Source: an uncultured Archangium sp.
GTDB taxonomy: Bacteria > Myxococcota > Myxococcia > Myxococcales > Myxococcaceae
Direction of reading: 5' to 3'
Assembly (NCBI GenBank): GCA_903905455.1
Contig: CAIVGN010000191.1
Span: 1 to 64,000, forward strand
DNA length: 64,000 bases
The translations under genes were made by a program, and so were the position numbers. Shown in pieces: positions 1 through 64,000 of this stretch. The number at the start of each line of letters is the position of its first letter. The stretch's first letter is position 1. The notes under the pieces were generated by a model that was not told the origin of the DNA, did not search any database, and was given only the letters and a program-made list of their open reading frames with translations.

Positions 1-1
1 C

Positions 2-2923
2 ATCGCCAACGCCACCTTCGACGAGATGGGCAACGGCATCACCGCCTCCGTCGGCGCGGCGGGCGTCACCACCACCCTCACCCTCTCGAACTCGGCCATC
101 TCCGGCTCGGTCTACGGCGTGCGCACCGCCAACGTCCCCGGCGGCGGCACCGGCACCTTCAACCTCACCAACCTCACCATCTCCGGCGCCTCGGCGGCCG
201 GCCTCGATCACCGCGCGGGCAACCTGGTGATGCAGGCCTCGAGCATCACCGGCAGTACCGGCACCGGCAGCACCTCGTCGGCCATCTACCAGTCGGGCGG
301 CACGCTGCGCCTCGAACGCACCCTGGTGTCCAACAACGTCGCCGGCATCTACATCAACGGCGGCACCACCAGCACCTTCGACCGCTGCACCATCACCTCC
401 AACTCCTCGACCAGCTACGCGGCCCTCGAGACCTACGTCACCAACGCCAACACCACCACGGTGGTCAGCTCGATCATCAGCCACAACGCGGCGATCGGCG
501 TGCGCCTGGGGTACCTCGGCGTCTTCAACGTCACCTACAGCAACCTCTGGGGCAACGCGGGCAGCTCCGGTCCTCCGCCCAATCCCTCCGCCAACACCCT
601 GGGCTCCAACGTCTCCGGCGTCTCCACCGCGCTGACTCCGGAGAACATGGCGCCGTATTTCAACCAGACCCAGAACCCACTCTTCGCCGACGTGACGACG
701 CGAAACTACACGCTGCAGTCGACCTCTCCCTCGCGGGGCAAGGGGTTCAACGGGGTCGACCAGGGCGCGTTCCCGTACTCCGTCGGCGCGGTCACCAGCG
801 TCACCGTCAGCCCCACCACCGCGACGGTCGCGGCCGGGGGCATCGTGGGCTTCTCCGCGCAGGCGCGCGACGCGATGGGCAACATCGTCGGCAGTGAGAG
901 CTTCACCTGGGCCGCCGCACCCAGCGCGGGCACCATCACCGCGAGCGGGGTGCTGACCGCCGGCTGCACGCCCGGCACCTACAACGCCTCGATCACCGCG
1001 ACCTCGGCCAACGGCACCGCCGGTACGGCGAACGTCATCATCGCCCTCGGTTCGCCGAGCCAGCTGGTCATCGCGCCGGCCAACGCCTCGGTGAAGTCGC
1101 AGGCCACGCAGCAGTACACCGCGAGCGTGAAGGACGCGTGCAACAACACGCTCACCGGGCAGACCATCACCTGGGGCGCGAACTCGACAGCCGGGAGCAT
1201 CACCGCGGGAGGGCTCCTCACCGCCTCGTGCACGCGCGGCAACTACCCCGCGGGCCTCACCGCCAGCACCGGCGCGCTCTCGTCGAGCACGGGGCTCACG
1301 GTCATCGCCGGTGACGCGGCGGCCATCGCCGTGACCCCCACCGCGGCCAGCGTCGCCGCGGGGACCACCCAGCAGTTCGCGGCCTCGGTCGCCGACGGCT
1401 GCGGCAACACCGTGATGGGCGCGCCCGTCACCTGGACCACCAACGTCACCGGGGGCAGCATCAGCAACACCGGCCTCCTCACCGCGGGCCAGAACAACGG
1501 CACCTTCGCCACCGGCGTCACCGCGACCTCGGGCACGCGCACCGGCACCTCGAGCGTCACGGTCACCGGCGGCAGCGGGAGCAACGTGGCCACCGTCACC
1601 CTCGCCCCGACCACCGCGTCGCTCTTGCCCGGCGCCTCCCAGACCTTCACCGCCACTGCCCGCGACGCGAGCAACGCGGTGGTGACCGGGCTGCCCGTCA
1701 CCTGGGCCGTCACGGGCACCGCAGGCGCCGTCACCCAGGCGGGGGTCTTCACCGCGGGCACCACCGCCGGCACCTTCACCGACGCCGTCACCGCCACCAT
1801 CGGCGGCATCACCGGCCGCGCGTCGATCACCGTCAACGCGGGCGCCGTGGCCACGGTCACCGTCGCGCCGGGCACCGTCACCCTCGCGCCCGGCGGCACG
1901 ACCACCTTCAACGCCACCGCGAAGGACGCGTTCAACAACGTGCTCACCGGCGCCGTGACCTGGTCGGTCAACGCCTCGGCAGGGGCCATCACCCAGGGCG
2001 GCGTCTTCACCGCGGGCTCGGCCCCCGGCACCTACAGCGCGGCCGTGACCGCGACGGTGGGCAGCGTCAACGGCACTGCCACGGTGGTGGTGCAGAACGG
2101 CGCGCTCTCGCAGTTGCTCGTCACCCCAGCGTCGACCCAACTCACCCCGGGCAGCTCGATCGTCTTCGGCGCCAGCGGCCGTGATGGCAGCGGCAACCCC
2201 GTCGCGGTCACCCCCACCTGGACCGTGGTCAACGGCGGCGGCACCATCAGCCCCCAGGGCACCTTCATCGCGGGCACCACGGTGGGCACCTTCGCCAACA
2301 CCGTGCGCGCCGAGGCCAACGCGCTGACCGCCTTCGCCTCGGTGAGCATCACCCCCGGGCCGGTGCTGTCGGTGTCCGTGACCCCGATGACGGCTTCGGT
2401 AGCGGTCAACGGCACGCAGCAGTTCACCGCCGAGGCACGCGACGCCTTCAACAACCTCGTCCCCACCGGCTTCACGTGGAGCGCACAGGCGGCGGCCGGC
2501 ACCATCACCCAGGGCGGCTTCTTCACCGCGGCGGCGAGCCCCGGCAGCTTCCCCAGTTCCGTCACGGCGAGCGTGGGCACCACCAACGGGTACGCGTCGG
2601 TGACGCTCACGGGCGCGGGTGGCGGCATGGGCGGCGGCACCGGTGGCAGCATGGGCGGCGGCGCAGGCGGCGGTGGCGGTTCGATGGAGATCGACGCGGG
2701 CACTGGCGGCGGCTCGGGCACCGGCGGTGGCACCGCGACGGGTGGTGGCACCGCGACGGGTGGCGGCTCCGCGACCGGCGGAGGCAGCGGCGAAATGACG
2801 GACGGTGGCGCTGGTGTGGGCCCGAACATGCCCACGGGCTGCGGCTGCAACGCCCTCGACGGCGCCTTCCCGTTCCTCGGCCTCGTGCTCCTGGCGCTGC
2901 GTCGCCGGGTCAGCGGGCGCTGA
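2..2923 (+). CDS. Surface protein: beta-helix, seven Ig-like repeats, MYXO-CTERM tail (5' truncated)
   Basis: The reading frame is open from base 2, so the true start lies upstream of the window. The first ~250 visible residues are Ser/Thr/Asn/Gly-rich short strands of the parallel beta-helix (right-handed, polymorphic-outer-membrane-like) kind. Then come seven tandem ~83-residue bacterial Ig-like (Big_2/invasin-type) repeats, each opening with a V-x-P-x-x-x-x-x-x-x-G pattern and containing a conserved W in a 'TW' core and a 'G-x-I-T-x-x-G-x-F/L-T-A-G' segment. A Gly/Met/Thr-rich stalk with TGGG units follows. The C-terminus has a Gly-Cys-Gly-Cys motif, a hydrophobic helix and an Arg cluster (LRRR), the MYXO-CTERM layout thought to direct sorting and anchoring at the myxobacterial cell surface. 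It is probably an exported adhesin or surface-display protein; ligand unknown. Confidence 0.85.
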   Translation: MANATFDEMGNGITASVGAAGVTTTLTLSNSAISGSVYGVRTANVPGGGTGTFNLTNLTISGASAAGLDHRAGNLVMQASSITGSTGTGSTSSAIYQSGGTLRLERTLVSNNVAGIYINGGTTSTFDRCTITSNSSTSYAALETYVTNANTTTVVSSIISHNAAIGVRLGYLGVFNVTYSNLWGNAGSSGPPPNPSANTLGSNVSGVSTALTPENMAPYFNQTQNPLFADVTTRNYTLQSTSPSRGKGFNGVDQGAFPYSVGAVTSVTVSPTTATVAAGGIVGFSAQARDAMGNIVGSESFTWAAAPSAGTITASGVLTAGCTPGTYNASITATSANGTAGTANVIIALGSPSQLVIAPANASVKSQATQQYTASVKDACNNTLTGQTITWGANSTAGSITAGGLLTASCTRGNYPAGLTASTGALSSSTGLTVIAGDAAAIAVTPTAASVAAGTTQQFAASVADGCGNTVMGAPVTWTTNVTGGSISNTGLLTAGQNNGTFATGVTATSGTRTGTSSVTVTGGSGSNVATVTLAPTTASLLPGASQTFTATARDASNAVVTGLPVTWAVTGTAGAVTQAGVFTAGTTAGTFTDAVTATIGGITGRASITVNAGAVATVTVAPGTVTLAPGGTTTFNATAKDAFNNVLTGAVTWSVNASAGAITQGGVFTAGSAPGTYSAAVTATVGSVNGTATVVVQNGALSQLLVTPASTQLTPGSSIVFGASGRDGSGNPVAVTPTWTVVNGGGTISPQGTFIAGTTVGTFANTVRAEANALTAFASVSITPGPVLSVSVTPMTASVAVNGTQQFTAEARDAFNNLVPTGFTWSAQAAAGTITQGGFFTAAASPGSFPSSVTASVGTTNGYASVTLTGAGGGMGGGTGGSMGGGAGGGGGSMEIDAGTGGGSGTGGGTATGGGTATGGGSATGGGSGEMTDGGAGVGPNMPTGCGCNALDGAFPFLGLVLLALRRRVSGR
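790..2610 (+). repeat. Seven tandem Ig-like domain repeats inside the first gene
   Basis: About 250-bp units encode ~83-residue Ig-like domains. Repeat starts are recognisable in the protein as SVTVSP, QLVIAP, AIAVTP, TVTLAP, TVTVAP, QLLVTP and SVSVTP. The copies are diverged at the DNA level, so this is an old domain array rather than a recent tandem duplication. Confidence 0.85.
2620..2800 (+). repeat. Gly-rich TGGG/MGGG stalk repeats
   Basis: Low-complexity coding repeat just before the MYXO-CTERM tail. Short units encode MGGG, TGGG and ATGGGS, and an 18-base unit (accgcgacgggtggtggc type) is repeated. It probably acts as a flexible spacer between the Ig-like array and the membrane anchor. 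Confidence 0.7.
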
Positions 2924-2926
2924 AGG

Positions 2927-3403
2927 TCACTTCCCCAGGTCGAGGGTCATCTCCACCATCGTCGGCCGAAACCCGAGCTGCTTGAAGAGGGTCTGCCCCT
3001 CGACGTTCGACGCCGCGGAGTAGAGCACCACCTGCCGGGCGCCTTGCTTCTCGAAGCGCGCCCGGGCCTCGTTCATCAGCGCCTGGGCCACGCCGCGCCG
3101 CCGATGATCCGCCGAGACGAACACGTCGTGCACTGCGCCGTGGGCGTCGAGCAGCTTCGCCCAGTCGCGGCTCTCGAGCGTGCCGTAGAGGTAGCCGGCC
3201 ACCACGCCGTCGACCTCCGCGGTGAGCAGCATCACGCCCTCGGTGCCCAGCTGCGAGGCGAAGAAGCGGCGGTAGCCGGCGGCCACGTCGGGGGTGGTGA
3301 AGAACCGCGTGCGATCCCAGGCGTGGTGGAGCAGCACCAGCTGCTCGGCGAGCTTCGAGACCGCGTCGAGATCGGCAGGCGTCATGTCGCGCGTGAGCGT
3401 CAT
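2927..3403 (-). CDS. GNAT-family N-acetyltransferase
   Basis: 158 residues starting at ATG 3403 (MTLTRDM); the longer upstream frame has no support and would run through the divergent methyltransferase start. The protein has the GNAT fold order: an N-terminal 'DMTPADLDAVSKLAEQL' helix, a central strand 'GVVAGYLYG', the acetyl-CoA motif A 'VFVSADHRRRGVAQAL' (R/Q-x-x-G-x-A pattern) at about residues 98-113, and a C-terminal 'LFKQLGF' motif B. It should transfer an acetyl group from acetyl-CoA to an amine; the substrate cannot be read from sequence. It converges on the surface-protein gene (3-bp gap) and is divergent from the DNA methyltransferase with about 30 bp between starts, so the two may share a control region. 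Confidence 0.88.
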   Translation of the reverse strand: MTLTRDMTPADLDAVSKLAEQLVLLHHAWDRTRFFTTPDVAAGYRRFFASQLGTEGVMLLTAEVDGVVAGYLYGTLESRDWAKLLDAHGAVHDVFVSADHRRRGVAQALMNEARARFEKQGARQVVLYSAASNVEGQTLFKQLGFRPTMVEMTLDLGK

Positions 3404-3433
3404 GGCGCTCGTGGTAGGAGCCCCGCGGGAGCA

Positions 3434-4165
3434 ATGCAACGCATGTCGACTCAATGTACGCAGGGAGACTCGACGAGCGGCCAGGTGTGGCAACGCGCGC
3501 TCGCGGGCCGTCGCGCCGACGCACTCATCAGCGATCCACCGTATTGCCTGCTCACCCGGCGCCGGAAGGACGGCGACCTGCGGGACCCCAAGCACAAGAA
3601 GATCGACCGCGGGCCGGTGCGCCGCTTCGAGAACGTGCGCGAGTTCCGCGACTTCACCAAGCGCTGGCTCGAGGTGGCGGTCAAGCACCTCGCCCCCGAC
3701 GCGCCGGTGGTGCTGTGGATGAACCTGCTGGGCCGCGAGCCGATGACCGCCGCCTGCCGCGAACTCGGTTACCCCCACGTGCTGGGCGAATTCGTGTGGG
3801 GCAAGCGCACCCGCGAAGGCAACAGCGGCGAGGAGATCCTCCGGGTGGTGGAGACCGCGCTGGTCTTCAGCCGCACGCCCGCCCAGGTGATGACGCCCGA
3901 GTCGCCCGCCGTGCCCTGGGCCGCGGTCGCCGGCTACGACGACGACGGAGAGGCCGAGCGCTGGGGCAACCATCCCAACCACAAGCCCTTCGGCGTGCTC
4001 GAGCCGCTGCTGCGCACCTGGAGCCGCGCGGGCCAGCTCATCGTCGACCCTTTCGCGGGCTCCGGCTCCATCCCCGCGGCGGCGCTGAAGCTCGGCCGCC
4101 AGGTGGCCTGCATCGAGCTCGAGGCCGAGTGGGCCGACCGCGTGACCCAGCGCCTGGGCGCGTGA
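3434..4165 (+). CDS. Orphan DNA methyltransferase (beta-class, DPPY)
   Basis: 243 residues. Catalytic motif IV DPPY is at residues 34-37 and the SAM-binding motif I 'DPFAGSGS' at 205-212. This order (IV before I) is the beta class of amino-methyltransferases that modify adenine N6 or cytosine N4. DPPY is more usual for N6-adenine, but beta-class enzymes cannot be assigned from that alone. The protein is short and compact, with no obvious target-recognition insert beyond residues 50-150. No restriction endonuclease is adjacent, so it looks like a solitary regulatory methylase or a remnant of a restriction system. The start is ATG 3434; ATG 3443 is an alternative with better spacing from the GGAG at about 3428. 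Confidence 0.88.
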   Translation: MQRMSTQCTQGDSTSGQVWQRALAGRRADALISDPPYCLLTRRRKDGDLRDPKHKKIDRGPVRRFENVREFRDFTKRWLEVAVKHLAPDAPVVLWMNLLGREPMTAACRELGYPHVLGEFVWGKRTREGNSGEEILRVVETALVFSRTPAQVMTPESPAVPWAAVAGYDDDGEAERWGNHPNHKPFGVLEPLLRTWSRAGQLIVDPFAGSGSIPAAALKLGRQVACIELEAEWADRVTQRLGA

Positions 4166-4209
4166 CGAAGCCCCCGTGACGCCGGAGCGGACTCGGGTAT
4201 GAGGGTTTC

Positions 4210-4893
4210 GTGCGCCCCACGGTTCTCCTCTTCGACATCGACGGCACGTTGGTCACCACGGGCGGCGCCGGTCGCCGGTCCCTCGAGCGCGCGTTCGAGC
4301 TGCTGCACCAGCGCCGCGACGCGTGCAGCCGCATCAGCTTCTCGGGCATGACCGATCGCTCCATCGCGCGGCAGGGGCTCGAGGCCATCGGCGTCGCGGT
4401 CACCGAGCCGGGCATCGACGCGTTGCTCGCCCAGTACGTGGAGTGCCTGAGGGACGAGGTGCAGCGCGTGCCCGTGGAGAAGTACCGGGTGCACGCGGGC
4501 ATGCGCGAGGCGGTGAAGGCGGGCCTCGACGCGGGCATGGCCGTGGGCCTGGGCACCGGCAACGTTCGCGCAGGCGCCGAGGTGAAACTCGCGCGCGTGG
4601 GGCTCTACGAGCACTTCTCGTTCGGTGGCTTCGGCGACGACCACGAGCTGCGCCCCGAGCTCATCCGCCGCGGGGCCGAGCGGGGCCTCGAGAAGCTCAA
4701 GGTCCAGGAAGCGCGCGTGGTGATCATCGGGGATACGCCCAAGGACGTCTCGGCGGCCCAGGCCATCGGCGCCCAGAGCATCGCCGTGGCCACCGGGGGA
4801 TTCACCGTGGAGGCCTTGAAAGAAGCGGGCGCCACGTGGGCCTTCGAGACGCTCGCCGACGCCGGTGCGCTCGACGCCCTGCTCAAAGGCTGA
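4210..4893 (+). CDS. HAD-superfamily hydrolase, phosphoglycolate-phosphatase-like
   Basis: 227 residues with a GTG start at 4210 preceded by GAGGG at 4201-4205. HAD motif I 'FDIDGTL' supplies the nucleophile D9 and acid D11. Motif II is the 'GTGN' at 115-118, a Lys follows at 126, and motif IV is 'GDTPKD' at 174-179. The helical cap between residues 20 and 95 is C1-type, as in Gph/PGMB-like phosphatases. It is a predicted cytosolic Mg-dependent phosphomonoesterase; phosphoglycolate is only one possible substrate. Its last 11 bases overlap the 3' end of the convergent acetyltransferase gene. Confidence 0.88.
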   Translation: MRPTVLLFDIDGTLVTTGGAGRRSLERAFELLHQRRDACSRISFSGMTDRSIARQGLEAIGVAVTEPGIDALLAQYVECLRDEVQRVPVEKYRVHAGMREAVKAGLDAGMAVGLGTGNVRAGAEVKLARVGLYEHFSFGGFGDDHELRPELIRRGAERGLEKLKVQEARVVIIGDTPKDVSAAQAIGAQSIAVATGGFTVEALKEAGATWAFETLADAGALDALLKG

Positions 4894-5392
4894 GCACGTA
4901 CCCCTCGAGGAAGACCTCGGGCAACGCGTCCCGGTCTCCCTCGGGTCGGCGCTGGTACCCGCGCCTTTCGTACAGCACGCCCACGCCCCGGGCCCCGCGA
5001 CGCACGTGGAGGCACACGGCCCGGTAGCCTTGCGCGCGCGCCCACGCCTCGGCCCCGTCGAGCAGCAGCGTCGACACGCCCTTCCCCGCGTGCGCCGGGT
5101 CGACCGCGAGGTGGCGGAGATCCGGGACGCCCTCGAGCCATGACTCGGAGCCCTCGGCCCCCGGGGCCCACATCGCCACTGTGCCCACCACCCGCCCGCG
5201 GCACTCGGCGACCCACACCTTCGCTGCCGCGCGCTTGGCCGCCACGTCGCGCAAGGTGGCCTTGCGACGCTCGGTCACCACCACCTCGGGCATCTTCTTC
5301 GCGTACTGGGTGACGAAGGCCTCGACCAGGAGCGCCCCGACGGCCCCGTCGTCTTCCGCCTTCGCCTCGCGCAGCAGGTACTCACTGGCCAT
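4883..5392 (-). CDS. GNAT-family N-acetyltransferase
   Basis: 169 residues from ATG 5392 (MASEYLLREA); an upstream alternative at 5410 would add six residues. Typical GNAT elements: the N-terminal 'REAKAEDDGAVGALLVEAF', strand 'RVVGTVAMW', acetyl-CoA motif 'HLAVDPAHAGKGVSTLLL' near residues 95-112 (Q/R-x-x-G-x-G/A relaxed to H-A-G-K-G-V), and the 'GVLYERRGYQ' motif near the end. Substrate unknown. The tail overlaps the convergent HAD gene by 11 bases. Confidence 0.87.
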   Translation of the reverse strand: MASEYLLREAKAEDDGAVGALLVEAFVTQYAKKMPEVVVTERRKATLRDVAAKRAAAKVWVAECRGRVVGTVAMWAPGAEGSESWLEGVPDLRHLAVDPAHAGKGVSTLLLDGAEAWARAQGYRAVCLHVRRGARGVGVLYERRGYQRRPEGDRDALPEVFLEGYVLSL

Positions 5393-5434
5393 GCGGGCGC
5401 GAATTAGCACCGGCCTTCGGGGGCAGCCGGGTTA

Positions 5435-6340
5435 ATGAAGCCCATGGCCGCTCGCCGTCTCACCGTCCCGCGTGACGCGCCGCCGCGCCTCGACGTCTTC
5501 CTCGTCAAGACGCTGCCGGGCTACTCCAAGGCGCAGATCCACACCCTGCTCTCCGAAGGCCGGGTGAAGGTGAACGGGAAGAAGGCCAAGCCCATGCGCC
5601 GCATCGTGGGCGGCGAAGAGCTCGAGCTCGATCTCCCCGAGACCCGCCGCGCGCCGAACGCCGGCGTCGAAGGCCCGAAGCTGCGCGCCCTCTACGAAGA
5701 CGCGCGCCTGGTGGTCATCGACAAGCCCACCGACCTCGTGGTGGAGCCCGAAGGCAACCGCCCCTCGGTGGTCGGGCTCGCGGCCGCCCAGTTCAAGGGC
5801 TTCGACGTCGGCGGCGTGGCCCAGCCGGGCATCGCGCACCGCCTCGACAAGGACACCACCGGCTGCCTGATGCTGGCCAAGACCGACCTCTCGCTGGCCG
5901 AGCTGAAGCAGGCCTTCGAAGAGAAGCGGGTGAAGAAGACCTACCTCGCGCTGGTGCTCGGCACGCCGCCCCAGACCGGGTCGCTGGACACACCGTACGG
6001 CCGCCACCCCGAAGACCCGCGGCGCTACACCACGCGCTTCGAGACCCCGCGGCGGGCGCGCCTCTCGTGGACGAAGGTCCAACAATTCGAGGGCTCTGCG
6101 GTGCTGGAGATCGACCTCGACACCGGTCGCACCCACCAGATCCGCGCGCAGCTCGCAGACATCGGGCACCCGCTGCTGGGCGACTGGCTCTACGGCACCC
6201 GGGAGGCGAAGGACGCGGGCATCGGCCGCATCGCGCTCCACGCCCTGCGGTTGACCCTCACCGGCTTCGTCGCCGAGCCGCTGATCATCGAGGCCCCGCT
6301 CCCCGAAGACTTCCGCCGTGGTATGTCCGGCCGATCATGA
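5435..6340 (+). CDS. RluA-family RNA pseudouridine synthase
   Basis: 301 residues. An N-terminal S4 RNA-binding domain (about 17-62, 'RLDVFLVKTLPGYSK...VKVNGKK') is followed by the RluA catalytic domain with the signature 'HRLDKDTTG' at 135-143, whose D138 is the catalytic aspartate that attacks uridine. The C-terminal 'DTGRTHQIRAQL' motif is also present. The S4-plus-catalytic layout resembles RluC/RluD enzymes that modify large-subunit rRNA; the exact target cannot be set from sequence. Start ATG 5435; a second ATG at 5444 is possible. The stop overlaps the ATG of the next gene (ATGA), indicating translational coupling. Confidence 0.92.
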   Translation: MKPMAARRLTVPRDAPPRLDVFLVKTLPGYSKAQIHTLLSEGRVKVNGKKAKPMRRIVGGEELELDLPETRRAPNAGVEGPKLRALYEDARLVVIDKPTDLVVEPEGNRPSVVGLAAAQFKGFDVGGVAQPGIAHRLDKDTTGCLMLAKTDLSLAELKQAFEEKRVKKTYLALVLGTPPQTGSLDTPYGRHPEDPRRYTTRFETPRRARLSWTKVQQFEGSAVLEIDLDTGRTHQIRAQLADIGHPLLGDWLYGTREAKDAGIGRIALHALRLTLTGFVAEPLIIEAPLPEDFRRGMSGRS

Positions 6341-7251
6341 TCTCGTCCCTGCTCGACGCGTTCGACCTGGTGGCCTTCTCGGAGCAGCTCCTGCTCCGCC
6401 TCGATGCCGCGTGTGCCGAGCTCTCGAAGAAGCAGGGCCTCAAGGAAGAGAAGGCGTGGCTCGAGCTGGCCCGCCAGCGCGTGGCCACGGCGCGTGACGG
6501 GGTGGGCGATTTGCTCATCCGCGTGCTGCGGTTGCCCGAGCTGGAGCCGGTGAAGGAAGACCAGGCGCGCATGCTCCAGGGCGCCGCCGTGGACACGGTG
6601 GAGCGGCTCCACGCGGGCATCTCGTTCGCCGCTGGCAGCCGCGCGCCCTTGCTCGAGGCGCTCTACGGCCGGCTGAAGATCCCCGTGCTCCGGCGCTGCG
6701 ATCGCGAAGACTTCGACAAGTTCTGCACCGACTTCGAGAAGCGCCTCAACACCGGCTACGCGCGGCGCATGTTCGCCGACCCCTCGTTCGAGCTGGTGGC
6801 GCCCGCGCTGGAGCAGCTGCACAAGGCCTTCAACACCTGGCGCGGCGTGTTCACCTCGGCGCCGCTGACGGAGGTGGAGATGCAGGGGCTGCGCGACGAG
6901 CTCGACTCGGTGGCGCGTCGGCTCGAGCTGCCCTGTCGCCAGTCGCGGTTGCTCGCCCAGGCCGCGCTGGTGCCGCTCAAGGAGCTGCTCGACGACTCCG
7001 GGCTGGCCTCGAAGCTCAAGAAGCGCGGGCCCCGGGTGTCGGTGACCGAGGCCGATGAGGACGAGCACCCGCTGCTCGAGGAAGACCCGGTGGATCCCGC
7101 GGCGCCCAACGAGGCCGAGTTGGCTGAGTTGACCACCTCGCCCGAGGTGGCGCCCGAGCCCGAAGCGCTCGCTGAACCCGAGCCTGAGCCCGTGGTGGAG
7201 GTCGAGAAGCCCCGCCGCGCGCGCAAGGCGAAGCAGACCGCCGAAGCCTGA
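6337..7251 (+). CDS. Conserved hypothetical protein with acidic Pro/Glu tail
   Basis: 304 residues beginning at ATG 6337, inside the stop of the pseudouridine synthase. I do not recognise the family. The first ~230 residues are predicted mostly alpha-helical (many Leu/Arg/Glu heptads), with no signal peptide or membrane segment. Residues ~235-285 are acidic and rich in Glu, Pro and Ala, and the last ~20 residues are basic (PRRARKAKQ). It is probably a cytosolic structural or regulatory protein co-expressed with the RNA-modification gene. Confidence 0.8.
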   Translation: MISSLLDAFDLVAFSEQLLLRLDAACAELSKKQGLKEEKAWLELARQRVATARDGVGDLLIRVLRLPELEPVKEDQARMLQGAAVDTVERLHAGISFAAGSRAPLLEALYGRLKIPVLRRCDREDFDKFCTDFEKRLNTGYARRMFADPSFELVAPALEQLHKAFNTWRGVFTSAPLTEVEMQGLRDELDSVARRLELPCRQSRLLAQAALVPLKELLDDSGLASKLKKRGPRVSVTEADEDEHPLLEEDPVDPAAPNEAELAELTTSPEVAPEPEALAEPEPEPVVEVEKPRRARKAKQTAEA

Positions 7252-7252
7252 C

Positions 7253-7316
7253 TCCCTCGCCCTGCGAAGCGGGGAGAGGGCCGGGGTGAGGGGCCAACCC
7301 GAGCCCTCTCACCCGC
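7253..7316 (+). repeat. Dispersed palindromic (REP-like) repeat, PHPGPLP type
   Basis: The intergenic sequence carries ctccctcgccc...ggggagaggg (a hairpin with a GCGAAGC tip), then ccggggtgagggg, then ccctctcaccc, giving two adjacent imperfect hairpins. Read on the minus strand it encodes the peptide APHPGPLP, the hallmark of a palindromic repeat widespread between genes of high-GC proteobacteria. It sits between the hypothetical gene and hrpB and may act as a transcript-stabilising or terminating hairpin. Confidence 0.7.
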
Positions 7317-7353
7317 CTCGACTCCCCCGCGCATCACAGGTATCCGCCTTCCA

Positions 7354-9896
<2,543 letters not shown>

Positions 9897-9900
<4 letters not shown>

Positions 9901-10823
9901 ACCACCCGATGCACCGCGTGTTCTTCGTGCTGGTGGTGGGAGTCGCCTGTCTCCTGACCGCGCTGCTCTCCTTCGGGCTCGGGGTCGCCGAACGACGCGG
10001 GCTGCTCCAGCGCCGCCCGTTCTCGCGCTGGGCGGGCCGGATCGCCACCAGCGTGCTCGCCGTCGGCGCGCTGTGCTTCGCCTGGGCGCTCTTCATCGAG
10101 GCCGACTGGCTGGAGGTCACCCACGTCACCGTGAAGACGGCGAAGTGGCCGAAGGGCAAGCACCTGCGCCTCGCGCACTTCAGCGATCTCCACGTCGACC
10201 GCGACAGCCGCGCCTTGACCCAGCTGGCCCTCGCCCTGCGCGACGAGCCGGTGGATCTCATCGTCTTCACCGGGGACAGCATCAACGAGCTGGGCTCCAC
10301 CAAGCTCTTCCGCAGCACCCTGGGCAGCCTCCCCGCGCGGCTGGGGCGCATCGCGGTGCGGGGCAACCACGACGTGTTCCGCTGGAGGGACGTCGATCTC
10401 TTCGGCGGGGGCGTGGCCACCGAGCTGACCGGCAAGGGCCCGCTGATCCTCGAAGACGAGACCCTCTCCATCTGCGGCGCCGAGTTCGACCACTTCGACA
10501 CCCTGCCCGACTGCCTCGCCGGGGCCCCGAAGGGCGCCTTCACCCTGCTGGCCTTTCACACGCCCGATCTCGTGGAAGACCTGGACCCCAAGCCCGACCT
10601 CTACCTCGCCGGGCACACCCACGGCGGCCAGGTGTCACTGCCGTTCTACGGCGCGCTGGTGACGTTCTCCCGCTTCGACAAGAAGTACGAGTCGGGCGAG
10701 TACCACGTGGGCCCCACCACGCTGCTGGTCAACCGGGGCATCGGCTTCGAGCCCTTCCTGCCGCGCGTGCGCTTCGCCTCGCGACCGGAGCTGACGATCA
10801 TCGAGCTCGAAGGGGATCGTTAA
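9897..10823 (+). CDS. Membrane-anchored metallophosphoesterase
   Basis: 308 residues starting at ATG 9897 within the hrpB stop. Two N-terminal hydrophobic helices (about 8-28 and 46-66) anchor it in the inner membrane. The catalytic domain shows the calcineurin-like metal ligands in order: 'FSDLHVD' (D97, H99), 'TGDSI' (126), 'GNHD' (156-159), 'FHTPD' and 'GHTHGGQ'. The layout resembles YkuE/UDP-diacylglucosamine-hydrolase-like phosphoesterases with membrane anchors. The substrate is unknown; a lipid or nucleotide phosphoester is plausible. Its 3' end overlaps the convergent DUF58 gene by 4 bases. Confidence 0.88.
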
Positions 10824-11701
10824 GCCGTCATCCGCGAGGCGCGGGCGGCGAAGAACTTCTGCAGGGCGAGGTGGTACTCCTCGTGGGCGCGCAGCTCCAC
10901 CGAGTCGAGCTTGAGCCGCTTGAAGAGCTTGTTCCGCTCCTCGCGCCTCGCCTGCATGTACCTCGTGAAGCGGCCCCGCACCCGGGGGTCCGAGGTGTCC
11001 ACCGTCATGCGCTCGCCGGTCTCGGTGTCCTCGAGATCGACCACGCCCAGCGCGGGGAACTTCTCTTCGAAGGGGTCGGTCACCACCACCGGCACCAGGT
11101 CGTGCTTGCGGCTGACGATGCGCAGGCCCTTCTCGTAGTCCGCGGCGAGGAAGTCCGAGACGAGGAAGGCCACCGTCTTCCGCTTGGCCACGTGCGAGAG
11201 GTAGGTCAGCGCCTCGTTGAGGTTCGTGCCCCGCCCCTTGGGCTTCATGGTGAGGATGTCGGTGATCAGCCGCAGCACGTGGCTCTTGCCCTTGCGCGGC
11301 GGCACCACCTTCTCGATGCGATCGGAGAAGAGGATCAGCCCCACGCGATCGTTGTTGGCGATCGCCGAGAACGCGATCTGCGCGGCCACCTCGGCGCAGA
11401 TCTCCTCCTTGCTCCGCTCACCGCTGCCGAAGAGCCCCGAGGCCGAGACGTCGACCAGCAACATCACCGTCAGCTCGCGCTCCTCGGTGAAGACCTTCAC
11501 GTAGGCGTCGTTCATGCGCGCCGTGACGTTCCAGTCGATGGTGCGCACCTCGTCGCCGGGCTGGTACTGGCGCACCTCGGAGAAGGCCATGCCCCGGCCC
11601 TTGAAGACCGAGTGGTACTGCCCCGACAAGACCGACGAGACCACCTTGCGCGTGGTGATCTCCAGCCGGCGGATGCGCTTGATGAGTTCGCGCGGGAGCA
11701 A
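10820..11701 (-). CDS. DUF58 / vWA-like protein of a MoxR cluster
   Basis: 293 residues. The start appears to be TTG 11701: an in-frame stop lies 9 bases upstream, the family normally begins with the 'ELIKRIRRLEI' helix seen here, and AAGGG sits 5 bases before the TTG. DUF58 signature 'REYQPGDEVRTIDW' (here RQYQPGDEVRTIDW, residues 44-57) is followed by a vWA-type MIDAS motif 'DVSAS' at 84-88. No membrane segment, so it is a cytosolic member. Encoded immediately after MoxR, as in Bat/MoxR operons where the ATPase is thought to remodel vWA-containing substrates. Confidence 0.9.
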   Translation of the reverse strand: MLPRELIKRIRRLEITTRKVVSSVLSGQYHSVFKGRGMAFSEVRQYQPGDEVRTIDWNVTARMNDAYVKVFTEERELTVMLLVDVSASGLFGSGERSKEEICAEVAAQIAFSAIANNDRVGLILFSDRIEKVVPPRKGKSHVLRLITDILTMKPKGRGTNLNEALTYLSHVAKRKTVAFLVSDFLAADYEKGLRIVSRKHDLVPVVVTDPFEEKFPALGVVDLEDTETGERMTVDTSDPRVRGRFTRYMQARREERNKLFKRLKLDSVELRAHEEYHLALQKFFAARASRMTA

Positions 11702-11715
11702 GAGTGCCCTTCAGG

Positions 11716-12705
<990 letters not shown>

Positions 12706-12719
12706 GGTGTCAGGTCGGT

Positions 12720-14078
12720 TCAGCGCAGCTGCTCGAGCTTGTTGCGCGCGTCGCTCTGCAGCTCGGGGCGCACGTCGGCGGCGTTGGAGGCCACGTAGCG
12801 CTGGTAGTAGGCGCGGGCGTCGTCGTTGCGGTTCATGCCGCGGTAGGCCTCGGCGAGCCCGTACAGCGCGTCCGAGCGCGCCGGGTCGAGCTTCAGCGCG
12901 TACTGGTAGTCGACGGCGGCCTCGGCGAAGCGCCGCAGGCCGATCAGCGTCGAGCCGCGGGCCACGTAACCCACGGTGAGCGCGGGCTCGAGCTTGAGGC
13001 TCTCGTTGAGGTAGTTGAGCGCCTCGCCGTAGCGGCGCTGGGTGATCAACTGCACCCCGCCCTCGTAGTACTGGCGGGCCTGCGTGCGCGTGGACTCGGC
13101 GACGGGGCCGGTGCCGGGCGCCTTGTTCTGCTCCTGCGGCGTGCCACCCCCGGACTGGGTCATCTTCGCCTGGGCGCGGGCGATGTTGTCCGCGGCGCTC
13201 TTCTTCACGCTGGGGTCGGGCGAGAGCTGCTGCACCTTGCTCCAGCGATCGATGGCCTGCGAGTAGTAGCCGAGCACCGCGTAGCTGTTGCCCAGCTTGA
13301 AGAGCGACTCGACGTCGTCGGGGTTGCCGTTGACCGCGTCCTGGTAGGCGAAGCTCGCCTCGCGGTACTTCTTCTCGGCCCACAGCTTGTCGCCCTCGGC
13401 GACCTTCCGGGCCGCCATGGCGCCGATGTTCCCCCCGGGCGCCGGCGTGGGCGTGGGGCTCGCGGGGTTCGTCGCCACCGGGTTCGCCGCGGGCACCGTC
13501 GTGGGCGCGACCACCACGGCCACCGGGGCAGGCGCCGGGCTCGCCGCCTTCAGCGTGGCGATCGACTCCCTGGCCTTGTCGATCCACTTCTGCTCCGAGG
13601 GGCGCGACTCCTTCTTGAGGTAGGTCTCGTAGGCGGTGATGGCCTTGTCGTTGAACCCGGCGCCCTTGTACGACTCGGCCAGTCCGTAGAAGCCGTCGGC
13701 GTCGTTGGGGTCGAGCGCGGTGTACTTCTCGTAGGCCTGCGCCGCCGCGGGGAAGTCGGACGACTTGCGCGCCGCGTACCCTAAGTTGAACCACGCCAGC
13801 TTGAACGCGGGGTCGGCCTCGGTGGCCGCGCGGAACTGGGCGATCGCCTCGCCCGACTTCTTCTGCTTGAAGAGCGCGCTGCCCAGGCCATTGAGCGCCG
13901 GCGCGTAGCCCGGGGTCGCCTTGATCGCGTCCTGGTAGGCCACGGCCGCCTCTTCGAACTTGGCCGCGGCGAGCGCTGCTTCACCCTTCTCGAAGGCTGC
14001 CTTCGCCGCCGGAGAGGGGGCTGCCGCAAAGGTCGTCATCGACAACAGGAAAACCAGCGATACCAGCATCTTGCGCAT
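12720..14078 (-). CDS. Secreted/periplasmic TPR protein of the MoxR operon
   Basis: 452 residues from ATG 14078 (MRKMLVSLVFLLSMTTFAAA), chosen because it gives a clean Sec signal peptide and has GGGAGA 9 bases upstream; the frame extends 18 codons further without support. At least eight TPR-like helical pairs (AFEKGEAALAAAKFEEA-type) lie in two blocks separated by a Pro/Ala/Val low-complexity linker at about 165-205. It probably acts as a periplasmic protein-interaction scaffold and is the first gene of the TPR-MoxR-DUF58 operon. It resembles BatC-like partners in arrangement rather than in length. Confidence 0.87.
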   Translation of the reverse strand: MRKMLVSLVFLLSMTTFAAAPSPAAKAAFEKGEAALAAAKFEEAAVAYQDAIKATPGYAPALNGLGSALFKQKKSGEAIAQFRAATEADPAFKLAWFNLGYAARKSSDFPAAAQAYEKYTALDPNDADGFYGLAESYKGAGFNDKAITAYETYLKKESRPSEQKWIDKARESIATLKAASPAPAPVAVVVAPTTVPAANPVATNPASPTPTPAPGGNIGAMAARKVAEGDKLWAEKKYREASFAYQDAVNGNPDDVESLFKLGNSYAVLGYYSQAIDRWSKVQQLSPDPSVKKSAADNIARAQAKMTQSGGGTPQEQNKAPGTGPVAESTRTQARQYYEGGVQLITQRRYGEALNYLNESLKLEPALTVGYVARGSTLIGLRRFAEAAVDYQYALKLDPARSDALYGLAEAYRGMNRNDDARAYYQRYVASNAADVRPELQSDARNKLEQLR

Positions 14079-14158
14079 GTAGAAATTCTCCCGCGGGGCC
14101 AATGCACGCCTCAACGCCCGACGGGTTAGCAAAGTTCACCCCGGGGTGCGACCTCGCT

Positions 14159-15169
14159 TCAGATCGCGGGCGTCTTCTTCTTGAACAGCGTGGGGATGCT
14201 CAGCACGCCGATGGCGCTGATCACCAGGCCGGCGCCGACCGCCTCGCGCCAGTCGAGGGTCTTGCCCACGCCCAGGGCCCAGAGCGCCAGCGTCGCCACC
14301 ACCCCGGCCAGGAGACTCGAGGCGCGGTTGACCGGCACCGAGAACGAGTTCTCGCGTTTGTCGAGCAGCACCAGCGCCCCGAAGATGCCCGTGCCCTGCG
14401 AGAGCACCCCGATGGACATCGCCCAGATCGCCTGGCTGCTGAAGGGCACGGTGGTGAAGCCGGCGCGGATCTCCTCGCGCGCGCCGGTGGGCAGCAGCGC
14501 CAGCAACATCAACCCCACGAAGGCCGCCGGCGTCGACACCAGCTGCTCCTCGACGAAGTACCGGCGCGTCACCTCGACCGAGTCGCTCTTGGCGAGCTTC
14601 GACATGAAGCGCAGGCGAATGAAGTAGGCGGTGAGGTACGCGGTGACGTCGATGATCGCGATCACCGGCAAGGAGAACGACTCGTCGCGCCCGATGAGCG
14701 TGACCAGCAACGAGCTCAAGGTCAGCGCCGTGGCCACCCACGACATCCACTGCACCTTGCGCCCCGAGAGCCGGTCGACGACGGGCGCCATGGCCAACAT
14801 GCCGCCGCGCAGCAGCAGCATCATGAACACGATGCTCACGCCGCTGATGGTGTACGCCAGCGTGGTGGTGGTGAGGATGGTCGCGCCGCACAGGCCAGAG
14901 AGCGCCGTCCACCGCGTGGGGAACGGCACCTGCCACGAGCCCACCTGGCGGCGCCCCGCGCTCTTCCACCAGCCGGTGGCGAGGAGGAACAGCACCATCG
15001 CCAGGAACGACGAGAGTGTGGACAGCGGCAAGATGGAGTTGCCCGGCACCTTCGGGCCGAGCTTCCCGTCGGACAGCGCCTTGGTCAGCGCCGAGTAAGG
15101 GGCGTAGGCGGCGAAGTAGCCGAACGCCCACCACCAGATGCTGACCTGTCGTGCCGCCGGAGTCACCAC
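14159..15169 (-). CDS. Multi-pass membrane protein, DMT/EamA-like transporter
   Basis: 336 residues with a GTG start at 15169. About ten hydrophobic helices are visible (for example around residues 10-28, 48-66, 90-108, 113-130, 143-162, 167-185), with a basic 'FKKKTPAI' C-terminus. The count and duplicated 5+5 impression fit the drug/metabolite transporter superfamily. The substrate is unknown and I see no sharp EamA motif. It lies 24 bp downstream of tkt on the same strand and may be co-transcribed. Confidence 0.78.
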   Translation of the reverse strand: MVTPAARQVSIWWWAFGYFAAYAPYSALTKALSDGKLGPKVPGNSILPLSTLSSFLAMVLFLLATGWWKSAGRRQVGSWQVPFPTRWTALSGLCGATILTTTTLAYTISGVSIVFMMLLLRGGMLAMAPVVDRLSGRKVQWMSWVATALTLSSLLVTLIGRDESFSLPVIAIIDVTAYLTAYFIRLRFMSKLAKSDSVEVTRRYFVEEQLVSTPAAFVGLMLLALLPTGAREEIRAGFTTVPFSSQAIWAMSIGVLSQGTGIFGALVLLDKRENSFSVPVNRASSLLAGVVATLALWALGVGKTLDWREAVGAGLVISAIGVLSIPTLFKKKTPAI

Positions 15170-15193
15170 GGCACGCAGCTTGTCACACTCCCG

Positions 15194-17206
15194 TCACACG
15201 GCGCTGAGGGACTTGTGGGCCTGCGCCACCACGTTGGCCACGGTCATCCCGTAGTGCTCGAAGAGCGCCTTGTCGGGGGCCGAGGCGCCGAAGGTGTCCA
15301 CGCCCACCGCGACGCCGTGATCTCCGATCCACTTTTCCCAGCCGTGCGTCACGCCGGCCTCGACCGACACGCGCGCCTTGACGACCTTCGGAAGCACCGA
15401 CTCGCGATACGCCGCGTCCTGGTGGCCGAAGAGCTCCATGCAGGGCATGGACACCACGCGGGTGGGCACGCCTGCCTTCTCGAGCTCGTCCTTCGCGCCC
15501 ATGGCCAACTGCACCTCGGAGCCGGTGGCGATGATGATCAGCTTCGCCGCGCCGCCGTTCGCCTCGGCCAGCACGTAGGCCCCGCGGTGCAGCCCGCTGG
15601 CCGCGCCGAGCGTGGTGCGATCGAAGACCGGAAGCTTCTGGCGCGAGAGCACCAGGCCCGTCGGGCCCTTCTGGCGCTCCAGGGCGAAGCGCCACGCCTC
15701 GGCCGCCTCGGCCGCGTCCGCCGGGCGCACGGTGCAGAGGTTGGGAATGGTGCGGCAGGCCATCAGGTGCTCGACCGGCTGGTGCGTGGGCCCGTCTTCG
15801 CCCAGGCCGATGGAGTCGTGCGTCCACACGTGGATCACCGGGAGGTGGCTCAACGCCGCCAGGCGCACCGCGGGCCGCATGTAGTCCACGAAGCAGAAGA
15901 AGGTCGCGGTGAAGGGCCGCACGCCCCCGTGGTAGGCCATGCCGTTGGCGATGGCCGCCATGGCGTGCTCGCGCACCCCGAAGTGGAGGTTGCGGCCCGC
16001 GCCGGTCTGCCCGTCGAAGCTCCCGCCGTCCTTGAGCGAGGTCTTGGTCGAGCCGCTCAGGTCGGCGTCACCACCGATGAGCTCGGGCACCACCTTGGCG
16101 AAGGCGTTGAGCGCGATGCCCGCGGCGGTGCGCGTCTCCACGCCGGTGCCCGCGGGGAAGGTGGGCATGGCCGCCGGCATGTTCAGCGGCAGGTCGCCGC
16201 GCATCACCCGCTCGAACTCCAGGGCCAGGGCCGGGTGCGCCGCGCGGTACGCCTCGAAGCGCTGGCGCCAGCCCGCCTTGGTGGCCTCCCCGTGGGTCAC
16301 CGCCATGCGGAAGTGCCCCAGCGCCGCCTCGGGGATGAAGAACTTCTCTTCGTGCGTCCACCCCAGGGCCTTCTTGGTGAGCGCGATCTCGTCGTTGCCC
16401 AGCGGGCTGCCGTGCGACGACGACTTGCCGGCCTTGTTGGGCGAGCCGTAGCCGATGGTGGTCTTGACGATGATCAGCGTCGGCTTGCCGGTCTCGGCCT
16501 TGGCCGCGGTGATCGCCGCGTCGAGGGCCGCGAGGTCGGTGTTGCCGTCGGCCACGCGCAGCACCTGCCAGCCCCACGACTCGTACCGCTGGCCCACGTC
16601 CTCGGTGAACGAGAGCTTGGCCGGCCCATCGAGGGTCACGTCGTTCGAGTCGTACAGGCAGATGAGCTTGCCCAGCTTCAGGTGGCCGGCCAGCGAGGCG
16701 GCCTCCATGGCCACGCCTTCCATCACGCAGCCGTCACCCACCAGGCAGTAGGTGTGGTGATCGACGACCGTGTGGCCCGGCTGGTTGAAGCGCGCCGCCA
16801 GCGCCCGCTCGGCGATGGCCATGCCCACGGCGTTGGCGTGACCCTGGCCCAGCGGCCCCGTGGTGGCCTCCACGCCCGGCGTGTGGCCGAACTCGGGGTG
16901 CCCCGGCGTCTTGCTGCCCCACTGGCGGAACTGGAGGAGATCGTCCTTCGACAGCGCGTAGCCCGTCAGGTGCAGCAGCGGGTAGAGCAGCATCGAGCCG
17001 TGGCCGGCCGAGAGCACGAAGCGATCGCGGTCGGCCCAGTGCGGCGCGGTGGGGCAGTGCTTCAAGTGCTTCTGCCACAGCACGTAGGCCATGGGCGCAG
17101 CGCCCAGCGGCAGCCCGGGGTGCCCCGAGTCGGCCTTCTGGATGACGTCGATCGCCAGCGTGCGAATCGTGTTGATGCAGAGCATGTCGAGTTCGGCTGC
17201 GGTCAT
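15194..17206 (-). CDS. tkt: Transketolase
   Basis: 670 residues, the normal length. Thiamine-diphosphate enzyme of the non-oxidative pentose phosphate pathway that moves two-carbon units between ketose and aldose phosphates. Seen: N-terminal '[14 protein letters not shown]', 'GPLGQG', the ThDP-binding 'GDG' at 157-159 with the following 'LYDSND' about 27 residues on, '[15 protein letters not shown]' of the pyrimidine domain, and a C-terminal transketolase domain ending 'ALFEHYGMT'. It contributes with rpe (44871-45524) to pentose phosphate metabolism. Start ATG 17206. Confidence 0.97.
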
Positions 17207-17249
17207 GAGGCCGCGATTTAGCCAAAACTCGGCGGGACGGCGAGAACGG

Positions 17250-17828
17250 TTACTGACCGTCGCCGGCGAGGTAGCTCAAGATCACCTCGTCGAGGCTCTT
17301 CTCGCTGATGAGGTCTTCGCCGAAGAGCGTCTCCACGCCGATGTTGTTCTCCCGCGGCGCTTCCTTCATCTCGCGCGCGGCGAGCACTTCGGGCGGCAGG
17401 TGCTTGGGCACCACGGCGGCCACGGCCGGCGGCGGCGGGGCGACGTTCTTGAGCTGCAGCGGCATCGGCGGCGGGGCCACCACCGGGGCCACGGGCGCGG
17501 CCTTGGGCGCGTCGACGGCGAGCTCCCCGGGCTGGTACGCGGTCGCGCTGCGGTCGACGTTGTCGTAGGTGCCGTTGATGAGGTTGCGCAGCATCTGCTT
17601 GTGCTGCTCTTCCATCATCTCGCGCACGAGCTCCGCGAGGTTCTCGCTCTTGACGATGTCGCCGTACGAGGCCTTCTTCGTCGCGAGGATGTTCCCGCCC
17701 ACGAAGAGGTGCGTGATGATGTGCGGGTTCGAGGCGCCAGAGTCCTCGGTCTGCACGTGGTACACCTTCCCCTTGTGCTTGATGTTGTGGTTGAAGCCGG
17801 TGACTGCCTTTTCGAACGTCTTCACCAT
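17250..17828 (-). CDS. Conserved unknown protein, MobA-linked
   Basis: 192 residues from ATG 17828, overlapping the mobA stop by 7 bases. The first ~95 residues form a compact, highly polar domain ([36 protein letters not shown]) that looks strongly conserved and reminds me of an unnamed deltaproteobacterial family. A Pro/Ala/Val-rich linker (about 105-145) follows, then a C-terminal helix with '[25 protein letters not shown]'. No signal peptide or membrane segment. Function unknown; the two short conserved ends suggest an adaptor. Confidence 0.8.
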
Positions 17829-18457
17829 GGGGTTGCAGGCAAGGTAACAGAACCCTCTGAGCTGCTGAAACTTTCGGCAGCCAGGACCAGGTCTTTCGGG
17901 GAATTGAGGCTGATCAGGCGGTGGGGCTCGGTGGCCTCGAGGGTCTCCAGCCGGCTCGACTCGACCAGCTCGCGCATCGACGGGTTGCCGTCCAGCCGCG
18001 GCGCCCAGTCGTACCAGAGCGCCCGCCGGTAGACCGCCACCAGCGGCTCGAGGCGGCCCTCCCGGGTGAAACACAGCGCGTCCACGCCCGCGTGCCGCCG
18101 CTCCAGCAGCTGCTCGAGCATCGCCCGGGTGACGAAGGGCATGTCGCAGGCGACGACGATCACCCACTCGGTGGCCGCCACCGCCAGGCCGGTCACCACC
18201 CCGCCCGGCGCGCCCTTGTCGGCGACGAGATCGGCCACCAACGGCACGTCGAGGCGCTCGTAGGCCTGGGGGTCGTTGGTGCTCACCAAGGCAGGGCCGC
18301 TGGTCAGCGACAGCAACCGCTCCACCACCGTCTCGCCATTACCCAGTCGAATCAGCCCCTTGGCGACGCCACCGAGCCGACGGCCCCGCCCGCCGGCGAG
18401 CACCACCAGCGTGGGCTGCCCCCCCGGCTTGACGGATGTGTCATTACCTTCGTACAC
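17822..18457 (-). CDS. mobA: Molybdenum cofactor guanylyltransferase MobA-like
   Basis: 211 residues with a GTG start at 18457. Nucleotidyltransferase fold: 'LAGGRGRRLGGVAKGL' at 20-35 (the L-A-G-G-x-x-x-R-x-G-x-x-K pattern with K33), and the metal-binding 'CDMPF' at 104-108. This matches MobA, which joins GTP to molybdopterin to make the guanine dinucleotide form of Mo cofactor. A different sugar-phosphate nucleotidyltransferase cannot be fully excluded, but the CDMPF box is typical. The stop overlaps the start of the downstream unknown gene. Confidence 0.85.
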   Translation of the reverse strand: MYEGNDTSVKPGGQPTLVVLAGGRGRRLGGVAKGLIRLGNGETVVERLLSLTSGPALVSTNDPQAYERLDVPLVADLVADKGAPGGVVTGLAVAATEWVIVVACDMPFVTRAMLEQLLERRHAGVDALCFTREGRLEPLVAVYRRALWYDWAPRLDGNPSMRELVESSRLETLEATEPHRLISLNSPKDLVLAAESFSSSEGSVTLPATPW

Positions 18458-18521
18458 GGCTCCCTACAGTCTCCCACCGTTTGGCCCAGTCGACACTTTC
18501 TGACCCCTGGAGTGCCAGCAC

Positions 18522-19589
18522 ATGCCTGAGCAACTGCCGCAGATCCGACGCGACCTCCGAACGCGAGTCGCCGTGCCGATGCCGCCGCCGATGCTCCGCC
18601 CGTCGCTGATCCCCGTGGACGTGCTCCAGGCCGTGGCCCGCGAGGCCCAGCAGGACCGGGCGATGGAAGAGTCCTTCGACGGTGAGCCGAAGACCTCCCC
18701 CATTCCGCTGACCGGAGACTTCCCCATCCTGGGGCACGTCACCGCCGACGTGGAGGTCGCGTACTTCGCGCTGACCCAGGTGCCGCTGTTCAAGAACCTG
18801 CCGCAGGAATCGCTCGAGGCGCTCTCCACCGGCGCCATCCAGCTCGAGGTCCCCGACGGCGAGTTCCTCTTCCGCGAGGGTGACGAGGCCACCAGCTTCT
18901 TCGTCGTCGTCGACGGCACGCTGGAGCTGCTGCGCCAGAAGGACGGGCGCGAGGTCGCGCTGCGCCACGCGAAGAAGGGCGAGGCCTTCGGGCTGTTCGG
19001 CCTGTTCTCCGCCCAGCTGCGCGCCGCCTCGTCGCGGGCCATCGGCGACTGCACCATCCTCGAGATCAGCGCCCAGAAGCTCCAGCAGCTCGTGGCCCAC
19101 GACGAGGCGCTGCACCAGCGCATGCTGCACTTCTACCAGGAGCGCCTGGTCGAGGGCTTCATGTCCTCCAAGCTCTTCTCGGACATCGACTCCATCGCCC
19201 GGGCCCGGCTCATCGGCCGGTTCCTGCTGCGCGAGTACGAGGCGAAGGAAGTGCTGCTCAACCCCGGCGAGGTCACCAACCTCATCGCCGTCGTCACCCA
19301 CGGCCGGTTGATCCTCGAGGACCGCAGCAAGCTCGGCCAGTCGGCCCGCGAGTTCGAGGTCACCCAGGGCCAGTTCCTGGCCATCACCTGCGCCATGTCG
19401 GGGCAGCCCTCGAAGGTGCGCGTGCTGGCCCCGGAATTCGCCACCGTCGCCCTGCTCTCGCACAAGAACCTCAACGAGCTGCTGCGCGACTACCCGGCGC
19501 TGCGCAACCTGCCCACGCGCCTGCCGAACTTCGGCCGCCAGCTCGACCGCGACGTGTTCTGCGGCAGCACCGGCGTCCCGGGCCTCTGA
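18522..19589 (+). CDS. Cyclic-nucleotide-binding-domain protein (two CNBDs)
   Basis: 355 residues. A Pro-rich, probably disordered N-terminus (1-75) precedes a well-formed CNBD at about 82-195 ('LFKNLPQESLEAL', 'FREGDEATSFFVVVDGTLEL', 'EAFGLFGLFS...RAASSRAI'). A second, more diverged CNBD-like segment lies at about 205-345 ('LFSDIDSIARARLIGRFLLREYEAKEVLLNPGEVTNLIAVVTHG'). No helix-turn-helix, kinase or channel domain is attached. The canonical phosphate-binding Arg region reads 'LRAASSRA', close to the R-x-A-T/S core, so ligand binding is possible in the first domain. Likely a small regulatory or adaptor protein. Confidence 0.88.
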   Translation: MPEQLPQIRRDLRTRVAVPMPPPMLRPSLIPVDVLQAVAREAQQDRAMEESFDGEPKTSPIPLTGDFPILGHVTADVEVAYFALTQVPLFKNLPQESLEALSTGAIQLEVPDGEFLFREGDEATSFFVVVDGTLELLRQKDGREVALRHAKKGEAFGLFGLFSAQLRAASSRAIGDCTILEISAQKLQQLVAHDEALHQRMLHFYQERLVEGFMSSKLFSDIDSIARARLIGRFLLREYEAKEVLLNPGEVTNLIAVVTHGRLILEDRSKLGQSAREFEVTQGQFLAITCAMSGQPSKVRVLAPEFATVALLSHKNLNELLRDYPALRNLPTRLPNFGRQLDRDVFCGSTGVPGL

Positions 19590-19596
19590 AGAAACA

Positions 19597-19616
19597 AACG
19601 CCCCTCCCCGGGCGTT
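19597..19616 (+). other. Small hairpin between CNBD and M50-like genes
   Basis: A 7-bp perfect stem (AACGCCC/GGGCGTT) with a 6-base loop. It has no T tract on the plus strand, but on the minus strand it is followed by a U-rich GTTTGTTTC. It could weakly stop antisense transcription coming from the minus-strand genes beyond 20304, or simply be a chance structure. Confidence 0.35.
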
Positions 19617-19627
19617 GAAGCGGCCAG

Positions 19628-20350
19628 ATGACCCGAACCGAGCTCCACCCCGGTCGCGCTGCGCTGCTGGTCGGCATCGTGGTCGCCGGGGCCTTCTTCT
19701 GGGATGCGCCGGCGCTGCTCCCCTTCAAGCTGCTGGCGGTGATGGGCCACGAGACGGGCCACGCGCTGGCGGCGCTGGTGGTCGGCGGCTCCGTGGACCG
19801 CGTGTCCTTGAGCCTCGACGAGTCGGGCGAGTGCCTCTCGCGCATTCCCGACGGGTTCTTCGCCCGGGTGCTGGTCTTCTCGGCGGGCTACGTGGGCAGC
19901 GCGATCATCTCGGTGCTGCTGCTGGTGCTCTCGTTCCGCTTCGACGCGCGGCGCCTGATGCTCGGCGCGGCCTGCCTGTGGCTGGCGCTGATGGGCCTGT
20001 TCTACGCCCGCGACGCCTTCACCCTGCTCTTCTCGCTGGGCATGGCCGCGCTCTTCGGGGTCGGCGCGAAGTGGCTGCCCGGCGCGCTGGTGGGCGGGCT
20101 CAACCTCTTCATCGCCAGCTTCACCGCCCTCTACGCGGTGATGGATCTCAAGGACGACCTCTGGAACAGCGCGGTGCGCTCGCACAGCGACGCCCAGCTG
20201 CTGGCCAACGTCACCATCGTGCCCGCGCTGGTCTGGGCCGCCCTGTGGACGCTGGTCTCGGTCGCGGTGCTGCTGGCCGGCGCGTGGCTGGCCCTGCGCT
20301 CCCCTACGCCGCCTGCGAAGGGGGCCGCGACCCCGCGAGCTTCGCGATGA
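19628..20350 (+). CDS. M50-type (site-2-protease-like) membrane metalloprotease
   Basis: 240 residues, about six hydrophobic segments. The zinc motif HExxH is present as H41-E-T-G-H45 at the end of the first membrane region, followed by 'ALAALVVGG', the usual M50B context. A later 'LNLFIASFTALYAVMDLKDD' segment around 160-180 could supply the third (Asp) ligand. The length is close to the compact peptidase_M50B proteins. It may cleave within the membrane or be a non-proteolytic relative. The 3' end overlaps the convergent small membrane gene by 47 bases. Confidence 0.82.
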   Translation: MTRTELHPGRAALLVGIVVAGAFFWDAPALLPFKLLAVMGHETGHALAALVVGGSVDRVSLSLDESGECLSRIPDGFFARVLVFSAGYVGSAIISVLLLVLSFRFDARRLMLGAACLWLALMGLFYARDAFTLLFSLGMAALFGVGAKWLPGALVGGLNLFIASFTALYAVMDLKDDLWNSAVRSHSDAQLLANVTIVPALVWAALWTLVSVAVLLAGAWLALRSPTPPAKGAATPRASR

Positions 20351-20663
20351 TCCACATCACCAGGCCCACCAGGGTGCCCAGCGAGAAGATCACCGCCACC
20401 GTGGTGAAGCCGTAGATGAAGCGCACCTCGAGCGACGAGAGCTTGTTCTCCACCCAGGCGCGGCGCACCGGCTCGAAGAGCCCCAACAACTCCAGGGTGC
20501 GCGCCGGGAACGCCTCGAGCGACAACGAGACGCGATCCACCCAGCGCGGGTTCCAGATGCGGCGCACCAGCTCCACCGACGAGGCGATGGCCAGGTAGAT
20601 CCCCGAGAGCAGGGTCGCGTTGGCCAGGCTGATGCGAAAGACGGGGACGGGAGGGTTCGACAT
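20304..20663 (-). CDS. Small two-helix membrane protein
   Basis: 119 residues from ATG 20663, whose ATG overlaps the TGA of the upstream TPR gene (gTGAtg), indicating tight coupling. Hydrophobic segments are at about residues 10-28 and 84-106, with a charged amphipathic middle (EAFPARTLELLGLFEPVRRAWVENK). I do not recognise a family. It probably works with the TPR protein at the membrane. Confidence 0.72.
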   Translation of the reverse strand: MSNPPVPVFRISLANATLLSGIYLAIASSVELVRRIWNPRWVDRVSLSLEAFPARTLELLGLFEPVRRAWVENKLSSLEVRFIYGFTTVAVIFSLGTLVGLVMWIIAKLAGSRPPSQAA

Positions 20664-23600
20664 CACGGAGACAGCTGCTTCTTGAGCGCAGTGAGGGTCT
20701 TCTTCACGCGGGCGAGGTCGTTCTCGTTCTGGTCGATCATCAACACCGCCTCGTACTGGGTCACGGCCTTGGGTAACGAGTCACCGCCCGCCTTCGCCAG
20801 CGCATCTGCATAGGCCAACCGCGCCTGGCTCCACGAGCCGTCGAGCTCCGCCGCCTTGCCCCAGGCCTCGAGCGCCTTCGCGTCGTCCTTCTCGCGCTTG
20901 GCGATCTCCGCGGCGGCGAACCACGCCACCGGGTGGAACGGCGCCGTCACCAGCGCCTCGTCGACCGCCTCGCGGGCGGCCTTCAGGTCACCACCCGCGA
21001 GATCGCAGCGGGCCAGCGTGGCCTGGAGGAAGCCCTTCTCCCACGCGTGCTGCGAGCGGTTGATGAGCTGCCCCAGCACGTCGCGCGGGGCGGGCTTGCC
21101 CTTGCCGACGGGGCGCGCGTGAAAGGGGCCCGCCTGGCCGCACACCGACTTCGGGTCTTCGCGCAGCGCCGCCTGGTACGCGGCTACGGCCGTGTCGTTG
21201 TTGCCCTGGCGCACGAACGCGTTGCCGATCTCGCAGAAGGTGTCGGCGTCCTTGGGGTTGAGCTTGTTGGCCTTCTCGAGCGCCGACATCGCGCCGCGGC
21301 CATCGGCCCGGGCGAAGAGAATGAGCGCCTTGGTGCGCCAGACCTCGAGGTCGTCGGCGGTGGGCGAGATCTTCGCCGCGGCCGCCTCGGCCTCCTTGAG
21401 CTTGCCGGCCTGCAGGTAGACGAGGGCCGCGTCGCGCCAGGCCAGCTCGAGGGCCGGGTTGTCCGCGGTCCACGCCTCGACCTGCTTGACCGCCTCGGGC
21501 ACCTTGCCCAGGGCGAGCAGCGTGCGCGTCAGCAGGTGCCGCGAGGGGCCGTGGCTGCCGTTGCGATCGACGGCCCGGGCCAGCGGCTCCATGGCCACCT
21601 CGGGCGGCACGCCGGCCTTGAGCAGCAGCTCGCCGAGCAGCGCGTTGCCCTCGTAGTCTTGCGGGTCCTTGGCGGCCTCCTCGAGCTGGGTGCGGGCTTT
21701 GTCCAGGGCGCCCTTCTGCATGTACACGCGGGCCAGCGCGACCTGCACCGTCGCCTTGTTCTTGCGCAGCGTGGAGGCGAGCTTCTCGAGCGTCTCCACC
21801 GACTTGTCAGACTGGCCCTCTTCGGTGGCGTCGGCCAGGGCGAGGTACACGGCGGCCTCGGCGGGGTACTTGCCATTGACCTGCGTGGCCTGCAGCTCGG
21901 CCCGGGCCTTCTTGGTGTCGCCCAGCTTGAACCACGCGATGCCGCGCAGCAGCGCCACCTTGCGCAGGTCCTTCTCCGGGCGGAGCCGGTCGACGAGCTC
22001 CTTCTCGCGCGAGCGGGCCAGCAACACCCGGCCCAGCCCTTCCTTCGCGGTCTCGCTCTTGGGCGCCAGCTTGAGCGCGTCTTCGTAGGACTTCTGCGCC
22101 TGGGCCATGAGGCCCGCGTTGCGCTGGGCCTGGCCCAGGGTGAGCGCGAACTCGAGCGCGTACTGGGTGTAGAGCGGCTGCCCCTCGGTCAGCGTCTTGA
22201 GGCCCTCGTCGTGCTTGCCGTTGGCCGACTGCGCCCAGCCCAGCATCAACGCGTAGCGGCCCTTGAGCGCGGTGGGCACCTCGGCCGACTTCGTCAGGCC
22301 CTCGAGATCCGACAACGCCTCGGGGAGCTCGCGCCCCAGCTGCAGCCGCGCCTCGGCCAGGCCGATGACCCGGCCCGGGTGGTAGCGCGAGAGCGTCTCG
22401 GCGCGGCCGAGCATCTCCAGGCCCGAGTCCCAGTCTTCGAAGGCGAGGTAGTAGTCGCCCAGGGCCACCAGCGCGCGGGTGTTGCGCGGGTCGACCTCGG
22501 TGGCCTTCTTCAGCCGGGTCAACGCCTCGTCGTACTTCTTGTCGGCCAGCAGCAGCCGGCCCGCCTGGGCCTGCACGATGCCCTTGTCGAGATCGGAGCC
22601 CAGCAACTGCTGGCGCGCCGCGCTCTTGGACTGCTCGTCGGCGGTGAGGAAGTCGACCACCAGCGCGAGATCCGGCCGCCCGTTGCGCACCGCCGGCCGC
22701 GAGAAGGCCTGGATCGCGGCGTCACGATCGGCCGCCCCGCCCCCGCTCTCGGCGAACAACATCGCGTGCGCGTAGCCCGAGAGCGCCAGGGCCTCGGGGT
22801 TGCCGTCGTCCATCTTCAGCGCCTGCTCCAGCGCGCGGATCGCCGCGCCGTACTGTTCCTTCGTGTCGGCGTTGACCGCGCCCAGGCCCTTGGCGATCGA
22901 CGTGTCCAGCGTCTCGCCCTGGTTCTTGACGCGCGTGTAGAGGAACGAGCCCCCCAGCCCACCGAGGATCACCACCGCGCCGGCGACGGCCGCGATCTTC
23001 ATCCCGTGCTGCTGCCAGAAACTCTTCTTCTGCTTGGTGACCTCGAGCTTGGCGCGCAGCTCGCGCTCGTATTCCTTGGCGATGGCCTCGGTCGCCTGGG
23101 TGTTGAACTCGACCTTCGGCACCGCCGACGGGGCCGAGGGCGGCTCGAGCGAATCGTCGGGGATCTCGTCGAGCAGGCCACCCGAGGCCCGGGGCGGCGG
23201 CGGCCGGGACGGCACCGGCCCCCCGCGCAGGGCCGCGGCCGACATGCCCGGCATCTGGAACTCGGAGGTCGGCACCTCGGACTGCGCCGAGACGACGTCG
23301 TCGAGCAGCGAGCCGGGACCGGAGCTCGCCACCGGGCTGAGCACCGGCGGCGGCGGGCGGAGCTCTTCGCCCTGCACCACCACCGTGGGCTCGGTGCTCT
23401 CGGGCCGCGACGGGCGGGGGGCCGGGGCTTCGGCCGACGCGCCCTGGGACAGCGCGTCGAAGGTGCTGGTGAGCCCGCGGAAGGTGTCGGGCTCATCGGC
23501 GCTCGAGCTGACCGCGGCGAAGGGGTCCGGGGCCTCGAGCGAGGCCGGGGCCGCGGCGGGGAGCTCCTGCGTCGAGCGCCCCCCTTCGACCGTGCCGGTG

Positions 23601-24319
23601 ATCACCGGCAGCTCGCCGGTGGGCACGGGCGGCGCCGGGGGAACCGCGCCCAGCGCGGGGTACGACGACATCAGCACCGTGGCCTGGGCGTCAGGGTCCG
23701 GGCGGGCCGGGGTGAACGCCGCGAACGGGTCGGGCTCGTCCGCCAGCGGAGGCGCCAGCGGCGCTGCGGCCACCCCGGCGGGCGGGGTCGCGCCCACGGA
23801 CTTCGCGGCGAGGGGCGCCGAGACGGGCGCCGGTGCGGGCACGGGCGTCGACTTCGGCGCGAGCGCCTGGGTGTCGACCGAGGTGCTGTCGTAGAGCACC
23901 GGCGCGGGGCCACCGGCGAGGGCCTGCTTGGCCTGCTCGAGCCACTGCACGATGCGGCCGTCGTTGGGCTGCAGCGCCGAGGCGCGGCGCAGGATGGGCA
24001 ACGCCGAGCGGTACAGCCCCTTGCGCAGCAGCGCCTCGCCGATGAGGTTGTAGGCGTGCGGGTTCTCGCGGTCGATGTTCACCGCGAGGTCGAACTGCTT
24101 CATCGCGTCGGCGGCCTTGCCGGTGTTGATGAGCGCCTTGCCCCACAGCACGCGGCCCACCACCGAGCCGGGGTGGTGCCCCACGCCCTGTTGGCAGGTG
24201 GCGATGGCCAGCTCGTTGTCACCACGATCGAGGTACGCACGCGCGAGTTCCACGAACACGGTGCTCGACGGATCCTGCGCGAGCATCTGCTCGTATTTCT
24301 CCACCATCGGCTTGGACAT
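20663..24319 (-). CDS. Giant single-pass TPR protein
   Basis: 1218 residues from ATG 24319 (MSKPMVEKYEQML); seven further upstream codons are possible. Residues 1-130 hold about three TPRs, beginning 'YEQMLAQDPSSTVFVELARAYLDRGD'. Residues ~135-400 are a Pro/Ala/Ser/Glu-rich disordered linker. One transmembrane helix lies near 441-462. The remaining ~750 residues are an almost continuous TPR superhelix ('ALEQALKMDDGNPEALALSGYAHA', 'YQAALREDPKSV'). This predicts a cytosolic TPR head, a long tether and a large periplasmic TPR arm: a scaffold across the inner membrane. It is co-expressed with the small membrane protein and divergent from the lipoprotein gene (44-bp gap). Confidence 0.87.
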   Translation of the reverse strand: MSKPMVEKYEQMLAQDPSSTVFVELARAYLDRGDNELAIATCQQGVGHHPGSVVGRVLWGKALINTGKAADAMKQFDLAVNIDRENPHAYNLIGEALLRKGLYRSALPILRRASALQPNDGRIVQWLEQAKQALAGGPAPVLYDSTSVDTQALAPKSTPVPAPAPVSAPLAAKSVGATPPAGVAAAPLAPPLADEPDPFAAFTPARPDPDAQATVLMSSYPALGAVPPAPPVPTGELPVITGTVEGGRSTQELPAAAPASLEAPDPFAAVSSSADEPDTFRGLTSTFDALSQGASAEAPAPRPSRPESTEPTVVVQGEELRPPPPVLSPVASSGPGSLLDDVVSAQSEVPTSEFQMPGMSAAALRGGPVPSRPPPPRASGGLLDEIPDDSLEPPSAPSAVPKVEFNTQATEAIAKEYERELRAKLEVTKQKKSFWQQHGMKIAAVAGAVVILGGLGGSFLYTRVKNQGETLDTSIAKGLGAVNADTKEQYGAAIRALEQALKMDDGNPEALALSGYAHAMLFAESGGGAADRDAAIQAFSRPAVRNGRPDLALVVDFLTADEQSKSAARQQLLGSDLDKGIVQAQAGRLLLADKKYDEALTRLKKATEVDPRNTRALVALGDYYLAFEDWDSGLEMLGRAETLSRYHPGRVIGLAEARLQLGRELPEALSDLEGLTKSAEVPTALKGRYALMLGWAQSANGKHDEGLKTLTEGQPLYTQYALEFALTLGQAQRNAGLMAQAQKSYEDALKLAPKSETAKEGLGRVLLARSREKELVDRLRPEKDLRKVALLRGIAWFKLGDTKKARAELQATQVNGKYPAEAAVYLALADATEEGQSDKSVETLEKLASTLRKNKATVQVALARVYMQKGALDKARTQLEEAAKDPQDYEGNALLGELLLKAGVPPEVAMEPLARAVDRNGSHGPSRHLLTRTLLALGKVPEAVKQVEAWTADNPALELAWRDAALVYLQAGKLKEAEAAAAKISPTADDLEVWRTKALILFARADGRGAMSALEKANKLNPKDADTFCEIGNAFVRQGNNDTAVAAYQAALREDPKSVCGQAGPFHARPVGKGKPAPRDVLGQLINRSQHAWEKGFLQATLARCDLAGGDLKAAREAVDEALVTAPFHPVAWFAAAEIAKREKDDAKALEAWGKAAELDGSWSQARLAYADALAKAGGDSLPKAVTQYEAVLMIDQNENDLARVKKTLTALKKQLSP

Positions 24320-24363
24320 TGCGGGCGGGACCATACCCAACGCGGGTGCTACCGTCCCGCGCC

Positions 24364-24816
24364 ATGAAACGCGCCCTCACCGTGTTGCTCGTCTTCCTCG
24401 CCAGCGGCTGCGCGAGCGTCAAGAAGGGCGAAGTCGAAGATCTCAAGCCCGCCGTCGAGGCCTTTCACCAGCGGGTGCGCTGGAAGGACTTCCGCGGAGC
24501 GGCCGACCTGATGGTCGAAGACCGGCGCCAGCCCTTCATCAAGGCGCGCACCAAGCTCAAGGACGAGCGCGATCTCTTCATCACCAACTTCGAGCTCGAA
24601 GACGCGAAGATCGGCCTCGACCTGCTGATCGCCACCGCGGTGACCAAGATCTCCTGGTACCGACTGCCGTCGACCACCGAGGAGACCGCGACGGTCACCA
24701 GCGTCTTCATCTGGCGCGACGGGGTGTGGCAGCTCGAGAGCCAGGACGAAGGGCCCTTCGACGACCTCAAGCCGGCGCCCGTGGTGCTCAAGCCGGCGAA
24801 GCCCGTGGCCCCGTAG
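24364..24816 (+). CDS. Small lipoprotein
   Basis: 150 residues with a lipoprotein signal peptide: basic start, hydrophobic core and lipobox L-A-S-G-C16. The mature protein is an alpha/beta domain with 'AFHQRVRWKDFRGAADLM' and 'TVTSVFIWRDGVWQLES', a pattern like the NTF2/SnoaL-type folds seen in many myxobacterial lipoproteins. Function unknown. The start was chosen at ATG 24364 because the longer frame would lose the signal peptide. Confidence 0.82.
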   Translation: MKRALTVLLVFLASGCASVKKGEVEDLKPAVEAFHQRVRWKDFRGAADLMVEDRRQPFIKARTKLKDERDLFITNFELEDAKIGLDLLIATAVTKISWYRLPSTTEETATVTSVFIWRDGVWQLESQDEGPFDDLKPAPVVLKPAKPVAP

Positions 24817-24818
24817 AC

Positions 24819-24863
24819 AAAAAAAACCGCCCGTCGTCTCGGGGCCGGCCGAGGCGACGGGCG
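24819..24863 (-). terminator. Intrinsic terminator (minus strand)
   Basis: A 15-bp stem (24828-24842 with 24849-24863, one G-U wobble) and a 6-base loop, followed on the minus strand by a run of eight U (plus-strand A at 24819-24826). It is well placed to end the SDR/acyltransferase transcript, about 165 bases past that operon's stop. On the plus strand the hairpin follows the lipoprotein stop but lacks a U tract. Confidence 0.8.
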
Positions 24864-24868
24864 TCGGA

Positions 24869-24885
24869 GATTCCACAATGGAATC
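24869..24885. other. Perfect short inverted repeat
   Basis: GATTCCA-CAA-TGGAATC, a 7-bp perfect dyad six bases from the terminator stem and in unusually AT-rich sequence for this window. It could be a small RNA hairpin or a protein-binding dyad. The rest of the 24817-25027 gap shows nothing I can name. Confidence 0.5.
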
Positions 24886-25027
24886 GCCTTACCGAAGCCC
24901 TGACAAAGCAACCCCGGTGCCATGACAAGGCAGGTGGCACCTCAGAGTTGTTTCAATGGCTTGCCGGGTCATCCGACATCAGGCGCAGGAGCGCAGAGGC
25001 TCCGGAAGCTGACATCGGAGTCAGACT

Positions 25028-25960
25028 CTATTCGCCGAGCACCGAGCGGAGGGTCTCGCGCATGGAGTGCTGGGGCTTCCACCCGGTCTCCTGCGTCCAC
25101 CGCGAGCCGTCGACCATGCACAGGAACTGGATGTGGTCGAGCTCCTCCGGGGGGTAGCTGGCGAGGCGGTACTTGAAGAGCGTGCGCAACAGCGGCCGGG
25201 CGAGCAGGTGCGGCAGCGCGATGGGCTGGTGGCCCAGCTCCTTGAAGACCTTCGAGAGCGGCACTTCGCCGGGGCCCACCACGTTGTAGACGCCCTTTCG
25301 CCCCGCGCGCAGCGCCTCGATCATCGCGCGGCCCACGTCTTCGGTGTGGATGAACTGCACCATGGGGTCGAAGCCGGCCATCACCCAGGGGCGCGCCAGG
25401 CGCAGGTAGTTCGACGGCGCGTTCTTGATGGCCGCGCCCACGATGTGCACCGGCCGCAGCAGCACCGTCTCGATCTCCGGGTGCCGCCAGAAGAAGCCGT
25501 GGGCGAGCATGTCGACCTCGATCAGGTCGCGCACGCTGGGAAAGCGGCTGGCCGCCATCAACGGCGCGTCCTCGGTGAGGAAGTTCGAGTTCTCGGGCGA
25601 CGGGCCGTACACGTTGGCGCTCGAGAGCATCACCACCTTCTTCACCCCGTACTTCGCCGCGCACTCCAGCACCTTCATGGTGCCCAGCACGTTGAAGCTG
25701 TGGTGGTCCTCCGCGCTCATGCGCGGGTCGTGCATGATCCCCATGTGGATCACCGCGTCGGGGCGGTGCCGGCGGAAGACCTCGTCGGTCTTCTTCTTGC
25801 GCACGTCGACCTGGTAGTGATCGACGTCCTTGGGGCGGCCCACGAAGGGCCGACGGTCGATGCCGATGACGTGGGCCTCGCGGTGCAGCAGCTTGGCCAC
25901 CACCCGCCCGAGGTTCCCCGCGATGCCGGTGACCACGACCTTCAACCGGGTCTCGCTCAC
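25028..25960 (-). CDS. NAD(P)-binding SDR/epimerase-like protein
   Basis: 310 residues. Extended-SDR Rossmann fold: 'TGIAGNLG' at 11-18, 'GIDRRP' after strand 2, 'SSANVYGP' at 113-120. The segment that normally carries the catalytic YxxxK reads F140-P-S-V-R144, so both Tyr and Lys look substituted. The protein may bind a nucleotide cofactor without classical epimerase/dehydratase chemistry. It overlaps the acyltransferase gene by 4 bases and follows it in one operon, suggesting a lipid- or envelope-related role. Confidence 0.85.
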   Translation of the reverse strand: MSETRLKVVVTGIAGNLGRVVAKLLHREAHVIGIDRRPFVGRPKDVDHYQVDVRKKKTDEVFRRHRPDAVIHMGIMHDPRMSAEDHHSFNVLGTMKVLECAAKYGVKKVVMLSSANVYGPSPENSNFLTEDAPLMAASRFPSVRDLIEVDMLAHGFFWRHPEIETVLLRPVHIVGAAIKNAPSNYLRLARPWVMAGFDPMVQFIHTEDVGRAMIEALRAGRKGVYNVVGPGEVPLSKVFKELGHQPIALPHLLARPLLRTLFKYRLASYPPEELDHIQFLCMVDGSRWTQETGWKPQHSMRETLRSVLGE

Positions 25961-26808
25961 CAGAACACCGCCTTCCGTTCCTTGAGGCCCTGCTCGATCA
26001 TGGTCTGGATGGCGGCGCGCACCACCTTGACCTTCTTCTCGAGCTCGCTGTCGTCGTCGTCGGCGCGGCCGGTGAAATAGAGGGGGTCACCAAAATAGAG
26101 CCGGTACTTCACCGGCAGCGGGAACGGGGCCCCGTACGGCGTCAGCGGCATCACCGGGAACCCCAGCAGCTTCGCCAGCGGCTTGACGTTGACCACCGCC
26201 GGCGCCTGCTCCTCGCCGCCGATGACCGCGATGGGGATGATGGGGGTGTTGGTCTCGAGCGCGAGGCGCATGAAGCCCAGGCCGAACTCCTGCAACTGGT
26301 AGCGCTGCGGGTAGAGCTTGCTGATGCCCTTGATGCCCTCGGGGAAGACGAGGATCGCCTCGTCCTTTTCCAGCAGCCGGCGGCAGTTCTCGGGCGTGCC
26401 GACGATCTGCCCCACGCGCGCGAAGAAGGTCGAAATGAAGGGCAGCGAGGGCACCCACTTCTCGACCATGCTGCGAATGACCCGCGCCGGCTTCGCCTCG
26501 GTGAGCATGGCCACGCCGATCATCGCGCCGTCCACCGGGAGCTGGCCCGAGTGGTTCGAGATGAGCAGCACCCGTCCGGCCGGCACCTTCTCGATGCCGA
26601 AGGTGTCGACGCGGAAGTAGTGCTTGTAGAGCCACACGAACGGCCCGATCGCCGAGAGCGCGTAGTCGAGGCTGAACCCGAAGGGGTCCACGCCGTACTC
26701 GTTCTCGGGCCGGCTGCCCTGGAGCCGCTGATCGAGATCGTCCCCCGCCATGGACTGCGTCCACTTGCGGAGGCCCTGCTTCATGAGGTCGCTGATTCGT
26801 CCGTTCAC
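25957..26808 (-). CDS. Lysophospholipid/glycerolipid acyltransferase
   Basis: 283 residues. PlsC-like acyltransferase with the catalytic block 'SNHSGQLPVDG' (H86 to D93, the H-x6-D variant rather than H-x4-D) and block III 'FPEG' at 155-158. One hydrophobic segment near residues 48-62 suggests peripheral membrane association. It probably transfers fatty acyl groups to a glycerolipid or related alcohol. It is first in a two-gene operon with the SDR-like protein and divergent from the sensor kinase (136-bp gap). Confidence 0.88.
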   Translation of the reverse strand: MNGRISDLMKQGLRKWTQSMAGDDLDQRLQGSRPENEYGVDPFGFSLDYALSAIGPFVWLYKHYFRVDTFGIEKVPAGRVLLISNHSGQLPVDGAMIGVAMLTEAKPARVIRSMVEKWVPSLPFISTFFARVGQIVGTPENCRRLLEKDEAILVFPEGIKGISKLYPQRYQLQEFGLGFMRLALETNTPIIPIAVIGGEEQAPAVVNVKPLAKLLGFPVMPLTPYGAPFPLPVKYRLYFGDPLYFTGRADDDDSELEKKVKVVRAAIQTMIEQGLKERKAVFW

Positions 26809-26944
26809 GGGAGCGCGGGAGCCTATACCGCCGAGGCGGACTTCTACCGGCTGTCAGCGGACCGGCTGGTGGGTGGGGTGCACACCCGAGGGAACACCTT
26901 GAACGGGGCCCGGCTTGGGCCGACGCTGTCCGGCTCAAGTGCCG

Positions 26945-29176
26945 ATGAACCCCGCCGACCTGGAACGCGTGTTCTCGACGCTGAGCGAGGGCGTGGTGGT
27001 GCTCGACGCCTCGGGCGAGGTGCTCGAGTTCAACCAGGCCGCGCTCGACGTGCTGGGGCTGACGGCCGGGCAACTCAAGGACCGAAAGGAGCGCGACGCG
27101 CGTTGGGCGCTGCTGCGCGCCGACCTCTCGGCGCTCCCCCCCGAGGAGGTGCCCTCGGTCGAAGCGCGCACCACGGGGCACCCGGTCTTCCGTCGGCGGC
27201 TCGCGGTGCGGCTCCCCTCCGGGGCCTACCGGGAGCTGGTGGTGTCCGCGGTGCCGCAGCTGAACGACGGCCAGGTGAGCCGGGTGGTGGTCGCCTTCCT
27301 CGACATCACCCGCGAGCTGGCCGTGGTCAGCGAGCTGCGCGTCTTCGAGCGCTTCTTCGGGCTCTCGGCCGACCTGCTGGTGGTGGCCACGTCCGACTTC
27401 AAGGTGCTGCAGGCCAACGACGCGGTGAGCGCGGTGCTGGGCTGGCCGCGCGAGAGCTACCTGGGCGACGGCCTCCTGGAGTTGGTGCACCCCGAAGACC
27501 GGGCCGGCCTGACCGCTCTCGAGCAGGCGCCGCCGGGGCCCCTCGAGCTGACCAACCGGCTTCGCGCCCATGACGGCTCGTGGCGCCACATCGCCTGGAA
27601 GGTGGCGCGCGCCGAAACCACCCAGCACGGCGCGGCGCTCTTCGCCCGCGGCCACGACGTCACCGAGCGGCTGGCGGAGCTCGAGGAGCTGCGGCGCGCC
27701 CGCGAGTTGCTCACCGAGGCCTTCGAGCTGGCCGAGCTCGCGGTCATCGAGCGCGATCACCTGGGGGGCACGACCCGCGCCACCCCGCGACTGCGCGACC
27801 TGCTGCAGCTGACCTCCGAGGACGCCGGCGAAGACTTCGACCTCGAGCCCTTCGTGCTCGCCGAGGAGCGCGACCGCTACCGCCACTACCGGCAAAAGGT
27901 GGCCCTGCCCGGCTCGCTGCCCCCGCTGCAGCTGCGGCTCAAGACGGCCCGGGGCGAGATCCGCGAGGTGCGCACCTGGGCCCGGCTGACGCGCGACGAG
28001 CAGGGCCGCGTGACGCGCGAGCTCACCGTCGTTCAAGACGTCACCCAGCAGAGCCTGCTGCAGGCGCAGCTGCGGCTGGCCGAGCGCCTGACCAGCCTGG
28101 GCACCATGGCCGCCGGCGTCGCGCACGAGATCAACAACCCCCTGGCCTTCGTGCTGGCGAACTTGAACGTGGTGCGCAGCGAACTGGCCACCATGCCCGA
28201 CCAGCCGGGCGTCGACCTGGTCGACCTGCGCGACGCGGTCAGCGAGGCGCTCGAGGGCGCCGAGCGCGTGCGGCAGATCGTCCTCAGCCTCAAGCCCTTC
28301 GCGCGCATCGACGATCGCCAGCGCGTGCACTGCGACGTCGCGCGCGTCGTGCAGGCCTCGCTGAACATGGCGAAGAACGAGCTGCGGCACCGCGCCCGGG
28401 TGGTCAGCGAGCTGCGCCCCGTGGGCCCGGTCTTCGGCAACGAGGCGCGCCTGGGCCAGGTGTTCCTCAACCTGCTGGTCAACGCCGCCCACGCCATGCC
28501 CGACGGGCACGCCGCCGACAACCTGGTCACCGTGGTCTCGCGCGAAGAGGGCGACCAGGTGATCGTCACCGTGTCCGACACCGGCTCGGGCATCCCGCCC
28601 GAGGTGCTGCCCCGGGTCTTCGACCCTTTCTTCTCCACCAAGCAGATCGGCGAGGGCACGGGCCTGGGGCTGTTCATCAGCCAGGGCATCGTCAAGGAGG
28701 TCGGGGGCACCATCACCGCCACCAGCACCGTGGGCGTGGGCACCACCTTCGAGGTGCGGCTCCCCATCGCGGTCGGCGGCTACCCCGGCACCAGCACCAC
28801 CCCGGTGCCCTCGCGCAAGCGGGCGCGGCTGCTGCTGGTCGACGACGAGGCGGCGATCCTGCGCTCGCTCGAGCGGCTGCTGGGCAAGGCCCACGACCTC
28901 ACGCTCGCCCACAGCGGCCGCGAGGCGCTGGCGCTGCTGGGCGCGGGGCTCACCTACGACCTGGTGCTGTGCGACCTGATGATGCCGGAGGTCTCGGGCA
29001 TCGACGTGTGGGAGCAGCTGACCCCCACGCAGCGCCAGGGCGTGGTCTTCATGACCGGGGGCACCTTCACCGAGCGCGCCGAGCGGTTCCTCGCCGAGCA
29101 CCGGCCCACGGTGCTCGAGAAGCCCTTCACCGCGACCACCCTGGAAGGACTGCTCGACCGCTCGCAATCGCGTTGA
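26945..29176 (+). CDS. Hybrid sensor histidine kinase (PAS, HisKA, HATPase, REC)
   Basis: 743 residues from ATG 26945. Order: PAS at about 8-115, PAS at 125-240, a third PAS-like region at 245-365, HisKA with phospho-acceptor H394 in 'GVAHEINNPL', HATPase_c ('NLLVNAAHAMP', 'DTGSGIPPE', 'GTGLGLFIS'), and a C-terminal receiver domain with phospho-acceptor D677 in 'LCDLMMPE' and K in 'LEKPF'. No membrane segment, so it is a cytosolic sensor of an internal or diffusible signal. No response regulator with an output domain is adjacent, so its downstream partner is encoded elsewhere. Confidence 0.93.
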   Translation: MNPADLERVFSTLSEGVVVLDASGEVLEFNQAALDVLGLTAGQLKDRKERDARWALLRADLSALPPEEVPSVEARTTGHPVFRRRLAVRLPSGAYRELVVSAVPQLNDGQVSRVVVAFLDITRELAVVSELRVFERFFGLSADLLVVATSDFKVLQANDAVSAVLGWPRESYLGDGLLELVHPEDRAGLTALEQAPPGPLELTNRLRAHDGSWRHIAWKVARAETTQHGAALFARGHDVTERLAELEELRRARELLTEAFELAELAVIERDHLGGTTRATPRLRDLLQLTSEDAGEDFDLEPFVLAEERDRYRHYRQKVALPGSLPPLQLRLKTARGEIREVRTWARLTRDEQGRVTRELTVVQDVTQQSLLQAQLRLAERLTSLGTMAAGVAHEINNPLAFVLANLNVVRSELATMPDQPGVDLVDLRDAVSEALEGAERVRQIVLSLKPFARIDDRQRVHCDVARVVQASLNMAKNELRHRARVVSELRPVGPVFGNEARLGQVFLNLLVNAAHAMPDGHAADNLVTVVSREEGDQVIVTVSDTGSGIPPEVLPRVFDPFFSTKQIGEGTGLGLFISQGIVKEVGGTITATSTVGVGTTFEVRLPIAVGGYPGTSTTPVPSRKRARLLLVDDEAAILRSLERLLGKAHDLTLAHSGREALALLGAGLTYDLVLCDLMMPEVSGIDVWEQLTPTQRQGVVFMTGGTFTERAERFLAEHRPTVLEKPFTATTLEGLLDRSQSR

Positions 29177-29209
29177 CCCCCCGCCCGCGCCGCCTTACTG
29201 GCAGGGCCG

Positions 29210-32200
29210 ATGTCTTCCGATGGGTTCGCCGCGTTGATTGCCGATCTGGCCCCGGGCCGACGCGTGCGCACCGTGGGCCTGTCGGGCGCCGCAAGGGCCT
29301 GGGTGCTCTCGCGGGTGGCGAGGCACCACGACGCCCCCCTGGTGTGCGTCACCCCCGACGAGGACACCGCCGATGCCCTGGCCGGCGATCTCGCCTTCTT
29401 CCTCGGCGGCGAGGGGACGCGCCTGTCGCCCACCGTGCTGCGGCTGCCGGCCGACGAGGTGCTCCCGTGGGACGAGCTGGTGCCCGACCAGGCCATCGTG
29501 TCCGAGCGGCTGGGCGCGCTCTTCCACCTCGCCAGGGGCACGCGCTTCGGGGCCGTGGTGCTCTCGGTGCGGGCGCTCTCGCGGCGGCTGTTGCCGCTGG
29601 CGGTGATGCGCTCGTTGACCGCCCAGGTGAAGGTCGGCGCCGACGCCGGGCGTGACGAGCTGGCCCGGCTCCTGTCGTCCATGGGCTACCGCAACGCGCC
29701 GCTGGTCGAAGACGCGGGCACCTTCTCGCTGCGCGGCGACATCCTCGACGTGTTCCCCGCGCTGCACGACGAGCCGGTGCGCCTCGAGTTCTTCGGCGAC
29801 ACCATCGAGTCGATGCGCAGCTTCGACCCCGACACCCAGCGCACCATCGAGAGCATCGACGAGCTGACGCTGCTGCCGGCCCGGGAGCTCTTCTTCTCGG
29901 AGGCCACGCGCAAGCAGGCCGAGCTCGCGGTGCGCGAGGCCGCCGAGCACCAGCACGTGCCCACCTCCAAGGTGCGCGAGCGCCTCGAGCAGATCCGCGA
30001 GGGCATCGCCGCCGGCGGCCTCGAGGGCCTGCTGCCGGGCTTCTTCCCGGGCGGGCTGAGCACCCTCTTCGAGTACCTCCGCGCCTGGCACCCGGCGCCC
30101 CTCTTCTGGCTCGACGAGCCCACCTCGCAAGACCGCGCCCTCGAGGAGCTCTTCACCGACATCGACCGCAGCTACGACGACTCGGTGCGGCGCTCGGAGC
30201 TCACCCTGCCCCCGGCGCAGCACTTCCTCACCCCCGAGGAGCTGGACCTCGAGCTGCGGCCGTACCGCGTGGCGACCGGCGGCGGGCTGTCACTCGACGT
30301 GGGCGACGCCCCGCTGCCCTTCGTGTTCGGAGCCACGAAGGAGCTGCGCGAGGCGATCCGCTCGCACCACGGCGAGGAGGGCGCGCTCACCCCGCTGCTC
30401 ACCAGGCTCGAGGCGTGGAAGGACGAGGGCCACGCGGTGCTGGTGGCCTGCGGCTCCATGGGCCAGGCCGATCGCCTCAAGCGCCTGTTGGTGGAGCGCA
30501 AGGTCAAGACCGTCATCCACCCCGGGCCCTTCGAGGGGAAGGTCAAGGAGCGCGCCCCGGTGCACCTCTTCGTGGGCGAGGTCACCGAGGGCTTCGTCGA
30601 CGGCGCGGCCCACCTGGTGGTGCTCTCGGAGGAGGATCTCTTCGGCCAGCGCGCGCGCCGCAAGACCCGCCGCCGCAAGTCGGCCGCCGAGGGCTTCGCC
30701 GCCAGCTTCAAGGACCTCAAGGAAGGCGACCTCTGCGTGCACGCCGACTTCGGGGTGTGCCGCTACGGCGGGCTGTTGACCATGCAGGTCAACCAGGTCT
30801 CGGCCGACTTCCTGGTCCTCGAGTTCCAGGGCAAGGACAAGGTCTACCTCCCGGTGGGCCGCATGCGGCTCATCTCGAAGTTCACCGGCGGCGACCCGGG
30901 CAAGGTGGCGCTCGACAAGCTGGGCACCAGCGCCTTCGAGAAGCGCAAGGCCGCGGTCAAGGAGCAGCTGCTCAAGATGGCCGCCGAGCTCCTGCAGCTC
31001 TACGCCGAGCGCAAGGCGCACCCCGGCCACCCCTTCCACGCGCCCGACCGCTACTACCGGCAGTTCGAGGCCGACTTCGAGTTCGAGGAGACCGTCGACC
31101 AGCAGAAGGCCATCGACGACGTGCTGGCCGACATGCAGAAGGCCGAACCGATGGACCGGCTGGTCTGCGGCGACGTGGGCTACGGCAAGACCGAGGTCGC
31201 CATGCGCGCCATCTTCAAGGCGGTGCTCGACCGCAAGCAGGTGGCGATGCTCGTGCCTACCACCCTGCTGGCCCACCAGCACTTCAACTCCATGAAGCGC
31301 CGCTTCGACGGCTACCCGGTCACCGTGGACGTCATCTCGTCCATGCGCCGCACGCCGGAGATCCGCGACGCGCTGCAGAAGGCGCGCGAGGGCCGCGTCG
31401 ACGTGCTCATCGGCACCCACAAGCTGCTCAACAGCGAGGTGGGCTTCAAGGACCTGGGGCTGCTGGTCATCGACGAAGAGCAGAAGTTCGGGGTCAAGCA
31501 GAAGGAGAACCTCAAGCGGCTCAAGACCACCGTCGACACCCTGACGCTGACCGCCACGCCCATTCCCCGCACCCTCAACATGGCGCTCTCGGGCATGCGC
31601 GATCTCTCGCTCATCACCACCCCGCCGGCCGATCGCCGGGCCATCCGTACCTTCGTCAACAAGTTCGACCCGGCGCAGATCAAGGAAGCCATCACCCGCG
31701 AGGTGCAGCGCGGCGGGCAGGTGTACTTCATCCACAACCGGGTGCAGTCCATCGCCTCCATGGAGAAGTTCCTCCGCGAGCTGGTGCCCCAGGTGTCGAT
31801 GGTGGTGGCCCACGGGCAGATGGGCGAAGGCGAGCTCGAGAAGGCCATGCTGGAGTTCGTCGAGCGCCGCGCCCAGCTGCTGCTGGCCACCAGCATCGTC
31901 GAGAGCGGCATCGACATCTCGACGGCCAACACCATGATCGTCAACCGGGCCGACCAGTTCGGGCTCTCGCAGCTCTACCAGCTGCGCGGGCGCGTCGGCC
32001 GCTCGAAGGAACGGGCCTACGCCTACCTCCTCGTGCCCCACGGCCGCACCATCACCAAGGACGCCGAGAAGCGCCTCGAGGTGCTCCAGGCCTTCACCGA
32101 GCTGGGCGCGGGCTTCAACATCGCCAGCCACGACCTGGAGATCCGCGGGGCGGGCAACCTGCTGGGCAAGGAACAGTCGGGCAGCATCGAGGCCGTGGGC

Positions 32201-32731
32201 TTCGAGCTCTACGCGCAGCTGCTCGAAGACGCGATCGCCGAGGTGCGCGGCGAGCCCCCCAAGGACGTCATCGAGCCCGACGTCAACCTGCCGCTGCCCG
32301 CCTACCTCCCGGAGGCCTACGTGCCCGACGTGCACCAGCGCCTGGTGCTCTACAAGCGCTACAGCCAGGCCCAGTCCGCCGACGAGCTGGCCGACCTGCG
32401 CTCCGAGTGCGTGGACCGCTTCGGCGACGCCCCCGACGAGCTCGACTCGCTGCAGGAGGTGATGCTGATCAAGATCGACCTGCGCCGCCTCGCCCTGCGC
32501 CAGCTCGACGGCGGCCCCGGCCGGCTGGTGGTCACCTTGAGCAACGACGCGCGCCTCGACGGCGCTCGCCTGGCCACCCTGGTGCAGAAGTCCAAGGGCC
32601 TCTACCGGCTCACGCCCGACATGAAGCTCATCGCCCGCCTCGACCCCTCGGTGAAGGGCAACGAGTTCATCCCCGCCGCCCGCAAGGTGATGCGCGATCT
32701 GCTCTCGTGTGCGTCTTCATCCTTCCACTGA
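29210..32731 (+). CDS. mfd: Transcription-repair coupling factor Mfd
   Basis: 1173 residues, the usual ~1150. Mfd releases RNA polymerase stalled at DNA damage and recruits UvrA. Seen: N-terminal UvrB-homology region ('LPADEVLPWDEL', 'RGDILDVFP'), the CarD-like RNA-polymerase interaction domain near residues 505-570 ('GDLCVHADFGVCRYGG'), RecG-like translocase motifs with Walker A 'GDVGYGKT' at 654-661, 'DEEQ' at 755-758, 'QLRGRVGRS', and the C-terminal D7 domain. Start ATG 29210 with AGGG 5 bases upstream, 33 bp after the kinase gene. Confidence 0.97.
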   Translation: MSSDGFAALIADLAPGRRVRTVGLSGAARAWVLSRVARHHDAPLVCVTPDEDTADALAGDLAFFLGGEGTRLSPTVLRLPADEVLPWDELVPDQAIVSERLGALFHLARGTRFGAVVLSVRALSRRLLPLAVMRSLTAQVKVGADAGRDELARLLSSMGYRNAPLVEDAGTFSLRGDILDVFPALHDEPVRLEFFGDTIESMRSFDPDTQRTIESIDELTLLPARELFFSEATRKQAELAVREAAEHQHVPTSKVRERLEQIREGIAAGGLEGLLPGFFPGGLSTLFEYLRAWHPAPLFWLDEPTSQDRALEELFTDIDRSYDDSVRRSELTLPPAQHFLTPEELDLELRPYRVATGGGLSLDVGDAPLPFVFGATKELREAIRSHHGEEGALTPLLTRLEAWKDEGHAVLVACGSMGQADRLKRLLVERKVKTVIHPGPFEGKVKERAPVHLFVGEVTEGFVDGAAHLVVLSEEDLFGQRARRKTRRRKSAAEGFAASFKDLKEGDLCVHADFGVCRYGGLLTMQVNQVSADFLVLEFQGKDKVYLPVGRMRLISKFTGGDPGKVALDKLGTSAFEKRKAAVKEQLLKMAAELLQLYAERKAHPGHPFHAPDRYYRQFEADFEFEETVDQQKAIDDVLADMQKAEPMDRLVCGDVGYGKTEVAMRAIFKAVLDRKQVAMLVPTTLLAHQHFNSMKRRFDGYPVTVDVISSMRRTPEIRDALQKAREGRVDVLIGTHKLLNSEVGFKDLGLLVIDEEQKFGVKQKENLKRLKTTVDTLTLTATPIPRTLNMALSGMRDLSLITTPPADRRAIRTFVNKFDPAQIKEAITREVQRGGQVYFIHNRVQSIASMEKFLRELVPQVSMVVAHGQMGEGELEKAMLEFVERRAQLLLATSIVESGIDISTANTMIVNRADQFGLSQLYQLRGRVGRSKERAYAYLLVPHGRTITKDAEKRLEVLQAFTELGAGFNIASHDLEIRGAGNLLGKEQSGSIEAVGFELYAQLLEDAIAEVRGEPPKDVIEPDVNLPLPAYLPEAYVPDVHQRLVLYKRYSQAQSADELADLRSECVDRFGDAPDELDSLQEVMLIKIDLRRLALRQLDGGPGRLVVTLSNDARLDGARLATLVQKSKGLYRLTPDMKLIARLDPSVKGNEFIPAARKVMRDLLSCASSSFH

Positions 32732-32910
32732 AGGCGCTGCACGAACGTGACGACATGTGCGGTGACAGTGAGCCCGGCTCGCACGGAGTCGATCGCGAGT
32801 CGGGGGTGCTGACTCCTCCAGTGGTTGCGGGCTACCCCGCGCAGGGCGGCGCCAACTGCCCGTGACGAGGCAGAAACCGCCGCGGCCGAGCCCTTGCACA
32901 ACCGGGAGTC

Positions 32911-33498
32911 ATGCTCTCGGCTCTCGTCACCGTTTTCGCCCTCGCCGCCACCCCGCCCCTGGTGACGACCGAAGGCGTGACGCTCGATGACAAGGGCAAG
33001 GCGCCCTTCGAGGCGCCGTTCTTCGGCGTGCAGATCGACGCCGGCGCCCCGGACGGCATCGGCGCCTCGCTGGTCGTGACCCCGGGTCGCTTCTTCCGGC
33101 TCCACGCGGGCGGGCTCACCAACGGGGTGGGTTCGGGTGTGCGCTTCGGCGCGATGCTCATGGCCTTCCCCTCGTTCGCCTTCCGCCCCTTCATCGGCAT
33201 CGACGGCGGCTACGTGTTCGGCGGCGAGCTGGCCTGGCTGCCGCAGCTGCTCAAGGACGAGTCCCTGCGCAACGCGGTCACCGGGGTCAGCGTGGGCTTC
33301 GCCAACGCCCAGGTGGGCTTCGAGGTCGGCTCCAAGAACGTGGCCTTCACCCTGCGCGCCGGCCTCTCGTACGTCGACATCGGCATGGCCAACCAGTCCA
33401 TCTCCACCGGCGGCACCTCGATGGTGACCGTCAGCGGCATCGCGCTCCGCGGCTTCATCCCCTCCGCGCGCCTCGGCTTCATCTTCTGCTTCGGTTGA
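32911..33498 (+). CDS. Exported glycine-rich hypothetical protein
   Basis: 195 residues from ATG 32911. A short hydrophobic N-terminus (MLSALVTVFALAATPPL) looks like a signal peptide with cleavage near residue 14-18. The rest is alternating hydrophobic/Gly strands ('FFGVQIDAG', 'FRPFIGIDGGYVFGG', 'FTLRAGLSYVDIG') and ends 'SARLGFIFCFG', the appearance of a small outer-membrane beta-barrel. No family recognised. The 179-base gap upstream (32732-32910) shows no recognisable element apart from GGGAG just before the start. Confidence 0.75.
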   Translation: MLSALVTVFALAATPPLVTTEGVTLDDKGKAPFEAPFFGVQIDAGAPDGIGASLVVTPGRFFRLHAGGLTNGVGSGVRFGAMLMAFPSFAFRPFIGIDGGYVFGGELAWLPQLLKDESLRNAVTGVSVGFANAQVGFEVGSKNVAFTLRAGLSYVDIGMANQSISTGGTSMVTVSGIALRGFIPSARLGFIFCFG

Positions 33499-33517
33499 TT
33501 CAGTTCCAGTCCCCCCG

Positions 33518-33585
33518 CCTGACCGGGCACATCCACCTCACTCCCCTCCCCCGTGTCGGGGGTGTGCCCGGGCAGGATCTTTTTA
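33518..33585 (+). terminator. Intrinsic terminator (plus strand)
   Basis: A long imperfect inverted repeat (33518-33532 with 33562-33576; 15-base arms with one mismatch and one wobble) encloses a perfect CCCCCG-TGT-CGGGGG hairpin (33548-33562). The structure is followed by tcttttta. It is well placed to end the transcript of the 32911-33498 gene just before the next gene's ribosome-binding site. Confidence 0.65.
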
Positions 33586-33602
33586 GAAAAAGGAGGCTCC
33601 CC

Positions 33603-34163
33603 GTGTTTCGCGCCTCGCTGTTGATGGTCGCTGGGTTGGTTCTCGCCGGCTGTAACCCCTTCTTCCTCGAGGCCCAGGCGACCTCGGTCTGCCAGCACCT
33701 CTCGAACCAGCACTTCCAGGTGCCCAGCGACGTGCGCGCGCAGGTGGCGCTGCTGCCCCCCGAAATGCAGCGGGGCGTCGCGGTCTCGCGCACCTTCGAC
33801 TTCGACGTCTCGGCGCAGCTGCCGCCCGAGTTGCAGGAGATGGTCGACATGCACTTCGCGCTGACCTCCGTGAAGATCACCGCCGTCGAGGGCTCGACCG
33901 ACCTGGGCTTCGTCGACGAGGCGCACCTCTCGCTGGCCCCCGCGGCGTCGAGCGGCCTCGAGGCGCGGCAGTTCGACTACCTCCGCACCGAGACCGCGCC
34001 GCGCATCGTGAGCTGGAACGGCGACGCCTTCGACGTGGCCGCGTACCTCCAGTCGGGCAGCCTCCGGTACGTGGTGGCGCTGGTGGGCACCCTGCCCGAG
34101 GGTGACGTCACCGTCGACGTCGACGCCTGTGCCGAAGCAGCGCTCCGCCTCGACTACCTCTGA
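33603..34163 (+). CDS. Lipoprotein of unknown function
   Basis: 186 residues with a GTG start at 33603, fixed by a strong GGAGG (33592-33596) six bases upstream and by the lipoprotein signal it creates (VFRASLLMVAGLVLAGC, lipobox L-A-G-C17). The longer frame would bury the signal peptide. The mature part is a mixed alpha/beta domain with several Asp/Glu-rich turns ('FDFDVSAQLPPELQEMVDMHF'). No family recognised. Confidence 0.82.
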   Translation: MFRASLLMVAGLVLAGCNPFFLEAQATSVCQHLSNQHFQVPSDVRAQVALLPPEMQRGVAVSRTFDFDVSAQLPPELQEMVDMHFALTSVKITAVEGSTDLGFVDEAHLSLAPAASSGLEARQFDYLRTETAPRIVSWNGDAFDVAAYLQSGSLRYVVALVGTLPEGDVTVDVDACAEAALRLDYL

Positions 34164-34193
34164 GCCCGGCGCAGCGGTGGTAAGCCCCGCGGC

Positions 34194-34973
34194 ATGGATC
34201 TCAAGCTTCGGGACAAGGTGGTGTTGGTCACCGGCGGCACGCGCGGCATCGGTCACGCGATCGCCCGGCGCTGCGCCGAAGAAGGCGCCCACGTCGGCGT
34301 CTGCGGCCGCACGAAGCAGACCCTCGACGCCGCCGTGGAATCGCTCTCGAAGCTCGGGGCGCGGGTGCACGGAGAACAGGTGGACGTGCTGGCCAAGGGC
34401 GGCGTGGAGCAGTTCGTCGACGCCGCGTCGCGCGCCCTGGGCCGGGTGGACGGCGTGGTGGCCAACGTCGGCGGCACCTTCGGCGGCAGCTTCCTCGAGA
34501 CCACCCCGGAAGACTGGGTCAAGACGCTGGAGGTCAACCTGGTGCACGCCGCGCGGTTGATCCGCGCCGCGGCGCCGCACCTCGCGCAGGCCGGGGGCGG
34601 GAGCGCGGTGATCATCGCCTCCATTTCCGGCTCGCGGCCCGGGCCCCGGCCGCAATACGGCGCCTCGAAGGCCGCGGAGATCGCCCTGGCCGCGTCGCTG
34701 GGCCGGGAGCTGGCGGGCCTGAAGATCCGCGTCAACACCGTCAGCCCGGGCAGCATCCTGTTCGAGGGTGGCTCGTGGGCGAAGCGGGCCCACGACAGGC
34801 CCGAGCGCATCGCCGAGTTCGTGAAGCGCGAGTTCCCCTGGGGGCGCATGGGCACGCTCGACGAGGTGGCCGACGTGGTGGCCTTCCTGCTCTCGCCGAG
34901 GGCCAGCTGGGTCAGCGGCACCGACGTGGTGGTGGACGGCGCGCAGAACACGCCGAGCATTCAGCTCACGTAG
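34194..34973 (+). CDS. SDR-family oxidoreductase
   Basis: 259 residues, classical short-chain dehydrogenase/reductase. Cofactor motif 'TGGTRGIG' at 13-20, 'NVGG', catalytic Ser in 'IASISGS', catalytic 'YGASK' (Y and K four apart) and the C-terminal 'SPRASWVSGTDVVVDG'. The sequence resembles 3-oxoacyl-ACP reductase/glucose-dehydrogenase-like members; the substrate is not determinable. It ends 19 bp from the convergent HEAT-repeat gene. Confidence 0.92.
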   Translation: MDLKLRDKVVLVTGGTRGIGHAIARRCAEEGAHVGVCGRTKQTLDAAVESLSKLGARVHGEQVDVLAKGGVEQFVDAASRALGRVDGVVANVGGTFGGSFLETTPEDWVKTLEVNLVHAARLIRAAAPHLAQAGGGSAVIIASISGSRPGPRPQYGASKAAEIALAASLGRELAGLKIRVNTVSPGSILFEGGSWAKRAHDRPERIAEFVKREFPWGRMGTLDEVADVVAFLLSPRASWVSGTDVVVDGAQNTPSIQLT

Positions 34974-34992
34974 CCCTTCGGCGGGCGTTCGC

Positions 34993-36618
34993 TCACAGCT
35001 CGAGCAGCTTCATCTTGTTCTTCGCCGCCCGGGCGATCTTCCCCCGGCCCGACGTCAACCCCTCGAGGATCTCCGCGCCGAGGTTCTTGAGCTCGAAGGT
35101 CGCCTTCTCGGCGAAGTGCACCCCCAGGTAGTAGCGCGCCTCGTCGCTCAGCCTGCGGTCCTTGCCCACGGCCTCGCCGAGCTTGAAGCCCTCCTGCTGG
35201 AGCTTCTCCAGCTCCACCAGCGCCGGGTCGCGTTGCCGGGCGCGCGGGTGCGGGTCGAGGCTCGAGTGGGCCAGCTGGTTGACCACCAGGCCGAAGCGGT
35301 CGGCCGCCGTGGCCACCATGGACCGCCCCAGCAACTGGCCGATCACCTCGGCCCGCGCCGGGTCTCTCTTGAGCAGGGCCTTCGCCTTCTCGCGCAGCAG
35401 CCCGGCCCAGGCCTCGCCGTCGGCCGCGCGCACCGGCTCGAGTTGCCGGCGGGCCACCGACACGTGCGTGCCGAGGTTCTGGCCGCCGGCCTCCAGCAGC
35501 CGCTGCACGTCCTTCTTCGAGAGGCTCGCGGCGAGCGGCGCGAGCACGTCGGCGAGCACCTGGGCCCCGGTCTCGTCTTCGGCGTCGGCGAGGGCCTCGA
35601 CCAGCAGCGAGGTGCCGCCGGGCAACTGCGCGAGCACCTGCGAGGCGGCCTCGGCCCGCGCCCGCTCGGCGCCGCGCGCCACGGGCAGCAGGGTTCGCGC
35701 GGCCAGCTTGCCGGCGGCGCCCTTCTCGCTGACCGCCAGCTCGCCGAGATGGGCGATGGCCCACAGCGCGACCTCGCCCACCTCGGAGGCGCACAGCTCG
35801 GCGAGCTCCTCGGCGAACTGGGCGCCGATCTTGAGCACCGTGAGCGAGTCCCGGGCGGCGCGGCCCACGAGCGGATCGGCGTCCACCAGCATCTCCATCA
35901 GCCGGCGCAGCGCCTTCTTCGAGGGGCCCCTGGCCAGGGCGAAGCGCAGCGCGGTGGTGGCCTCGAGCCGTACCGCCGGCGGCTGCCGGGGCCCGAGGTA
36001 GCCCAGCAGCAGGTCCTGGGTCTCGGCGAGCTCGAGGTAGCCGAGCACCTTGATCACCCCGCGCAGCGCGAGCTCGTCGTCGGCGCTCTTCTTCCTGGAG
36101 AGGAACTTCTCGGCCTGGGTCTTGAGCACGCGCCGCTCGGCCTCGCCCAGGGTGCGGGCCTCCTGGCGCACCGAGAGGGCCACCTTGTTGATCGCCTCCC
36201 AGGGCTGGCCGCGCAGCCCCTCGAGGGCCAGCTCGAAGCTCAGGCGCCCACCGACCGAGGGCAGCAACGCGCTGAGCGCCGCGCGGATCTCCGGGGTGGC
36301 GTGGTCGAGCCGCGCGCGGATCTCCGGGAGCGCCTCTTCACCCAGCGCGGCGATGGCGGCCCGCGCCTTGCCCGCCAGCTCGCGGCCGCGGCCCAGGGTG
36401 TCGAGCAGCACCGGCAGGGCCTTGAGCGCGCGCATCGAGCCCAGGGCCTCGACCGCCGGCTCCGCGTAGGCCTCGAGGGGGTCCTTCGCCATCTCCACCA
36501 GGCGCGCGACGACGGCCGCGTCCTTCACCTTGAGCTCGCCCAGCACCACTGCCGCGGCGATGCGCTTGCGGGGTGACTCGTCGTCCAGGAGCTTCGCGAT
36601 GCGGTCCAGCGCGTCCAC
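34993..36618 (-). CDS. HEAT-repeat protein
   Basis: 541 residues, GTG start at 36618 with AAGGGGG close upstream. It is an all-helical solenoid: 'MDALDRIAKLLDDESPRKRIAAAVVLGELKVKDAAVVARLVEMAKDP' and many later units with the PBS-lyase/HEAT pattern (L-x-x-P-x-V-R-x-x-A-x-x-A-L). No signal peptide. Residues ~430-541 are more charged and Lys-rich and may be a separate interaction tail. Likely a cytosolic protein-binding scaffold; partner unknown. Confidence 0.85.
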   Translation of the reverse strand: MDALDRIAKLLDDESPRKRIAAAVVLGELKVKDAAVVARLVEMAKDPLEAYAEPAVEALGSMRALKALPVLLDTLGRGRELAGKARAAIAALGEEALPEIRARLDHATPEIRAALSALLPSVGGRLSFELALEGLRGQPWEAINKVALSVRQEARTLGEAERRVLKTQAEKFLSRKKSADDELALRGVIKVLGYLELAETQDLLLGYLGPRQPPAVRLEATTALRFALARGPSKKALRRLMEMLVDADPLVGRAARDSLTVLKIGAQFAEELAELCASEVGEVALWAIAHLGELAVSEKGAAGKLAARTLLPVARGAERARAEAASQVLAQLPGGTSLLVEALADAEDETGAQVLADVLAPLAASLSKKDVQRLLEAGGQNLGTHVSVARRQLEPVRAADGEAWAGLLREKAKALLKRDPARAEVIGQLLGRSMVATAADRFGLVVNQLAHSSLDPHPRARQRDPALVELEKLQQEGFKLGEAVGKDRRLSDEARYYLGVHFAEKATFELKNLGAEILEGLTSGRGKIARAAKNKMKLLEL

Positions 36619-36687
36619 GGGTACCCCCTTCTCAAAGGAGAGCAGCGCGGTGCACGCTATTCCGCCTCGAGGGCGCCCGGGGAGGCG

Positions 36688-37572
36688 TCAGTGCTTGGGC
36701 TGCGGCCGGCCGAGGCGCTCGAGGAGCTCCCACAGGTCGGGCAGCGTGATCTCGTGGCGCGCACCGCAGAACTGGCAGGTCACCGCGGTGCTTCCCATGG
36801 TGTCGACGATGTCCTGCACCTCGTCCACGCCGAGCCCCTGGATGGTGCCCATCGCGCGTTCCTTGCTGCAGTTGCAGGTGAACTTCAGCGGGGTCTCGAT
36901 CATCGGGGGCACGCCGGGGAACAGCGCGGCCAGCAGGGCCGTCGCGTCGAGCACCTCGAGCGACTCCACGGCGTCGTGGAGCCGGGTCTCGAGCTCCCCC
37001 CCCAGGCGCCGCAGCGCCTCGGGGTCGGAGTCAGGCAGCGCCTGCAGCAGCACGCCGGCGACCCTGCCCAGCCCCTCGTCACCCTCGCGCTGAACGGTGA
37101 TCGACACCCGCGTGGCGACCTGGTCCGAGGTGGCGAAGTAGTGGTTGAGATCGTCCTCGAAGCGCATGGCCACCAACTCCACCGACGAGCGGTAGTACTC
37201 GCTGCCCACGTCGCGCAGCACCGAGAGGAAGCCGGTGTTGCCCAGGGCGGCCCGCCACTGGAAGACGCCCGACGAGAGCTCGAGATCCAGGTGCGGGTTC
37301 TTCACGTACCCGCGGATCTCCCCGTTGGCCGCCGCGTCGACGAAGAAGCCGCGGAACGGCCCGTCGCACTCGAGCTGCAGGTTGATGCGCGTCTCGCCCT
37401 TCTGCAGTGACGCCAACAGCGCCGCGCCCACCGCGCCCTGCGCGAAGAGCGACGCGGACGCCGGGAGCATCCGGTGCCGACGGCGCGCCTCGCGGGCCAC
37501 CTCGGTGACCACCGCCACCGAGACCTTGAGGTTGCTCTCCTGGAGCAGCGTGCGAACGATGGAGTCGGCCAT
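36688..37572 (-). CDS. hslO: Hsp33 redox-regulated chaperone
   Basis: 294 residues from ATG 37572 (MADSIVRTLL); the longer frame has no support. Hsp33 fold with 'GAVGAALLASLQKGETRINLQLECDGPFRG' near residues 46-75 and the C-terminal zinc/redox switch 'CNC' followed by 'CQFC' 30 residues later. The four Cys bind zinc when reduced and form disulfides on oxidative stress, activating holdase function. The zinc site differs from the E. coli C-x-C...C-x-x-C only in spacing residues. Confidence 0.95.
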   Translation of the reverse strand: MADSIVRTLLQESNLKVSVAVVTEVAREARRRHRMLPASASLFAQGAVGAALLASLQKGETRINLQLECDGPFRGFFVDAAANGEIRGYVKNPHLDLELSSGVFQWRAALGNTGFLSVLRDVGSEYYRSSVELVAMRFEDDLNHYFATSDQVATRVSITVQREGDEGLGRVAGVLLQALPDSDPEALRRLGGELETRLHDAVESLEVLDATALLAALFPGVPPMIETPLKFTCNCSKERAMGTIQGLGVDEVQDIVDTMGSTAVTCQFCGARHEITLPDLWELLERLGRPQPKH

Positions 37573-37584
37573 GGGGTCCCTGCG

Positions 37585-37624
37585 CAAAAAGAAAGATGGG
37601 GGCGACGGCTGAGCCATCGCCCCC
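37585..37624 (-). terminator. Intrinsic terminator (minus strand)
   Basis: An 8-bp G/C stem (37598-37605 with 37617-37624), extended by GGC/GCC around a TGA loop. It is followed on the minus strand by TCTTTCTTTTT (37585-37596 plus-strand A-rich). It ends the Cys-rich gene transcript directly upstream of hslO, so hslO probably has its own promoter or depends on readthrough. Confidence 0.8.
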
Positions 37625-37650
37625 ACCGATTTCACTTCAAGACTGCTGGA

Positions 37651-38946
37651 TTACTCGCAGAGACCGGAGGTGGTGTTGCACACCTCGGCGCCGCCGTCCG
37701 GGCGGTTGCCGGTGCAGGCCGCACCGGAGTTGTCGCAGCGGGGGATGCAGGTCGAGAAGCGCTTGGTGGCGTTCTCGCAGGCATAGCCCGTGCGGCAGGT
37801 CGCGCCGGGGCCGCCGTCGGCCGTCGGGCCGCAGCCGCGCTCGCAGATCCAACCGATGACCGGCGCGCGGAGGGCGTCACGACCGATGTACTCGGGCGTG
37901 CACTGGCCGCCGACACCGCACCAGCTGTCGTTGTAGAAGATCGACGAGCAGTCGGCCGTGCACTGGCCGCCCACGTAGCCGGCGTCAATCGACTCCTGGA
38001 TGCAGAAGCCGTCGACCGGGGGGTTGCAGGTCGCGTCGGTGGTGCACGCCACGCCCACTTCGCCGGGGAAGCCGGGGCCGGCATCGGCCTCGATGATCGT
38101 CAGGCCGCCGTCCGCGCCGGTGCTCAGCGAGGTCTCGGGGAGGCACACGCCCGTGTCACCGGCCGCCGAGGTGGGCAGGCAGTAGTAGCCCGTGCGGCAG
38201 TCCGCGTCGCCGGTGCAGGACTTGAAGCACACGTTGTCCACTTCGCCGACGAAGCCGAGCGTGTAGCTGCACTCGTTGGCGCCGCAGCTGCTGGTGGTCG
38301 AGGTCTCCTCGAAGCCGCAGCGCTTGGTGCAGTAACCGTCGGTGTACGCGAAGCCGGTGGCCTTGGTGTTGTCACGCGCGGCCTTCTTGCAGAACGCGAC
38401 GACGCCGATCTGGCGGTCGACCGCGGTCAGCGAGACGCTGCTGCACTGCGCGTTGGTTGTGCAGGGCGAGCCGATGCCGATCGAGCCGGCGTCAGGCGCC
38501 ACGCAGGAGCCACCGACGCAGAGCTGGCTGGTGCCGCACGCGACGCAGAGGTTGCCGCCGCTGCCGCAGTTGCCCGGGTTCGTCGAGGCGTTGCTCGCCG
38601 GCACGCAGGTGCCCGAAGGGAGCTTGCAGCCGTCACACGCCGCCGTACCACCACCCGTACCGCCGCCCGTGCCGCCGCCCGTGCCGCCGCCCGTGCCGGT
38701 GCTGGTGCACGCCGGGGTGCCCGTCGCCGAGCTGCAGGTCGTGTTGGTCAGCGAGCAGTCAGCGCAGAGGTTACCGGCCGCGCCGCAGGTGGTGTTGTTG
38801 CCAGCGCTCGCCTTGGCGACGCATTCGCCCTTCGCGCTGCAGCAACCGCCACAGTTCTGGGGACCACACTTGGCCGGGCTACAGGAAGGGGCAAAAGCGA
38901 CAACGAAGCCAACGAAGGCTCCGAGCGTGAGGGCTCTGACGTTCAT
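37651..38946 (-). CDS. Secreted Cys-rich protein with TGGG stalk
   Basis: 431 residues. A signal peptide (MNVRALTLGAFVGFVVAFAPSC) ends in A-P-S-C, a non-canonical lipobox, so it could be a lipoprotein or simply secreted. About 45 Cys residues, many in C-x(4-6)-C units ('CGGCCSAKGECV', 'CTTNAQC', 'CTTDATC', 'CVACGTSQLCVGGSC'), indicate a disulfide-stapled extracellular protein. A TGGG x4 stalk separates the first Cys cluster from the rest. This style is common among myxobacterial surface proteins of unknown role. Confidence 0.82.
   Translation of the reverse strand: MNVRALTLGAFVGFVVAFAPSCSPAKCGPQNCGGCCSAKGECVAKASAGNNTTCGAAGNLCADCSLTNTTCSSATGTPACTSTGTGGGTGGGTGGGTGGGTAACDGCKLPSGTCVPASNASTNPGNCGSGGNLCVACGTSQLCVGGSCVAPDAGSIGIGSPCTTNAQCSSVSLTAVDRQIGVVAFCKKAARDNTKATGFAYTDGYCTKRCGFEETSTTSSCGANECSYTLGFVGEVDNVCFKSCTGDADCRTGYYCLPTSAAGDTGVCLPETSLSTGADGGLTIIEADAGPGFPGEVGVACTTDATCNPPVDGFCIQESIDAGYVGGQCTADCSSIFYNDSWCGVGGQCTPEYIGRDALRAPVIGWICERGCGPTADGGPGATCRTGYACENATKRFSTCIPRCDNSGAACTGNRPDGGAEVCNTTSGLCE
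38646..38699 (-). repeat. 12-bp tandem repeat encoding a TGGG stalk
   Basis: Four near-identical copies of a 12-base unit (cgtgccgccgcc on the plus strand), encoding TGGGTGGGTGGGTGGG in the Cys-rich protein. Copy number is likely to vary between strains through slippage. Confidence 0.8.
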
Positions 38947-39029
38947 TTCAACTCCTACGGCGGTGGGTTCAGCGCTGACCGGGCTCGGCGCTGATGTCGG
39001 GAAAGGTGCTGCGGTGGAAGTCGGGGCTC

Positions 39030-39077
39030 AAAACAGAAAGCCGGCAGTTTCGTCAAGTGCTGATCCGAAATGCCGGC
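39030..39077 (-). terminator. Intrinsic terminator of ssb (minus strand)
   Basis: A 12-bp stem (39040-39052 with 39066-39077, one bulged base) with a 13-base loop, followed on the minus strand by CTTTCTGTTTT (39030-39039). It lies about 40 bases past the ssb stop, as expected for the end of the ssb transcript. Confidence 0.75.
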
Positions 39078-39115
39078 CCCTGGGAGCTCGTGAAGGGGGC
39101 AAAGCGACCCGCGGT

Positions 39116-39583
39116 TCAGAACGGAATGTCGTCTGCCGGGGGCGGGCCGCCCATGTCGTCCGGGGGCGCGCCGCCGCCGTTGCCCTGGTCACCGGGCCCA
39201 CGGGTGCCGCCACCCTCAGCGCCGCCGCCACGGGCACCGCCGCCGGCGCCACCGCCGAGGAACTGCACGGTGTTGGCGACCACTTCAGTGGTGTAGTTCT
39301 TCTTGCCCTCTTTGTCCGTCCACTCGCGGGTCTGGAGGCGACCTTCCACGTAGCACTGGCGGCCCTTCTTCAAGTACTCGCCGCACAGCTCCGCGAGCTT
39401 TCCCCAGACGACGATGCGGTGCCATTCGGTCCGCTCCTGCTTCTGCCCGCTGGTCTTGTCGTTCCACGACTCGCTCGTCGCGATGCGGAAGTTGGCGACC
39501 GCCTGCCCGCTGGGGGTGAAGCGCACCTCGGGGTCTGCGCCGAGGTTGCCGATGAGGATCACCTTGTTGATGCCGCCTGCCAT
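39116..39583 (-). CDS. ssb: Single-stranded DNA-binding protein
   Basis: 155 residues from ATG 39583, with AAAGGA 9 bases upstream. N-terminal OB fold (1-110) with '[21 protein letters not shown]', '[12 protein letters not shown]', '[15 protein letters not shown]'. It is followed by a Gly/Pro-rich linker and the acidic C-terminal tip 'DDIPF', the site that binds partner repair and replication proteins. Functions as a homotetramer coating single-stranded DNA. It has its own terminator and a candidate upstream element at 39641-39661. Confidence 0.96.
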
Positions 39584-39640
39584 GTCGTCGTCCTTTCGAG
39601 AACCAACCCGTTGCGGGCCGGTTGTGGTGGAGCGACAGCC

Positions 39641-39661
39641 CATAGCACGGGGGTCTGACAA
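39641..39661 (-). promoter_or_regulatory. Candidate control element upstream of ssb
   Basis: On the minus strand the sequence reads TTGTCAGACCCCCGTGCTATG, about 60 bases before the ssb start. The core GACCCCCGTG(C/T)TA recurs at 60607-60621 upstream of the metalloprotease operon. It may be a promoter core or a regulator site; I cannot assign it. Placement and recurrence are the only evidence. Confidence 0.35.
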
Positions 39662-39695
39662 GTGGGAACGACCCCTGTCGTTCCGGAGGGTTGGG

Positions 39696-41894
39696 TCACC
39701 CGCCGGGGGCGGGCGCGGCGTTGCCACTGACCGGCGGCGCGGCGGCCGGCGGCACGGTGACGAGCGTCGGGGCGCCGGGAGCGCGCGCCTCGGCCACCTT
39801 CTGAGACAACGTCGCCTCGAGGCCCCGGGCAAAGACGGCCATGGACGGGTCGGCCGCTCCCTGGGCCTGGCGCAGCACGCCCCACAGCGGGGCCTCGGGC
39901 TGGGCGGCCTTCACCAGGCCACGCACCAGGCTGTCGATGATCACGCCGCGGTCGGCCTCCGGCGTCGACTTGAGCGCCAGCAGCAGCTCCTGGGGGGCGT
40001 CGGTGGCCACCACCGCGAGCTGCTCCGAGAGCCAGGCCGACGAGCGCTCGTCGCTCGCGTCGACACGCACGAACTCGAAGAGCCGCGCCGCCGCGTCCAC
40101 GTTGCCGGCCGCGGCGAGCTCGACGAGCGAGGGGAGCACCGGGACATCGAAGCCCGCCTCGGTCGACGCCTTCTTGATGCGCCCGTACACGTCGTCGCTG
40201 GCCAGCGCGCTGTCGAGCAGCACCCGGACGCTGGCGGCCTCGCGGGGGTCCGACTGGTAGAGCGCGTCGGCGATGATCGCCCGCACCGCGGGGTCTTTCT
40301 CGCTGCGCCAGGCCGTGCGCAGCAGCGCCACGTTCCGCCGCTCACCCTTCTGCGCGAGGCCGACGTAGGTCTGGAGCCGGGCCTTGAGCTCCTCGAAGGG
40401 ACCGACGACGGACGGAGGGGTCAGCGCGGCGACGGCCGCTGAGGGGCCGCCCGCCGACCCGGAGGCCGCGATGGCCGCGCCGAGCGCGTCGATGTTGGGG
40501 ACCACGGTGCCCGCGCGCCCAGGGAAGTCGTTGACCATGATCGAGAACACGAAGCGCTCGCCGCCGACCGACTGCACGTAGCCCGAGAGCGCCGAGACGG
40601 TCTCGAGGGTGCCGGTCTTGGCGCGCAGGCGCCCCACGGCGTCGCTGCCCTCGAAGCGGTACTTGAGCGTGCCGTCCTTGCCGGCGATGCCCACCGACGA
40701 GATGTACTCGGGCATCACCTGGAAGCGGTCCATCATGTAGGCCAGCAAGCGCGTGGTCTGCGCGGCCGAAAAGCGGTTGGCGTCGTTGAGCCCCGAGCCG
40801 TTCTTCATCACGTAGCTGCCGCGCGCGATGCCCACGTCGCGCTCGAGGAAGTCTTCGACCACGTCGATGCCCTTGGCGTGGCTGCCCGGCGCACCCCGCC
40901 CCTCGGCGCCCAGGGTCTTGATCAGCTGCTCAGCGACGAAGTTCGACGAGTGCTTGTTGAGCTTCTTGAGCACGATGTCGAGGGTGTCGCTCTGCGCCTG
41001 GTAGAGCATCTTCTGCGCGTACGGCACGGAGCCCGCGCGCAGCCGCCCCTTCACCTTGAGGCCGCGCTGCTGCAGCAGGGCCTTGACCGTGAAGCCGAAG
41101 TAGAGCGCGGGCTGGTCGATCTTCTTCCACACCGACCAGGTGCCCTTGTCGACGGGCACCACGCCCTTGGCCTCGATCTTCTGCCGCACCCGGTCCTTGT
41201 CGAGCGCCGAGCTGACGGTGAAGCGGCGCTGGGTGTTGGTGCCGGTGGTGACCTCGCCTTCGACGACGAAGTAGTCCGACGGGGGGTCGACCTCGATGGT
41301 CGCCTTGCCCCCCGCGGCCTCGGCCGGGCGGAGGAAGACGCCGACGGTGTTCCAGTTGAGCGACAGCGCCCCGGTCGGCGCAAGGTAGGCCTTGTCGCCG
41401 TATTCCTGGTCGAAGCCCGGGGGCAGCCGCTCGCCGTCGAACCAGCCGTCGTCCACGACGATGTCCTGGACCTCCTTGAGGCCCGCGTGGAGCAGCTCGC
41501 CGACCATGCCGTAGAGCCGCTCGGTGGTGACGGTCGGGTCGCCGCGCCCTCGGATGTAGAGGGTCTTCGCCTTGCCGTCCTTGAAGTCAGGATCGACGAG
41601 GAAGTCGGTCTCGAAGCGGTACTCGGGCCCCAGCCGCGAGATGGCGGCGGCCGCGGTGTAGAGCTTCACGTTGGAGGCGGGGTTGAGCAGCTCCTCGGGG
41701 TCGCGGGCGAAGACCACCGAGCCGTCGTCGAGGCTGCGCACCTGCACCGTCACCCGGGCCGACTGGAGCGTGGTCTTGGCGAGCACCGACTCCATCGCCT
41801 TGCGCAGGGCCTCGCGGTCCTGGGCCTTCGGCGCAGCGGCCCACGCGTGGAGAGAGACGATGCAGCACAGGGTGGCGAGGTGACTGGTACGCAT
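39696..41894 (-). CDS. dacB: PBP4-type D-Ala-D-Ala carboxypeptidase with helical C-terminal extension
   Basis: 732 residues from ATG 41894 ([10 protein letters not shown]), chosen for its signal peptide (cleavage near A20-A21); the frame extends upstream. Peptidase S13 motifs: S-x-x-K as S74-N-V-K77, S-x-N as 'SGLN', and K-T-G as 'AKTGTL'. This periplasmic serine peptidase trims or opens peptidoglycan cross-links. After the catalytic domain (to about residue 490) there is a ~240-residue HEAT-like helical extension ('[23 protein letters not shown]') and a Pro/Ala-rich tail, which ordinary PBP4 lacks. Confidence 0.9.
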
Positions 41895-41969
41895 CGGGCG
41901 AGGTGGAGTTAACTGTGTTTGCAGCGTCGGCGCGAAACTCTGGCGCCCTTTTCGGGGAGGGACCCACAC

Positions 41970-42647
41970 ATGGCAGAGAACATCTCGGTGTCAGACATCA
42001 TCCCCGCTCGTCCTGAGCGGCTCTTCGCGGCGTGGCTCGACCCCGAACAGCACGGTCGCATGACCGACGGCCTCGCCACCGACGAGGGGGATGGCCGGTT
42101 CACCGCATGGGACGGGTACATCTCGGGCCGCACCGTGTCTGCGGTGCCACACGCGACGATCGTGCAGGCGTGGCGCACCAGCGAGTTCGGCGACGAGGAC
42201 CCCGACTCGCTGCTCACCGTGCGCTTCGAGCCGACCGGCGAGGGCACGAAGATCACCTTCGATCACGAGAACATTCCCGACGGCCAGGGCGAGGCCTACC
42301 TCGAGGGGTGGAAGGACTTCTATTTCACGCCGATGAAGAAGTACTTCGGCGCGCCCGGCGAGAAGGTGCGCGAGGTCGGGCAGAAGCTCGAGGCCGCCGC
42401 CAGCGACGCGGTCAAGGCGGTGAAGAAGGTCCAGCAGCATGCCAGGGCGAAGCTCAAGGCCGTCGGCAAGCAGGTCAAGGCGCTGGTCTCGCGCAAGAAG
42501 CCACCGGCGAAGAAGAAGGTCGCCGCGAAGAAAATGGCCCCGCCCAAGAAGGTCGCAGCGAAGAAGGTCGCAGCGAAGAAGGTCACCGCGAAGAAGAAGG
42601 CCCCGGCGAAGAAGGCGCCCCCCGGGAAGAAGCCCGCCAGGCGCTGA
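41970..42647 (+). CDS. START/AHSA1-domain protein with histone-H1-like tail
   Basis: 225 residues from ATG 41970, preceded by GGGGAGGG. Residues 1-125 are an SRPBCC/AHSA1 domain ('SDIIPARPERLFAAWLDPEQHGRMT', 'GRTVSAVPHATIVQAWRTS', 'GTKITFDHENIP'). Residues ~135-225 are a disordered basic tail of repeated AAKK/AKKV/PAKK units, like bacterial H1-like/AlgP tails that bind nucleic acid. The fusion suggests a hydrophobic-ligand or Hsp90-cofactor-type domain brought to DNA or RNA. It is divergent from dacB (75-bp gap). Confidence 0.87.
   Translation: MAENISVSDIIPARPERLFAAWLDPEQHGRMTDGLATDEGDGRFTAWDGYISGRTVSAVPHATIVQAWRTSEFGDEDPDSLLTVRFEPTGEGTKITFDHENIPDGQGEAYLEGWKDFYFTPMKKYFGAPGEKVREVGQKLEAAASDAVKAVKKVQQHARAKLKAVGKQVKALVSRKKPPAKKKVAAKKMAPPKKVAAKKVAAKKVTAKKKAPAKKAPPGKKPARR
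42475..42644 (+). repeat. Lys/Ala coding repeats (H1-like tail)
   Basis: Low-complexity repeats of gcagcgaagaaggtc type; the 15-base unit occurs twice in direct tandem near 42552-42581, with diverged copies on both sides. They encode the basic tail of the START-domain protein. Confidence 0.75.
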
Positions 42648-42679
42648 GCGCACCCGGGGCGATTTCGAAGCGAAGGTTT

Positions 42680-42703
42680 GCCCGGCGCCCCACGACGCCG
42701 GGC
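42680..42703 (+). other. GC hairpin between the START/H1 and lipoprotein genes
   Basis: A perfect 8-bp stem (GCCCGGCG/CGCCGGGC) with an 8-base loop, 33 bases after the stop. It has no T tract on either strand, so it may be a Rho-linked or attenuating hairpin at most. Confidence 0.4.
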
Positions 42704-42728
42704 GGCGCTTCCTGCTACACCGCCCCCA

Positions 42729-44885
42729 ATGATTCGTCGCTCGTGGGTCTTCGCGTGGTGCTGCGCGGCGCTGTGGGCCTGTAGCGCGCCCTCTGGTTGT
42801 GCATGCGGGGGCTTCACCCCGCTGCCGCAGGGCTCGTATTCAGGCCCCAAGTTGAACAGCGCCGGGGCGGCGCGCATGTCGGCCCATGGCTTCGGCGCCC
42901 TCAACGCGAACGCGCTGACGATCCTCGACGCCTTCGCTCCCGGCGGTCAGCTGGTGGTGCCGGTGCCGTGCAGCGAGCAGGCCGTCTCGGTGGGCCCCAT
43001 TCCCGCGGGGAAGCTGATCATCGCCGACACCGGGGGCCTGTACTGCACCGCCGAGAGCTGCGGCCGCATGGACGGCGTGTGCAACCCCGCCATCGACGTG
43101 GGCCACACCATCACCCTCGCCTTCACCAGCCTCACCTTCGCGCCGAAGTCGCCCGATCTCCTCGAGGCGAAGGTCACCGCCACGGTGCAGACCGGCCGGC
43201 TGCCCATCTCGTCGGTCGGCAACAGCGCCGTGCTCTGCCTGAGCAGCAACCGGGCGAAGTTCACCGTCGACCTCGACACCGGGCGCGCGCCGCCGGCGTC
43301 CACCGACCTCAACATCGACATCAAGTTCGCCATCGACACCCGCTGGGACCAGCTGCTGTCGCTCGAGGTGGCCAACGTGGGCAACGCCCAGGCATGCTCC
43401 GGGTCGACGACGCCGCCCAACTGCATCGACCCGGCCGACATGGAGATCCTCAACGAGGGCTGCTCCACCCTGGCCATCGCCAGCCTCGCCCCGGTCAAGG
43501 CCCTGCTCATCAACCAGCTCGCCGCCTCGCTGCGCACCCAGATCACCGAGGCGCTGTCCGACGCGAACTGCGCCGCCTGCGGGCCCATGGGCGAGTGCCC
43601 CACCTTCGGCGCCGCGACCTCCAGCTGCGAGACCGACGCCGGGGTGTGCCGCGACACGATGACTGGCAAGTGCGTGCCCTCGCTCTTCGGCGCCGAGGGC
43701 CGCCTCGAGGTCGGCCAGGCGCTGGGCGCGTTCGGGGCCCCTGCCAACTCGGCCATCGAGCTCTCGTTCGGCGCGGGTGGCAGCGCCGAGGCCAACCCCG
43801 CAGGCCTGACCGCCGGGCTTCGCGGCGGCGCCAGGGAACTCGCCGTCGCCTCGTGCGTCGCCCCGGTCACCCGGCCGGCGCCGGCCACCCTGCCGCTGCC
43901 TGACTTCGATCTCGACGCGCCGGCGCCCTACGACATCGGCCTCTCGGTCTCGGGCCAGATGGTGAGCGAGCTGCTCTTCCGCGCGCAGCAGTCGGGCGCG
44001 CTGTGCCTCGAGCTGGGCACCGAAAACGTCAGCGCGCTGGAGTCGGGACTGCTGGCCACCCTGCTGCCCTCGCTGGGCCTGCTGACCGACGGCCGCAACG
44101 TGCCGCTGCGCGTGGTGATTCGCCCGGTGAACCCGCCGGTGGCCGTGGTCGGCGCCGGCACCGTCGACGCCAACGGCCGGCCCCTCGACCCGCTGTTGCG
44201 GCTCAACTGGCGCGGCGTGGAGCTCGACGTCTACGCGCTGCTCGATGATCGCCTCGCCCGGCTCTTCACCGTCTCGGCCGATCTCTCGCTGCCCTTCGGC
44301 GTGACCCTCGACGGGTGCTCCGGGGTGACGCCGGTGGTGGGCAGCCTGATGGGCGCGGTCACCAACGTCACCATCAAGAACTCCGAGACCCTCGCCGAGC
44401 CGCTCTCGGTGCTGCAGAACCTCGTGCCCTCGCTGTTGACCCTCGCCGAGCCCGCGCTCGCGGGGGGGCTGAGCGCCTTCACCGTCCCCGGCTTCAACGG
44501 CTTCCAGCTGAAGATGGTCGGCGCGCGGGGCATCGGCCACCTCAGCGGCAGCACCACCTACAACCACGTGGGGCTCTACGCCGAGCTGCTCTCCGGCGGC
44601 CCCGCCTGCGTGCCGGTCATGAAGCGCGCCTCGACCCAGCTCGTGCGCTCGGTGGTGAAGTCGAAGGCCAGCGCGTCGCTGGAACTCGCCGTGGGCCGCC
44701 GCTACTCGTGGCGCGTCGACGGGGGCTTCTGGTCCACCTGGCAGGAACCGAACCCGCTGGCGCGCCTCGACGTCGAGCACCCGCGCCTGCTGCTGGGCGG
44801 CGCGCACGTGATCGACGTGCGCACCGAGAGCGGCGACGTGCAGAGCCTCGTGGTGCGCGACGAGGCCGGCTCAGCGCAGCGCTGA
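42729..44885 (+). CDS. Large lipoprotein of unknown function
   Basis: 718 residues from ATG 42729 (MIRRSWVFAWCCAALWACS), giving a lipoprotein signal with lipobox L-W-A-C18. The mature chain has long Gly/Ala/Val beta-strand segments and regularly placed Cys pairs ('YCTAESCGRMDGVC', 'NCAACGPMGEC', 'SCETDAGVC'), so it is likely disulfide-bonded and outside the cytoplasm. Helical segments such as 'LAPVKALLINQLAASLRTQITEAL' recall lipid-binding tubular proteins, but I cannot assign a family. The last 15 bases overlap the convergent rpe gene. Confidence 0.82.
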   Translation: MIRRSWVFAWCCAALWACSAPSGCACGGFTPLPQGSYSGPKLNSAGAARMSAHGFGALNANALTILDAFAPGGQLVVPVPCSEQAVSVGPIPAGKLIIADTGGLYCTAESCGRMDGVCNPAIDVGHTITLAFTSLTFAPKSPDLLEAKVTATVQTGRLPISSVGNSAVLCLSSNRAKFTVDLDTGRAPPASTDLNIDIKFAIDTRWDQLLSLEVANVGNAQACSGSTTPPNCIDPADMEILNEGCSTLAIASLAPVKALLINQLAASLRTQITEALSDANCAACGPMGECPTFGAATSSCETDAGVCRDTMTGKCVPSLFGAEGRLEVGQALGAFGAPANSAIELSFGAGGSAEANPAGLTAGLRGGARELAVASCVAPVTRPAPATLPLPDFDLDAPAPYDIGLSVSGQMVSELLFRAQQSGALCLELGTENVSALESGLLATLLPSLGLLTDGRNVPLRVVIRPVNPPVAVVGAGTVDANGRPLDPLLRLNWRGVELDVYALLDDRLARLFTVSADLSLPFGVTLDGCSGVTPVVGSLMGAVTNVTIKNSETLAEPLSVLQNLVPSLLTLAEPALAGGLSAFTVPGFNGFQLKMVGARGIGHLSGSTTYNHVGLYAELLSGGPACVPVMKRASTQLVRSVVKSKASASLELAVGRRYSWRVDGGFWSTWQEPNPLARLDVEHPRLLLGGAHVIDVRTESGDVQSLVVRDEAGSAQR

Positions 44886-45524
44886 GATGGCCGCGCGGTA
44901 GTCGGCCGACTTGAAGACCGCGTTCCCGGCCACGAGCACGTTGGCGCCGGCGGCGACCACCAGCTTCGCGGTGGTGGGGTTGATGCCGCCGTCGACCTCG
45001 ATGTCCACGTGCTGCAGCCCGCGCCCGTCGAGCGTCGCGCGCAGCCGCCGCACCTTGTCGACGGTGGCGGCGATGAAGGCCTGGCCTCCGAAGCCGGGGT
45101 TCACCGACATCAGCAGCACCTGGCTCACCTCGCCGAGCACCTCGTCGATGGTGCCCAGCGAGGTCCCGGGGTTGAGCACCACCGAGGGCTTCGCGCCCGC
45201 GGCGCGGATCTGCTGCAGGGTGCGGTGCAGGTGGGGGCAGGCCTCCTGGTGCACGGTGAGGATGCTCGCCCCGGCCTTGACGAAGTCGTCGATGTACTTC
45301 TCGGGCTCGACCATCATCAGGTGCACGTCGAGGGGCAGCGTCGTCGCGCGCCGCACCGCCTCGATCACCACCGGGCCGATGGTGATGTTGGGCACGAAGC
45401 GGCCGTCCATCACGTCGATGTGCACGGAGTCGGCGCCGGCGGCCTCGACCGCCCTCACCTCGTCGGCGAGGCGCCCAAAGTCAGCCGAGAGGATCGACGG
45501 GGCAATCCGCACGCGGTTCGTCAT
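44871..45524 (-). CDS. rpe: Ribulose-phosphate 3-epimerase
   Basis: 217 residues from ATG 45524. TIM-barrel epimerase interconverting ribulose 5-phosphate and xylulose 5-phosphate. Seen: 'IAPSILSADFGRL', metal/catalytic 'HIDVMDGRFVPN', 'DVHLMM', 'MSVNPGFGGQ' and 'EVDGGINPTTA' with its catalytic Asp. It feeds xylulose 5-phosphate to the transketolase encoded at 15194-17206. Confidence 0.97.
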   Translation of the reverse strand: MTNRVRIAPSILSADFGRLADEVRAVEAAGADSVHIDVMDGRFVPNITIGPVVIEAVRRATTLPLDVHLMMVEPEKYIDDFVKAGASILTVHQEACPHLHRTLQQIRAAGAKPSVVLNPGTSLGTIDEVLGEVSQVLLMSVNPGFGGQAFIAATVDKVRRLRATLDGRGLQHVDIEVDGGINPTTAKLVVAAGANVLVAGNAVFKSADYRAAISALR

Positions 45525-45608
45525 GGGCGCTTGGTACCCCGCCCCGCGGCAGGGTGCACCTGTTTGGGAGGTTGCCCGGGGAGGCCGTTGGGAGGAGCAT
45601 CGGGCATC

Positions 45609-47135
45609 GTGGATCATGACCGGGATGAGAAGACGTCGCCGTCGATGTCACCGCTGAGACAAGCGCTTCGCCGCGCCGACAAGCTCCAGGCGATCCTCGA
45701 GGTGGCCAAGGTGATGGCCGCGGCGCACACGCTCGACGCGCTGCTGCCGCTCATCCTCCGCGAGGCGGCGCGCGTGGTCGAAGCCGACCGCTGCTCGCTC
45801 TTCATCCTCGACCGGCACCGCAACGAGCTGTGGAGCCGCGTCGCCCAGGGCGCCAAGCAGGAGATCCGCGTGCCGCTGGGCCAGGGCATCGCCGGTTCGG
45901 TGGCGCAGACCGGCGAGGTGCTGAACCTCCGCGACGCCTACGAAGACCCCCGCTTCCAGCGCGACTGGGACATCAAGACCAACTACCGCACCAAGAGCGT
46001 GCTCTGCGTGCCGATGCGCGACACGCACGGCGAGGTCACGGGCGTCATCCAGGCGCTCAACGCCACCGACGGCACCTTCGACGCCGAAGACGAGGAGCTG
46101 CTCATGGCCCTGGGCGGCCAGGCGGCCCAGGCCATCGAGAACGCGATGCTCCACGAGGACATCAGCCGGCTCTTCGAGGGCTTCGTGCAGGCCTCGGTGA
46201 TGGCCATCGAGTCGCGAGACCCGACCACCGCGGGTCACTCGGGCCGCGTGGCCTCCCTGACGGTGATGCTCGCCGAGGCGACCGAGCAGGCCACCGGCGG
46301 CCCGTACCGCGACCTCAAGTTCTCGCCCGAGCAGATGCAGGAGATCCGCTACGCGTCGCTGCTCCACGACTTCGGGAAGATCGGCGTGCGCGAGCCGGTG
46401 CTGGTCAAGGCCGAGAAGCTGTACCCTCACGAGCTCGAGGTGCTCAAGCAGCGCTTCGAGTTGGCGCGCAAGGACCGGCAGCTCGCCTCGCTGTTGCGGC
46501 GCATCGACGCGGCGAAGATCCGCGGCGAAGGCGCGCTCGAGGAGATCGAAGCGGAGGAGCACGAGCGCCTGACCCGCGAACTCAAGGAACTGGATGAGGC
46601 CACCGACTTCGTCCTGCAGTGCAACCGCCCCACGGTGCTCGCCCAGGGCGGCTTCGAGCGGCTGACCAGCCTGAGCGTGATGTCCTACAACGACTCGCGC
46701 GAGCGCCCGCAGATGCTGCTGACGCCCAACGAGGTGCAGGTGCTCTCCATCCCCCGCGGGTCGCTCTCGCCGACCGAGCGCCGGGAGATCGAGTCGCACG
46801 TCACGCACACCTTCCGTTTCCTCTCGCAGATCCCCTGGACGCGCACCCTCAAGCGCGTGCCGGAGATCGCCTACGCCCACCACGAGAAGCTCGACGGGAA
46901 GGGGTACCCGCGCGCGGTGCCCTCGGAACAGATCCCCGTGCAGTCGAAGATGATGGCCATCTCCGACATCTACGACGCGCTGACCGCGAGCGACCGGCCC
47001 TACAAGAAGGCCGTGCCCCACGAGTTGGCGCTCGACATCCTCAAGAAGGAATCGGACAGCGGTCAGCTCGACAAAGACCTGTTCCGCATCTTCATCGAGG
47101 CCGACGTCCCGAGGCGGGCGCTCAAGCCCCGCTGA
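45609..47135 (+). CDS. GAF/HD-GYP cyclic-di-GMP phosphodiesterase
   Basis: 508 residues. GTG 45609 is preferred: GGAGGAG lies 11 bases upstream, while the in-frame ATG at 45645 has no clear ribosome site. A GAF domain at about 20-185 ('TLDALLPLILREAARVVEADRCSLFILD', 'GIAGSVAQTGEVLNLRDAY') should sense a small ligand. The HD-GYP domain has H210, the H253-D254 pair in 'HDFGKIGV' and the full GYP signature 'HHEKLDGKGYP' from H424, so it should hydrolyse cyclic di-GMP. About 115 extra residues, coiled-coil-like at first, are inserted between H253-D254 and the next conserved His (397). Confidence 0.92.
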   Translation: MDHDRDEKTSPSMSPLRQALRRADKLQAILEVAKVMAAAHTLDALLPLILREAARVVEADRCSLFILDRHRNELWSRVAQGAKQEIRVPLGQGIAGSVAQTGEVLNLRDAYEDPRFQRDWDIKTNYRTKSVLCVPMRDTHGEVTGVIQALNATDGTFDAEDEELLMALGGQAAQAIENAMLHEDISRLFEGFVQASVMAIESRDPTTAGHSGRVASLTVMLAEATEQATGGPYRDLKFSPEQMQEIRYASLLHDFGKIGVREPVLVKAEKLYPHELEVLKQRFELARKDRQLASLLRRIDAAKIRGEGALEEIEAEEHERLTRELKELDEATDFVLQCNRPTVLAQGGFERLTSLSVMSYNDSRERPQMLLTPNEVQVLSIPRGSLSPTERREIESHVTHTFRFLSQIPWTRTLKRVPEIAYAHHEKLDGKGYPRAVPSEQIPVQSKMMAISDIYDALTASDRPYKKAVPHELALDILKKESDSGQLDKDLFRIFIEADVPRRALKPR

Positions 47136-47145
47136 GCGGGGCCGC

Positions 47146-48576
47146 TCACATCGAAATGGTGTGGAGCCGCAGCGAATTGATGCGGCCGGCCTGCCCCACG
47201 GGGGCGCCGAAGACGATCACCACGCGGTCACCGCGCTTGGCGAGGCCCCGGGCGAGCAGCTCTTCCTCGACGCGGGTGACCATCTCCTCGGTCTCCTGCA
47301 CCGGCTCGAGCACGCGCGGCATCACGCCCCACAGCAGCGCGAGGCGACGGCGCACTTCCTGGTTGGGCGAGAAGGCGATGATCGGCACCGACGGGCGGTA
47401 GCGCGAGAGCAGCCGCGCGGTGGTGCCGGTCAGGGTGAAGGCGACGATCAACGCGGCCCCGGACTCGCGGGCGGCGCGGCAGGCCACGCCGCAGGTCACG
47501 TCGGGGAAGTCGGCGGGCGACTTGGTGGGCTCGCCGGTGCCCACGCGAGGGAACGATTGGCGCATGGCCGACTCGGCGGCCTCCACGATGCGGCTCATCA
47601 TCTCGACCGACTCGATGGGGTAGCGACCCGAGGCCGACTCGCCCGAGAGCATCACCGCGTCGGTGTTGTCGAAGATGGCGTTGGCGACGTCGCTCGCCTC
47701 GGCGCGCGTGGGGCGCGGGTGCTCGATCATCGAGTTGAGCATCTGCGTGGCGACGATCACCGGCATGCCGCGCAGGTTGGCCCGGCGGATGATGTCCTTC
47801 TGGATGGCGGGCACTTCCTCGGGGGGGATCTCCACGCCGAGATCGCCGCGGGCCACCATCACGCCGTCGGTCTTGTCGAGGATCGCGTCGAGCCGCGCGA
47901 TGGCCTCGGGCTTCTCGAGCTTGGCGATGATCGGCACCACCCGGCCGAACTCCTCCATCGCCTGGCGGCACTGGTCGATGTCTTCGGGGGTGCGCACGAA
48001 CGAGAGCGCCACCATGTCGATGCCGTTCTTGAGCCCGAAGATCAGGTCTTCGCGGTCCTTGGGCGTCAGCGCGTCGGCGCGCAGGGTCACGCCGGGCAGG
48101 TTGATGCCCTTGTTGTTCTTCAGCGTGCCGCCGTGGATGATCTCCGTGCGGATCAGGCTCTTCTTGTCGGTCGCCAGCACGCGCAGCTCGAGCAGGCCGT
48201 CATCCACGAGGATGCGATCGCCCACGTTCACGTCTTCGGCGAGGTGCGGGTAGGTGGTGGACACCAGCGTCTGCGTGCCCAGCGCCGACTCGTCGGTGGT
48301 GATCGACAGCTCCTGGCCCTCGACCAGCTCGATGGCGCCCTTCTCGAGCTTGCCGGTGCGGATCTTCGGGCCCTGGAGATCGCCCAGGACGCCCACGGCC
48401 TTGCGCACCTTGAGCTGCGCCGCGCGCAACCGCTCGATGGTCAGCAGGTGGTCGGCATGCGTGCCGTGGCTGAAGTTCAGCCGGGCGACGTCCATGCCTG
48501 CGTTGATCAACTTTTCCAACATCTCCTGCGAGTTGGTGGCGGGGCCCAGCGTGCAAACGATCTTCGCGCGTCTCAT
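47146..48576 (-). CDS. pyk: Pyruvate kinase
   Basis: 476 residues from ATG 48576 (MRRAKIVCTLGPA); a GTG two codons upstream is possible. It catalyses phosphoenolpyruvate plus ADP to pyruvate plus ATP. Seen: 'TLGPAT', 'ARLNFSHG', 'DLQGPKIRTG', 'IIAKLEKPEAIARLD' with the catalytic Lys, 'DGVMVARGDLGVEIP', 'VATQMLNSMIEHPRPTRAEASDVANA', and a C-terminal allosteric domain. Single-domain-set bacterial length. It is convergent with the HD-GYP gene (10-bp gap); a GCCCCGC/GCGGGGC hairpin overlaps the HD-GYP stop. Confidence 0.97.
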   Translation of the reverse strand: MRRAKIVCTLGPATNSQEMLEKLINAGMDVARLNFSHGTHADHLLTIERLRAAQLKVRKAVGVLGDLQGPKIRTGKLEKGAIELVEGQELSITTDESALGTQTLVSTTYPHLAEDVNVGDRILVDDGLLELRVLATDKKSLIRTEIIHGGTLKNNKGINLPGVTLRADALTPKDREDLIFGLKNGIDMVALSFVRTPEDIDQCRQAMEEFGRVVPIIAKLEKPEAIARLDAILDKTDGVMVARGDLGVEIPPEEVPAIQKDIIRRANLRGMPVIVATQMLNSMIEHPRPTRAEASDVANAIFDNTDAVMLSGESASGRYPIESVEMMSRIVEAAESAMRQSFPRVGTGEPTKSPADFPDVTCGVACRAARESGAALIVAFTLTGTTARLLSRYRPSVPIIAFSPNQEVRRRLALLWGVMPRVLEPVQETEEMVTRVEEELLARGLAKRGDRVVIVFGAPVGQAGRINSLRLHTISM

Positions 48577-48598
48577 GGGCACGGTTATAGGGACGGAG

Positions 48599-49210
48599 GT
48601 GTTGCTCTTCCAGAAACGCTTTCACGCCGGCATCGTCGATGGCGCAGTGCGTTTGACATTTCGTCTCTGGGACAAGCCGCACGTGAAGGCCGCGGGGCGC
48701 TACCGGGTGCACCCCATCGGCGTGGTGGAGGTGGACGGTGTCGAGCAGGTGACGCTCGCCTCGCTCACCGAGGCCGACGCGCAGGCCGGCGGCTTCGCCT
48801 CGCGGGACGAGCTGCTCTCGTACCTCGCCCCGGTGGCCAAGGCACCGCTCACCGCGAAGACCCGGGTGTTCCGCGTCGCCTTTCATCACGGGGGCGACGG
48901 CGACCGGGTGCCGCTGGCCCTGGAGGCCGCGCTGACCCCGGCCGACGTGGCCGACATCGAGCTGCGGCTGGCGCGCCTCGACGCGAAGGGGCCGTGGACC
49001 AGGCGCGTGCTGCAGCTCATCGGCAAGCACCCACGGGTCGCGGCCTCGCAGCTCGCGGCGAAGCTCGGCCTCGCGGAGACCGAGCCCTTCAAGATCGACG
49101 TGCGCAAGCTCAAGAAGCTGGGCCTGACCCAGAGCTTCGAGGTCGGCTACGAGCTGAGCCCGCGCGGCGAGCGCTTCCTCGCGTTGTCCCGCGGCCGAGC
49201 GAAGCGCTGA
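48599..49210 (+). CDS. ASCH-like domain protein with winged-helix-like C-terminus
   Basis: 203 residues if started at GTG 48599; ATG 48575 (overlapping the pyk start codon) and TTG 48602 are alternatives, so the exact start is uncertain. Residues 1-60 ('LLFQKRFHAGIVDGAVRLTFRLWDKPHVKAAGRYRVHPIG') have the ASCH/PUA-like pattern associated with RNA binding or translation control. Residues ~130-200 ('VLQLIGKHPRVAASQLAAKLGLAETEPFKIDVRKLKKLGL') look like a winged helix. It may be an RNA- or DNA-binding regulator; function unproven. Divergent from pyk. Confidence 0.8.
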   Translation: MLLFQKRFHAGIVDGAVRLTFRLWDKPHVKAAGRYRVHPIGVVEVDGVEQVTLASLTEADAQAGGFASRDELLSYLAPVAKAPLTAKTRVFRVAFHHGGDGDRVPLALEAALTPADVADIELRLARLDAKGPWTRRVLQLIGKHPRVAASQLAAKLGLAETEPFKIDVRKLKKLGLTQSFEVGYELSPRGERFLALSRGRAKR

Positions 49211-49213
49211 GGC

Positions 49214-50077
49214 TCAGCGGCGCAGCAGTTCCTGGAGGTGCTGTCGCTCCCAGGCCATGGCCGCGTCGTACTTCGGGAAGCTGCGCTCGCGCTCGCGGAA
49301 CGCGCGGGGGTGGTGCACGTGGCGCCCCGTGTCGCGCGCGCTGGGGAAGAGCTGGTGGAGCATCTCGTGGAAGACGATGAACTCCACGAAGAAGCGCGGC
49401 ACGTCAGGGCGATCGAGCGCCGGGTGAAGCCGGATCTCCCGCGCCTTGTGATCGTAGACCCCGAGGCGGATCGACTTGCGGCGGCGCTTGCCGGTCTGGC
49501 GGCCCCAGCCGATGCGCGCCTCCACCTTGCCCTCGAAGTGCGCGACGTTGATCTCCTCGAGCAGCACCTGGAGATCGAAACACTCGCCCCGTGACTCGAG
49601 GGCCGTCGGCTTGCGGGGGAAGGCGCGAATGAGCACCTGCTGGTGCGCGATGTAGTCGTCGAGCGCTGCGCCCGCGGCCGGCTTGCCTTGCCCCGCGTAC
49701 TCGGCGATCGAGCGGATCACCTCGGGGGGCGCGTCGAGGAACATGTGGTGCGCGCGGATCTTCAGCAGCGGCGGTTGTCGCCGGAAGCTGATCATCGTCG
49801 AGCGGTTGTCATGCACCGTCAGCAGCACCTTGAACTCGGACCCCAGGATGGCGGCGATCTGCGTGGCCAGCGCCCGCGCCCGGGCAAGCGTCTGCTGGCG
49901 CGTCGGCAGGGGGGGCACGGCCACGTGCGGGACGCGCGGCGCCGGCGCGGGCACAGGCTCCGGCACCAGCGGCTGGACAGGCACCAGGACCGGCACCGGC
50001 ACCGGCCTCGGGGGCTGCGCCACGGGCGAGACCGCGCGGGCCTTGCCGAACAGATCGAGCTGGCGGGGAGCGAGCAT
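49214..50077 (-). CDS. SprT-like zinc metalloprotein
   Basis: 287 residues from ATG 50077; TTG 50101 and GTG 50080 are possible alternatives, and no strong ribosome site decides. A Pro/Val-rich N-terminus (16-60) precedes the SprT-like domain with zinc motif 'HEMLH' at 237-241 and a third His likely in 'HHPRAF' about 15 residues later. It has the mini-gluzincin layout of SprT/Spartan-type proteins, which include proteases acting on DNA-protein crosslinks, but members are often uncharacterised. Ends 3 bp from the convergent ASCH-like gene. Confidence 0.82.
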   Translation of the reverse strand: MLAPRQLDLFGKARAVSPVAQPPRPVPVPVLVPVQPLVPEPVPAPAPRVPHVAVPPLPTRQQTLARARALATQIAAILGSEFKVLLTVHDNRSTMISFRRQPPLLKIRAHHMFLDAPPEVIRSIAEYAGQGKPAAGAALDDYIAHQQVLIRAFPRKPTALESRGECFDLQVLLEEINVAHFEGKVEARIGWGRQTGKRRRKSIRLGVYDHKAREIRLHPALDRPDVPRFFVEFIVFHEMLHQLFPSARDTGRHVHHPRAFRERERSFPKYDAAMAWERQHLQELLRR

Positions 50078-50115
50078 CACCGGGAGGATCGTTGTAGCCA
50101 AAGACGGGAGCGGTG

Positions 50116-50156
50116 AAAACGACAGGCGCCCGGCCCCTGTGAGGGAGACCGGGCGC
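50116..50156 (-). terminator. Likely terminator of the metalloprotease operon (minus strand)
   Basis: An 8-bp stem (GCGCCCGG 50126-50133 with CCGGGCGC 50149-50156) and an inner CCCT/AGGG stem. Four U residues follow a few bases later on the minus strand. The short, slightly displaced U run makes it weaker than the other terminators, but it is correctly placed 25 bases past the operon's last stop. Confidence 0.55.
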
Positions 50157-50180
50157 TTGGGGTGATTCAGGTACGGAGCG

Positions 50181-53100
50181 TCAGTTCGAGCGGCCGAAGA
50201 TGGCGTACAGCCCGCGCATCATCTCGAGCGTGCGGGTGGCGTCACGAACCTCGACCTCCCACTGCGCCGCGGTCTTGCCGTCGACCGGCTGGTTGGCGGC
50301 CACGGCGGCCTCCCACTTCACGCGGAGCCCAGCGGCGCGCTCGACCATCGCCGCACCGGCCGGCGGGTTGACCAGGCCGGTCTTCTTCATGGCGGCGTAG
50401 ACGTAGCCGCCACCGAAGGGGTCGTTGAAGGTGACGACCGAGAAGCCGGCCGCGGGGGTCAGGTTGTCCGACGAACCCAGGCGGAACACCTGGTTGAAGT
50501 TCGCGAACTCCATGTTCCCGTTGGTCGTGAAGTACGCCATCGACAGGAACTGCGCGTAGAAGCGCGCCGTCCACGTCGAGATGGGGGCGACCTTCGACAT
50601 CACCATCGGCTGGCCGCTGCCATCCACGGGGATCGCCGGGGCCAGGGGGTAGATGAAGCCCGGCACGAAGTCCTGCGCGCGGATGAACGAGGGCTGCTGG
50701 ATCACCGCCGTGCCGTCGGACTGCTTGCCCAGCTGGGGCGCGTAGTACGAGGAGTTCTGGGTCCAGTAGTTGTTGAACAGCGGCGCCATCTCGAGATTGA
50801 ACGTCGTGTAGTACGGCAGCGAGTAGCGCAGTGCATCGGAGCCGCGGTCCACGCCGAGGAAGTTCGTCTCGCTCGTCGCGAGCGCGATGAGCGAGGCGTA
50901 GACGTCCCAGAAGTGACCGGCCTCGTTGACCCGGTTGAAGTTGTCGTAACCGAAGGTGTCGTAGACCGTGAACATGCTGCGGCCGGGGCCGCGGGGCACG
51001 TACACGATGTCGGAGTAGGCGCCGTTCTGGGGCTTGGCGAGCTCGGTCTTGAGCGACGCTTCGGCCGCGGTCTCGAGGCGACGGTTCTGCGGGTCACCCG
51101 TAGGCACGTACTCCCACGAGCCGTCGGTCTTCTTGCCGTGGTAGCCGGCGGAGGGCACGGCGAGCTGCTGCATCAGCAGGTTCGTCGAGTCGATCACCGC
51201 CATCGTCCAGTAGTTCTGCCAGATGGGGTCGCCGAGGCCGTAGAACTTGTCCATCTCCTCGGGGGTCAGCTGGTAGTACTTCGCCAGGTAGAAGATGTTG
51301 AACAGCCACTGCTGGTAGACATTGGGGATGTTGCCCAGGTAGCGGCCGAACTTGCGCGAGGCGACGGCCGACGGAGAGAAGGTCAGCCGGTCACGGCGGA
51401 AGTTCTCGAAGACGTAGGCCTGGTTGAAGCGCTCCATCCACTTCGTGGTCATCTCGAAGACGTCGGCGCCCTGGTCGTTGCGGTTGCACAGCAGGTTCGC
51501 GCCGACTTCGTAGTCGGAGCAGAACATGTAGGGCACCTCGACGGGGATGGTGTGCCCGCCGGCCGAGAAGCGGTCAATGGTGGTGTTCACCTCGTCGACG
51601 AGCAGCAGGCGGTTGTGCGTCAGCTCGGCGGGGTTGGTGAACTCGACGGCCACGAAGTGCTTGCCCGCGGTGAGCTCGGTCTTGAACTCGAAGGTGCCGG
51701 TGAAGGGCGAGGTGGTGGGCGAGCCGAAGGTCAGCGCGCTGACCTGGGTGCCGTCGAGGCTCACGGTGAGCGTCGCGCGGCTGGTGTCGCCCGAAGGCAG
51801 CGACTCGCTGAGCTTGACCTGGATCTTGTAAAGGCCCTTGCTGAACGGCTCGATGGCGAAGCGCACCGCCCCGCGATCACGCAGCGCGAAGGACGAGCCC
51901 TCGACCTGGTTGCAGAGCACGAGGCCGCACTTGATCTCGGAAGCCGACGAGAAGAACTGGGGGCCCGTGAGGTTCTGCGAGTGCGCGTTGGTGATGATCT
52001 CGCTCGCGCGCTCGTAGTCGTTCTGCCGCAGGCTGGTCTCGGACAGGGTGTAGGTCTTCAGCGAGCGCTCGATGGCCTTGTAGTGCCCGTCGAGCTCGCT
52101 CCACCGGCGGAACGAGCGGTTCTTCATGCGGGTGATGCCCTGGTCGAGCATGCCCTCGAAGGAGGCCTGCTCGTCCGCGAAGTGAAAGGGCAACGTCGTG
52201 TAGTGGTACTTGTCGGTGTAGAAATTCGAGGCCGGCGTGTAGTGCTCGACCTGCGCCAGTGGGATCTCCACGTGGGCGCCGCGGGCGGTGAAGACCTTCG
52301 CCTGGTTGTCGAGGGGCACCGTGATGTTCGGGGCCTTGTTGGGGTCGCGCATCTCGTTGAAGACCTCGACCCAGCCGGGCTCGAAGCCGCCCGCGTAGGC
52401 AAAGAGGATCGCCGCGTCGTCGTACTTGCCGGTGCCGCGGTTCTGCGAGTTGACGCGCGCGCCGTAGTCCATGATCGACGAGTACTCGAGCTCGTACATC
52501 GACTCGTCGATCTGCTTCTGGTTGAGCTTGGCCGCGTCGACCAGGTTGGCCGGCGTCACGGGCAACACCCGCTTGCCGCCGACCTGCACGCCGATGGTGT
52601 CCTTGCGCAGGTCCCAATACCCGTCGTGGTAGTTGAGCGCGTCGGCCGAGGCGATGAAGTTGTGCATCAGGCCGAGGGTGTGGCCGATCTCGTGCTCGGT
52701 GACCGAGCGGTACGCCTCGCGGCGCAGCGAGTCGTAGACCTGGGCCTTGGCGAGGGTGAGGGCCTCTGCGTCGCTCTTGCCCTGGCCCTTGTAGCCGGCG
52801 ACCAGGTCGCGCTGCATCTTGACCTTGCGCTTGGCGAGGCCGACGTAGTCCTCGTCATCGTAGGAGAACTCGTAGAAGCAGCCGACGTTGGAGTCGGGCG
52901 TGTTGCGGATCTTGGCGATGGCATCTTCGACGGGGTCGATGCCCAGCAGCATGTTGCGCGCCACCTGGCGGTAGAACGCCGAGTCGGTCTGCAGCTTGGC
53001 CTGGAAGCCCTTGTTGGTGGTCAGCGACTGCACCGCGATGCGCACCTCGGGCAGGTTGACCAGCTCCTCTTCGAGCGCGGGGTTGTTCTTGACCAGGCGC

Positions 53101-54812
53101 TCGACGACCGCGCGGCGGTTCTCGTGGGCCAGGGGCAGCGTGCCGTTCTGCTTCCACTGCTCGGCGAGGGTCTTGAGCTTGCCGTCGAGGTTGGCGAAGG
53201 AGCTCATGGGGCGCGTGGGCTCCGAGACGAGGCCCTGCTGCGAGTTCCACGGGCCGTTCGCCGGGCGGCGGGGGTCGGTGGGGTTCAGGTTGGCGAAGAC
53301 GTAGTCCTTGATGTCCTTGCCGGTGACGAGCTCGCTGAGCGAGAGCTCGCCGCTGACGACGTCGATCACCTGCTGCGAGCTGCCCGCCCAGGTGTCGAGG
53401 CCGGGACCGTAGATGTTGGCCGCGGCGTGCACGACCATGCCCGTCTCGGGGTCGACCGACGACGGCCCGAGGCCGAGGAGGCCGCCGGCGTTCTGGTCCA
53501 CGTAGGGAACGATGTTGTACCGGAGGTCGCCGATGCGGGCGTAGGTGCCGGGCGCGCCGCACGCTTCGGGCGAGCCTTCACGAACGGGCGACTCGCACAG
53601 GTAGAACATGTGGTCGACCTGGCTGACCTCGAGGCCGCGCGGCACGGCCACGGCGCGGCGGTAGGCGCGGTCCCACGAGGCTTCGATGGTCTGCTCGGGG
53701 TCGAGGCCGTGCTGCACCGCGAGGTGCCGCGAGCCGACGCCCTCGATGTGCGCCGGGGTGTTGGCCGTCATGTAATAGACGATGGGGCGCAGGCCGCGCT
53801 TGTCGACGGGAATGGTGCCACCGGCGTCGTCGTGCGCGCGCTGCCAGATGTTGTGGCGCATCGCGAAGAACTGCTGGCCCGTGTACGTGTAGCCGTAGTC
53901 GAGCGAGTAGCTGTACGACTCCTGGCGGAAGAAGCCGAACTTCTTCATCAGGCGGTTGTTGTAGACGAGGGGCTCGTAGTCGTTCGAGACCGACTCATCG
54001 ACCCGCAGCACCGAGGTGCGGATGCGCACGTCGACGCTCTCGCAGTCGACGGTGGGGTTGAAGAGGCACAGCGGCAGGTTGCCGTAGCCCTCGTAGTAGA
54101 TGCTCGGCGGGTTGACGATCAGCTGCGTCGTCCAGTCGAAGTACGTGAGCTTGTCGCTGGCGTCGCGCGAGAAGGTCATCGACTGGTCCTGCGGCTGCTG
54201 GTCCTGGTCGGTGATGTAGCGCGTGAGCAGGCCCAGGCCGCCGACGCACGCGAGGTTGGGGTTGACGATGCGCTGCGCGGCGCAATCAGACTCGGAGTTC
54301 TCGATCTGGTTCGCGTGCCAGTTCACCCGCATGAACTCGCGCTCGTACCAGGGGCGATCCTGCGAATCTTCGACCAGCACGTTGCTCTGCTCGCCGGTCG
54401 ACGCGTTGTACTGGCGCTGGCGATCGAAGTGGCTCTGGATGCGGTACGCGAAGACCGGGTTGCCCTTGTAGGGGCGGCCGTCCTGGAAGACGACCTTGCC
54501 GAGCCTCGACTTCTCGCGGTCGACCATGGGGTCGGCGCCGGGGATCACCTCGTAGGCGCGGTAGGCGACGAGGAGATCCTCCTGCACCTCCCAGCGGATC
54601 TTCTCCATCTTGCCGCCGTAGCCGATGGTGGCGACGCCGTTGGGCGTCTTCGGCGCGTCGACGATGGACTCCTTGATGTACCAGGTGCCCTGGAGCAGGT
54701 CGGACTTCTTGATGTAGTTGGGCTGGGTGCGGTCGATCAGCTCGGGCTGACCGCACGCCGCCGCGAAGATCGCGGTGGCGGCGAAGACGATGCTGCGGAA
54801 CAGGCGGTTCAT
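50181..54812 (-). CDS. Giant zinc-metalloprotease lipoprotein A
   Basis: 1543 residues from ATG 54812, best spaced from AGGGA; ATG 54818 is possible. The signal peptide has an A-A-A-C20 lipobox (MNRLFRSIVFAATAIFAAAC). The metzincin-like zinc motif HExxHxxGxxH is 'HEIGHTLGLMH' starting at residue 707, followed by 'EYSSIMDY', a Met-turn-like segment. This combination resembles the DUF4953/PF16313 zinc-dependent metalloproteases, but the chain is nearly twice as long. Residues ~955-1090 form a beta-sandwich/CBM-like insert absent from its neighbour. It is the last gene of a three-gene operon with its paralogue and a barrel protein; predicted surface or periplasmic protease. Confidence 0.9.
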   Translation of the reverse strand: MNRLFRSIVFAATAIFAAACGQPELIDRTQPNYIKKSDLLQGTWYIKESIVDAPKTPNGVATIGYGGKMEKIRWEVQEDLLVAYRAYEVIPGADPMVDREKSRLGKVVFQDGRPYKGNPVFAYRIQSHFDRQRQYNASTGEQSNVLVEDSQDRPWYEREFMRVNWHANQIENSESDCAAQRIVNPNLACVGGLGLLTRYITDQDQQPQDQSMTFSRDASDKLTYFDWTTQLIVNPPSIYYEGYGNLPLCLFNPTVDCESVDVRIRTSVLRVDESVSNDYEPLVYNNRLMKKFGFFRQESYSYSLDYGYTYTGQQFFAMRHNIWQRAHDDAGGTIPVDKRGLRPIVYYMTANTPAHIEGVGSRHLAVQHGLDPEQTIEASWDRAYRRAVAVPRGLEVSQVDHMFYLCESPVREGSPEACGAPGTYARIGDLRYNIVPYVDQNAGGLLGLGPSSVDPETGMVVHAAANIYGPGLDTWAGSSQQVIDVVSGELSLSELVTGKDIKDYVFANLNPTDPRRPANGPWNSQQGLVSEPTRPMSSFANLDGKLKTLAEQWKQNGTLPLAHENRRAVVERLVKNNPALEEELVNLPEVRIAVQSLTTNKGFQAKLQTDSAFYRQVARNMLLGIDPVEDAIAKIRNTPDSNVGCFYEFSYDDEDYVGLAKRKVKMQRDLVAGYKGQGKSDAEALTLAKAQVYDSLRREAYRSVTEHEIGHTLGLMHNFIASADALNYHDGYWDLRKDTIGVQVGGKRVLPVTPANLVDAAKLNQKQIDESMYELEYSSIMDYGARVNSQNRGTGKYDDAAILFAYAGGFEPGWVEVFNEMRDPNKAPNITVPLDNQAKVFTARGAHVEIPLAQVEHYTPASNFYTDKYHYTTLPFHFADEQASFEGMLDQGITRMKNRSFRRWSELDGHYKAIERSLKTYTLSETSLRQNDYERASEIITNAHSQNLTGPQFFSSASEIKCGLVLCNQVEGSSFALRDRGAVRFAIEPFSKGLYKIQVKLSESLPSGDTSRATLTVSLDGTQVSALTFGSPTTSPFTGTFEFKTELTAGKHFVAVEFTNPAELTHNRLLLVDEVNTTIDRFSAGGHTIPVEVPYMFCSDYEVGANLLCNRNDQGADVFEMTTKWMERFNQAYVFENFRRDRLTFSPSAVASRKFGRYLGNIPNVYQQWLFNIFYLAKYYQLTPEEMDKFYGLGDPIWQNYWTMAVIDSTNLLMQQLAVPSAGYHGKKTDGSWEYVPTGDPQNRRLETAAEASLKTELAKPQNGAYSDIVYVPRGPGRSMFTVYDTFGYDNFNRVNEAGHFWDVYASLIALATSETNFLGVDRGSDALRYSLPYYTTFNLEMAPLFNNYWTQNSSYYAPQLGKQSDGTAVIQQPSFIRAQDFVPGFIYPLAPAIPVDGSGQPMVMSKVAPISTWTARFYAQFLSMAYFTTNGNMEFANFNQVFRLGSSDNLTPAAGFSVVTFNDPFGGGYVYAAMKKTGLVNPPAGAAMVERAAGLRVKWEAAVAANQPVDGKTAAQWEVEVRDATRTLEMMRGLYAIFGRSN

Positions 54813-54844
54813 GTTCATTCCCTGAAGAGTGTGGATGGCCATGT

Positions 54845-57800
54845 TCAGAACGCCTTCCCGAAGGCCTGGTACATGCCGCGCTGCGTGTCGAGGTCGCGGA
54901 TGGCGTCCTGGAAGACCTCCGTCCAGTACTTGCGACGGTCTTCGAGGATCGCCGGGTTGTTCCCCTGGTCGGCCGGCAGGCAGGTGTAGCCGAGGAAGAA
55001 GATGTAGTCGGGCAACGGGCAGGTGGTCGGGTCGAGGACCAGCTGGCGGTACTGGTTGGCGATGTCGATCATGCGCACCGCGCCCGTGCTGTTGGGGGCG
55101 GCGCCGTCCTTCTCGATGGCCACGTAGCGGTGGCCGGTGACTACGTCAGGCACCTCGACCGTGTGGTAGCCCGGCGCGACCTGGAAGGCCTCGCCGCTGC
55201 CCAGCTTGAAGATCTGGTTGGCCTTCGAGTAGTCGAGATCGTTGTTCACCCGGAAGTACGCCATGCCCAGGAACAGGCCGTAGATGCGGCTGGTGTACGT
55301 GAGCTGAATGTTGGCCGGCGCGGGGTTCTGCGCGGTCTTCCAGCAGTCGTCCTTGAACGGGGTCTGGCCGACGGAGCAGTTGCGGCGCTCGCGGGGGTAG
55401 TTGAAGCCCGCGAAGAAGTCGGTGCCGCGCACGTAGGTGCGCCACTCGATGTTCGCGGCGTCCTGCACCTCGTCGCCGGAGTTGACCGACTTGTAACCCG
55501 TGGGGCGGATCTTCTCTTCGTCGTTGGCCCACAGCGAGCTGAAGGTGCTCTGGAACTCGTCGCGGAACACCAGGTAGTACGGGATCGCGTAGCGGTCGCT
55601 GTCGGCCGTGACGTCGACGCCCTGGATCTCGATGTCGGGGATCACGGCCGCGAACATCGCGCCGATCTGATCGTTGTAGTGCCCGGCCTCGAGCATGCGG
55701 TCCCAGAAGCCGAAGCCCGACTTGTAGTCGAAGCGGCTGTACATGCGGCGCCCCAGGCCACGGGGAATGGTCATGAAGTCGGTCGCCTGGTAGCGGCTGC
55801 GGTACAGGTCCTCGAGGCGCTGGCGGCCGGCGGGGTTCAGGTAGTCGAAGTCGTCACCCTGGCTGATGAGGTCCCAGCGGGGCCCGCCACGCAGGTTGCG
55901 CAGCATGAACAGGCCGTCCGGGGGCACCGACATCACGTTGAGGTGCTGGTTGACGCCGTCGAGCACGGCCATCGTCCAGTAGTCCTGCATCAACGGGTCG
56001 AGCTTGTAGCGGCTGACCTGCTCCTGGCCGCGCGAGCTGGTCTTGTAGAACTCGTAGACCCAGTGCTTGTACGAGTTCGACACGAAGAAGAACGTGCCGA
56101 AGGTGCGGTTGAACGCGGCGTTGCCGCTGAAGAACGCGCGGTCACGGCGGAAGTGGCTGTCGAAGTAGTAGTTCCAGTAGTCCTCGAGCTTGGTGCGGAC
56201 GATCTCGTAGTAGTCCGGGCCGCGGTCGAAGCGGTTGCACGAGAGCACCGGGCCGTCGGCCGAGTCGTCGCTGCAGAACATGTACGGCACGCGGAGCAGC
56301 GGGCTGCCGATGACGCCGGCGGCGCGGTCGGGGTCGTCGATGAGGGTCGGGTCGGCGAGCATCGCGGTGCGCACGCGGGCCTCGTCGGCCACCACGGCGG
56401 TCCACTTCTCGAGGTGGCGATCACGCAGCTTGCTGATGCCGTCGTTGATGATCGCGTTGATCTCGTTGCCCTCGCCGAAGTGCAGGGGCACCGTCGAGTA
56501 GTGGAAGCGCTCGGTGTAGTTGCGCACGTTGGGGTTGGTGTGCGTGACGTTGACCATGGGCAGGTCGGCGCCGGCGCCCGAGATGGTGAGGTTGGCGTTG
56601 TCTGAACCGGGCACGACCTTGGAGGTCTTGCGCGCGCCGTTGAACACCTCGACGTAGCCGGGCTGGGTGTCACCCGAGTAGGCGAAGATGAGGGCGGCCT
56701 CGTCGTAGCGACCGATGCCGGCCCAGTCGCCGTAGATCTTCCCCGAGTAGTCCATGATCGACGAGTACTCGTGGTTGTGCATGCCGGTGGTGAGCTGGTC
56801 GGCGGTGCCGTCGGTCACCTTCTTCATGTCGGCCGGGGTGCGGGCCACCTTGGCGACGCCGTTCTGCTGGATGGTGAGGGTCTCCTTGCGCAGGTCCCAG
56901 TACTTGTCGCCGTAGTTGATCGAGTCGTACGAGCCCTGGAAGTTGTGGCGCAGGTTGAGGGTGTGCCCGGTCTCGTGGAGCGCGGTGGCGAGCCACACCT
57001 GCTGGCGCAGCTGGCGGGAGATCTCGTCGTCGGCGATGCCGCGGGCTTCGTCGGTGGTGCAGCCGCTGACGTTGGCGCAGCGCGCGTTGCCGCCGTCGAC
57101 GAGCTCCTTCACGCGGTTGTTGCGGTAGAGGATCTTCTCGTTGGCCACGCCGACCAGGGTGCGGTCGTAGAAGTCGAAGGTCGTGATGCTGTGCTTGCCC
57201 AGGTACTCGAGGCGGGCCTTCTCCCAGTTCTGGGACAGCTTGATGTTGGTGAGCACCGAGCGCGAGGCGTCGCGGAGGAAGTTCGGGTCACGCGCGGCGG
57301 CGCCGCGGGCCACGGCGGGGAGCAGGTTCACGAGGTCGGCCTGCACGTCGGGGTTGTCGAGCAGGGCGGCCTCGAGCTCCGGGTGCTTGGCCAGCTCGTC
57401 GGCGGCCTTCTTCATCTGGTCGCCGCGCGAGGCGATGGTGGCCTTGTCTGCCTTGAGGGTGGCCATGAGGTTGGCCATGCGCATCGAGGGGCGATCCCAG
57501 GCGCCGACGGACTCGGCGTTGCGGGTCGGCTCGCCCTGGAGCTCGGACTGCAGCACGCCCTGCTTCTGGAGCTTGGCGATGTTGTAGACCGGGTTCTGCG
57601 CGATGTAGTCGTGCGCCTGCTGGCCGGAGATGTAGCCGTCGAGCGTCTGCTCCTTGTTCAGCAGGAGGATCCAGTTGAGCACCGAGCGGCCGTAGAGATC
57701 GACGCCCCAGGTATAGGTGTTCGACATGGCCGAGATGATCTGCCCGGTCTCGGGGTCGGCCGAGCTGGGGCCGTAGCCGAGCAGGCCGTTGGCCACAGGC

Positions 57801-59158
57801 TCCGCGACGGTGTTCACGAAGCTGTGCCGGAGGTCGCCGATCTTCGGCGAGAAGCCCGCATCACCACACTCGATGGGGTCGCCCGACTTCACCGGGTTGT
57901 TGCACAGGAAGAACATCTGGCGAACGGTCGAGGGGTCCTTCTGCTGGGCGGCGCCGATGGCGCGGCGGAAGGCGCGGTCGTAGTCCTTCTCGATGGTCCG
58001 GCCCGGCTCCCAGAACTCGTCGTAGCGGGCGGTGCCGCCCATGCGGGCGGCGGGGGTGAAGTAGTAACGGATGGGCTCGGGGGTACGCGCCGCCATGGCG
58101 ATGGCCTGGTCGGTCACCTCGCCGTTGGCCTTCTGGTAGTACTCCTTCCAGACGCGGTGGCGGTTCGCGAGGCGGATGACGGCCGAGTCGTTGAACCCGA
58201 ACTTCTTGTCGTAGTTGAGGCGGTCGGTGCGGAAGTACCCGAAGTACGACATCAGGTCGTTCGGGAACTGCAGCGGCTCGTAGTCACGCGACCAGGTGGT
58301 GTCGACCTTGGCGATGGAGACCCGCATGTGGATCTCGCTCGCGGTGCAGTCGTTCATCTGCCCGTAGCTGGCGAAGTAGCAGAGGGGAACCGCGCCGAAG
58401 CCCTCGAAGTAGGTGGTGTCGGGCGAGGCCATGTAGCGGCCAGTGACGTCGAAGTAGACGAGCTCTTTCTTCCCGTCGCCGTTGCGATCGGCGTACTCGA
58501 AGCTCGGCCAATCGTAGGGGTCGGTGCCCGGCTCGTTGGGCTGGATCCAGTTGGAGTTGGTGACGCCGCTGGCCGGGTTCTGCACCGTGCCCCAGTTCAG
58601 GCCCGAGGCCTGGTTGAGCACGTTCATCGCCCAGTTCACGCGGATGTACTCGCGCTCGTTCCACGGGCGATCCGAGGCGTTCTCGGAGACCACGTTGGTC
58701 TGCTCGCCGGTCGCCGGGTTGTACCCGCGCTGGATGTCGAAGTGGCTGACGATGGGGAAGGCCACCACCGGAGCGCCGTAATACTTCTGGCCGCCCGTGC
58801 ACACGCCCGCGGCGTTGCAGTACTTGGCGGTGGTGCCGGAGATCTTCGACGTCTGGTCGACGTTGGCCTCGGCGCCGATGGCGTAGGCGTAGGAGCGGTA
58901 ACCGACGAGGTTGCCTTCCTGGACCTCCCACACCAGCTTTTCCATGTTGCCGGTCTGGCCGGGGAACGTGAACTGGGTGTTGAACGGCGTCCAGGTCACG
59001 GTGTTGCGGAAGAACCACTGCCCGTCGAGCAGGTCCGCCTTGCGGACGACGTTGGGCTGAACACGGACGACATCGCCGTTGCTCTGCGCGCAGCCGACCG
59101 CGAACAGCACGGTGACGGCAGCGGCGAGCCAGCGCCAGTTGGTGGAGCGACGGGTCAT
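54845..59158 (-). CDS. Giant zinc-metalloprotease lipoprotein B (paralogue of A)
   Basis: 1437 residues from ATG 59158, with GGAGG 5 bases upstream. Signal peptide MTRRSTNWRWLAAAVTVLFAVGC, lipobox A-V-G-C. It shares with protein A the mature start 'QPN...DLL-G-W', the block 'GPSSxDPETG', the zinc region, 'EYSSIMDY', and a C-terminal 'VPYMFCSD...CNR' and 'FRRDR' block. Its zinc motif is 'HETGHTLNLRH' from residue 728, with Asn where metzincins normally have Gly. The protein sits 32 bp upstream of gene A and 43 bp downstream of the barrel gene. Confidence 0.9.
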   Translation of the reverse strand: MTRRSTNWRWLAAAVTVLFAVGCAQSNGDVVRVQPNVVRKADLLDGQWFFRNTVTWTPFNTQFTFPGQTGNMEKLVWEVQEGNLVGYRSYAYAIGAEANVDQTSKISGTTAKYCNAAGVCTGGQKYYGAPVVAFPIVSHFDIQRGYNPATGEQTNVVSENASDRPWNEREYIRVNWAMNVLNQASGLNWGTVQNPASGVTNSNWIQPNEPGTDPYDWPSFEYADRNGDGKKELVYFDVTGRYMASPDTTYFEGFGAVPLCYFASYGQMNDCTASEIHMRVSIAKVDTTWSRDYEPLQFPNDLMSYFGYFRTDRLNYDKKFGFNDSAVIRLANRHRVWKEYYQKANGEVTDQAIAMAARTPEPIRYYFTPAARMGGTARYDEFWEPGRTIEKDYDRAFRRAIGAAQQKDPSTVRQMFFLCNNPVKSGDPIECGDAGFSPKIGDLRHSFVNTVAEPVANGLLGYGPSSADPETGQIISAMSNTYTWGVDLYGRSVLNWILLLNKEQTLDGYISGQQAHDYIAQNPVYNIAKLQKQGVLQSELQGEPTRNAESVGAWDRPSMRMANLMATLKADKATIASRGDQMKKAADELAKHPELEAALLDNPDVQADLVNLLPAVARGAAARDPNFLRDASRSVLTNIKLSQNWEKARLEYLGKHSITTFDFYDRTLVGVANEKILYRNNRVKELVDGGNARCANVSGCTTDEARGIADDEISRQLRQQVWLATALHETGHTLNLRHNFQGSYDSINYGDKYWDLRKETLTIQQNGVAKVARTPADMKKVTDGTADQLTTGMHNHEYSSIMDYSGKIYGDWAGIGRYDEAALIFAYSGDTQPGYVEVFNGARKTSKVVPGSDNANLTISGAGADLPMVNVTHTNPNVRNYTERFHYSTVPLHFGEGNEINAIINDGISKLRDRHLEKWTAVVADEARVRTAMLADPTLIDDPDRAAGVIGSPLLRVPYMFCSDDSADGPVLSCNRFDRGPDYYEIVRTKLEDYWNYYFDSHFRRDRAFFSGNAAFNRTFGTFFFVSNSYKHWVYEFYKTSSRGQEQVSRYKLDPLMQDYWTMAVLDGVNQHLNVMSVPPDGLFMLRNLRGGPRWDLISQGDDFDYLNPAGRQRLEDLYRSRYQATDFMTIPRGLGRRMYSRFDYKSGFGFWDRMLEAGHYNDQIGAMFAAVIPDIEIQGVDVTADSDRYAIPYYLVFRDEFQSTFSSLWANDEEKIRPTGYKSVNSGDEVQDAANIEWRTYVRGTDFFAGFNYPRERRNCSVGQTPFKDDCWKTAQNPAPANIQLTYTSRIYGLFLGMAYFRVNNDLDYSKANQIFKLGSGEAFQVAPGYHTVEVPDVVTGHRYVAIEKDGAAPNSTGAVRMIDIANQYRQLVLDPTTCPLPDYIFFLGYTCLPADQGNNPAILEDRRKYWTEVFQDAIRDLDTQRGMYQAFGKAF

Positions 59159-59201
59159 GTTGCCTCCAGAAGAGAGCTGCAGGTTTCGCGAAGACATGGG
59201 G

Positions 59202-60362
59202 TCAGTAGGCCGCGGAGAGGGTGAAGTAGATCGACGTTCCGTTGTCGGCCCACGTGCCAAGCGAGAGGAAGGGGAAGCGGACCTGGCCGGTCGGCGTGAG
59301 CGGGGTCTGGACGGTGCTCACCCCGAGGTCGAGCGAGTAGTGCTCGTTGAGCTGGTACGAACCGCCGAAGTACGACGAGGTGCGGTCGCTCTGGCCGAGG
59401 CCGACCTTGGCCACCGGGTTGCCGTTGTCGTCGAGGGCCTTGGGCGTCAGGTCGTCGACGGCGGTGGTGATGCCGTGCTTCCACGAGCGGATGTACGTGT
59501 AGCCGGCGTAGAGGAGGAAGCTGCCCGTCGCGCGCCACTGGATCTGGCCGCCGGCGGACAGCGACCACGCCGGGTTGGCGCCGCCGGTGCCGCAGTACAG
59601 CTCGCCCGCGCGGCACACCGACAGCAGGTTGCCGTTGGAGTCGGTGGGGGTCACGCCGGTGCCGCTGACGTTGGGGTTGCGGAAGCCGTTGAACGACTGG
59701 CCGTAGAACGCGCGCGAGCCCGAGAGCACGGCGCGGAAGTCGACGGTGCCCACCGAGCGCGAGGCGGTGACGCTGACGCTCAGCGCGGTGATCAGGCCGC
59801 CGTTCCAGCTCTCGAGGGAGGTGGGGATGGTGAGGCCGACGCTCGGGGTGAAGGCGATGTTGGTCAGGGCCTTCTCCCTGAACAGCGCGGGGGCCGAGAC
59901 GCCGACGCGGATGTCGCCGACCGACCAGCGACGGCCGGTCTCGGCGTCCGGCAGGGTGTACTCGTAGCTGCCGCGGATGGTGGCGCTGGCCACGAGGCGC
60001 TGCTTGCCGATGCCGAAGAGGTACTGGGGGATGATGGTGAGGTAGGCCGAGAGCGACGAGTAGTAGCGCGCGTCCACGAAGGTGCCCGCGCCCAGGTAGT
60101 GATCGAGGGCGGTGATGAACTGGAAGCCCGACTGGTTGGCCTGCTCTTCGGGCGTGCGCGCCTGGACGGCGTTGGCCAGCGGGTTGGCCGCCTTGGCTGC
60201 GTCCTTCTTCTGCGTGCTGTCGGCGGTGGCCCCCGTCGCGGTCGCGGCTTCAGGCGTGGTCGGGGAAGAAGCCGGCGCCTCGGGCGTTGGAGCGGGCGTC
60301 TGCGCCAGCGCCAACACGGGCACCAGCAGGCTCAGCAAGATTGCGGCAAGCGCCTTCTTCAC
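59202..60362 (-). CDS. Outer-membrane beta-barrel protein of the metalloprotease operon
   Basis: 386 residues with a GTG start at 60362, fixed by GGAGG six bases upstream and by a clean Sec signal peptide (KKALAAILLSLLVPVLALA). After an Ala/Thr/Pro-rich segment (20-75) come many amphipathic strands ending in aromatic residues ('RLVASATIRGSYEYTL', 'FLLYAGYTYIRSW', 'YSLDLGVSTVQTPL') and a terminal 'STIYFTLSAAY'-like strand ending in Tyr, typical of outer-membrane barrels. First gene of the operon; a porin, secretion partner or docking site for the two lipoprotein proteases are all possible. Confidence 0.85.
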   Translation of the reverse strand: MKKALAAILLSLLVPVLALAQTPAPTPEAPASSPTTPEAATATGATADSTQKKDAAKAANPLANAVQARTPEEQANQSGFQFITALDHYLGAGTFVDARYYSSLSAYLTIIPQYLFGIGKQRLVASATIRGSYEYTLPDAETGRRWSVGDIRVGVSAPALFREKALTNIAFTPSVGLTIPTSLESWNGGLITALSVSVTASRSVGTVDFRAVLSGSRAFYGQSFNGFRNPNVSGTGVTPTDSNGNLLSVCRAGELYCGTGGANPAWSLSAGGQIQWRATGSFLLYAGYTYIRSWKHGITTAVDDLTPKALDDNGNPVAKVGLGQSDRTSSYFGGSYQLNEHYSLDLGVSTVQTPLTPTGQVRFPFLSLGTWADNGTSIYFTLSAAY

Positions 60363-60655
60363 GCAGACCTCCGGGACAGGACGGGGCCGGGGGGCAACAT
60401 GTGTGCCGAAATTCCCCAACCGACCGAGAGCAGCAAAGACGATGAATTCACTGCCAAAACCGACGCGCCCAGGCGAAGCGAGAACATCGCAGGTGCGGCA
60501 CCGGCCGCGCTGAGCGTTAGCGGAGCGACGGTCTTGGTGAGCGGCGATGCCAGCAAAGCGACACCTCGAACAGCGTGTAGGCAGACGTCTGGAAAAGGCG
60601 CGCGCTGTAACACGGGGGTCAGCGGCCGATCAATCAGGGTGACTAACGCGGCGAG
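60363..60655. other. 293-bp intergenic control region
   Basis: No gene supported on either strand. It is the longest gene-free stretch in the window and must hold the promoter of the barrel/metalloprotease operon (minus). It contains the shared GACCCCCGTG-type element at 60607-60621 and several short A-rich patches (gaattca, caaaacc), but no clear -35/-10 pair that I would assign. Confidence 0.6.
60607..60621 (-). promoter_or_regulatory. Second copy of the GACCCCCGTG element
   Basis: On the minus strand it reads TGACCCCCGTGTTAC, about 245 bases upstream of the barrel gene start. The core differs from the ssb copy (39641-39661) at one position within GACCCCCGTG(C/T)TA. Recurrence in two intergenic regions, in the same orientation relative to the gene, is the evidence. 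Confidence 0.35.
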
Positions 60656-62050
60656 TCAAGCATCCTGCGCGGTCGCCAGGAGCCGCTGGAGCCTGGCCGG
60701 TTCGAGCCGCAGGAGCATGGTCTTTTCGCGCGTGAAGGTGACCGCGCCGGGGGCCGCGTCCTTGGGTTTGTGGACGAACTTCACCGGCGTGTAGCTGACC
60801 TCGACGCGGGGCTCGCCCTTGGCGTCGGAGTGGTGCGCGGCGAGGTGGGCAGCGTCGAGCAGCAGCTCGCTGCTCAGCGTGGCGTTCTTCTCGATGGGCA
60901 CCACCACGTGCGCCCCGGGGACGCCGCGGGCGTGGAGCCAGACGTGAAAGGGCCGGGCGACATGGAAGGTGAGCGAGTCGTTGTGGGTCGAGCCGCGGCC
61001 CACCCAGATGCGGTGCCCGCCCTGCCCCACGTACTCGCGGTACGGCGGGAGCGCCGGCTGGGCGGCGGTCTTCTCGCGGCGGGAGGTCAGCGGTGGCGGC
61101 GCGCTGGGCGCGGTGTCGAGGGCGGCGAGCTGGGCCTCGAGGGCCCGGCCTTCGGCCTCGAGCACCCCGAGACGCTGCCTGGCCATGTCGGCGCCGCGCA
61201 CCATGCGCTTGTACTGGTGGAACCGGTGCTCGACCTCCTGCTGGGGCGTGCGCCTGGGGTCGAGGGCGATCTCCACGTCGCGGGTGGTGCCGTCTTCGAG
61301 GTACTCGGGCAGCACCACCGAGGGAGCCCCGCGCTGGAGCCGGTAGAGGTTCTGGGTGAGCAGCTCGCCCTCGCGGCGGAAGGCGAGCGCCTTATCGGTG
61401 CGCTCGGCCTCGACGCGCACCTTGGCCCTGGTGCGCTCGAGCTTCTTGAGCTTCGCCAGCAGCGGCGCCTTGCGGCCATCGACGTAGGTCTTCTGCTCGC
61501 TGGCGGCGAAGAGCGCCTCGGCGGCATGGGCGAGGCGGAGCACGGGGCGCTCGCCCTGCAGCCGCGAGGTCGAAGGCTTGAGCGGCTGCTCGTCGAGCGG
61601 CACCCACGGATGGTTGACGCGCAGGCCCGGCCGCGAAGGCACCGAGACGCAGCGCACCCTGGCCTCTCCGGTACACAGCACGATGACCGGCGCGGTGGTC
61701 ACCTCGAGGATGAGGTTCAGGAAGCGCTGCGCCTTGGTGAAGTGCAGCAACAGGGTGCGCCGCGCGGGCAACACCTCGACGTCGGCGAGCTTCGCGCCGG
61801 TCAGTTCGGAACGGAGCACCGACTGCCAGCCCGGAGGCGTGGGCGGGTTCTGCGGGCGCTCCTCGACGGCCGAAAGGCGGGTGACGCCGGGGTCGGCGCA
61901 CAGCAGCAGGGTCACGCTGCGACCCGGCACGCGAACCTCGAAGTACACCCGCGTGGTGGTGGGCGAAGAGACGTGCTGCACCACGCCGCCGGCCAGCTCG
62001 CGGGTGATCTCCGCGGCGATGAGGGACAGCTCTTCAGCTCGCAGCGACAC
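60656..62050 (-). CDS. NFACT (RqcH-like) protein, short form
   Basis: 464 residues with a GTG start at 62050. An N-terminal NFACT-N-like domain ('LADVEVLPARRTLLLHF', 'NPPTPPG') is followed by a Lys/Arg-rich coiled coil (about 195-330) and the NFACT-R (DUF814) domain 'HNDSLTFHVARPFHVWLHARGVPGAHVV' near residues 360-390. RqcH-type proteins bind stalled 50S-peptidyl-tRNA complexes and add Ala tails. It is ~100 residues shorter than usual and reads A96-R97-R98 where the family has an essential Asp-Arg pair. It overlaps the ligase stop by 17 bases. Confidence 0.88.
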   Translation of the reverse strand: MSLRAEELSLIAAEITRELAGGVVQHVSSPTTTRVYFEVRVPGRSVTLLLCADPGVTRLSAVEERPQNPPTPPGWQSVLRSELTGAKLADVEVLPARRTLLLHFTKAQRFLNLILEVTTAPVIVLCTGEARVRCVSVPSRPGLRVNHPWVPLDEQPLKPSTSRLQGERPVLRLAHAAEALFAASEQKTYVDGRKAPLLAKLKKLERTRAKVRVEAERTDKALAFRREGELLTQNLYRLQRGAPSVVLPEYLEDGTTRDVEIALDPRRTPQQEVEHRFHQYKRMVRGADMARQRLGVLEAEGRALEAQLAALDTAPSAPPPLTSRREKTAAQPALPPYREYVGQGGHRIWVGRGSTHNDSLTFHVARPFHVWLHARGVPGAHVVVPIEKNATLSSELLLDAAHLAAHHSDAKGEPRVEVSYTPVKFVHKPKDAAPGAVTFTREKTMLLRLEPARLQRLLATAQDA

Positions 62051-63083
62051 GGCCGGGGCTCAGCGCGACGATGGTCGCGAGGGAAAAGGGGTTGGGGGGC
62101 AGCAGTTGCAGGGTCACGCAGTCCTTCGGGGCCTTGTCTTCACGCCAGCGCAGGAAGGTCGACGCGTGGCGGAAGCGGGGGCCCTGCAGGTAGTCGTAGC
62201 GCACCTCGCACACCAGCTTCGGTTCGAGGGGCACCCAGGTCGGGCCGTCCTTGCCCTTGTTCCAGCGGCTGGGAGCATCCGGGGTCCGCCCTGCCCCGAA
62301 GGACGTGCCGCCCTCGAGCGGCAGGAGCTTCTCGCGCAGGGCCTTCTTCTCCTTCGCGCTGAAGGACGAGGTGTGGCCCACGTGGTGGAGCACCCCGGCC
62401 TCGTCGTAGAGCCCGAGCAACAGCGAGCCCACGGTGCCCTCGGTCTTGCCGGGGCGATAGCCGCCGACCACGCAGTCCACCGTGCGGCCGTGCTTCACCT
62501 TCACCATCACCCGCTTGCCCGGCTGGTAGTCGAGGGCCTCGCGCCGGGCGATCACCCCGTCGCAGCCTGCGCCCTCGAAGTCGTGGAACCACCGCTTCGC
62601 CTCGCCGACGTCGGCGGTCTGGGGCGTGACGAAGAAGGCCCCGTGGCCTGCGAAGTGCTCGAGCAGTTTCTGGCGGCGAAGCGAGCCGGCCAGCGGCCGG
62701 AGATCGACGTCACCGAGGGCGAGGCAGTCGAAGGCCACGAAGCCCGCGGGGGTCTCGACGGAGAGCTTGTGGACCCGCGAGGCGGCCGGGTGAATGCGGT
62801 TCGACAGGGCGTCGAAGTCGAGCCCCCTGGGTCCCGGGAGGATGATCTCGCCGTCGACGACGATCTCCGGGGGCAGCGCCTTCGCGAGGCCCACCAGCAC
62901 TTCGGGGAAGTAGCGCTCCAGCGGCTGCCCGTTGCGGCTGCAGAGGTGCACGCGATCGCCCTCGCGAAACACAATGGCGCGAAATCCATCCCACTTCGGC
63001 TCGTAGACCCACCCTGCTCCTTCGGGGATCTCGTCCTGCGCCTCGGCGAGCATGGGTTCGAGTGGTGAGGGGAACGGAAGCAT
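62034..63083 (-). CDS. ATP-dependent DNA ligase, LigC-like
   Basis: 349 residues. Nucleotidyltransferase motif I 'YEPKWDGFR' with the AMP-accepting K30, 'VVDGEI', 'FVAFDCLAL', 'GVIAR' and 'VKVKHGRTVDCVVGGY' (motif V), then an OB-fold domain. The sequence and length match mycobacterial LigC-type ligases rather than LigD; no polymerase, nuclease or Ku gene is adjacent. It seals nicks using ATP and probably works in repair. Start ATG 63083, divergent from the TonB-like gene (48-bp gap). Confidence 0.9.
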   Translation of the reverse strand: MLPFPSPLEPMLAEAQDEIPEGAGWVYEPKWDGFRAIVFREGDRVHLCSRNGQPLERYFPEVLVGLAKALPPEIVVDGEIILPGPRGLDFDALSNRIHPAASRVHKLSVETPAGFVAFDCLALGDVDLRPLAGSLRRQKLLEHFAGHGAFFVTPQTADVGEAKRWFHDFEGAGCDGVIARREALDYQPGKRVMVKVKHGRTVDCVVGGYRPGKTEGTVGSLLLGLYDEAGVLHHVGHTSSFSAKEKKALREKLLPLEGGTSFGAGRTPDAPSRWNKGKDGPTWVPLEPKLVCEVRYDYLQGPRFRHASTFLRWREDKAPKDCVTLQLLPPNPFSLATIVALSPGRVAAS

Positions 63084-63131
63084 GGGTGGGGCGTTCTACA
63101 GCGGTTCGTGGGCCGTGTTATGTGCACTGAC

Positions 63132-64000
63132 ATGAAGGGCAGCGGCGATCAGCGGCGGTTCGTGGCGCTCATCGGCGTCTCGGTCGTGCTGCACGCGCTG
63201 CTCTTCGGGGCCCTGGCCTCGATGGATCCGCCGCCGCTGCACCTCGAGCCCAAGGCCATCGAGATGGAGTTCGTGACGGTCGAGCCGACGCCTCCGCCCG
63301 AGGTCGTCCAGGCCCCCGCGCAGCCCCAGGCCCAGCCGCCCGCCGCGTCACCTGACAAGAAGAAGCGCACCGAGAAGAAGCCCACCGAGCAGGCCACGGC
63401 GGTCGCCGAGACCCCGGCGGGGACCAGCGGCGCCATCGTCGACACCGGCCCGGCCGTGGGCACCCGCGGCGATCTCCCCGTGGCCACCCGGCCCAACCTC
63501 CTGCCCAGCTCCGGCTTCGCGATGCAGCTGGGCACCGGCGGCCGGGAAGAAGGCCCCCGCGGCACCACGGTGCGCAACGGCCCCGGCGAGGCGCCTGATC
63601 AGCGTTCGCTCAACGAGTACACCGGCGAGGTCTTGAGCCGGCGGCTGAACGCCGATCTGCAGCAGGAGATCGGGCTCGCCGCGGTGGGCGTGGGCAACGT
63701 CCCCACGCACTTCAAGCGCTACGAAGAGGCGATGCGGCGCGCGCTCCCCAAGACGAACATCGACCACACCCCGATGAGCGCCAAGGACATCGTCGGGGAC
63801 GTGGCCGGCATCCTCTTCAACAACGGGCCCTCGGCCGAGGCGCAGCGCAAGGTCGCCGACAGCCCCATGGGGCGCAGCATCCAGCAGCAGAACGTGATGA
63901 TGCCCAACGTCGACGACCAGCGCGCCCGCGAAGGGGCGATGGCCATGATGGCGCAGGGCGAGGCCCTCAAGGAACGCATCACCCGAGAGCGGTTGCGGAC
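63132..64000 (+). CDS. TonB-like membrane protein (3' truncated)
   Basis: Open from ATG 63132 to the end of the window, about 289 codons seen. A short basic start leads into one transmembrane helix ('FVALIGVSVVLHALLFGAL', about residues 10-28) and then a Pro/Lys/Glu-rich periplasmic segment ('EPTPPPEVVQAPAQPQAQPP', 'KKKRTEKKPTEQ'). This is the N-terminal half of a TonB-family energy transducer, or of a related myxobacterial Pro-rich protein. The C-terminal TonB domain, if present, lies beyond the window. No clear ribosome site decides the start. Confidence 0.72.
   Translation, partial: MKGSGDQRRFVALIGVSVVLHALLFGALASMDPPPLHLEPKAIEMEFVTVEPTPPPEVVQAPAQPQAQPPAASPDKKKRTEKKPTEQATAVAETPAGTSGAIVDTGPAVGTRGDLPVATRPNLLPSSGFAMQLGTGGREEGPRGTTVRNGPGEAPDQRSLNEYTGEVLSRRLNADLQQEIGLAAVGVGNVPTHFKRYEEAMRRALPKTNIDHTPMSAKDIVGDVAGILFNNGPSAEAQRKVADSPMGRSIQQQNVMMPNVDDQRAREGAMAMMAQGEALKERITRERLR

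Follow-up and report, generated by a model that had tools for sequence, protein, structure and literature searches.

A possible tether protein from an uncultured Archangium: an AHSA1-type SRPBCC domain with an amphipathic helix and a lysine-rich, H1-like tail

What role could a small ligand-binding domain play when it ends in a tail resembling histone H1-like proteins? The question is raised by one gene in a 64,000-nucleotide stretch of DNA from an uncultured Archangium sp. (contig CAIVGN010000191.1), hereafter the window. A first-pass annotation described this gene as a START/AHSA1 domain fused to about 90 residues of Lys/Ala/Pro repeats, considered the pairing unusual, and suggested that a small molecule or a chaperone cycle could thereby act on chromatin or RNA. 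The gene (41970..42647, forward strand) is an open reading frame with an ATG start that encodes 225 amino acids plus a stop; a likely ribosome-binding site, GGGGAGGGA (41954..41962, forward strand), was read directly in the sequence 7 nt 5' of the ATG. AlphaFold2, applied to the window protein as the sole protein modelled and with an alignment of 74 rows taken from 133 distinct rows, predicted a helix-grip domain (residues 1-127), one helix (residues 129-174), and an unstructured end (residues 175-225). Prediction and comparison together support this three-part layout, its conservation, and the link to a neighboring dacB-like gene described below. In the source genome, no paralogue was found at a meaningful E-value beyond the gene itself.

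The first part (residues 1-127; 41970..42350, forward strand) was assigned as an AHSA1-type SRPBCC domain by Pfam, the structure model, and fold comparison. The AHSA1 family (PF08327) matches residues 13-126 with an E-value of 1.6e-14 and 54.7 bits against a gathering cut-off of 22.1, and it is also matched by 17 of 17 dacB-linked orthologues (Pfam, E up to 0.05). Blocks of the domain model mostly reach pLDDT 96-98, and its PDB matches, with Z scores of about 14-20, place it in the helix-grip fold. Among solved structures, the closest chains are C-terminal domains of Aha1 (8z3h, 1x53, and 7dme); 8z3h aligns over 126 residues with Z 19.8, rmsd 1.8, and ~27% identity (E 1.6e-11 in Foldseek), and 1x53 is matched by sequence with an E-value of 3.1e-9. 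The domain thus named is the AHSA1 branch of SRPBCC, and of the double label first given to it, "AHSA1" stands while "START" is loose. The likeness to AHSA1-like proteins and the Aha1 C-terminal domain, in both family and fold, extends over residues 1-127. Compared with Aha1, the protein has no N-domain or NxNNWHW motif and carries an extra helix and a K/A/P tail, and HSP90 is mostly not detected in its carriers.

The gene is divergently arranged with a dacB-like gene (39696..41894, reverse strand; PF02113, E 2.3e-90) for a D-Ala-D-Ala carboxypeptidase of the S13 type with a HEAT-like C-terminus, and in the window 75 bp lie between the two start codons. Throughout the closest group the divergent pair recurs, in 19 of 19 genomes (the window and 18 others; L005-L019, L022, L023, and L028). 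Within the genus, one genome (G053; assembly ~79% complete, junction contiguous) has dacB directly adjoining the next lipoprotein gene and lacks the AHSA1 gene; the gene is therefore dispensable or was never gained there. The HEAT-like C-terminal half of the S13 carboxypeptidase is kept in relatives. Farther along the window, positions 50001-62000 have a clearly positive GC skew (about +0.1 to +0.15) and a GC content lowered to ~0.66 over much of the stretch, unlike the rest.

A long amphipathic helix (residues 129-174; 42354..42491, forward strand) is predicted to follow the domain, on the basis of structure prediction (blocks of pLDDT 86-95, down to 75 near its end) and of hydrophobic moments compared with shuffled sequences. 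The moment exceeded that of the shuffles in all 17 dacB-linked orthologues of a set from which L012, a near copy of L011, had been omitted (one segment cut; no more than 2 of 500 shuffles reached the observed value). With a fixed 45-residue cut after the domain, the same held for 18 of 18 (no more than 9 of 300 shuffles reaching the observed value), and with the last 45 residues for only one of 18 (L018). Outside the dacB-linked group, seven of 29 tailed relatives were too short, and four of the 22 measurable ones stayed within the same limit of 9 in 300 shuffles (L032, L137, L154, and L156); the segments of L032 and L137 are unlikely to be one helix because they hold 5 and 10 prolines. Taken together, the tests inside and outside the group indicate that the helix plus the tail marks the dacB-linked group, the basic tail alone ranging wider. 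An Apolipoprotein model was matched weakly by four of the 17 orthologues (best E 0.0056), and no phasin family was listed among their Pfam matches (E up to 0.05), phasins being divergent families. Matches on the helix or tail to CTP_synth_N, Terminase_6C, ZorA, PRK13808, and other Pfam and NCBIfam models were treated as composition matches.

The last part (residues 175-225; 42492..42644, forward strand) is predicted to be a disordered, K/A/P-rich, H1-like tail, as judged from its composition, from pLDDT values of about 54-65, and from a model without secondary structure. Lysine accounts for 29 of the last 98 residues of the protein, compared with 3.6% of 3463 residues in seven neighboring proteins (binomial p 6e-19), where no 98-residue stretch holds more than 14. 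The annotated succession of an SRPBCC-type domain and a K/A/P-rich C-terminus is thus borne out by both the Pfam match and the lysine count, while the "~90 residues of repeats" are not uniform: they include the helix, and only residues 175-225 are disordered tail. Within this tail, the DNA contains a tandem repeat array of 15-bp and 33-bp units encoding KKVAA-type repeats (42512..42619, forward strand; Tandem Repeats Finder). The K/A/P part varies in length between orthologues but keeps its strongly basic charge: the net value lies between +14 and +29 in all 17 and is +25 in the window protein, counted with a slightly different boundary. In composition the tail resembles bacterial H1-like proteins (NF038053; HC2, PF07382), from which it differs in that it is attached to a folded domain. 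The score with the curated NF038053 model for such proteins is only 18.5 bits, below the cut-off of 80; therefore, "H1-like", as first annotated, is accurate for composition and not for family membership.

The domain pair is present in other genomes. In the order, 44 of 145 genomes match the protein at E up to 1e-8, seven of which (G043, G044, G045, G047, G048, G085, and G092) have only a distant tailless subfamily. The remaining 37 carry the main family, and their proteins comprise 35 with a basic tail (including L030, whose readable part is basic), one cut by a contig end (G128), and one without a tail (G038), which ends two residues past the domain. A search across the phylum, with E up to 1e-15 as the limit, gave matches in 50 of 195 genomes. 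A wider search of genome contigs found six tailed proteins among 75 distinct loci (the best 80 of 229 relatives, five copies removed); two are Myxococcales by name, two Planctomycetota, one Chloroflexi, and one a delta proteobacterium, and misbinning in metagenome-assembled genomes could account for some of them. Tailless orthologues, which the first-pass annotation had named as evidence against its reading, are thus limited to a single readable genome in the order, and outside the phylum they prevail: among the same best 80 of 229, most relatives have neither tail nor helix, and the bare domain is widespread.

A quick tree was built from 133 rows and 129 columns, with 72 of its 130 inner branches left open. 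The tailed rows group in it, with 11 changes between tailed and tailless; the starred branches require 2 to 3. An AU test did not reject a clade uniting all 47 tailed rows apart from the 83 others (p-AU 0.446), and for this reason repeated independent gain of the tail is not claimed; one origin is compatible with this result. Rows identical to others (L034-L037 and L040) had been removed beforehand. No tail label was given to L028 and L030, which are cut by contig ends, or to L067, which runs into another protein; L031, with masked bases in its tail, was labeled tailed by hand, and L143 and L154, which overrun their stretch, were counted as tailed. In L067 the AHSA1 frame continues into an NAD-dependent-epimerase-like protein (named by eye), possibly as a fusion.

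Two Pseudomonas proteins offer points of comparison for such a layout. In PhaF, a phasin of Pseudomonas putida, an amphipathic helix is joined to a lysine-rich, disordered DNA-binding domain, and the protein places granules (PMC3574117); in AlgP of Pseudomonas aeruginosa, the KPAA domain is required for granule positioning (PMC9239181). DNA binding has been reported for the H1-like domains of both (PMC3574117; PMC9239181). The likeness to PhaF, a long amphipathic helix plus a lysine-rich disordered domain, is a comparison of how the proteins may work; the order of parts differs, the PhaF helix being N-terminal, and PhaF has no SRPBCC domain. AlgP likewise has a K/P/A-rich, H1-like C-terminal domain behind a helical part (PMC9239181). 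Its tail, however, consists of 154 residues of KPAA repeats, compared with ~51 residues of mixed KKVAA/KKAPA type here, and AlgP too is without an SRPBCC domain.

A basic tail should bind polyanions, and a helix and pocket suit hydrophobic partners; together, the three parts suggest a tether or local delivery protein. In such a protein, the SRPBCC domain could hold a hydrophobic or partly unfolded ligand, and the helix and the pocket would contact a hydrophobic surface. The disordered polycation would stick without sequence specificity to DNA, to rRNA or the ribosome, or to polyphosphate, and the domain and its hydrophobic surface would in this way be held at a polyanionic body such as the nucleoid, as with PhaF at PHA granules and AlgP at polyphosphate granules. 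By analogy with these two proteins, we infer polyanion binding, hydrophobic cargo, and the tether role, and we put forward tentatively, at slightly less than even confidence, that the tail serves as an anchor to nucleic acid, the ribosome, or polyphosphate while the helix and pocket contact hydrophobic cargo. The pairing of a ligand pocket with a polycation is plausible, and the amphipathic helix points to a tether rather than to the ligand-controlled chromatin regulator implied by the first reading. Retention of the tail in 35 of 37 carriers and amphipathicity of the helix in 18 of 18 dacB-linked orthologues favor the tether. The source genome encodes a polyphosphate kinase and a PhaC-like protein (276.6 bits, below the curated cut-off of 365.3), which leave polyphosphate and PHA bodies possible and single out neither. 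Against a tether, most relatives from outside the phylum, as covered by the best 80 of 229, do without tail and helix, and G053 lacks the gene.

Other proteins of the same genome also bear on the tail. The KKxAxKK pattern, searched at the DNA level, occurs at 23 places in the source genome compared with one for a reversed control. This census is a lower bound, as the pattern requires GCS; the window gene itself was missed because it uses GCA. Some of the 23 places are single motifs inside ordinary proteins, and six (L115, L116, L119, and L123-L125) lie in arrays that other places already represent. Pfam was run on nine motif proteins, and L121, L126, L129, L130, L132, L133, L134, and L136 were judged from sequence only. 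The motif lies toward the C-terminal side of topoisomerase I, Obg, thioredoxin, and an HC2-like protein (below the Pfam cut-off), and toward the N-terminal side of RsfS, DUF1801, and Rho; a cytochrome c of the same genome has a short basic end. The Obg, RsfS, and Rho loci, with lysine-rich ends or N-terminal stretches, are L127, L120, and L135. The thioredoxin (L122:1474-2097), with a K/A/P tail of roughly 65 residues, is an odd carrier for an H1-like tail. Another protein (L118:1483-2001) has a PhaF-like layout of a helical part, a proline-rich linker, and a K/A/P end; it has no Pfam match and adjoins a GrpE-like gene (grpE named by eye from sequence). To judge from this census, the tail is a widespread appendage here, carried in many cases, though not in all, by proteins of DNA, RNA, or the ribosome. 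Since the genome encodes several unrelated proteins with comparable basic stretches, the tail appears as a habit of the lineage, and the pairing is less unusual than the first-pass annotation had supposed.

Such a habit may be all that the tail represents: K/A/P stretches would arise by repeat slippage at protein ends in high-GC genomes and be kept as a harmless feature or solubility aid, the AHSA1 domain being the sole working part. The excess of the motif over its control fits this account, as does its occurrence in 139 of 145 genomes of the order, including genera without the AHSA1 gene. The tandem repeats in the tail DNA would be expected also from near-neutral slippage, and thioredoxin and cytochrome c bear basic ends without acting on nucleic acid; both observations weigh against the tether. 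However, enrichment of the motif is not universal, its excess over the control being clear in many of those listed and weak in some (G049: 6 vs. 4). A tail kept so widely among carriers, with its charge maintained despite varying length and a conserved, amphipathic helix before it, also argues against a harmless by-product, and several of the motif proteins (topoisomerase I, Rho, Obg, and RsfS) act on DNA, RNA, or ribosomes, in favor of the tether. We regard slippage alone as a somewhat unlikely explanation.

Another alternative concerns the partner of the tail, which might mainly bind polyphosphate rather than nucleic acid and place the protein on polyphosphate granules in starvation. AlgP provides a precedent (PMC9239181), and lysine-rich sequences have been described as binding polyphosphate non-covalently (PMC12077175). 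The polyphosphate kinase of the source genome adds little weight because such kinases are common (present in 7 of 14 control genomes), and nothing specific to this protein points to the polymer, so that this partner as the main one is unlikely.

The position opposite dacB raises the prospect of an envelope factor, which would share a control region with dacB, act in cell-wall or envelope stress, and rest with its basic helix and tail on anionic membrane. The constancy of the divergent pair and the short distance between its start codons agree with this idea, and a basic amphipathic helix could bind membrane. Nevertheless, dacB is kept beside other neighbors where the linked gene is absent: it is present in 22 of 23 genomes picked among those lacking this gene, and no AHSA1 gene adjoins it in any of the 21 with more than 1 kb of flank (L183 has only 182 bases). 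Thus, dacB does not need the AHSA1 gene, and the shared position may be mere inherited order; an envelope role is very unlikely. Finally, an Hsp90 (HtpG) co-chaperone of the Aha1 kind, brought by its tail to ribosomes or the nucleoid, would fit the closest solved structures and the HSP90 encoded in the source genome but is highly improbable, as HSP90 was detected in only 5 of the 37 genomes with the main family (4 of the 19 dacB-linked ones) compared with 65 of the other 108 in the order (Fisher p 8e-7, uncorrected for kinship, with draft genomes that may miss some HSP90), and the protein begins with its SRPBCC domain, without the Aha1 N-domain and the NxNNWHW motif required for Aha-type action in vivo; the chaperone cycle first proposed loses ground accordingly. 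In the order as a whole, HSP90 (PF00183) was found in only 70 of 145 genomes and is scarce where the AHSA1 gene occurs.

Returning to the tether, a bolder, ligand-responsive form can be imagined, in which the SRPBCC pocket would sense or load a hydrophobic molecule, the helix would dock on a surface of lipid, polyester, or membrane, and that surface would be fastened to the nucleoid by the H1-like tail. This would amount to PhaF-like positioning on an unrelated fold, encoded opposite a cell-wall carboxypeptidase gene, and we consider it improbable in this full form.

The domain is known and the kind of tail is known; for their combination, an SRPBCC or AHSA1 domain joined to an H1-like or lysine-rich tail, no paper was found in the literature searched, subscription papers being mostly outside its reach. 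If the tether reading is wrong, the case would serve as a warning that K/A/P tails are common in these genomes and do not indicate chromatin function gene by gene. If it is right, the tying of a hydrophobic body to the chromosome in the manner of PhaF and AlgP would also exist on an SRPBCC scaffold, in another phylum. Basic tails would then be a general address tag on unrelated proteins of one genome, and the role of the tail could be tested in a single organism.

Follow-up and report, generated by a model that had tools for sequence, protein, structure and literature searches.

The window (the whole 64,000-nucleotide stretch of DNA that was analysed) was found to encode a three-gene cluster consisting of a predicted outer-membrane barrel and two giant paralogous predicted lipoproteins, A and B, both of which carry a conserved zinc site of the metzincin type; the gene order is conserved in independent genomes, which excludes chance as the source of the observation. 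The earlier suggestion that two predicted lipid-anchored, DUF4953-related metzincins are linked to a predicted outer-membrane barrel is supported. In the reading that we favour, with a confidence a little short of even, these genes form an outer-membrane protease-channel module that would cut polypeptides at the envelope, the products passing through the barrel. The function of the channel-protease sets that recur in Myxococcota has not been described before.

Organisation and synteny of the operon

The genes are transcribed from the minus strand in the order barrel, A (1437 aa, middle) and B (1543 aa, last), with gaps of 43 bp between the barrel and A and 32 bp between A and B (Table 1). The ORF check confirmed the lengths and spacing given in an earlier note on this DNA; the order given there (barrel, B, A) is correct only if A denotes the 1543 aa protein, as it is the 1437 aa gene that lies in the middle. 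Short gaps were kept across the family loci (36–67 bp from barrel to A and 2–44 bp from A to B), and the three genes are probably co-transcribed. The hairpin just 3′ of B was called as a match to the consensus only; a scan for sigma-70 promoters returned zero sites. Between 48,000 bp and 60,000 bp, the GC content was approximately 0.66–0.68 over the operon and approximately 0.68–0.72 in the remaining window, and the GC skew became positive over the operon.

Table 1. Features of the operon and its flanks in the window. The flank names pyruvate kinase, NFACT and DNA ligase are based on Pfam; the SprT-like label was given by eye, with no Pfam match.
Feature	Position	Strand	Details
Pyruvate kinase gene	47146..48582	-	Downstream flank, conserved neighbour; Pfam
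SprT-like small protein gene	49214..50101	-	Downstream flank, conserved neighbour; HExxH motif
Terminator-like hairpin	50126..50156	-	Just 3′ of B; 12 pairs, 10 of them G-C, T-rich tail
Predicted lipoprotein metzincin B gene	50181..54812	-	1543 aa; ORF check
Insert in B	~51576..51992	-	~140 residues, ~residues 941–1079; coordinates approximate
Predicted lipoprotein metzincin A gene	54845..59158	-	1437 aa; ORF check
Barrel gene	59202..60362	-	386 aa; GTG start codon at 60362, last base of the stop codon at 59202
NFACT-domain gene	60656..62050	-	Upstream flank, conserved neighbour, outside the system; Pfam

The earlier note had proposed searching Myxococcota for the same gene order, and synteny did hold across genera: the NFACT gene, barrel, A and B were arranged in this order on one strand in 12 of the 14 family loci (13 fetched loci and the window), with the SprT-like gene and pyruvate kinase next in line in every locus whose fetched sequence was long enough to include them. 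The two exceptions, G032 and G048, belong to the same genus as the window: the barrel was inverted in G032 and, in G048, gone from the locus and encoded on another contig. These two barrels were 75% identical to each other and each had approximately 33–37% identity to the window barrel. Of the family genomes without A and B, 15 were examined and all had the NFACT gene; in 11 of these, from genera that lack the operon, the NFACT gene, the SprT-like gene and pyruvate kinase were found together with the operon absent, i.e. as a clean empty site, and several of these genomes are complete single contigs of 9–13 Mb. Acquisition as a horizontal island was rejected because the flanks are conserved and the locus is also occupied in a different order within the class, despite the slightly lower GC content.

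Lipoproteins A and B

A and B aligned over nearly their whole lengths (33% identity over 1028 residues and 28% over 603 residues, E 2e-154) and every sequence block named in the earlier note was found, in agreement with its description of the two as paralogues. In A, the lipobox cysteine is Cys23, the zinc helix is HETGHTLNLRH (residues 728–738) and the Met-turn is SSIMDY (residues 799–804); in B these are Cys20, HEIGHTLGLMH (residues 707–717) and SIMDY (residues 779–783). An alignment of 29 A and B sequences contained 198 columns conserved at ≥95%, which include the lipobox cysteine and a further six cysteines, as well as HExxH…H, the GPSxxDPETG block and SIMDY. The lipobox cysteine was invariant in the orthologues of A and B and near-invariant in 83 family members, and both proteins are predicted from their sequences to be lipid-anchored lipoproteins.

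The His, Glu, His and His of the zinc motif HExxHxx[G/N]xxH, as well as the Met and Tyr of SIMDY, were invariant in all 83 aligned family proteins, including both members of each pair. Some of the distant loci were found via the zinc motif, which biases its invariance there; whole-protein matches and unselected pair partners are the only sequences unbiased in this respect. The glycine position of the motif was occupied by Gly in 71 proteins, Asn in 10 and Ala in 2, with Asn found in window A and its nearer relatives; ADAMTS enzymes also have Asn at this position. Both A and B are predicted to act as zinc-dependent proteases, and a pseudo-protease partner within the pair was rejected as the zinc site is kept in both copies. 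Of 13 orthologues of B, 12 lacked its insert and one had an insert of different appearance at this site; the insert in window B gave a weak, below-cut-off match to the carbohydrate-binding module CBM60.

No relatives of the A and B proteases were found in the PDB by sequence. The AlphaFold model of A (residues 24–1222; mean pLDDT 83.5, pTM 0.87) was aligned by VIA-align mostly with metzincins over approximately residues 313–812, among them TACE, ADAMTS4, fragilysin and mirolysin, with Z scores of only 3–4.4, and Foldseek returned zero matches for this model at E < 0.001. The VIA-align scores are weak for such a large model, yet they are consistent with a metzincin core. The modelled core of A may share the fold of ADAM/ADAMTS enzymes and fragilysin; A and B differ from these in being predicted bacterial lipoproteins with unrelated flanking domains.

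Relationship to DUF5117/DUF4953 proteases

The likeness of the zinc region to DUF4953 proposed in the earlier note proved to be real but short. Against the curated Pfam cut-off of 24.2 bits for DUF4953 (PF16313), B scored 35.2 bits, above it, and A scored 21.7–21.8 bits, below it; the match spanned approximately 30 of the 316 model positions and was confined to the surroundings of the zinc helix. DUF4953 was matched at E values up to 1 by each of the 29 A and B sequences from the family. DUF5117 (PF17148) had no match in the window genome or by hmmscan of the window proteins, and it was matched in 1 of 117 genomes of the phylum, not that of the window. A profile comparison of the family with five DUF5117/DUF4953-type proteins, from the group named 'zinc-dependent metalloprotease' in Bacteroidota, Caulobacter and sphingomonads, gave 99.4% probability (E 5.6e-22) over 159 columns. 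By this sequence comparison, the A/B family qualifies as remote homologues of the DUF5117/DUF4953 Met-zincins. The two groups have in common the HExxHxxGxxHN helix, the Met-turn and a (G)YGPSxxDPETGEI block, and A and B differ in two extended regions, the stretch that separates this block from the zinc helix and the C-terminal part. Their chains are, as had been noted earlier, far longer, at nearly twice the length of the five compared members (818–877 aa). Neither DUF4953 nor DUF5117 was named in any of the papers covered by a literature search.

In Bacteroides finegoldii and Segatella copri a DUF4953-type protease gene lies directly before a SusC/RagA barrel gene, and in Hymenobacter such a gene comes after the SusC and SusD genes. 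These loci are like the window operon in that a protease gene of this type adjoins an outer-membrane barrel gene. They differ in having SusC, a large TonB-dependent barrel, and SusD as its lid; neither protein was seen at the window operon, and Pfam gave no match to SusC, SusD or a TonB plug in the barrel, A or B. As SusC is a 22-stranded TonB-dependent transporter, the comparison with Bacteroidota is an analogy. On a plasmid of Hymenobacter volaticus (3486 bp–5416 bp), a DUF5117 protein and a zinc-dependent metalloprotease were annotated as two overlapping genes just behind SusC and SusD genes. No plasmid-borne relatives of B were found.

Distribution, ancestry and linkage to the barrel

Relatives of B were found in 23 of 59 family genomes, and the protease profile matched 86 of 195 sampled Myxococcota genomes, representing 64 of 90 genera; despite this spread, Pfam recognises only a 30-residue stretch of these proteases. 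Almost all named relatives were from metagenome-assembled Myxococcota. A few were labelled by their submitters as Bdellovibrio, Oligoflexales or Klebsiella bins, labels that we take with caution.

One genome of another order of the same class (G163) encoded, at the same place, the NFACT gene, the barrel, one protease and the SprT-like gene. In a FastTree phylogeny of the proteases, A and B formed sister clades (support 1.0) and the G163 protease fell in a small group joining A and B (support 0.969). Since G163 has the barrel and a single protease at this site, A and B most likely arose by tandem duplication. The simplest history is one of a single barrel and protease locus, in which a duplication produced A and B in the family of the window and which was lost in other genera. 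This duplication and loss can be tested directly with the help of the empty sites and the single-protease locus of the other order. The first and second genes of other barrel and pair operons in the phylum formed two separate clades of their own; the pairs therefore arose at least twice, and a common origin of all such operons was not supported, A and B being sisters apart from the other pairs.

Across 96 loci, 46 of 50 barrel-profile matches were immediately upstream of a same-strand protease ORF, a count that includes some family loci twice, so that the independent number is lower; an iterated barrel profile found no further loci. For most single-copy protease clades elsewhere in the phylum no barrel was found adjoining the protease, and some barrel relatives (L143, L144 and L147) had no protease nearby. 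The link is therefore not obligatory. L144 is located in the window genome itself (contig C192, 6892 bp–7731 bp), where its barrel-profile match had no family protease within 14 kb.

The barrel and the proposed role of the operon

The barrel protein begins with a signal peptide, followed by approximately 50 disordered Ala/Pro/Thr-rich residues, a conserved LANAVQARTPEEQANQSG segment and a 12-stranded barrel. Its AlphaFold model had 12 strands (mean pLDDT 71), with low confidence in the N-terminal 60 residues. Among solved structures, the model was nearest to the COG4313 channel, FapF and KdgM (Z 18.3, 17.9 and 16.2, respectively), and the 12-stranded channel NanC was also matched; FapF made up the top 18 Foldseek matches. 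The alignments with FapF and COG4313 channels covered approximately 240–247 residues (Z 17.7–18.3) at approximately 10% identity. On this model the protein is predicted to be an outer-membrane channel nearest to COG4313 and FapF, with which it shares the 12-stranded fold, and a fold match is no proof of function. It differs from these channels in its partner genes and in the absence of Fap operon genes.

Under the favoured module, A and B would be exported, lipidated at the conserved cysteine and anchored in the outer membrane, where each would form a large metzincin of several domains whose zinc site is active. They would cleave polypeptides at the envelope, most likely at its outer face, and the co-transcribed 12-stranded channel would pass the peptide products, or possibly the polypeptide substrate, across the outer membrane. 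Such a pairing would be analogous to that of DUF4953-type proteases beside SusC-type barrels in Bacteroidota, and the duplication into A and B may have provided two enzymes of different specificity for one channel.

The main rival gives the barrel a dedicated part in export or display, in which it would move A and B, or a separate polypeptide which they process, outward, in the way that FapF passes unfolded FapC. We regard this as rather unlikely. The rank of FapF among the structural matches is in its favour, as are the dependence of FapF secretion on a partner protease, FapD (PMC5557850), and the disordered N-terminus and conserved segment before strand 1 of the barrel, which can be set beside the linker and plug helix of FapF (PMC5557850). 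The barrel also precedes other protease paralogues. However, the COG4313 channel, from a family implicated in the uptake of hydrophobic molecules (PMC4493636), ties with FapF, and no coiled coil was predicted at the N-terminus of the barrel, where the confidence of the model is low. The six conserved cysteines and large folded domains of A and B also speak against this rival, as do the many single-copy relatives without an adjacent barrel.

Less probable again is a periplasm-facing role in maturation or quality control, in which A and B, anchored in the inner leaflet, would act on proteins that are secreted or destined for the outer membrane, and the barrel would be a client or scaffold. An ordinary lipobox without a known surface-export signal and the family-wide conservation of the zinc site in both copies would fit this, but the clean loss in many genera and the lineage-specific duplications suggest that the role is conditional and not one of housekeeping. 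The predation-related role named in the earlier note is not supported, and a machine that digests prey proteins at contact is very improbable: surface proteases would suit it and Myxococcota is a phylum with many predators, but the 11 clean empty sites are in sampled genomes of the same family, the carriers here are almost only metagenome assemblies, and the phyletic pattern of these genomes speaks against such a role, which uncultured carriers could still have.

Should the pairing of channel and protease in the favoured module prove functional, envelope proteolysis would be joined to outer-membrane transport by a route that needs no barrel of the SusC type, and this in a phylum known chiefly from cultured swarming genera. 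A wider and more doubtful proposal, which we make tentatively, is that of a phylum-wide, undescribed Myxococcota system in which giant lipid-anchored metzincins were repeatedly duplicated behind a FapF/COG4313-like channel and which would do for proteins what Sus does for glycans, without a TonB-dependent barrel.

Further relatives in the window genome

Two other contigs of the window genome are of note. On contig C146 (434 bp–4146 bp) a barrel-like ORF was directly followed by a further paralogue, whose gene is cut off by the end of the contig. Contig C102 (8099 bp–11,323 bp) encoded a separate 1075 aa DUF4953 protein which was not close to A or B and gave a weak match to the Lamin Tail Domain.
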